IMG/VR virus record: IMGVR_UViG_3300010885_007199
Span: 1 to 21,810 of that record
Source of the DNA: a virus
Length of the DNA stretch: 21,810 bases
Reading direction: 5' to 3' (one strand)
Both the position numbers and the translations under genes were made by a program. Shown here piece by piece: positions 1 through 21,810 of this stretch; positions within the stretch are counted from its first letter, which is position 1, and every line of letters starts with the position of its first letter. A model generated the notes under the pieces. That model was not told the DNA's origin, did not search any database, and saw nothing but the letters and a program-made list of their open reading frames with translations.

Positions 1-317
1 CCGTTGCCCATGCGATTAGCATAAACTCTATTTGCAATCTTTTCAGGTTTGCGTTCGTATGGTTTTGCAGTAGCTTCATCTGGAAAATATTTCTTAAAAG
101 TTCCTACTAAACCTTTAGCTGAATAGTTTAAGTTTTCTTTAACAAATATAAACCCACCTGATTCATGTGCGGTTTGTGCTAAGAACCCAGCCGCACGATG
201 TAAGTTATCATACATATCATAGTATTGTGCAACTTCATGTAGTGGTTCAACATATAGTTGCAATACTGATTGTTTTGTCTTTGGACAAAGTTTTTGTAAT
301 AAGTCTAGTGTTATCAT
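1..317 (-). CDS. GH19 chitinase-like endolysin, N-terminal part (cut by left window edge)
   Basis: This is an open frame from ATG at 317 running off the left edge, giving 105 codons. Residues 44-56 (GFLAQTAHESGGF) and 61-67 (ENLNYSA), then a KIANRVYANRMGNG stretch at the edge, are the signature of family 19 glycoside hydrolases used by phages as peptidoglycan-cleaving endolysins. Glu52 and Glu61, nine residues apart, fit the catalytic acid and base spacing of bacterial GH19 enzymes. No signal peptide is visible, so release would need a holin or similar. It is the last visible gene of the late minus-strand block. Its ribosome site (AAGGAA) overlaps the stop of the fibre gene, nine bases upstream of the ATG, suggesting coupled expression. 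The C-terminal half is outside the window. Confidence 0.88.
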   Translation of the reverse strand, partial: MITLDLLQKLCPKTKQSVLQLYVEPLHEVAQYYDMYDNLHRAAGFLAQTAHESGGFIFVKENLNYSAKGLVGTFKKYFPDEATAKPYERKPEKIANRVYANRMGN

Positions 318-326
318 AATAATTCC

Positions 327-3278
327 TTAAGCATAAACGCCAGTTAATGAGTACCATTGTGTAGCTTGAGGTGCTACAAACATTAATTTTGCACCCGGTG
401 CAAGTATAAACGGTGTATTGATAGCTAATGAATCTATGTACGCACTTGATGCTGGATATACATTTAAGTTAGCGGAAGTTGCATTAATTATGATTGCTGT
501 TAATCCGGCTGCTGAAGAAGGCAATACAACACCATCATTTACCCCTGCTGAACAGGTTGTTACTACATTAATTTGTTTAGTGATAACTGTTGCAGTAGAT
601 TGAGAAGTACCTGCAGCACTTATACCAGCACCAACGCTATGTAACACAAAACTAGAACTAGTAATATTACCACCGTTAATACCGTTAGTAACACTTAAAC
701 TTGTTAGGGTACCGACTGAAGTTAAATTAGATGCAGTAATCCCAGAGTTTAAAGTATTACCAGATATATTACCCGCCTCTACACTAGTAGCTGTTACTCC
801 GGTTAATAAACTACCGTTACCGGTGTAATAATTTGCTGATACATTACCGGTTGCTACCACATGTATTGTACCTAAGTTACCTGTATTAGCATTACCTGTA
901 ACACTTAATACACCACTAGCAACTAAATTAGCACCAGACACGTTACCTGATATACTAACAACATTACCGGTAATTGAATTTATTGCAGTAATGTTACCAA
1001 TACTTGCATTACCTGTAACACTTAATAAACCATTAACAGTATGATTACCTACATTAGCATTACCGGTAACAGTAAGAATACCGGTTGCTGATAGGTTACC
1101 ACCTGCTACATTACCTGTAGCATACATATGTGTTGTGCCTAAGTTACCTGTATTAGCATTACCTGTTACACTTAATAAGCCGCTAGCAACTAAATTAGCA
1201 CCTGCTATATTACCATTTGCACTTAAGTGAGCACCGGACACATTACCGGTTGCAACAATAAATTGAGTCCCCATGTTTCCTAAATTAGCATTACCAGTAA
1301 CATTTAATGCACCGGATGCTAGTAAGTTAGCACCTGATACGTTGCCCACAGTAGTAAGATGAGCACCCGATACATTACCGGTTGCAACTAATGTTGTTGT
1401 ACCTAAATTACCTGTATTAGCATTACCCGTAACACTTAATACACCACTAGCAACTAAATTAGCACCTGATACATTACCATTTGCACTAAAATGATTTGCA
1501 GATACATTACCAGTGGCAACAACAAATGATGTGCCCAAGTTACCTGTATTTGCATTGCCGGTAACATTTAAGACACCTGCTGTTGATAAGTTAGCACCTG
1601 ATATATTACCAGTTGCAACTAATGTTGTTGTACCTAAGTTACCTGTATTTGCATTACCCGTAACACTTAAAACTCCTGCAGTAGATAAGTTAGCACCTGA
1701 TATATTACCGGTTGAAGTTAACTGAACAGTTGTTAGTGTACCGGTAATATTTGCATTAACTGTTGATATGTTTCCGGTTGCAACAATATTGACTGTACCC
1801 ACATTGCCTACATTTGCATTACCATCTACTTTTAATACACCACTAGCTACTAAGTTAGCTCCGGATACATTACCGGAAACGCTAACAATATCACCGGACA
1901 ATGTAGTGGCAGTTATATTACCCACAGTTGCATTACCAGTTACATTTAAGAAACCATTAGTAACAATGTTTCCACCGGTTACATTACCCGAAACACTTAA
2001 TATTCCTGTACTTACTAAATTACCAGCAGATACATTTCCAGCTACAGACAGTAAGTTACTTACTTTGTTGTAAGTCATTCCAGAGTGTGTGTTAGCTATA
2101 CCGCTGTCATTAAATACAATTTGAGTACTAGTACCGGGTAAATTTATATTACCTGAAATAGATGTGGCACTAAATGAACCAGTCAATGCCATATTTGCCG
2201 CAGATAAATTTCCAGTTAAAGAGATATTTCCACCAGTTACATTACCGGAAACTGTTAAACCATTCAATATACCTACACTTCTAATGTTAGGTTGACTCGA
2301 TGATGTTATTTGTCCAGATATAGTTGCGGCACTTATATTGCCTATATTTGCATTACCTAAAACGTTTAATGCTACTAGATTACCTAAACTAGTGATATTA
2401 GGTTGTGCGTTAGCTGTAACTGAAAATGCATTTGACGCAGTACCAACCAAGTTTCCTATAACATTGCCGGTAACGTTACCTGCTATATTTGGTGCTTGCA
2501 ATGTTCCTGCCACTTGCAATGATGTTAATGTACCAACGCTAGTAATATTAGGTTGTGCATTACCTGCTACCGCAGATGCGGCTGATGCGGCACCAATAAA
2601 TGTGCCCACATAGAAATTAGCTGTGACTGTATTACCTAAAAAAGCATTTCCTGCAGTTATATTCCCGGTAGCAGTTATATTACCAGCCATTGATAAGTTA
2701 CTGCCAGTGTATGTTAGATTACCGGCAGCGTTAATAACCCCTTGACGATTGTACAACATTTGTGTATTTGCGCCGGGACCGCCGGGACTAGTGAATACTC
2801 CAGATACAGCTCCGCCTACTACGTTACCATTAAAATTAGCACCGTTGATATTACCTGTAACATTTAAGCTAACTAGATTACCAACACTTGTTATATTAGG
2901 TTGACTTGATGTTTTTAATGTACCTGTTAGAAATGTTGCAATTAGATTATTAGTTGTTAAATTACCAGCAATACCAATTACAAAAGGAGTGTTAAAACTA
3001 CTAATAGTAGCAGAGTTACCTGTTGCGGCTCCTACACCTACTTGTAATCCCGGACCAGTTTGTATGGTTATATTGGGAATATTTGCATTTATAACTACGT
3101 TGCCAGCAGTTCTATTTTGTGTTAACCCCGCTCCGGTTGTTAACGAAATAACGCCTGCTGATAGAGAAGTTGAATATAATTCAGTGAAATTATTTTGTAT
3201 CTTAGCAAACGCGGCTCGTATAGGATCGGCTGTTGGATCGTTTGGGAAAGCACCGAAATCAATTTGTTGTTGAGACAT
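327..3278 (-). CDS. Repeat-rich virion fibre / adhesin-like structural protein, 983 aa
   Basis: The N-terminus (about residues 1-36, with DPIRAAFAKIQNNFTELY) resembles a short attachment module seen on structural proteins of aquatic T4-like phages (from memory). Most of the rest is Gly/Asn/Thr/Val-rich and built from units such as GNISGANLSTA, GVLSVTGNANT and GNLGTTTLVAT, each 11 residues, strongest between about residues 430 and 840. That predicts a beta-solenoid shaft. The C-terminal 100 residues are not repetitive and include a hydrophobic, beta-rich end (ILAPGAKLMFVAP), a likely trimer cap or tip. There are almost no Cys or charged residues in the shaft. It lies directly upstream of the endolysin and has its own late promoter box and upstream terminator. 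The role as tail fibre is inferred from repeat style and context; it could also be a capsid or baseplate decoration fibre. Confidence 0.75.
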   Translation of the reverse strand: MSQQQIDFGAFPNDPTADPIRAAFAKIQNNFTELYSTSLSAGVISLTTGAGLTQNRTAGNVVINANIPNITIQTGPGLQVGVGAATGNSATISSFNTPFVIGIAGNLTTNNLIATFLTGTLKTSSQPNITSVGNLVSLNVTGNINGANFNGNVVGGAVSGVFTSPGGPGANTQMLYNRQGVINAAGNLTYTGSNLSMAGNITATGNITAGNAFLGNTVTANFYVGTFIGAASAASAVAGNAQPNITSVGTLTSLQVAGTLQAPNIAGNVTGNVIGNLVGTASNAFSVTANAQPNITSLGNLVALNVLGNANIGNISAATISGQITSSSQPNIRSVGILNGLTVSGNVTGGNISLTGNLSAANMALTGSFSATSISGNINLPGTSTQIVFNDSGIANTHSGMTYNKVSNLLSVAGNVSAGNLVSTGILSVSGNVTGGNIVTNGFLNVTGNATVGNITATTLSGDIVSVSGNVSGANLVASGVLKVDGNANVGNVGTVNIVATGNISTVNANITGTLTTVQLTSTGNISGANLSTAGVLSVTGNANTGNLGTTTLVATGNISGANLSTAGVLNVTGNANTGNLGTSFVVATGNVSANHFSANGNVSGANLVASGVLSVTGNANTGNLGTTTLVATGNVSGAHLTTVGNVSGANLLASGALNVTGNANLGNMGTQFIVATGNVSGAHLSANGNIAGANLVASGLLSVTGNANTGNLGTTHMYATGNVAGGNLSATGILTVTGNANVGNHTVNGLLSVTGNASIGNITAINSITGNVVSISGNVSGANLVASGVLSVTGNANTGNLGTIHVVATGNVSANYYTGNGSLLTGVTATSVEAGNISGNTLNSGITASNLTSVGTLTSLSVTNGINGGNITSSSFVLHSVGAGISAAGTSQSTATVITKQINVVTTCSAGVNDGVVLPSSAAGLTAIIINATSANLNVYPASSAYIDSLAINTPFILAPGAKLMFVAPQATQWYSLTGVYA
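860..1990 (-). repeat. Intragenic tandem repeats with an 11-codon (33-bp) quantum
   Basis: Near-identical DNA blocks coding for the GNANTGNLGT segment start at about 871, 1138, 1402, 1534 and 1633. The last four are separated by 264, 132 and 99 bases, all multiples of 33. The copies differ mainly at synonymous third positions, so selection appears to act on the protein repeat. Confidence 0.8.
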
Positions 3279-3298
3279 GTCTATTATACCTTGTTATG

Positions 3299-3306
3299 TA
3301 TTTATC
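3299..3306 (-). promoter_or_regulatory. Late promoter box for the fibre gene
   Basis: GATAAATA on the minus strand matches the T4-type late -10 element (TATAAATA; NATAAATA in cyanophages). It lies 20 bases before the ATG at 3278, just after a terminator, with an AAGG ribosome site at 3289-3292. Confidence 0.6.
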
Positions 3307-3329
3307 GTTTTGATTTAAGATATACAACC

Positions 3330-3357
3330 AAAAAATAACCCGGCGAACCGGGTTATT
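3330..3357 (-). terminator. Rho-independent terminator after the 877-aa gene
   Basis: A perfect 10-bp inverted repeat (3334-3343 with 3348-3357) has, on the minus strand, a TTCG loop and a six-T run at its 3' end. It sits 17 bases past the stop codon at 3374 and isolates the fibre/endolysin unit, which then has its own late promoter. Confidence 0.85.
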
Positions 3358-3373
3358 AAAATACGGATTTTTA

Positions 3374-6007
3374 TTATTTTATTCCGCTTAACTTTTGCCA
3401 ATCAGTCAACAAATTACTAGAATCTTTGAATAATTTAGTTTCTGTTGTAACTTTAGTGATATTACCAGTAGCCTGTGAACGTTTTGGTCCATTTGCACCA
3501 CCTGCTAATGTTTGCAACATATATTGCAAATCTTGCATTGCCGCATCATCAGCACTATTTGAATAACTTTCTTCTACTTTTTCTTCTTCAGCTGGGCAAT
3601 CACACGATTCCATTGTATAACCACATTCGTTGCACATATCTTCTTCATCATGTGCATGGTTGTCTTCTTCTTTTACTGGATATTCTTTATTACCAACTTT
3701 GAACTTTTGATCTTTGTCTGGAATATTATCTGATTTAGCTTTAGCAAGAGCGCCAGTAAATGCATTACCTTCTTCAACTTCGTCCTGTCCATAATCACCT
3801 TCAGGATCAATACCATGTTTGTTTATATCAATGTCTATATTTTCTTCGTCATCTGCATCTACTGGGCCTAATTCTGCTGGTAGTTCGCAACCAAGAATCT
3901 TACAAACTTCTTCATAATTGATTTGACACTCATTACCGATATATTCAATAGCTTCTGCATCTAAATCATGTACGTTATTGATACCAGTGGATTGCATGTA
4001 TTGTTTAGCTGTATCTTTAACCATTTTTACTGGATCATGACCTTCAGAAACTTCTTCATGATCACATTCACAAGGACTATGTCCGCATGTGTCACAATCG
4101 GCACCTTCTTCGGATTCTTCTTCTTCATAGTCAGCATCTGCTGTACCAGATGGTGCACCACTAGATTGAATGCCTGACATTTTCTTAATCAATGCTAACA
4201 TATCATCACCGTCACCAACTACTTCTGGACTTGGTGCGATTTCAGTACCATTGCCCGGCTCTTCTTCATGAGAAGGAGCTCCGAAACTGCTTGGACTACC
4301 TTGTGGCTCATCACCACCAAATACGCCTACACCAGCTTGACGTAATACTGATAGTAATTCTTGAGCATCAGTATCAGTAGCATTAACGCTTACTGAATCT
4401 GGTTGTCCCTGTTGACCAGTGCTACTAGTTACAGTAATACCTTCTGTCAATAATGCATTTAATTGTTTATTCCAATTTTCTAATTGTGTATCTTTCATTT
4501 CTTTACCCTCGAATGGATTCTTTTTAGGTGCTATTAGACCTTTAATAAAACTACCTGTTTTTTCTACACCACCGATAACTCTATCAGTAGTTGCTTGAAT
4601 TGGGTCTGTTCCCCATGGTGTAGGTTCTTGTTTTGCAGGTACGCTTATTAATCTACTTGGCTTGCTATCTAAACCATGTGTAGTATGTTGTTCAATACTG
4701 CCAATACTGCCTTCTTGTAAACCTAAATCAGCTTCAAAACGATTCCCAATCCATTCATATGGATCACCGTCACGAGCCTTTTTAGTGCCATAAGGCATGT
4801 CATCAAAGTAGTAGTCGTACAATGCATCATATAAATCACTACTTAATTCACCGGTAGTTTTGAAGTCATTAACATCACGTTTGTATGTGTCTAATATATG
4901 CTGTAGTGTGCTACCTGTACTATCATTCAATACACTTTCTTTAATATTCTTAAAAGAACTAGGTAAGCGAGTTACTTTTCCTTTATTTGGATCAGATGGC
5001 TTAACTTTGTAAGCACCGCCTGCTCGTTCATGACCTTTATCACTTAATGTGTTAGCACCAGTACTAACTCGTTCACGATCGGCACGCATTGCGTTTGGAT
5101 TGTTTGTATAAAACTTTTTATTTGGCTCGTTCATTCTGTCAAGTGCGTGTGCTGGCATATCGTCAACACTTTCTGAAGGATGACGTAGTTTGTTTAATAC
5201 TGCACCTGCTACACGTTCACCAGCTTCTTTGCTGCCATAACGTTTAGCAGCATCTTTAGCAATCTTAGGAAAATTCTTGCCTGGCTTACCAATGTCTTTA
5301 CCAGCACGTGCCGCTTTAGCACTATAGCTAGCTTCCGCCATACCTTGCTGATCATCGGTACCTAAACTTAGCGTACCCTTTTCACTTGCTTGTTTAATCA
5401 AGTTAGCTGTTTGCATATCTGCTGTACCGATTGGTTTACCATCAGCGCCAATGATTTGACTAGCGCCGGGCATTGGTTTGATTGTCACAGCGTTTTCTTC
5501 TAAACTAGATCCACTATGTGTAACATCAGCTAAATGAGAATCGATACCTGAGGTACTTTTAAGTCCCCATTTTGCAGCCGCTTTCTTTGCAGCCTCATAG
5601 CTAGATGATGCTTTAACTTCACACTTGCCTTTTTTAGCATGTACACATATATAAGGACGTTCTGTTGAATCTTCATTCAATTGATTTTCTTCAACAGCTT
5701 CAATCCAATCTTTTAATTTACGTTTTGCTGATACTTTACCAACTTTACCTTTTGGCTTACTGCCCAACATAGCTTGAATACCCGATGTATCATGTTTGAT
5801 ATCTGCACCAGTATCATCTTTAGCTAGTTTGGTAGGACGTCCGCGACCCTTTTTAACTTGAGGTTCTGCTGTTGCTTTCTTTGGGGCAGGCATTTTATGA
5901 CCATAATCATCTCTAGGTTGATCTGGTTGATATTCTGTTCCATAAGTACCTTTATGTACTGTTTCGCTAATAGCGTCCATTGATTGTAGTAATGATTTAA
6001 AATCCAT
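3374..6007 (-). CDS. 877-aa acidic, low-complexity phage protein with AT-hook and two Cys clusters
   Basis: I do not recognise a named family. The N-terminal third is basic and carries an AT-hook-like core (KKGRGRPTK, residues 52-60), which in other proteins binds the minor groove of AT-rich DNA. Residues 119-150 hold a YICVHAKKGKCEVKA and SSYEAAKKAAAKWG module, and 228-275 a Lys/Ala/Gly-rich module (SAKAARAGKDIGKPGKNF); both recall modules in other marine phage proteins, from memory only. The C-terminal third is very acidic and has two similar Cys clusters, C638/C641/C646/C648 and C792/C795/C802/C804 (CxxC-x4 or x6-CxC), possible zinc sites. The start shares one base with the stop of the 73-aa gene (TAATG), implying translational coupling. 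A virion-internal or DNA-associated role is possible but is inference. Confidence 0.7.
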   Translation of the reverse strand: MDFKSLLQSMDAISETVHKGTYGTEYQPDQPRDDYGHKMPAPKKATAEPQVKKGRGRPTKLAKDDTGADIKHDTSGIQAMLGSKPKGKVGKVSAKRKLKDWIEAVEENQLNEDSTERPYICVHAKKGKCEVKASSSYEAAKKAAAKWGLKSTSGIDSHLADVTHSGSSLEENAVTIKPMPGASQIIGADGKPIGTADMQTANLIKQASEKGTLSLGTDDQQGMAEASYSAKAARAGKDIGKPGKNFPKIAKDAAKRYGSKEAGERVAGAVLNKLRHPSESVDDMPAHALDRMNEPNKKFYTNNPNAMRADRERVSTGANTLSDKGHERAGGAYKVKPSDPNKGKVTRLPSSFKNIKESVLNDSTGSTLQHILDTYKRDVNDFKTTGELSSDLYDALYDYYFDDMPYGTKKARDGDPYEWIGNRFEADLGLQEGSIGSIEQHTTHGLDSKPSRLISVPAKQEPTPWGTDPIQATTDRVIGGVEKTGSFIKGLIAPKKNPFEGKEMKDTQLENWNKQLNALLTEGITVTSSTGQQGQPDSVSVNATDTDAQELLSVLRQAGVGVFGGDEPQGSPSSFGAPSHEEEPGNGTEIAPSPEVVGDGDDMLALIKKMSGIQSSGAPSGTADADYEEEESEEGADCDTCGHSPCECDHEEVSEGHDPVKMVKDTAKQYMQSTGINNVHDLDAEAIEYIGNECQINYEEVCKILGCELPAELGPVDADDEENIDIDINKHGIDPEGDYGQDEVEEGNAFTGALAKAKSDNIPDKDQKFKVGNKEYPVKEEDNHAHDEEDMCNECGYTMESCDCPAEEEKVEESYSNSADDAAMQDLQYMLQTLAGGANGPKRSQATGNITKVTTETKLFKDSSNLLTDWQKLSGIK

Positions 6008-6228
6008 TATTTTCTTCCTCGTGTATTGTCTAATTTATCTTCTATTCTCACTAATTGAGCTTTCAATTCGGCTAGTCTGTCTGAGTTGTCAGTAAGTTTA
6101 ACGTTGCTAACTTCAATTTTACTTGAAAGTTCTGACATTTTACCATCAACTGTCAAATATCCTGTACCGCCCATACTGCAAGCACCTATAACAATCCAAG
6201 TAAGTTGACTAGTATTAAAATCTATCAT
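6007..6228 (-). CDS. Small membrane-anchored coiled-coil protein, 73 aa
   Basis: Residues 9-28 form a hydrophobic stretch rich in Gly and Ile (LTWIVIGACSMGGTGYLTV), a plausible single membrane helix. Residues 31-66 are heptad-like (SELSSKIEV, DRLAELKAQLVRIEDKL), predicting a coiled coil, and the tail is basic. The start overlaps the previous stop (ATGA) and the stop overlaps the next start (TAATG), so it is tightly embedded in a translationally coupled trio. The layout of one N-terminal helix plus a coiled coil fits an inner-membrane spanin or holin-type protein, and an endolysin lies in the same transcription direction, but no specific family is recognised. Confidence 0.7.
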   Translation of the reverse strand: MIDFNTSQLTWIVIGACSMGGTGYLTVDGKMSELSSKIEVSNVKLTDNSDRLAELKAQLVRIEDKLDNTRGRK

Positions 6229-6830
6229 TTTGATCTACCTGTTTGCGGTAACTGTGGACGAGTTACTTTACTCATGGGACTTTGTGTATTAATACCTTCT
6301 TTACTCTTATTAGGAACCGTTGGGGTTTTTGTAGCATCATATGGAATATCAATAGTTGGTTTCTTTGGAATAACACGATCTAGGTACTGATTTGCATATT
6401 CTTTACTAGCTTCTTTACCACTGTCTGCCATTTCTGGTGTATCTAACAATGGTTTCTTTTCTTCATCATCTATTTGATTAGCATATTTGTCGCTCTCAGC
6501 ATTTATGCTATCATTATAATCTGTTGTAATAACTCTAACCTGATTGATGTTATGTCCCAATAACTGAGCCATTTGTTGAATCATTGGCTCTGTTGCTGGA
6601 TATTTGAATTCTGCTTTAATGATCGTTATCGATTCATTTTGCAAATCAGGGAATCCGTATGGATCTTTTTGTACCGGTGTTGTTTTTGGTTCGTCAATTT
6701 TAACAGGATCAAATTTGTTCAAGTTGTACTTGAACAAATCTAAAAAGTTCTTATCGACATCGCCTGCAATTTTAATTGTGTAGCGATAAGTGCGAACACT
6801 TTCAGCCAGATATTGTTTGAGACTTCGCAT
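6225..6830 (-). CDS. Conserved hypothetical virion protein with capsid-targeting-like N-terminus, 201 aa
   Basis: The first residues, MRSLKQYLAESV, align position by position with the T4 capsid-targeting peptide (MKTYQEFIAEA), which brings internal proteins into the prohead and is cut after Glu by the gp21 protease. Residues 14-120 look like a compact alpha/beta domain (RYTIKIAGDVDKNFLDLFKYNLNKF, then SITIIKAEFKYPATEPMIQQMAQLLGH); the remainder is polar, Pro/Lys-rich and probably disordered. I recall similar proteins in aquatic T4-like phages without an assigned function. It follows the small terminase gene and has its own late box; the next gene overlaps its end by four bases. An internal head or core protein is the favoured guess. 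Confidence 0.7.
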   Translation of the reverse strand: MRSLKQYLAESVRTYRYTIKIAGDVDKNFLDLFKYNLNKFDPVKIDEPKTTPVQKDPYGFPDLQNESITIIKAEFKYPATEPMIQQMAQLLGHNINQVRVITTDYNDSINAESDKYANQIDDEEKKPLLDTPEMADSGKEASKEYANQYLDRVIPKKPTIDIPYDATKTPTVPNKSKEGINTQSPMSKVTRPQLPQTGRSK

Positions 6831-6855
6831 GGTTATTCCTATTATTCCTATATAT

Positions 6856-6863
6856 TATTTATC
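6856..6863 (-). promoter_or_regulatory. Late promoter box for the 201-aa gene
   Basis: GATAAATA on the minus strand lies 25 bases before the ATG at 6830, between the gp16-like stop and this start. A ribosome site AGGAAT lies just before the ATG. The box forms part of a short ATTATT/AATAAT inverted repeat. Confidence 0.55.
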
Positions 6864-6870
6864 AATAATG

Positions 6871-7350
6871 TTATTTTTTGCTAGCCAAAATTGTTTTTAA
6901 TAGTTCATTACGATCTATTAATGAACCTTCACCCAACGGTGTATTTTCAAGTTCTTCTGTTTTACTAGCTAATTTTTGATCTAATTGAGCTTTTTTCAAC
7001 TGAAGCTCGATCATTTTTAGTTTTTTGTTCATCTTAGCTGTCTTTGCAGTAATAGCATGACCTAACATGTTTCCAGCTACACTAAAAATCTCACTAGCAA
7101 ATCTACTATCAACTTGCATACCAAGATTACTTAAATCATTAAAACTGTCTATAGCTAATTTTGCCAATTCATCCATTTCAGTATCACTGGATTCTAACCC
7201 GCGTACTTGTGGTAAAGCATTTTCAATTTTTTCTAAATTACTGTATGCTTCTTGAGTAATAACACCAACTTCTGCTTTTTCTATAAAGTCGTTGTTTATT
7301 TCTACTTCATCAGGAAGTTCAAATAATTCGTGTAGTTTTTTGTTTGACAT
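6871..7350 (-). CDS. 16: Small terminase subunit, T4 gp16-like
   Basis: The 159-residue length is close to T4 gp16 (164). The protein is almost entirely helical. Its central segment (about residues 68-123: SFNDLSNLGMQV, RFASEIFSVAGNMLGHAITAKTAKM, KKLKMIELQLKKAQLDQKL) matches the pattern of the gp16 DNA-packaging family in aquatic T4-like phages, in which paired helices form the oligomerising coiled coil. gp16 recognises concatemeric DNA and stimulates the large terminase gp17. No gp17 gene lies beside it here, unlike T4. The start at 7350 has no ribosome site; a late-like box GTTAAATA is four bases upstream. The identification rests on helix pattern and length, so it is less secure than those of the tail genes. 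Confidence 0.62.
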   Translation of the reverse strand: MSNKKLHELFELPDEVEINNDFIEKAEVGVITQEAYSNLEKIENALPQVRGLESSDTEMDELAKLAIDSFNDLSNLGMQVDSRFASEIFSVAGNMLGHAITAKTAKMNKKLKMIELQLKKAQLDQKLASKTEELENTPLGEGSLIDRNELLKTILASKK

Positions 7351-7354
7351 ATAT

Positions 7355-7362
7355 TATTTAAC
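7355..7362 (-). promoter_or_regulatory. Weak late-type box before the gp16-like gene
   Basis: GTTAAATA on the minus strand has one mismatch to GATAAATA and lies four bases before the ATG. No Shine-Dalgarno sequence lies between. A CATATA/TATATG inverted repeat flanks it and includes the start codon. Confidence 0.3.
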
Positions 7363-7382
7363 AATTATATGCTATGGGAAAA

Positions 7383-7817
7383 CTATTTTCTAGTACCATT
7401 ATGAAATAGTTGTTGTTCAGTTATTATTCTGAATGCAAATCCATTTCTTTTACAATACTGAGTTGCGGCTGCCCACTTTGCATGATTAACAATTGCGTGA
7501 AGTTGGTCATATTTAGATTTAGCTTCAGTTATTGATGTTTGTGATTTTGGTTTTACTTCAATCACTTCAGCTAACTGATCACCATGTTTATTTACATATA
7601 CAACAAAGAAATCAGGGATATAATTGGCTGGCTTACCTTTTAAAGGATTCATATATGGTATAGCAATAGATTCACTTGCCCACTTGATTACATTTTTATT
7701 GTTATCAAAGAACATCATCATGTTCAATTCCCATCCACTACGATACTTTGGTTTATGATTACCTATGTATTTTTTTGGATTTTTCATTTCGAAAATACCC
7801 TGTGCGTAGTTTGCCAT
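7383..7817 (-). CDS. 4: Head completion nuclease, T4 gp4-like
   Basis: This 144-aa protein matches T4 gp4 (150 aa), a TnsA/restriction-endonuclease-fold protein that finishes filled heads before tail joining. Visible marks are the N-terminal YIGNHKPKYRSGWE segment, the invariant Glu in SGWE, the acidic catalytic Asp in NYIPDFFV (about residues 65-72) and the EVKPK motif (about 87-91). Together these give the E...D...ExK active site of this nuclease class. The start codon shares a base with the stop of the preceding gene (TAATG), so translation is probably coupled. The stop codon TAG forms the loop of a small 5-bp hairpin (7378-7390), too weak to call a terminator. All expected catalytic residues appear present. 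Confidence 0.85.
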   Translation of the reverse strand: MANYAQGIFEMKNPKKYIGNHKPKYRSGWELNMMMFFDNNKNVIKWASESIAIPYMNPLKGKPANYIPDFFVVYVNKHGDQLAEVIEVKPKSQTSITEAKSKYDQLHAIVNHAKWAAATQYCKRNGFAFRIITEQQLFHNGTRK

Positions 7818-8185
7818 TATATTACTATGTTTCTTTGTATATTTTCATTGGGTATTGGTGTATTGTTTATACCATACAATGTGGTTTTACTTTTAATACT
7901 ATTAAGATAGTATGCCATTAATGCAGTTGTTTTTATTTTTGAAGTACCCTGTATATATTGCAATAATGTTAGAGGATCTTCTCCGGTAATACTAGAAATT
8001 CTGAATAGCATTGTTGTAAAATTTTTAGCAGTAGACATGCTATTGCTTACTGAATAAAAATATGAATTGATGATCTCATATTGATCTGCCCCCACAACTA
8101 AATCAAAGTTGTAAAACTGATCAAAGACTCTTACCGTGTTGTCTAGATAAGTTCTTGGTGCGTCTAATGTTAATGTTGTTGCCAT
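7817..8185 (-). CDS. Conserved small virion protein, 122 aa, function unknown
   Basis: The sequence is compact with no low complexity. Segments DNTVRVFDQFYNFDLVV, KNFTTMLFRISSITG and TALMAYYLNSIKSKTTLYG resemble a protein I recall from the tail/baseplate gene clusters of aquatic T4-like phages, where it has no settled function. It sits between the tube-fold gene and gp4, consistent with a virion or assembly role. A GAGG ribosome site lies at 8193-8196, seven bases before the ATG. A 10-bp inverted repeat contains the late promoter in one arm and the start codon in the other. No signal peptide, membrane segment or enzyme motif is visible. Confidence 0.7.
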   Translation of the reverse strand: MATTLTLDAPRTYLDNTVRVFDQFYNFDLVVGADQYEIINSYFYSVSNSMSTAKNFTTMLFRISSITGEDPLTLLQYIQGTSKIKTTALMAYYLNSIKSKTTLYGINNTPIPNENIQRNIVI

Positions 8186-8211
8186 AAATATACCTCTATG
8201 ATATATTTATG
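8183..8211 (-). promoter_or_regulatory. Late promoter inside a start-codon-sequestering inverted repeat
   Basis: CATAAATATA and TATATTTATG form perfect 10-bp arms (8202-8211 and 8183-8192) around a 9-base loop holding the ribosome site. The late box CATAAATA (8204-8211) is the 5' arm on the minus strand, and the ATG at 8185 is in the 3' arm. The stem has only one G-C pair. The box directly abuts the stop codon of the upstream gene. Confidence 0.5.
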
Positions 8212-9390
8212 TTAGGGATTTTTCTTTATACCCTTGTATAAGCCACCGATAGTGTCGTTGGTTGCTTGTACTACTGATTGTGCGGCAGTGGGGAAATTAA
8301 AAGCATTGTTTCTATTTGGTGTGCCCTGAATACTATTTGTTACAGCACCTAAAGCTTCATTTTTTGCTATCTTTAATATATTTTGTGGATTCTTAAATGT
8401 ATTTACGGCTGTTCCTGCTTTTTGTATTACGCCTACAAAATTTCCAGTTTCTAAGTCATTTAATATACCTTGACCCGCATCCAATAAACCACCTGGACCT
8501 AATATAGTTGATTGACTGCCTGGACGTGCAATAGGACTTACTGTTTTATCATAATGATCTACTGCTCCAAACTCTTGCACAATAGTCTCTGGATTTTTGC
8601 CATTCAATGCACCTTCATAATACTTTACTGTTTCGTATTGTATACCCATTTTGTTTTCCATGACACCAGTTTCACTATAACTATATGTATCATGTCCAAA
8701 ACTTTCGATAACAGGATTTATTAATCTGTACAGAGCAAAATTATGCTGATTGAAACCATATATATTAATTGCTCTAAAGAAAGGAGCTTTGCTTATGCCC
8801 AAACCATCTCCAATTGGAGTCATTGAGTTACTGCCAGTTTCTCCTATATATCCCCAATCATCATTGCCTGCAATTGAGTTATCATATATCGTTCGTTTAT
8901 TTAAATCAGTTTGTGCTGAATTATTACTTATTGGACTTGGTCTATTATTATTACCTTGGGTAGTCGAAACTAAGTCGCCGGTCTGTGTTGCATCTTTATA
9001 ATAATATGTATAGTATGTATACCATAATTTACGAATCAAATTACTATTATCATCATGAAATGTAATAGTAACCGGATCATATTTTATTTTTGTTTGAACA
9101 ATTCGTTTACGATTATATTGATTTAATGTTGCTAAGTCAAATGAATACTTGGGAAGATCAATTGTTTTGACTGTTAATCCAAAGTTTTTATCTGCTGGCC
9201 AGTTTTTAGTAGCCTCAATTAAGCTAGTATTAACATCAAAATACACATGGAATAAAAACTTATATTTAGGAGCATATCCATATGAATTACTTCTAAATGT
9301 TTTGCTTGCATGGGTATAATCCCGCAGCCATTCGTTACCGAAAAATGCTGCAGAACTATCTTTTAACAGATTTTGAAAAAATCCTGACAT
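8212..9390 (-). CDS. Tail-tube-fold baseplate protein, probably gp54-like tube initiator, 392 aa
   Basis: Residues 40-135 show the same pattern as the tail tube protein encoded just upstream. A K-Y-K-F strand is followed by LTVKTIDLPKYSFDLATLNQYNRKRIVQTKIKYDPVTITFHDDNSN, corresponding to KQVIDIARPSVTF, then N-S-K and TTINLRDDAAGN in gp19. In T4 the tube-fold paralogues of gp19 are the baseplate proteins gp48 and gp54, which nucleate tube growth; gp54 is 320 aa. The C-terminal half has a further conserved stretch (INIYGFNQHNFALYRLINPVIESFGHDTYSYSETGVMENKMGIQYETVKYYEG) typical of the second half of that fold. It starts six bases after the gp19 stop with no clear ribosome site, so coupling is likely. 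The choice between gp54 and gp48 is uncertain. Confidence 0.68.
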   Translation of the reverse strand: MSGFFQNLLKDSSAAFFGNEWLRDYTHASKTFRSNSYGYAPKYKFLFHVYFDVNTSLIEATKNWPADKNFGLTVKTIDLPKYSFDLATLNQYNRKRIVQTKIKYDPVTITFHDDNSNLIRKLWYTYYTYYYKDATQTGDLVSTTQGNNNRPSPISNNSAQTDLNKRTIYDNSIAGNDDWGYIGETGSNSMTPIGDGLGISKAPFFRAINIYGFNQHNFALYRLINPVIESFGHDTYSYSETGVMENKMGIQYETVKYYEGALNGKNPETIVQEFGAVDHYDKTVSPIARPGSQSTILGPGGLLDAGQGILNDLETGNFVGVIQKAGTAVNTFKNPQNILKIAKNEALGAVTNSIQGTPNRNNAFNFPTAAQSVVQATNDTIGGLYKGIKKNP

Positions 9391-9396
9391 TAATTA

Positions 9397-10032
9397 TTAT
9401 TGTTTACTACCGATACCTGTAACTGATGTGCCACCGAATGCACGACCAACGTTTGTACCTAAACCAGCTGTCAATGGTGATTGAATAGCGTTATCATAAC
9501 GAATTGTTAATGATATAGTAACTGCTTCATTTGTTCCATAGTTCATGGTGTTATAGTTAGCACCTTGAATGAAACAACCATATAGTTCCCATGTTTCTAA
9601 TACATTGATACTTGTTGTACCGTTACCACCGTCTAGTACTTCATAGTTGATCTGGAATTTATAATCTTGACCTACAGCAGCTGATGCTTGTTCAACAAAG
9701 TCCATTTGTTTCTGTAACTGTTGTCCAACTAGTTTTGATACATTGCCAGCTGCATCATCACGTAAGTTAATTGTAGTAGTTGCCCACTCATGTTTACCTG
9801 CTAGATAAATCTTACTATTATAAATATCGATTGGTATTTCTGTAAAAGTAACACTTGGTCTTGCGATATCTATAACTTGTTTAGTTAGTTCTTGCGTAGA
9901 ACCACCTACACCAAAATTCAAGAACAATGTTCTGAAACGGTATTGTAATTTAGGCATCAACAAACCCTGAGAGCTAGTTGTACTATCTGCCCCTACGGTC
10001 ATATTGAACAATGATTGTGATGCTGTTGCCAT
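9397..10032 (-). CDS. 19: Tail tube protein gp19
   Basis: This 211-aa protein is a clear T4 gp19 homologue; hexameric rings of it form the inner tail tube. Diagnostic stretches are MPKLQYRFRTLFLNFGV (residues 26-42), IDIARPSVTFTEIPIDIYNS (54-73), LAGKHEWATTTINLRDDAAG, and the C-terminal ETWELYGCFIQGANYN with EAVTISLTIRYDNA. It is longer than T4 gp19 (163 aa) through a Ser/Thr-rich N-terminus and a Gly-rich tail after residue 188. It follows the sheath gene, the usual T4 order, but is separated by a hairpin and has its own late box and an AGGAG ribosome site eight bases before the ATG, fitting very high expression. Confidence 0.95.
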   Translation of the reverse strand: MATASQSLFNMTVGADSTTSSQGLLMPKLQYRFRTLFLNFGVGGSTQELTKQVIDIARPSVTFTEIPIDIYNSKIYLAGKHEWATTTINLRDDAAGNVSKLVGQQLQKQMDFVEQASAAVGQDYKFQINYEVLDGGNGTTSINVLETWELYGCFIQGANYNTMNYGTNEAVTISLTIRYDNAIQSPLTAGLGTNVGRAFGGTSVTGIGSKQ

Positions 10033-10051
10033 TTTTATATCTCCTTAATAT

Positions 10052-10059
10052 TATTTATT
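10052..10059 (-). promoter_or_regulatory. Late promoter box for tail tube gene 19
   Basis: AATAAATA on the minus strand lies 19 bases before the ATG at 10032 and is followed by the AAGGAGAT ribosome site. This gives the abundant tube protein a transcript separate from the sheath. Confidence 0.5.
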
Positions 10060-10067
10060 CTTTATAA

Positions 10068-10089
10068 AATTCCCCAATTAAGGGGAATT
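10068..10089 (-). terminator. Hairpin after tail sheath gene, probable terminator or attenuator
   Basis: AATTCCCC and GGGGAATT form a perfect 8-bp stem with a six-base loop, followed on the minus strand by only four Ts. It begins just after the sheath stop at 10096. The short T-run suggests partial termination or 3'-end protection. Confidence 0.6.
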
Positions 10090-10095
10090 ATTATT

Positions 10096-13000
10096 TTACT
10101 TTCCTAAACCACCTGTATTTACGATACGAACTGGTATGTAAATAAACTCAGCAGCTTTAACTGGTTCGATAGCGATATCGATCCATAATTCACTACGATC
10201 TATACGAGCCGGTGTGTTGTTACTGCCATCACACACTACTAGATAGTCATATAGACCACGTTTAGCAACTAAATCAATGAACAATGTTTGAACAACACCA
10301 GCTAATTGATTACGGGTTAATGAATCATTAGGTTCAAATATGAACGGTCTTGCTGCAGTTTGTAATTGATAACGAATGTATGCTACTAAACGAGCAACGT
10401 TAACTCTATCTAATGCACTTTGACTTGCATAGCTAGTTTTGTTACCATAGTTTAATAATCCAACACCGGTAAAGTATGCTAAAGGATTGATCTGATTAGT
10501 ATACAATACATCACGAATTCCCATACGATTTTTAATTGTATGGAATTCACCAGTTTTTGCATCTAAGTAACCGATGTTGGTAGCATTATCAATAGTACCT
10601 CTACGAGTACCAGCTGCCGCTAACCAAGGATAAGCTACAGTATCATTACGCAAGAATGTACGCAACATCATATGTGATGCTGGAACTACTGCTGGACTAC
10701 CTGTTAAATCAGTTGTAATACCACTTGGATAGAATACACCTAAATAACTATCACGAGTTACCCAACCATCTTCACCGGTTGCTGTCGCACCCATTTGATT
10801 AGTTGCCCAATTTGTAATATCAGTAGCTTTATCTTCTAAACGTAATGGTGTATCACCGATAATAAACGCAGTATTATTACGATCATTATTTAATGCAACC
10901 ATATCAGTTTGTAATTCGGGATATCCAGGAGCTGCAATCAAGTTAAAGAATGAATCTTCTTCACGAATCGCCATGTTTGTATCAATAGCTGCCTTCAATG
11001 ATTGAACAATCATACTACGTTGAGCTTTTCTACCCATATATGCTGCACCAGTAGCATCTAATCCGCTTGCACTTACCCAAGCATACGTTTCCATTGGTAG
11101 ATTAGCTGTGTTAGTTGGAGCTGCTGAGTTATATGAACCAGCATTAGGATAATTACTTGCTGTGAAATAATCTGCCTTAAATTGCTTTACATTGTAACCT
11201 GAACGGCGTGTGTTGAATAACAACATACCCTGTGGATATAGTGCGGGGTTAGGAGCATCTAAATCTAAATAGTTACTTGTCAATAAACTAGTAATGCTAG
11301 GGATAGGATCATTAACTGGATCAATTGAACCAGATGAACCCCAACGAGCATCTGCGAATAGCAAACCGTTACTGCTAACTTGATCTGTCTTGTCAATCAA
11401 TACCCATTGATCAACACGTTTAACATTTTGCCAACGATAGATCATTGGATAGTTTTCTAGATCACCAGTATCTAACCATAAATCACCATAGACTAATGAT
11501 GAACCATCAGTTTGTGTTGTTGGAGCTGATGCACTTGCAATAACACCACCTAAATCAGTAGTATTACTACCTGAACTTGCTGGGTGACCACTAGCATCAT
11601 AATTTACATTTCTATAACCTTTCCAGGCACCACCTTGATTGATCATAATATCAACTTGAGTTTGTGTGCTATAGAACCAATGTTTACCGTCAACTGGATT
11701 AGATGCTGGAGCACCATTTGATGGTGTATAAGTAAAATCTACCCAATTTGAAAATTGTGTATAATAATTTGATACACCAGTACCAGATACAACTGCAACT
11801 TTAGTTGGAGCGCCAGCTGAAACTGCTAATACTCTTAATATTAGATCATTTGCAGGTGATGCACCTAATAATTGGGTACCTGTAATTGTTAATAGATCAC
11901 CTATAGCATATCCAGTACCACCAGCTATACTATTGATAATATATTCATTGCCATACAAGCTAACGCTTACAGAAGCACCAGTACCTCCACCAGTTGGATT
12001 TGCAACTGCGTTAGTATAATAAGTTAAATTGCCACGCTTAACACCAGGCGTAACATCAACTACAAATCCTAAACTAGTAAGTAGTGATGATGTTTTACCA
12101 TTTGCATCAGACAAATAAATTTCTCCACCCTCAGTATGTGATATTTGTACTGCACCGTCAGTTGTTACTGTTGCAGTTGTGTAAGGTATATTTTTAGATA
12201 ACCAATCAGAAACAAAAGATGTAGCTGTTGTGCCTGTATTTGTAAATGAATATGTTGCGCTATAACTGCTTGAACCAGGCAAACTAGTTTTAACAGATAT
12301 AATGTTACCGGTAGTAGTTGTTGGATTTGATACTGTTCCTGTAATTACTGTAGGACCAGTCGCTAAACGTTCCCAGAATAGTACCGGAGCTTTTGACAAT
12401 GCACCACCATCTGAATATTCAGCATAGATACTTCCGGCTGGAATTTCCATTCCGCCTGTACTATCTAAATCAGCATTGGCTGCCTTTTCATCAACATATA
12501 AAGGAACATCTAACATTGAAAATGCTTGTGTATTTACATTAAATTTAGATAATACAATTTTTAAGCCGTTTCCAGCAGAACTTGTTTTAATCCAAACTGA
12601 ATCACTTGGATGCGGTTTGCTCTGACTTGCTGACCATAATGGCATTTGAGCTGATGTACCATAAACCATATCTGCTGAATAATATACAGCAGGGGAAATT
12701 CCCAAATCATTCAATACAGTTCCTGAACCAGCAGCAATAGTAATAGCAAGATTTTGCCATGCATTAGTTCTAAGACCTTGATTAGATACAGATAAAGACA
12801 ACTTACCTGATATATTGTATGCGTGTAATCCAGCGATGCCCACTGAATTAATAAGTGATACTACGCCATCTACATTATTATTTGGACTACTAGGAACAGT
12901 TACTGTTAATGGTGTTGTGATTGGCATATCACCGATTGGACTAGTAATTGATAATACAAAACTATCACCAGCAGACAATACTGGATTAGAAACTGTACCA

Positions 13001-13686
13001 GTTACTGCTGGAATAGCAGCTTTCCATTCATTGCTTCCTAAATTAACCCAAGTATTAAATCTTGTCTTATAAAAATAAGTGCTGTGTGTAAGTTGTGCAT
13101 CAGAGTTTTCTGGTTTAATTGCTACAACTGCGTAACTACCAATATTGCCTAATGATGCTTTTGGCTTACCAGCTGAAAGATCACTCGCATGTGTAATTAC
13201 GATAGGTTCAACATTAGTGAATCCACCTGTAATTGCATCAAATTCATAAATACCCCACGTTGTGTTTGTTGTATCTAACCAATATGTGTTGTCAGCTGGA
13301 GCTCCGTCTGGACGAGAAACTTGTCCAACAAAACTAGCTAAATCAACATCAGCACGTAAAATATAACAACGGTTTGTTGAACCTAATAATGAGTAAGCAG
13401 CTAGCAAACCATATTCGTTTAATTCATATCCGTGAATTGGAGTACCATTCGTTGTCTTGTAAAAGAACGGTGTACCAAATAATGTAACTAGATCACGCTG
13501 ACTTGTTACTTGATACAACTTGTTAGCGTTTGCCGCTGTTGTTCCAGCCGCAATTGCTGTACCGGATGCGTCTGCTTTGTTTTGTGCTGTTGCTAATACC
13601 AACAACGGGACTGAGTTTGAGGCTGCTGGTAAATATTGACTTTGGTCAACTATTGATACTTCTACGCCTGGTGATGCTAGTGCCAT
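10096..13686 (-). CDS. 18: Contractile tail sheath protein gp18, expanded to 1196 aa
   Basis: Residues 1-120 (ALASPGVEVSIVDQS, then RDLVTLFGTPFF and TNRCYILRADVDLA) and residues 860-1196 are the conserved sheath parts. The latter include the C-terminal domain with FIFEPNDSLTRNQL, KRGLYDYLVVCD and ELWIDIAIEPVKAAEFIYIPVRI. T4 gp18 is 659 aa, so about 500 residues are extra, all between about 120 and 800. They include two related beta-type domains (about 226-333 and 446-545, each starting TGTVSNP), a Gly-Thr-Gly-Tyr module near 585-605, and four segments with a YWLD/VWIK/HWFY/LWLD core (at 135, 364, 669 and 736). These would face outward on the sheath. It has a late box 50 bases upstream and an AAAGGAAA ribosome site. 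The identification is certain; the role of the inserts is not known. Confidence 0.97.
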   Translation of the reverse strand: MALASPGVEVSIVDQSQYLPAASNSVPLLVLATAQNKADASGTAIAAGTTAANANKLYQVTSQRDLVTLFGTPFFYKTTNGTPIHGYELNEYGLLAAYSLLGSTNRCYILRADVDLASFVGQVSRPDGAPADNTYWLDTTNTTWGIYEFDAITGGFTNVEPIVITHASDLSAGKPKASLGNIGSYAVVAIKPENSDAQLTHSTYFYKTRFNTWVNLGSNEWKAAIPAVTGTVSNPVLSAGDSFVLSITSPIGDMPITTPLTVTVPSSPNNNVDGVVSLINSVGIAGLHAYNISGKLSLSVSNQGLRTNAWQNLAITIAAGSGTVLNDLGISPAVYYSADMVYGTSAQMPLWSASQSKPHPSDSVWIKTSSAGNGLKIVLSKFNVNTQAFSMLDVPLYVDEKAANADLDSTGGMEIPAGSIYAEYSDGGALSKAPVLFWERLATGPTVITGTVSNPTTTTGNIISVKTSLPGSSSYSATYSFTNTGTTATSFVSDWLSKNIPYTTATVTTDGAVQISHTEGGEIYLSDANGKTSSLLTSLGFVVDVTPGVKRGNLTYYTNAVANPTGGGTGASVSVSLYGNEYIINSIAGGTGYAIGDLLTITGTQLLGASPANDLILRVLAVSAGAPTKVAVVSGTGVSNYYTQFSNWVDFTYTPSNGAPASNPVDGKHWFYSTQTQVDIMINQGGAWKGYRNVNYDASGHPASSGSNTTDLGGVIASASAPTTQTDGSSLVYGDLWLDTGDLENYPMIYRWQNVKRVDQWVLIDKTDQVSSNGLLFADARWGSSGSIDPVNDPIPSITSLLTSNYLDLDAPNPALYPQGMLLFNTRRSGYNVKQFKADYFTASNYPNAGSYNSAAPTNTANLPMETYAWVSASGLDATGAAYMGRKAQRSMIVQSLKAAIDTNMAIREEDSFFNLIAAPGYPELQTDMVALNNDRNNTAFIIGDTPLRLEDKATDITNWATNQMGATATGEDGWVTRDSYLGVFYPSGITTDLTGSPAVVPASHMMLRTFLRNDTVAYPWLAAAGTRRGTIDNATNIGYLDAKTGEFHTIKNRMGIRDVLYTNQINPLAYFTGVGLLNYGNKTSYASQSALDRVNVARLVAYIRYQLQTAARPFIFEPNDSLTRNQLAGVVQTLFIDLVAKRGLYDYLVVCDGSNNTPARIDRSELWIDIAIEPVKAAEFIYIPVRIVNTGGLGK

Positions 13687-13738
13687 TTTAAATTTCCTTT
13701 AGTTATGATTTTGAGGGTTAACGCCCTGTTCGTATTAA

Positions 13739-13746
13739 TATTTATG
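13739..13746 (-). promoter_or_regulatory. Late promoter box for tail sheath gene 18
   Basis: CATAAATA on the minus strand lies 52 bases before the ATG at 13686. The leader contains a small AGGG/CCCT hairpin (13714-13727) and ends with an AAAGGAAA ribosome site. Confidence 0.5.
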
Positions 13747-13776
13747 CTATATGCAAAAAAATCATTGGTTACGGAA

Positions 13777-13786
13777 CCTTCGAAGG
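13777..13786. other. 10-bp palindrome between divergent late promoters
   Basis: CCTTCGAAGG is a perfect palindrome lying between the minus-strand sheath promoter box and the plus-strand HNH-like promoter box. It could be a protein-binding site; no function is established. Confidence 0.35.
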
Positions 13787-13789
13787 CTT

Positions 13790-13797
13790 GATAAATA
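13790..13797 (+). promoter_or_regulatory. Late promoter box five bases before the HNH-like start
   Basis: GATAAATA is followed by ATACA and then the ATG at 13803. If initiation follows the T4 rule (box at about -13 to -6), +1 is the A of the ATG and the message is leaderless. No Shine-Dalgarno sequence is present. Confidence 0.5.
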
Positions 13798-13802
13798 ATA
13801 CA

Positions 13803-14147
13803 ATGAGACCTATATGCAAACTATGTAATAAAAATCATTCGGCTATTAATTATAAACGAGCTGGAATTACTCATTATAGAAGTATATGTGATGACTGTGG
13901 TAAAAAAAAGCCAAAAGATAAAGTGAGAGTCCAATCTTGGGCAAAGAGTGGATACAAGAAAAAAGCCACATGTGACTTATGCGGCTTTAAAAGTACATAT
14001 TCAACACAACTAACTGTGTTTCATATTGACGGAAATTTAGAAAATAATGTGTTTACTAATCTACGTACAATCTGCTTAAACTGCATTGAAGTAGTAAAAA
14101 GAAAAGATGTTAATTGGCGCAGAGGTGATTTAACTGTTGATTATTAA
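13803..14147 (+). CDS. HNH-like zinc protein, 114 aa, probably catalytically degenerate
   Basis: Two Cys pairs near the N-terminus (C5/C8 and C29/C32) and two in the C-terminal half (C57/C60 and C91/C94) make two likely zinc sites. Between the last pairs lies FHIDGNLENNVFTNLRTIC, the shape of an HNH beta-beta-alpha-metal core (HHxDGNxxNN...NL...C..C). His74 is present, but the preceding metal-ligand position is Phe73 and the His normally after the last Cys pair is Ile95, so nuclease activity is doubtful. The ATG at 13803 is preferred over a TTG at 13788 because the upstream codons overlap the late promoter box. The gene runs against its neighbours and overlaps the 3' end of gene 1 by 18 bases. 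I recall similar proteins in aquatic T4-like phages. Confidence 0.72.
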   Translation: MRPICKLCNKNHSAINYKRAGITHYRSICDDCGKKKPKDKVRVQSWAKSGYKKKATCDLCGFKSTYSTQLTVFHIDGNLENNVFTNLRTICLNCIEVVKRKDVNWRRGDLTVDY

Positions 14148-14771
14148 TTCAACTTGTTTATATAAATCATCAATAGATCCATCATTGTTTAAATAATGAT
14201 CATAATCTAAACCAACACTACTATATTCACTTGCATGAATTTTTAATTTGTCTAGCAGGTTTTTACTTGTAGCCCACATTGGATTACCATTTGGTCCTCG
14301 ATTATAGTGTTCAGCATAATGGCACCAATCTGGATCAGTTCCTCGATTAACTCTTATAGTAATTCCACCTGCATTTTTAATTGCTTTAACTTCATTTGCA
14401 AATCTGCAATCTGAAATAACAACATTATCTTGACTAGTAAGTAATTTATGTTCTAGTGCTGCTATCCAAATATCGTCATGGAATCCTCTACGACATACTT
14501 CTGTACCCCAATACTGTAAAATATATCTTGGTGTAAGGTCTGGTATATCTAACCTCGTTGACCACCATGGATCAACTTGTTCACGCCATTCTCTGCTATA
14601 TGTGGTGTTACCCTCAAGCAATTCTCGGTCCCAACCAAAAACTTTTGCCACAGCATCTTTCAAACTGTTTGCAAAACTTTCTTTTTTAAATCCGTGAAAT
14701 GTTGTAAGATAATTAGCAATTGTATCTTTGCCCGACCCTATTAAACCGGTCACACCTATGATTTTTGTCAT
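14130..14771 (-). CDS. 1: Deoxynucleoside monophosphate kinase, T4 gp1-like
   Basis: This 213-aa protein phosphorylates dNMPs to supply DNA synthesis. The P-loop is GLIGSGKDT (G9 to T17), where Asp after Lys is typical of this kinase group. Other marks are FANSLKDAVAKVFGWDRELLEG, REWREQVDPWWS, the ILQYWGTEVCRRGFHDDIWI segment (about residues 93-112) and VISDCRFANEV, which holds the Walker-B-like Asp and Arg lid residues. T4 gp1 is 241 aa, so it is slightly short but complete. A strong AGGAGAG ribosome site lies four bases before the ATG. Its upstream region has a TATAGTATAATA element rather than a late box, fitting earlier expression than the structural neighbours. Its 3' end converges on the HNH-like gene. 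Confidence 0.93.
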   Translation of the reverse strand: MTKIIGVTGLIGSGKDTIANYLTTFHGFKKESFANSLKDAVAKVFGWDRELLEGNTTYSREWREQVDPWWSTRLDIPDLTPRYILQYWGTEVCRRGFHDDIWIAALEHKLLTSQDNVVISDCRFANEVKAIKNAGGITIRVNRGTDPDWCHYAEHYNRGPNGNPMWATSKNLLDKLKIHASEYSSVGLDYDHYLNNDGSIDDLYKQVELIINS

Positions 14772-14790
14772 TGAACTCTCCTGTATACTG

Positions 14791-14802
14791 TATTATACTA
14801 TA
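14791..14802 (-). promoter_or_regulatory. Early-type promoter element for gene 1
   Basis: TATAGTATAATA on the minus strand contains a perfect TATAAT -10 hexamer and shares 11 of 12 positions with elements before the 406-aa and Nudix genes. No good -35 hexamer is visible 16-18 bases upstream, so an activator may be needed. Confidence 0.5.
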
Positions 14803-14829
14803 AGAGTATGACGAAAGTAAATGATTAGG

Positions 14830-15603
14830 TTAACCAATGATCCATGTCAATGGTTGTGAATAATCAACGTAACGTTTGAGGTCTTCTATTAACATAGCTT
14901 GCATTGCAACACCTTCTGCTTTTAGTTGAGCACCATTCAAACTTGTTCCTCCACTAGGGCCTGCAATACTTCCAAATTTCTCACGAGCTTCACCTAATGT
15001 TAATTTTAATTGGCTAAGTGTCCAATCACCAATCCAAACACCTGCACCCGGATCTTGCAACAAAACTACTTCAGGTTTCTGTACATCAGCCCAAATTAAC
15101 ATCTGTTCACCCTGACCTTTTGGATCACGAACTAATTTGATTTCTTTTGTTACTGGATTGAATGTATAGATTACATAACCACCAAACATACGTGCGGCTA
15201 ACTCAATGTATTGTGCATAAAAATCATAAGTGGCTAATCCACCTGCATAGTTGTAATTGAGCAAATATGTATTGAGAATAGCACTAGAAAATGGATCGAA
15301 TGAACTTGCGGCTGGACCAGTTTCTAAACCAATGGTTCTACGAAATACTTGTCGTACATTGATAAATTCTTTAGGAAGTGTATATACATTTTGATGAGTA
15401 TTGATAGTCATCAATGTATAAGATTCTTCGGTGGCATTTTGCGCTCTTTGTCTGTATACTTTAACAGCATAGCTGTAAGCGGCTTCATAATGATCTGGAT
15501 CCAATTCCAGATCAACAATACCCTCACCCAAACGAAGGCGAAGATTTCTAAATAATTCTTCTTTTAAATCATTTAATGCAGGTTGTTTAATTTCGACAGA
15601 CAT
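14830..15603 (-). CDS. 13: Neck protein gp13-like, 257 aa
   Basis: The N-terminal helices (LKEELFRNLRLRLGEGIVDLELDPDHYEAAYSYAVKVYRQRA) match the start of the gp13/portal-adaptor family, which binds beneath the portal and with gp14 forms the neck that accepts the tail. Further marks are the NVRQVFRR strand, a DFYAQYIELAARMFG helix, FNPVTKEIKLVRDPKG, and the late GGTSLNGAQLKAEGVAMQAMLIEDL helix, where family members have GGVQFNGQQI-type sequences. T4 gp13 is 309 aa. It is transcribed away from the gp14 and gp15 genes, which sit on the opposite strand beyond the early operon. The start is fixed by a TGGAG ribosome site seven bases upstream. That site is buried in a hairpin whose loop side carries the late promoter. 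Confidence 0.75.
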   Translation of the reverse strand: MSVEIKQPALNDLKEELFRNLRLRLGEGIVDLELDPDHYEAAYSYAVKVYRQRAQNATEESYTLMTINTHQNVYTLPKEFINVRQVFRRTIGLETGPAASSFDPFSSAILNTYLLNYNYAGGLATYDFYAQYIELAARMFGGYVIYTFNPVTKEIKLVRDPKGQGEQMLIWADVQKPEVVLLQDPGAGVWIGDWTLSQLKLTLGEAREKFGSIAGPSGGTSLNGAQLKAEGVAMQAMLIEDLKRYVDYSQPLTWIIG

Positions 15604-15605
15604 AT

Positions 15606-15638
15606 AGTACTCCAGATATTGTATTTATCTAGAGTACT
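15606..15638 (-). promoter_or_regulatory. Late promoter nested in an RBS-sequestering hairpin before gp13
   Basis: On the minus strand, AGTACTCTAGATA (15638-15626) pairs with TATCTGGAGTACT (15618-15606): 13 bp including one G-U, with a 7-base loop. The GGAG ribosome site (15610-15613) is in the 3' arm. The late box GATAAATA (15622-15629) runs from the 5' arm through the loop, so a transcript starting about six bases after it lacks the 5' arm and has a free ribosome site. Confidence 0.75.
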
Positions 15639-15645
15639 GGTTTGG

Positions 15646-16056
15646 TTAAAGATCGCCTTCTTTACGATTTTCACTGTGATAAGGATCAAACTCTCCACCG
15701 GGATAACGTGATTCTAATTTCTTAACATTCTCGGCAATAACATCATTGGGATCTAAGTCAAGTGCCCTACAAGCATTAACCCAATACCACATGATATCTC
15801 CTAATTCACGTTTCATATGAAAGATATTTTCTTCATTTAAGGGTTTACCTTGAAAGAAAATCTTTTTAGGAATCTCAATAAATTCACCTGCTTCCGCAGA
15901 CATACCTAAACATGCAGTTAATAATAAACTAGGATTGATATTTGGACTACCCTCTCGTAATTCAGTAATACGAGGTCCTAAATAATCATAATTATTACTT
16001 TCTTTAGATGTAACCGCATCTACAAATTTGCTATACTTGTTTAAATCAATATTCAT
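15646..16056 (-). CDS. mazG: MazG-like nucleotide pyrophosphohydrolase
   Basis: This all-helical MazG/HisE-type enzyme removes pyrophosphate from (d)NTPs or related nucleotides. The metal-binding signature is ExxE (E55, E58 in AEAGEFIE) followed by ExxD (E84, D87 in KRELGDIMWY). The LLLTACLGMSAEAGE helix and the C-terminal NVKKLESRYPGGEF segment are typical of the phage MazG-like group, whose members are common in marine T4-like phages. ATG at 16056 is preferred over an in-frame GTG at 16068 because it forms an ATGA overlap with the stop of the upstream 59-aa gene. That gives 136 aa. It is the last gene of the early-type operon, and no terminator separates it from gp13. Confidence 0.88.
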   Translation of the reverse strand: MNIDLNKYSKFVDAVTSKESNNYDYLGPRITELREGSPNINPSLLLTACLGMSAEAGEFIEIPKKIFFQGKPLNEENIFHMKRELGDIMWYWVNACRALDLDPNDVIAENVKKLESRYPGGEFDPYHSENRKEGDL

Positions 16057-16232
16057 AGCATCAACCACGCATCAAAAATAAGAACAGTTCCTATAAAAAT
16101 CTGTATCATTCCATTACTGGGTTGATCAGTTGCCAGTGAATTAACACCACACAATACATTAATTATACCTAATGTGTATCCGATTTTTTTACGATTTTCG
16201 GTAAACCAAAATATAACTTTATCAAAATTCAT
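16053..16232 (-). CDS. Small two-helix membrane protein, 59 aa
   Basis: The frame starts at ATG 16232 (MNFDKVIFWFTENRKKIGYT) and ends with TGA at 16053. It has two hydrophobic segments, about residues 21-33 (LGIINVLCGVNSL) extending from IGYT, and 43-59 (IQIFIGTVLIFDAWLML). They are joined by a short polar turn with a Pro, giving a hairpin membrane topology; the first segment follows a basic ENRKK stretch. Its start overlaps the 60-aa gene (ATGA) and its stop overlaps the MazG start (ATGA), so it is a coupled operon member rather than spacer. I recall similar RKxxGYTxGxxNVL proteins in aquatic T4-like phages. Function is unknown; a membrane effector or holin-like role is conceivable. Confidence 0.78.
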   Translation of the reverse strand: MNFDKVIFWFTENRKKIGYTLGIINVLCGVNSLATDQPSNGMIQIFIGTVLIFDAWLML

Positions 16233-16411
16233 ACATAATCCTTAAACATTTTTTTACGTCCTTCTACTCCCAATGTATCATCATAAATCTCTCTAACATG
16301 CTGTAACATTACACATGCTAACATTAATAATTCATTTGGATCATCAGTTAAGTGTATAGCCGCTGTAACCGGCTTTGCTATTTCCATCATTCTATCTTGT
16401 ATTTTATCCAT
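16229..16411 (-). CDS. Small conserved phage protein, 60 aa
   Basis: The protein is helical and acidic, with a pattern MEIAKPVTAAIHLTDDPNELLMLACVMLQHVREIYDDTLGVEGRKKMFKDYV. The central DDPNELLMLACVMLQ resembles a tiny hypothetical protein I recall from aquatic T4-like phages, where residues LxxLAxxML and EExRxxxF are conserved. No catalytic motif, Cys pair or membrane segment is visible; it may be a regulatory or adaptor protein. It starts two bases after the stop of the 406-aa gene, with a GGTGG ribosome site, and ends in a four-base overlap with the 59-aa gene. It is therefore the second gene of the early-type operon. Confidence 0.72.
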   Translation of the reverse strand: MDKIQDRMMEIAKPVTAAIHLTDDPNELLMLACVMLQHVREIYDDTLGVEGRKKMFKDYV

Positions 16412-16413
16412 TA

Positions 16414-17607
16414 TTAACCCACCTTTAATATGATCATGTTATCGTTCGACCTACCATTAAACGCTGTACCTACAGCTTTGATCTCGCTAAAAAATTTACG
16501 ACCTGCCGGTTTACCTAACTTCATAAATTCTTTAAGTTGCTCACCTGGTTTTCGTACAGTCTTTATTTGACTTTTTACACTATCAAATCCTAATATAGTA
16601 TTACCTTTAATTGTAAATACTTTACTATATTCATCAGCAATCAAATAAATTAATTTACGAGTTGCAGAGTTGTATAGGTAACATTCACTAGCACCGTGTA
16701 ACTTAGTTGGATGCACACTAGTCAAATCTAATTTGTTAACAGCATCTTTCAATTCTTTGAGATATTTCAACTTAGATACAATCTTCTCAACCGGGACTGC
16801 TTTTTTCTTTCTAGGTGCTTTACTTGCTTTCTTAACATTAATATAACTGTTAAGATCACCTAATACCGATTCAATAAACTTAACTGTATTTTTAAGTTGA
16901 GTTTTAGTTAAATGCTGATACCCTTGAATTAGTTGACTATCTTTACCTTCCAATACATCTTCAAATTCAACTAATTTTCTTTTCCAAATGTCAGCTATCA
17001 CATAGATATATTGAGGTACTACATTTTTCCTAGCTAATTCGTCCATTGGTCTAAAACTATGATTAGCTTTTGCACCATCGATCATAAAACTATCAAACAT
17101 ACCCTCAAGTTCACCTGCTGCCTCAATTGCTTTTTCACGCAAATAATCTTGAATTGTAGGTCTAGCTACCACTGGTTCTATTTCTTCAGTTTTTGCTACA
17201 CTAAGATTACTAGATTTTAATTCTGGATCAGTTAAACATTTTAATAGTCTAGATGTTTCATTAGATAATCTTGCCTGCTCACTATCTAATAATTCTAGTC
17301 CTCGCATTTTCATACGAGCTAACCAACACAATGTCATTATAAATTCACTATCAGCAACTTTGCGAATTAGTTTAGCCTGATCAGGTTGATCATTATAATC
17401 TAAATATTGGGTAAATAAATCTTTAGCATCTTTTTTACCATAAAAACGATTATACCAAGTAAAACTTCTTGATAGTGTTACGGTTCGATTTTCTAACAGG
17501 GGTTGCGTTATAAACAAGGGTTCTTCACCCATATACTTCATATCTACATCTTTTGGATTCAATGCTTTTATGAAATGATCATCTAATTGTTTAGTTTTTC
17601 GTACCAT
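16414..17607 (-). CDS. Conserved hypothetical protein, 397 aa, first gene of early-type operon
   Basis: The start is set at ATG 17607 (MVRKTKQLDDHFIKAL), five bases after an AGGAG site. The longer frame from 17634 would begin inside the -10 hexamer of the promoter. The N-terminal region carries SRSFTWYNRFYGKKDAKDLFTQYL and a LARMKMRGLELLDSE helix. The middle is helical with coiled-coil character and a basic KKASKAPRKKKAVPVEK linker (about residues 264-280). The C-terminal 110 residues (SECYLYNSATRKLIYLI, then KTVRKPGEQLKEFMKLGKPAGRKFFSEIKA and LNG-like FNGRSNDNMIILKV) form a compact conserved domain that I recall from other aquatic phages without a function. The basic linker and early-type promoter suggest a nucleic-acid-related role, but this is only inference. 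Confidence 0.78.
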   Translation of the reverse strand: MVRKTKQLDDHFIKALNPKDVDMKYMGEEPLFITQPLLENRTVTLSRSFTWYNRFYGKKDAKDLFTQYLDYNDQPDQAKLIRKVADSEFIMTLCWLARMKMRGLELLDSEQARLSNETSRLLKCLTDPELKSSNLSVAKTEEIEPVVARPTIQDYLREKAIEAAGELEGMFDSFMIDGAKANHSFRPMDELARKNVVPQYIYVIADIWKRKLVEFEDVLEGKDSQLIQGYQHLTKTQLKNTVKFIESVLGDLNSYINVKKASKAPRKKKAVPVEKIVSKLKYLKELKDAVNKLDLTSVHPTKLHGASECYLYNSATRKLIYLIADEYSKVFTIKGNTILGFDSVKSQIKTVRKPGEQLKEFMKLGKPAGRKFFSEIKAVGTAFNGRSNDNMIILKVG

Positions 17608-17634
17608 AATGACTCCTATCTGTGAATATAGCAT

Positions 17635-17663
17635 AGTATACTATACTTCTAATTATCTGTCAA
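17635..17663 (-). promoter_or_regulatory. Perfect sigma70-type promoter for the early operon
   Basis: TTGACA (17658-17663) and TATACT (17635-17640) on the minus strand are separated by exactly 17 bases. The -10 lies within TATAGTATACTA (17634-17645). Expected initiation near 17628 leaves about 20 bases of leader before the ATG at 17607. Confidence 0.88.
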
Positions 17664-17696
17664 GCCTGAAAGGTAATACTTTGATTTTCAAAATGC

Positions 17697-17704
17697 GATA
17701 AATA
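17697..17704 (+). promoter_or_regulatory. Late promoter box for the gp14-gp15 unit
   Basis: GATAAATA lies 20 bases before the ATG at 17725 and 33 bases from the divergent early -35 hexamer. There is no Shine-Dalgarno sequence in the AT-rich leader. Confidence 0.55.
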
Positions 17705-17724
17705 ATAAGTAAATACAACATATT

Positions 17725-19365
17725 ATGCCAAGATTATCCCTTTACCGCGACAAAAAATCCAATGATTTTAAATTCTTTGATAGAGTTATCAAAGAACAAT
17801 TTACTGTGGGAGGGACTGATCTGTATATACACAAATATGCAGGTATAGCAAATCAAGGTCCTTCTGAGGATTTTACACAACCACAACGTAATTCTTTAGA
17901 TCCAACTAATATACAAGATTTGCTCTTTTTAGAAAATCGTGATAGAAAATATGAGCCAAATATTTATAAATTGCGCGGGCATTATAATGTGCAAAACTTA
18001 GACTTTGATCTAAGTCAATTTGGATTGTTTTTAAACAATGATATTATCTTTATTACTGTTCATTACAATGAAATGATAGATTTAATAGGTCGTAAATTAA
18101 TAGTAGGTGATGTATTTGAACTGCCTCATTTAACTGACTATCACCCACTGAATGAATTAATACCTGTATCATTGCGTAGATATTATCAAGTTACAGATGG
18201 TAACTTTGCAAGTGAAGGATTTAGTTCTACTTGGTATCCTCATTTGTGGCGTATCAAATGCGAACCCTTAGTTGATAGCCAAGAGTTTGCTGATGTGCTT
18301 AAAGAACCTATAAATAAAGATAACTATTTAGGTGACTGGAGTTCTAGTGCAACATATGTTCCGGGATATGTTGTTACATTCGGTGACAACAAATACACAC
18401 CTATTCAAAATGTACCTGCAGGGATTCCTTGTACTGATACAACATACTGGGAGCTTGATACGAGTGATACACTAAAAGATATTCTAAGTCGTTATAATAA
18501 AAATATTGAGATTAATGATGCCGCTATACAAGAAGCATCACGAATTGTACCTAGTTCAGGATATGATCGTAGTCAATTATATATTGTTCCATTAAACGAT
18601 AAAGAGCAACCTGTACCATCAATTAATATTGTAGTGGGATCTGGTGCTCCTGAGGCCCCAACTGGCATGATGTCAATGATGGGACGTGCACCTGTTATTC
18701 GTATAGGTGCAGCTGCCATGAAAAGTATTTGGGATATGACAGCAGATAACATGAATACATTAAAAGAATTCATGGAAATGAATTTAGAAGTGGCTGAAAT
18801 AAAACCAGAAAGAACTAGCAGTGGATCAGGACAGGTTAAAGGTAAATTAGTATTAACAGCACAAGCTAGAGGTCTTAAAACAGAAGCTTACGGTACCGCT
18901 GATAACACCTTCTCAGATGGTAGTGATGATCCAGATGATCCTTCATTCAAGAAAACTATTGTTGATCCAAATATCATGGACTATCGTGCTGATGAAGATC
19001 CTAGATTTAGATTTATTGCTAGATATACACCCAGAACATTTGGATATACTGATGGATATTTAGTTGGGACAGCAGATGCTCCTAATGGTGAAGATTTAAC
19101 TGCAGGAATAACCTTCCCAGCACATCCTAAAACAGGTGCATATTTCTTAAGAACAGATTACTTACCACAACAACTATTTCGATGGAGTGGTAAGTTATGG
19201 ATTAAAATCAGCGATAAAGTAAGAACTGGTACAGGGTTAGGTGCAGATGATAAATCATTAAGAGCAAGCTTTATAAACAATAGCAATGTTACAACATTAA
19301 CTAATGGCACCACTATACCAGAGAAACAAGCTCTTTCTAAGATACTTAGAATACAAACAGATTAA
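17725..19365 (+). CDS. 14: Neck protein gp14-like, with extra display domains, 546 aa
   Basis: Residues 60-190 (LENRDRKYEPNIY, FDLSQFGLFLNNDIIFITVHYNEM, GDVFELPHLTDYHPLN, RYYQVTDGNF, WYPHLWRIKCEPL) match the core layout of T4-like gp14, in which a FGL-strand, a GDLIYFP-like strand and a W-x-L-x-C strand follow in order. gp14 closes the head below gp13 and docks the tail. T4 gp14 is 256 aa; the extra length comes from added modules. A CBM5/12-like stretch lies at 203-244 (GDWSSSATYVPGYVV, DNKYTPIQN, DTTYWEL), and a Tyr/Trp-rich end module at 469-500 (GAYFLRTDYLPQQLFRWSGKLWIKI). The start lacks a ribosome site but follows a late box. It is the first gene of the plus-strand late unit with gp15. 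Assignment as gp14 is by pattern. Confidence 0.68.
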   Translation: MPRLSLYRDKKSNDFKFFDRVIKEQFTVGGTDLYIHKYAGIANQGPSEDFTQPQRNSLDPTNIQDLLFLENRDRKYEPNIYKLRGHYNVQNLDFDLSQFGLFLNNDIIFITVHYNEMIDLIGRKLIVGDVFELPHLTDYHPLNELIPVSLRRYYQVTDGNFASEGFSSTWYPHLWRIKCEPLVDSQEFADVLKEPINKDNYLGDWSSSATYVPGYVVTFGDNKYTPIQNVPAGIPCTDTTYWELDTSDTLKDILSRYNKNIEINDAAIQEASRIVPSSGYDRSQLYIVPLNDKEQPVPSINIVVGSGAPEAPTGMMSMMGRAPVIRIGAAAMKSIWDMTADNMNTLKEFMEMNLEVAEIKPERTSSGSGQVKGKLVLTAQARGLKTEAYGTADNTFSDGSDDPDDPSFKKTIVDPNIMDYRADEDPRFRFIARYTPRTFGYTDGYLVGTADAPNGEDLTAGITFPAHPKTGAYFLRTDYLPQQLFRWSGKLWIKISDKVRTGTGLGADDKSLRASFINNSNVTTLTNGTTIPEKQALSKILRIQTD

Positions 19366-19376
19366 GGAAGAATAGA

Positions 19377-20756
19377 TTGGCAAATTACTTTTATGATAAT
19401 CAAATTCGCAGATTTTTAATTCAATTTGGCAGGATTTTTTCTGACTGGCAAGTTACTAAAGGTAAAGATCCTGCAGGTAATGATATCTTAGTAAGAATTC
19501 CAATTCAGTATGGTGATGCTAGTCGAATGGCTGCAACTCAAATTGCAAATAATAGCCCAAGTAGTTTACCAAGCGCACCATTAATATCTTACTATATAAG
19601 TGGTTTAGAATATGATCAAAAACGTACACAAGATCCAACATATGTTGATACCCTTAGCGTAAGACAACGTACTATTAATAGCGAAACGCAACAATACGAA
19701 AAAACACAGGGGCAAGCATTTACGGTAGAACGTATTATGCCAGTTCCCTATACATTAAGAATAACAGTAGATTTGTGGACAACAAACTATCAACAAAAAT
19801 TAGAATTGATAGAACAATTGGGTGTGCTTTTCAACCCAAGTTTAGAGATTCAAAGTACTGATAACTTTATTGATTGGACTAGTTTAAGTGTTGTTTACCA
19901 AGATGGGCTTACATTTAGTTCTAGAACTATCCCAACCGGATCAGGTAATCCTATTGACGTATTAAGTTGGAAATTTTATATGCCAATATGGTTAAGTAGT
20001 TCAGCTAAAGTTAAAAAGCTTGGCGTTGTACATAAAATCATTGCTAGTATATTTCAGGGTAATGCATTAACTGATATGCAAGATGACCATTTGTTGTTAG
20101 GAACACGAGAAAAGATAACTCCATATGGTTATAAATTATTGCTATTAGGTAATACATTACAGCTATTACCAGCTGGACAACCATTAAATAGTCCTAGCAA
20201 TAATTCAACTGATTTACCAGAATATCAAAATACTACTGTTCTTTGGTCTAGTGTATTAAACATATATGGAACAATTAAACCAGGTGTGTCACAAATATGG
20301 TTAAAGAATCCAAACATGGATACTGAAATTGTTGGTACTATTGCAATTAACCCAACTGATGATAGATTATTAATATATAATATTGATCCAGATACACTTC
20401 CACAAAATACAATTGATTCTGTTAATAGTGTTATTAATCCAAAAACAAAAGGTCCAGGAGAAGGATTACCAACAGCAGAAAATGGACAAAGATACTTATT
20501 AGTTGAATCGATCGGACATGTATCAAATACGGCTCCTTCTATTGCATGGGGAGATGTTGTTGCAAATGCAAATGATATTATTGAATATAATAGTGTTACC
20601 ACCAAATGGTTTGTTAGTTTTGATAGCAATAGTCACAAACATGTTGAATATGTTACCAACTTAACTACACAGGTACAATATAAATATGATAATGATATGT
20701 GGGTTAAATCATATGATGGCTGGTACGATCAAGGCGACTATAGTATAGTAATTTAA
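19377..20756 (+). CDS. 15: Proximal tail sheath stabiliser / tail terminator gp15-like, 459 aa
   Basis: The opening YFYDNQIRRFLIQFGRIFSDWQV followed by IRVP-like VRIPIQYGDASR (residues 4-50) matches T4 gp15 (YFYNSSFRRY..., RVPITY). Further matches are PLISYYISGLEYDQKR, MPVPYTLRITVDLWTTNYQQKLELIEQLGVLFNP and the ELPIW-like FYMPIWLSSSAKVKKLG. gp15 caps the tail tube and sheath and binds the neck. T4 gp15 is 272 aa; residues after about 230 are an added region ending in a Trp/Tyr-rich module (KWFVSFD, YKYDNDMWVKSYDGWYDQGDYSIVI). The start is TTG at 19377, set by an AAGGAAG site six bases upstream that overlaps the gp14 stop; the two genes are 11 bases apart. Confidence 0.85.
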   Translation: MANYFYDNQIRRFLIQFGRIFSDWQVTKGKDPAGNDILVRIPIQYGDASRMAATQIANNSPSSLPSAPLISYYISGLEYDQKRTQDPTYVDTLSVRQRTINSETQQYEKTQGQAFTVERIMPVPYTLRITVDLWTTNYQQKLELIEQLGVLFNPSLEIQSTDNFIDWTSLSVVYQDGLTFSSRTIPTGSGNPIDVLSWKFYMPIWLSSSAKVKKLGVVHKIIASIFQGNALTDMQDDHLLLGTREKITPYGYKLLLLGNTLQLLPAGQPLNSPSNNSTDLPEYQNTTVLWSSVLNIYGTIKPGVSQIWLKNPNMDTEIVGTIAINPTDDRLLIYNIDPDTLPQNTIDSVNSVINPKTKGPGEGLPTAENGQRYLLVESIGHVSNTAPSIAWGDVVANANDIIEYNSVTTKWFVSFDSNSHKHVEYVTNLTTQVQYKYDNDMWVKSYDGWYDQGDYSIVI

Positions 20757-20769
20757 CCACACTATACTA
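20739..20769 (+). promoter_or_regulatory. Early-type element and hairpin at the gp15/Nudix junction
   Basis: TATAGTATAGTA (20739-20750) matches the elements before gene 1 and the 406-aa frame. TAGTATAG (20741-20748) also pairs with CTATACTA (20762-20769), an 8-bp stem that brackets the gp15 stop codon at 20754-20756. No good -35 is visible. Confidence 0.4.
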
Positions 20770-20771
20770 GG

Positions 20772-21206
20772 ATGATAAATCATAGTATGAGAGATAACAT
20801 TTCAGCCGGCATATTTTTTTGTGCAACCAATACTAATAGATTTTTATTCTTATTACGAAATGATCCTAAAAACTTTGGTAATTGGGGGATACCCGGTGGA
20901 AAAATAGAAAATGATGAAACACTTCTTGAAGGGATCGAACGAGAATGTTTAGAAGAAATAGCATATTTTCCACCAGAGGCTAAACTTATACCAATTCAAA
21001 AATTCGTAAATAACACATTTACATATCATACATTTTTTTGTAAAGTTGATAAAGAATTTATACCTATTTTAAATGAAGAGCATTGTGGCTATGCTTGGAT
21101 AGACCCTGATCATTATCCTAAACCACTACATCCTGGATTATTCAACACAGTTAATTTTGATATCGTTCAAGATAAATTAAAAAACTTGGTAAAAAAAGCG
21201 ACCTAA
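20772..21206 (+). CDS. Nudix hydrolase, 144 aa
   Basis: The Nudix box runs from G43 to Y65: G-x5-E49-x7-R57-E58-C-L-E61-E62-I-A-Y. All metal-binding residues of GX5EX7REUXEEXGU are present, with Ala64 replacing the usual last Gly. The preceding GNWGIPGGKIE is typical. Nudix enzymes hydrolyse nucleoside diphosphates linked to another moiety; substrate cannot be told here, but sanitation of damaged nucleotides, NAD/ADP-ribose hydrolysis or RNA decapping occur in the family, and T4 has NudE. The start is uncertain: ATG 20772 has AGG directly against it, while ATG 20787 (MRDNISAG) lies exactly five bases after GATAAATC and might begin a leaderless message. The stop codon lies in the loop of the following terminator. 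Confidence 0.9.
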   Translation: MINHSMRDNISAGIFFCATNTNRFLFLLRNDPKNFGNWGIPGGKIENDETLLEGIERECLEEIAYFPPEAKLIPIQKFVNNTFTYHTFFCKVDKEFIPILNEEHCGYAWIDPDHYPKPLHPGLFNTVNFDIVQDKLKNLVKKAT

Positions 21207-21217
21207 GTCGCTTTTTT
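21192..21217. terminator. Bidirectional terminator between convergent genes
   Basis: AAAAAAGCGAC-CTAA-GTCGCTTTTTT is a perfect 11-bp inverted repeat (21192-21202 with 21207-21217) with A/T runs on both sides, so it can stop transcription from the Nudix side and from the minus-strand structural gene. The TAA stop of the Nudix gene (21204-21206) lies within the loop. Confidence 0.92.
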
Positions 21218-21233
21218 GTTAATAGATAATCTA

Positions 21234-21810
21234 TTAAGCGTTTGGTATCTTAACAGAAACATCTTGTACTGCTGATCCAAATGTCCATGGAATAGCTGTA
21301 CCGGTATCAAATTGTGTACCTGTACCACGAGTTAATACTGCTCTATGTGCAGTTAATTTAGTAACATAATATGTACCGCTGGCACTATCAGTTGCAACAA
21401 TAGTTGCATCACCTGCAACTGAAACTGCTGTTGATTTTAATGTTACTACTGAAATGCCGTCTGCTGTTTTTACATAGTAACGACGGCTACCTGTTTGCTT
21501 GATAATATCAGCAGACTGACTTGTACCACCGCTAGTTGTTTTAGCATAAATTGTAATAGCATTTTCTTGATTTGTACTTGAACCAACATCACCTGAATCA
21601 GTAGTTAATACAATAGTACCTGCTGGAGCTGCACCAGTTGTCATTGAGTAAGTAGTAACTGTAAATGTTTCTGCTCCAGTGTAGCCAGATCCTTTTTCAT
21701 TGATAACAGCACTTTTAACCTTGAAGTTAATATCAGTGTTGAATGTAGCAGGTCCTGAATGGGTGCCTGTCTTAGTAATAAGGACACCAGTTGTGTCAGT
21801 TGGTAAACTA
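21234..21810 (-). CDS. Phage structural protein, C-terminal part (5' end outside window)
   Basis: The frame is open from the right edge to the stop at 21234, giving 191 codons; an internal Met at 21644 is unlikely to be the true start because the upstream codons stay open and protein-like. Residues near the edge contain INEKGSGYTGAETFTV, a Gly-Ser-Gly-Tyr module like the GGTGYAIGDLLTI stretch in the tail sheath inserts. The C-terminal part (IIKQTGSRRYYVKTADG, DATIVATDSASGTYYVTKLTAHRAVLTRGTGTQFDTG and WTFGSAV) resembles a beta-rich end domain I recall on structural proteins of aquatic phages. No enzyme motif is visible. It converges on the Nudix gene across the shared terminator. A fibre or decoration role is likely but unproven. 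Confidence 0.7.
   Translation of the reverse strand, partial: SLPTDTTGVLITKTGTHSGPATFNTDINFKVKSAVINEKGSGYTGAETFTVTTYSMTTGAAPAGTIVLTTDSGDVGSSTNQENAITIYAKTTSGGTSQSADIIKQTGSRRYYVKTADGISVVTLKSTAVSVAGDATIVATDSASGTYYVTKLTAHRAVLTRGTGTQFDTGTAIPWTFGSAVQDVSVKIPNA

Follow-up and report, generated by a model that had tools for sequence, protein, structure and literature searches.

The window considered here, that is, the whole stretch of DNA analysed, is a 21.8-kb virus fragment which carries a T4-type structural gene cluster on its minus strand. The gene for the neck protein gp13 lies on this strand directly behind an operon that begins with a phrog_11903 gene, includes a 60-aa gene for which no family match was found and ends with the gene for a MazG pyrophosphatase. 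The coordinates are collected in the table. By comparison with relatives, the likely start of mazG is the ATG at 16056. The phrog_11903 gene probably starts at the ATG at 17607, since the longer alternative (ATG 17634) overlaps the sigma70 promoter located at the head of the operon. An earlier note on this DNA had placed such a promoter at 17.65 kb and had seen no terminator after MazG, and both observations hold at the level of the sequence. The promoter (TTGACA-17-TATACT, 17663-17635) is present at the same place with at least 10 of 12 consensus positions in 47 of 52 relatives, versus 6.6% of shuffles; in most relatives the match is 12/12 and the distance to the phrog_11903 gene is fixed. 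No minus-strand terminator-like site is found between MazG and gp13, the two weak matches on this strand being located inside mazG (15902-15885) and inside gp13 (15545-15520). A terminator between the operon and gp13 was also sought in the loci with a short gap and was not found. The operon is taken to be early because of its host-type promoter and its gene content.

Table. Features of the gp13 junction in the window, and related sites in other loci and genomes
Feature	Position	Strand	Basis or description
gp13, neck / head-tail adaptor	14830..15603	(-)	phrog_211 head-tail adaptor Ad2, E 4e-23
Putative regulatory hairpin	15606..15638	(-)	13 bp, 7-nt loop; fold, hairpin scan, covariation in 73 distinct leaders
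Hairpin 3' arm, holds the Shine-Dalgarno (SD)	15606..15618	(-)	sequence; SD core paired in 62/63 strong hairpins
GGAG SD of gp13, 6 nt before ATG (15603)	15610..15613	(-)	sequence
Predicted late transcription start, within 3' arm	15616..15617	(-)	T4 late promoter geometry
T4-type late box GATAAATA	15622..15629	(-)	GATA in 5' arm stem, AATA in loop
Hairpin 5' arm, expected only on RNA entering from upstream	15626..15638	(-)	sequence, compensatory changes versus 3' arm
MazG pyrophosphatase, last gene of the operon	15646..16068	(-)	PF03819 E 9e-9; phrog_229 E 1e-47
60-aa gene, same operon as mazG	16229..16411	(-)	ORF
phrog_11903 gene, first of the operon	16414..17634	(-)	phrog_11903 E 4e-65
sigma70 promoter TTGACA-17-TATACT, operon head	17635..17663	(-)	11/12 consensus positions
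~400-nt element in relatives	L271 3550-3950; L250 3560-3965; L015 3560-3975; L253 310-745; L013 275-700		
Further late boxes in SD hairpins	GAP32 16348, 235913, 278826; RaK2 139479, 211210		

Between mazG and gp13, the minus-strand RNA from 15638 to 15606 reads AGUACUCUAGAUA-AAUACAA-UAUCUGGAGUACU and can fold into a hairpin whose only non-Watson-Crick pair is U15631-G15613. The earlier note's account of a 13-bp hairpin burying the GGAG of gp13 was right both in coordinates and in description, as judged from the sequence and the fold. The late box, which it had also reported, runs across the 5' arm and the loop (15629-15622), and the late start derived from T4 geometry is predicted at the very place it had proposed. 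The folding energy of the region is -23 kcal/mol, versus -13.1 +/- 2.8 in shuffles (z -3.5; 0/200). Hairpins with at least 13 bp and at least 4 GC pairs nevertheless occur 0.23 times per shuffled window; taken alone, without relatives, the hairpin of the window is thus only moderately rare. Chance is rejected because the helix is conserved and covaries in relatives, and not because of this single fold. The T-run that an intrinsic terminator would have after its stem is absent in the window, and a comparison of the window with the Rfam families gave no match at the gathering score.

Relatives were collected from IMG/VR by a protein scan which returned 80 loci and a second scan which returned 80 more; additional single-protein scans with RaK2 and PA5oct yielded few new lineages. 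Among the loci resembling the window, those with a late box provided 77 distinct leaders, 3 of them ended by the contig end, and 73 distinct leaders, including that of the window, were aligned with MAFFT using sequence only. The 13-pair helix is paired in 83.9% of the cells of this alignment, versus 71.3 +/- 1.0 in shuffles, and both sides have changed in 157 helix cells, versus 65 +/- 10. The helix covariation amounts to 0.373 versus 0.168 in shuffles (reached in 0/500). These shuffle statistics are inflated by relatedness; sliding the register, a control in which the relatedness is kept, still leaves a large gap, with pairing dropping to 32-48% and covariation to 0.08-0.11. The same 13-pair helix is recovered unprompted by RNAalifold. 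In most relatives the hairpin is found at the same place with different arms, as in CTCCAGATAAATA..TATCTGGAG, TCCTGATAAATA..TATCAGGA, TACCTGATAAATA..TTATTAGGTA and CTCCCGATAAATA..TATCGGGAG, while the late box GATAAATA is invariant in leader alignment A1. The alignment of relatives proposed in the earlier note displays abundant compensatory change in the arms, around a conserved late box.

The same note had also argued that the single mismatch, G-U in the gp13 RNA and C-A on the opposite strand, fits selection on the RNA. This argument is weak when taken alone, as the nearest relative (L002) has a C-A mismatch in the corresponding RNA, but a bias of this kind is seen across the whole set. With the register set by Watson-Crick pairs alone, the exceptions within good helices, read on the gp13 sense strand, comprise 25 G-U and 9 A-C (p 0.009). 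The bias is counted as mild support only: the Gs held constant by the ribosome site and by the late box account for part of it, and L002 shows C-A.

The effect of the helix on the ribosome site was computed as the energy required to open the SD. For gp13 of the window this energy is 13.3 kcal/mol on the read-through RNA and 1.7 kcal/mol on RNA initiated from the late box. The same computation applied to T4 gene e gives 14.6 and 3.0 kcal/mol, an effect of the same size in a gene whose repression, about 100-fold, was shown experimentally (PMC3014915). In the large near relatives G001 and G002, gp13 alone among 29 and 34 late-box genes, respectively, drops by more than 8 kcal/mol; the palindrome is therefore not a part of late promoters in general. 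The late motif finds support in four related genomes, where ATAAATA is enriched at 18-40 nt upstream of genes (24 vs 0 in G002). In phage CBB, an ATAAATA motif was described before structural genes at 35 places, along with a gp55-like sigma factor (PMC5259590). The window itself is a 21.8-kb fragment; homologues of the gp55-like late sigma factor are found in G001-G004, RaK2 and GAP32.

One other site of the window, a 12-bp AU-rich hairpin with a late box CATAAATA before a 122-aa gene (8183-8211, minus strand), was considered as a second switch and set aside as probably due to chance: the gene follows a late gene, and no such hairpin precedes the two homologues found.

Named phages display the same arrangement with other sequences. 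In XaC1, RaK2, 121Q, GAP32, CBB and XbC2, gp13 is located behind same-strand genes of the nudE, glutaredoxin or macro-domain type, and in each of XaC1, RaK2/121Q and GAP32/CBB/XbC2 the SD lies in a long hairpin whose 5' arm contains a TAAATA box and whose sequence is unrelated to that of the window's hairpin. The annotated gp13 starts of RaK2 (L083 2947) and 121Q (L084 2941) are probably too early, because a GAGGTG found after the annotated ATG fits the next in-frame ATG; this GAGGTG falls inside the hairpin. When the gene next upstream is divergent, as in Atu_ph07, SCTP-2, Phosso and Vibrio 2.275O, no comparable hairpin was found before gp13; the start site is kept in these phages, and the TAAATA box is clear in all except Vibrio 2.275O. 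When all distinct leaders are considered, a drop of at least 5 kcal/mol is observed in 61 of 75 with a same-strand neighbour versus 1 of 9 with a divergent one, these counts being phylogenetically non-independent, with divergent examples that are few and distant and of which two or three are doubtful calls of short reverse ORFs. PA5oct has a same-strand neighbour and yet only a weak structure, and weaker forms are found in its group. In the PA5oct-like loci L186, L192, L193, L199 and L202-L204, nested hairpins surround the late box: the outer stem joins GCTGA(T), ahead of the box, to codons 2-3 (TCAGC), and the inner stem, where compensatory changes occur, joins CTCT, beyond the box, to the SD AGAGG.

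The design is not limited to gp13. A late box within an SD hairpin is also found at GAP32_032, a virion structural protein gene in the left, probably early, region, at a KTSC-domain gene which follows IF3 and further genes (RaK2_00155/GAP32_315), at the HNH endonuclease gene GAP32_373 and at the nuclease gene RaK2_00290 (DNA/RNA nuclease).

In six loci, gp13 is preceded by a long gap and the hairpin is weak, with a median of -4.9 versus -15.1 kcal/mol. This gap is occupied by a highly conserved non-coding element, about 400 nt long, positioned between the early-type operon and gp13. The element is absent from the window; besides the loci of the table, some 40 others, all distinct, carry it among L287-L351. 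Exact copies of a 19-nt piece were located in 65 IMG/VR stretches, and gp13 comes directly next in 38 of the 47 distinct cases. Its predicted structure comprises 82 pairs, 21 with compensatory change, when based on five sequences, and 51 pairs, of which 27 show two or more Watson-Crick types, when based on 44 sequences. Rfam gave no usable match to the element, either at the gathering score or at relaxed E-values, and a tRNA or tmRNA identity was rejected, none being found by ARAGORN.

Among close relatives, hairpin and element alternate at the junction. A strong hairpin is present in 95% of the 61 distinct leaders without the element versus 6% of the 31 with it (p 7e-13). On a quick gp13 tree of 93 rows, 60 have the hairpin without the element, 28 the element without the hairpin and 5 are exceptions; a weak hairpin without the element is seen in 4 rows (L252, L266, L078 and L213). 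The element changes state 14 times on this tree, the hairpin changing along with it. When only the well supported (starred) branches are retained, 4 independent pairs are left, of which 3 agree and 0 oppose; the independence of the swaps is suggested, not proven. These counts bear on a point which the earlier note had named as refuting a switch, namely relatives that lose the pairing of the arms while keeping the ribosome site. Such relatives do occur (32 of the 93 rows), but 28 of the 32 carry the ~400-nt element, so that replacement seems a better account of the loss than neutrality. It may be, although we place this a little short of an even chance, that the junction between operon and gp13 is held by either of two interchangeable devices, the hairpin or the ~400-nt RNA, which were repeatedly swapped, the element making the hairpin unnecessary. 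The RNA might end, process or insulate the early RNA, or it might regulate gp13 itself.

On the evidence available from the sequences, an early-off, late-on translational switch appears, with good confidence, to be the best explanation of the hairpin. Transcripts of the operon, initiated at the host sigma70 promoter, would run through MazG into gp13 and include both arms, so that the ribosome site would be locked in the 13-bp helix and gp13 left untranslated. Once infection reaches its late stage, GATAAATA inside the hairpin would serve the late sigma factor of the phage, and the resulting RNA, starting at about 15616 without the 5' arm, would be translated. The helix and its covariation, the placement of the SD, the late box, the conserved sigma70 promoter and the lack of a terminator can be read directly from the genomes; we infer the read-through, the transcript ends, the size of the repression and the early nature of the operon. 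Every part of the switch proposed in the earlier note that could be confronted with sequences came out favourably, and so did the comparison with leaders behind a divergent gene, which carry no hairpin of comparable kind.

Several other functions can be envisaged for such a hairpin. As it closes the operon directly after the stop codon of MazG, it could be an intrinsic terminator or a 3'-end stabiliser of the early operon which overlaps the ribosome site incidentally, and a T-run does follow the stem in 8 of the 63 strong hairpins. It is however absent from the other 55, the stem is AU-rich in many relatives, the 3' arm always lies on the SD core and the register is constant relative to the late box and the start codon, all of which makes this function unlikely. 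The presence of the GGAG within a hairpin also recalls the sites cut by T4 RegB, which are of this kind, and the structure could then be a site of processing or decay (cleavage of the RNase III or RegB type), the gp13 part being released and not blocked. The GGAG string is not conserved, with GGAAA, GGTAA and GGGGA occurring in relatives, whereas the pairing is, and such a role is considered quite improbable.

The inverted repeat could finally act as DNA, either as an operator or within the late promoter, with a repressor or the late sigma complex binding to it; inverted repeats are typical operators, and the late box lies within this one. The arm sequences are nevertheless free to vary while the pairing stays, which a sequence-specific operator would forbid. 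Other late promoters of the same genomes are devoid of the palindrome, which is also absent when the upstream gene is divergent though the late box remains, and mismatches on the gp13 strand favour G-U over A-C. An action at the DNA level is held to be just as improbable as processing.

The proposed translational switch follows a logic known from T4. The long early RNA of gene e hides the SD in a helix, and late promoters located in its 5' part give late RNA which lacks the helix and is translated (PMC3014915). The late promoters of I-TevI, Aeh1 mobE and segB lie inside an SD-sequestering hairpin, the genes themselves being located in early or middle units (PMC2988022). The earlier note had cited gene e and I-TevI as precedents. 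The gp13 junction shares with gene e a helix that pairs the SD on the long RNA, a late promoter placed so that its RNA, from the predicted start, would be without the 5' arm, and what appears to be an early-type promoter upstream on the same strand with no intervening terminator. Gene e is moreover preceded by nudE on its own strand, an arrangement that recalls the nudE-type genes ahead of gp13 in RaK2 and GAP32. The two nevertheless differ, gene e (lysozyme) being a lysis gene and gp13 a virion neck gene, and the e leader has been reported only in close T4 relatives (PMC3014915). In the case of I-TevI, mobE and segB the genes are homing endonucleases, whereas gp13 is structural.

T4 soc is a capsid protein gene. 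Together with gene 49 it has been grouped with e, the SD or AUG being sequestered in an mRNA helix (PMC3014915); these are other genes than gp13, and no comparable comparative record was found for them in the literature consulted. An ATAAATA late motif is known from the RaK2-like jumbo phages (CBB, GAP32), but a hairpin at the neck gene is unmentioned in its description (PMC5259590), and a search of the available literature for a hairpin at gp13 or a neck gene found none. Novelty lies in the gene concerned, which encodes a virion neck protein, in a comparative record that is both deep and strong and, most of all, in the undescribed ~400-nt RNA that alternates with the hairpin.

If the switch operates as proposed, the logic of T4 e, soc and I-TevI would be firmly established across a large group of T4-superfamily phages, both environmental and jumbo, and would serve the neck gene wherever this gene sits behind an early-type operon, as argued from compensatory evolution and not from resemblance. 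A predictive rule would follow: when a late gene sits behind an early operon on the same strand, its leader is worth searching for an SD hairpin that encloses a late box. Phages of the RaK2, GAP32 or CBB type, which can be cultured, lend themselves to checking this rule, and the same junction points to a large undescribed RNA.

Two minor observations concern other sites. On the plus strand of the window, an HNH endonuclease-like ORF (13788-14147) lies opposite to its neighbours, the genes for the tail sheath and a dNMP kinase, which flank it, and GATAAATA is found at its first codons. In a relative, a freshwater-2 RNA (RF02980) is located about 8.6 kb from the gp13 junction (L301 9274-9351, minus strand).
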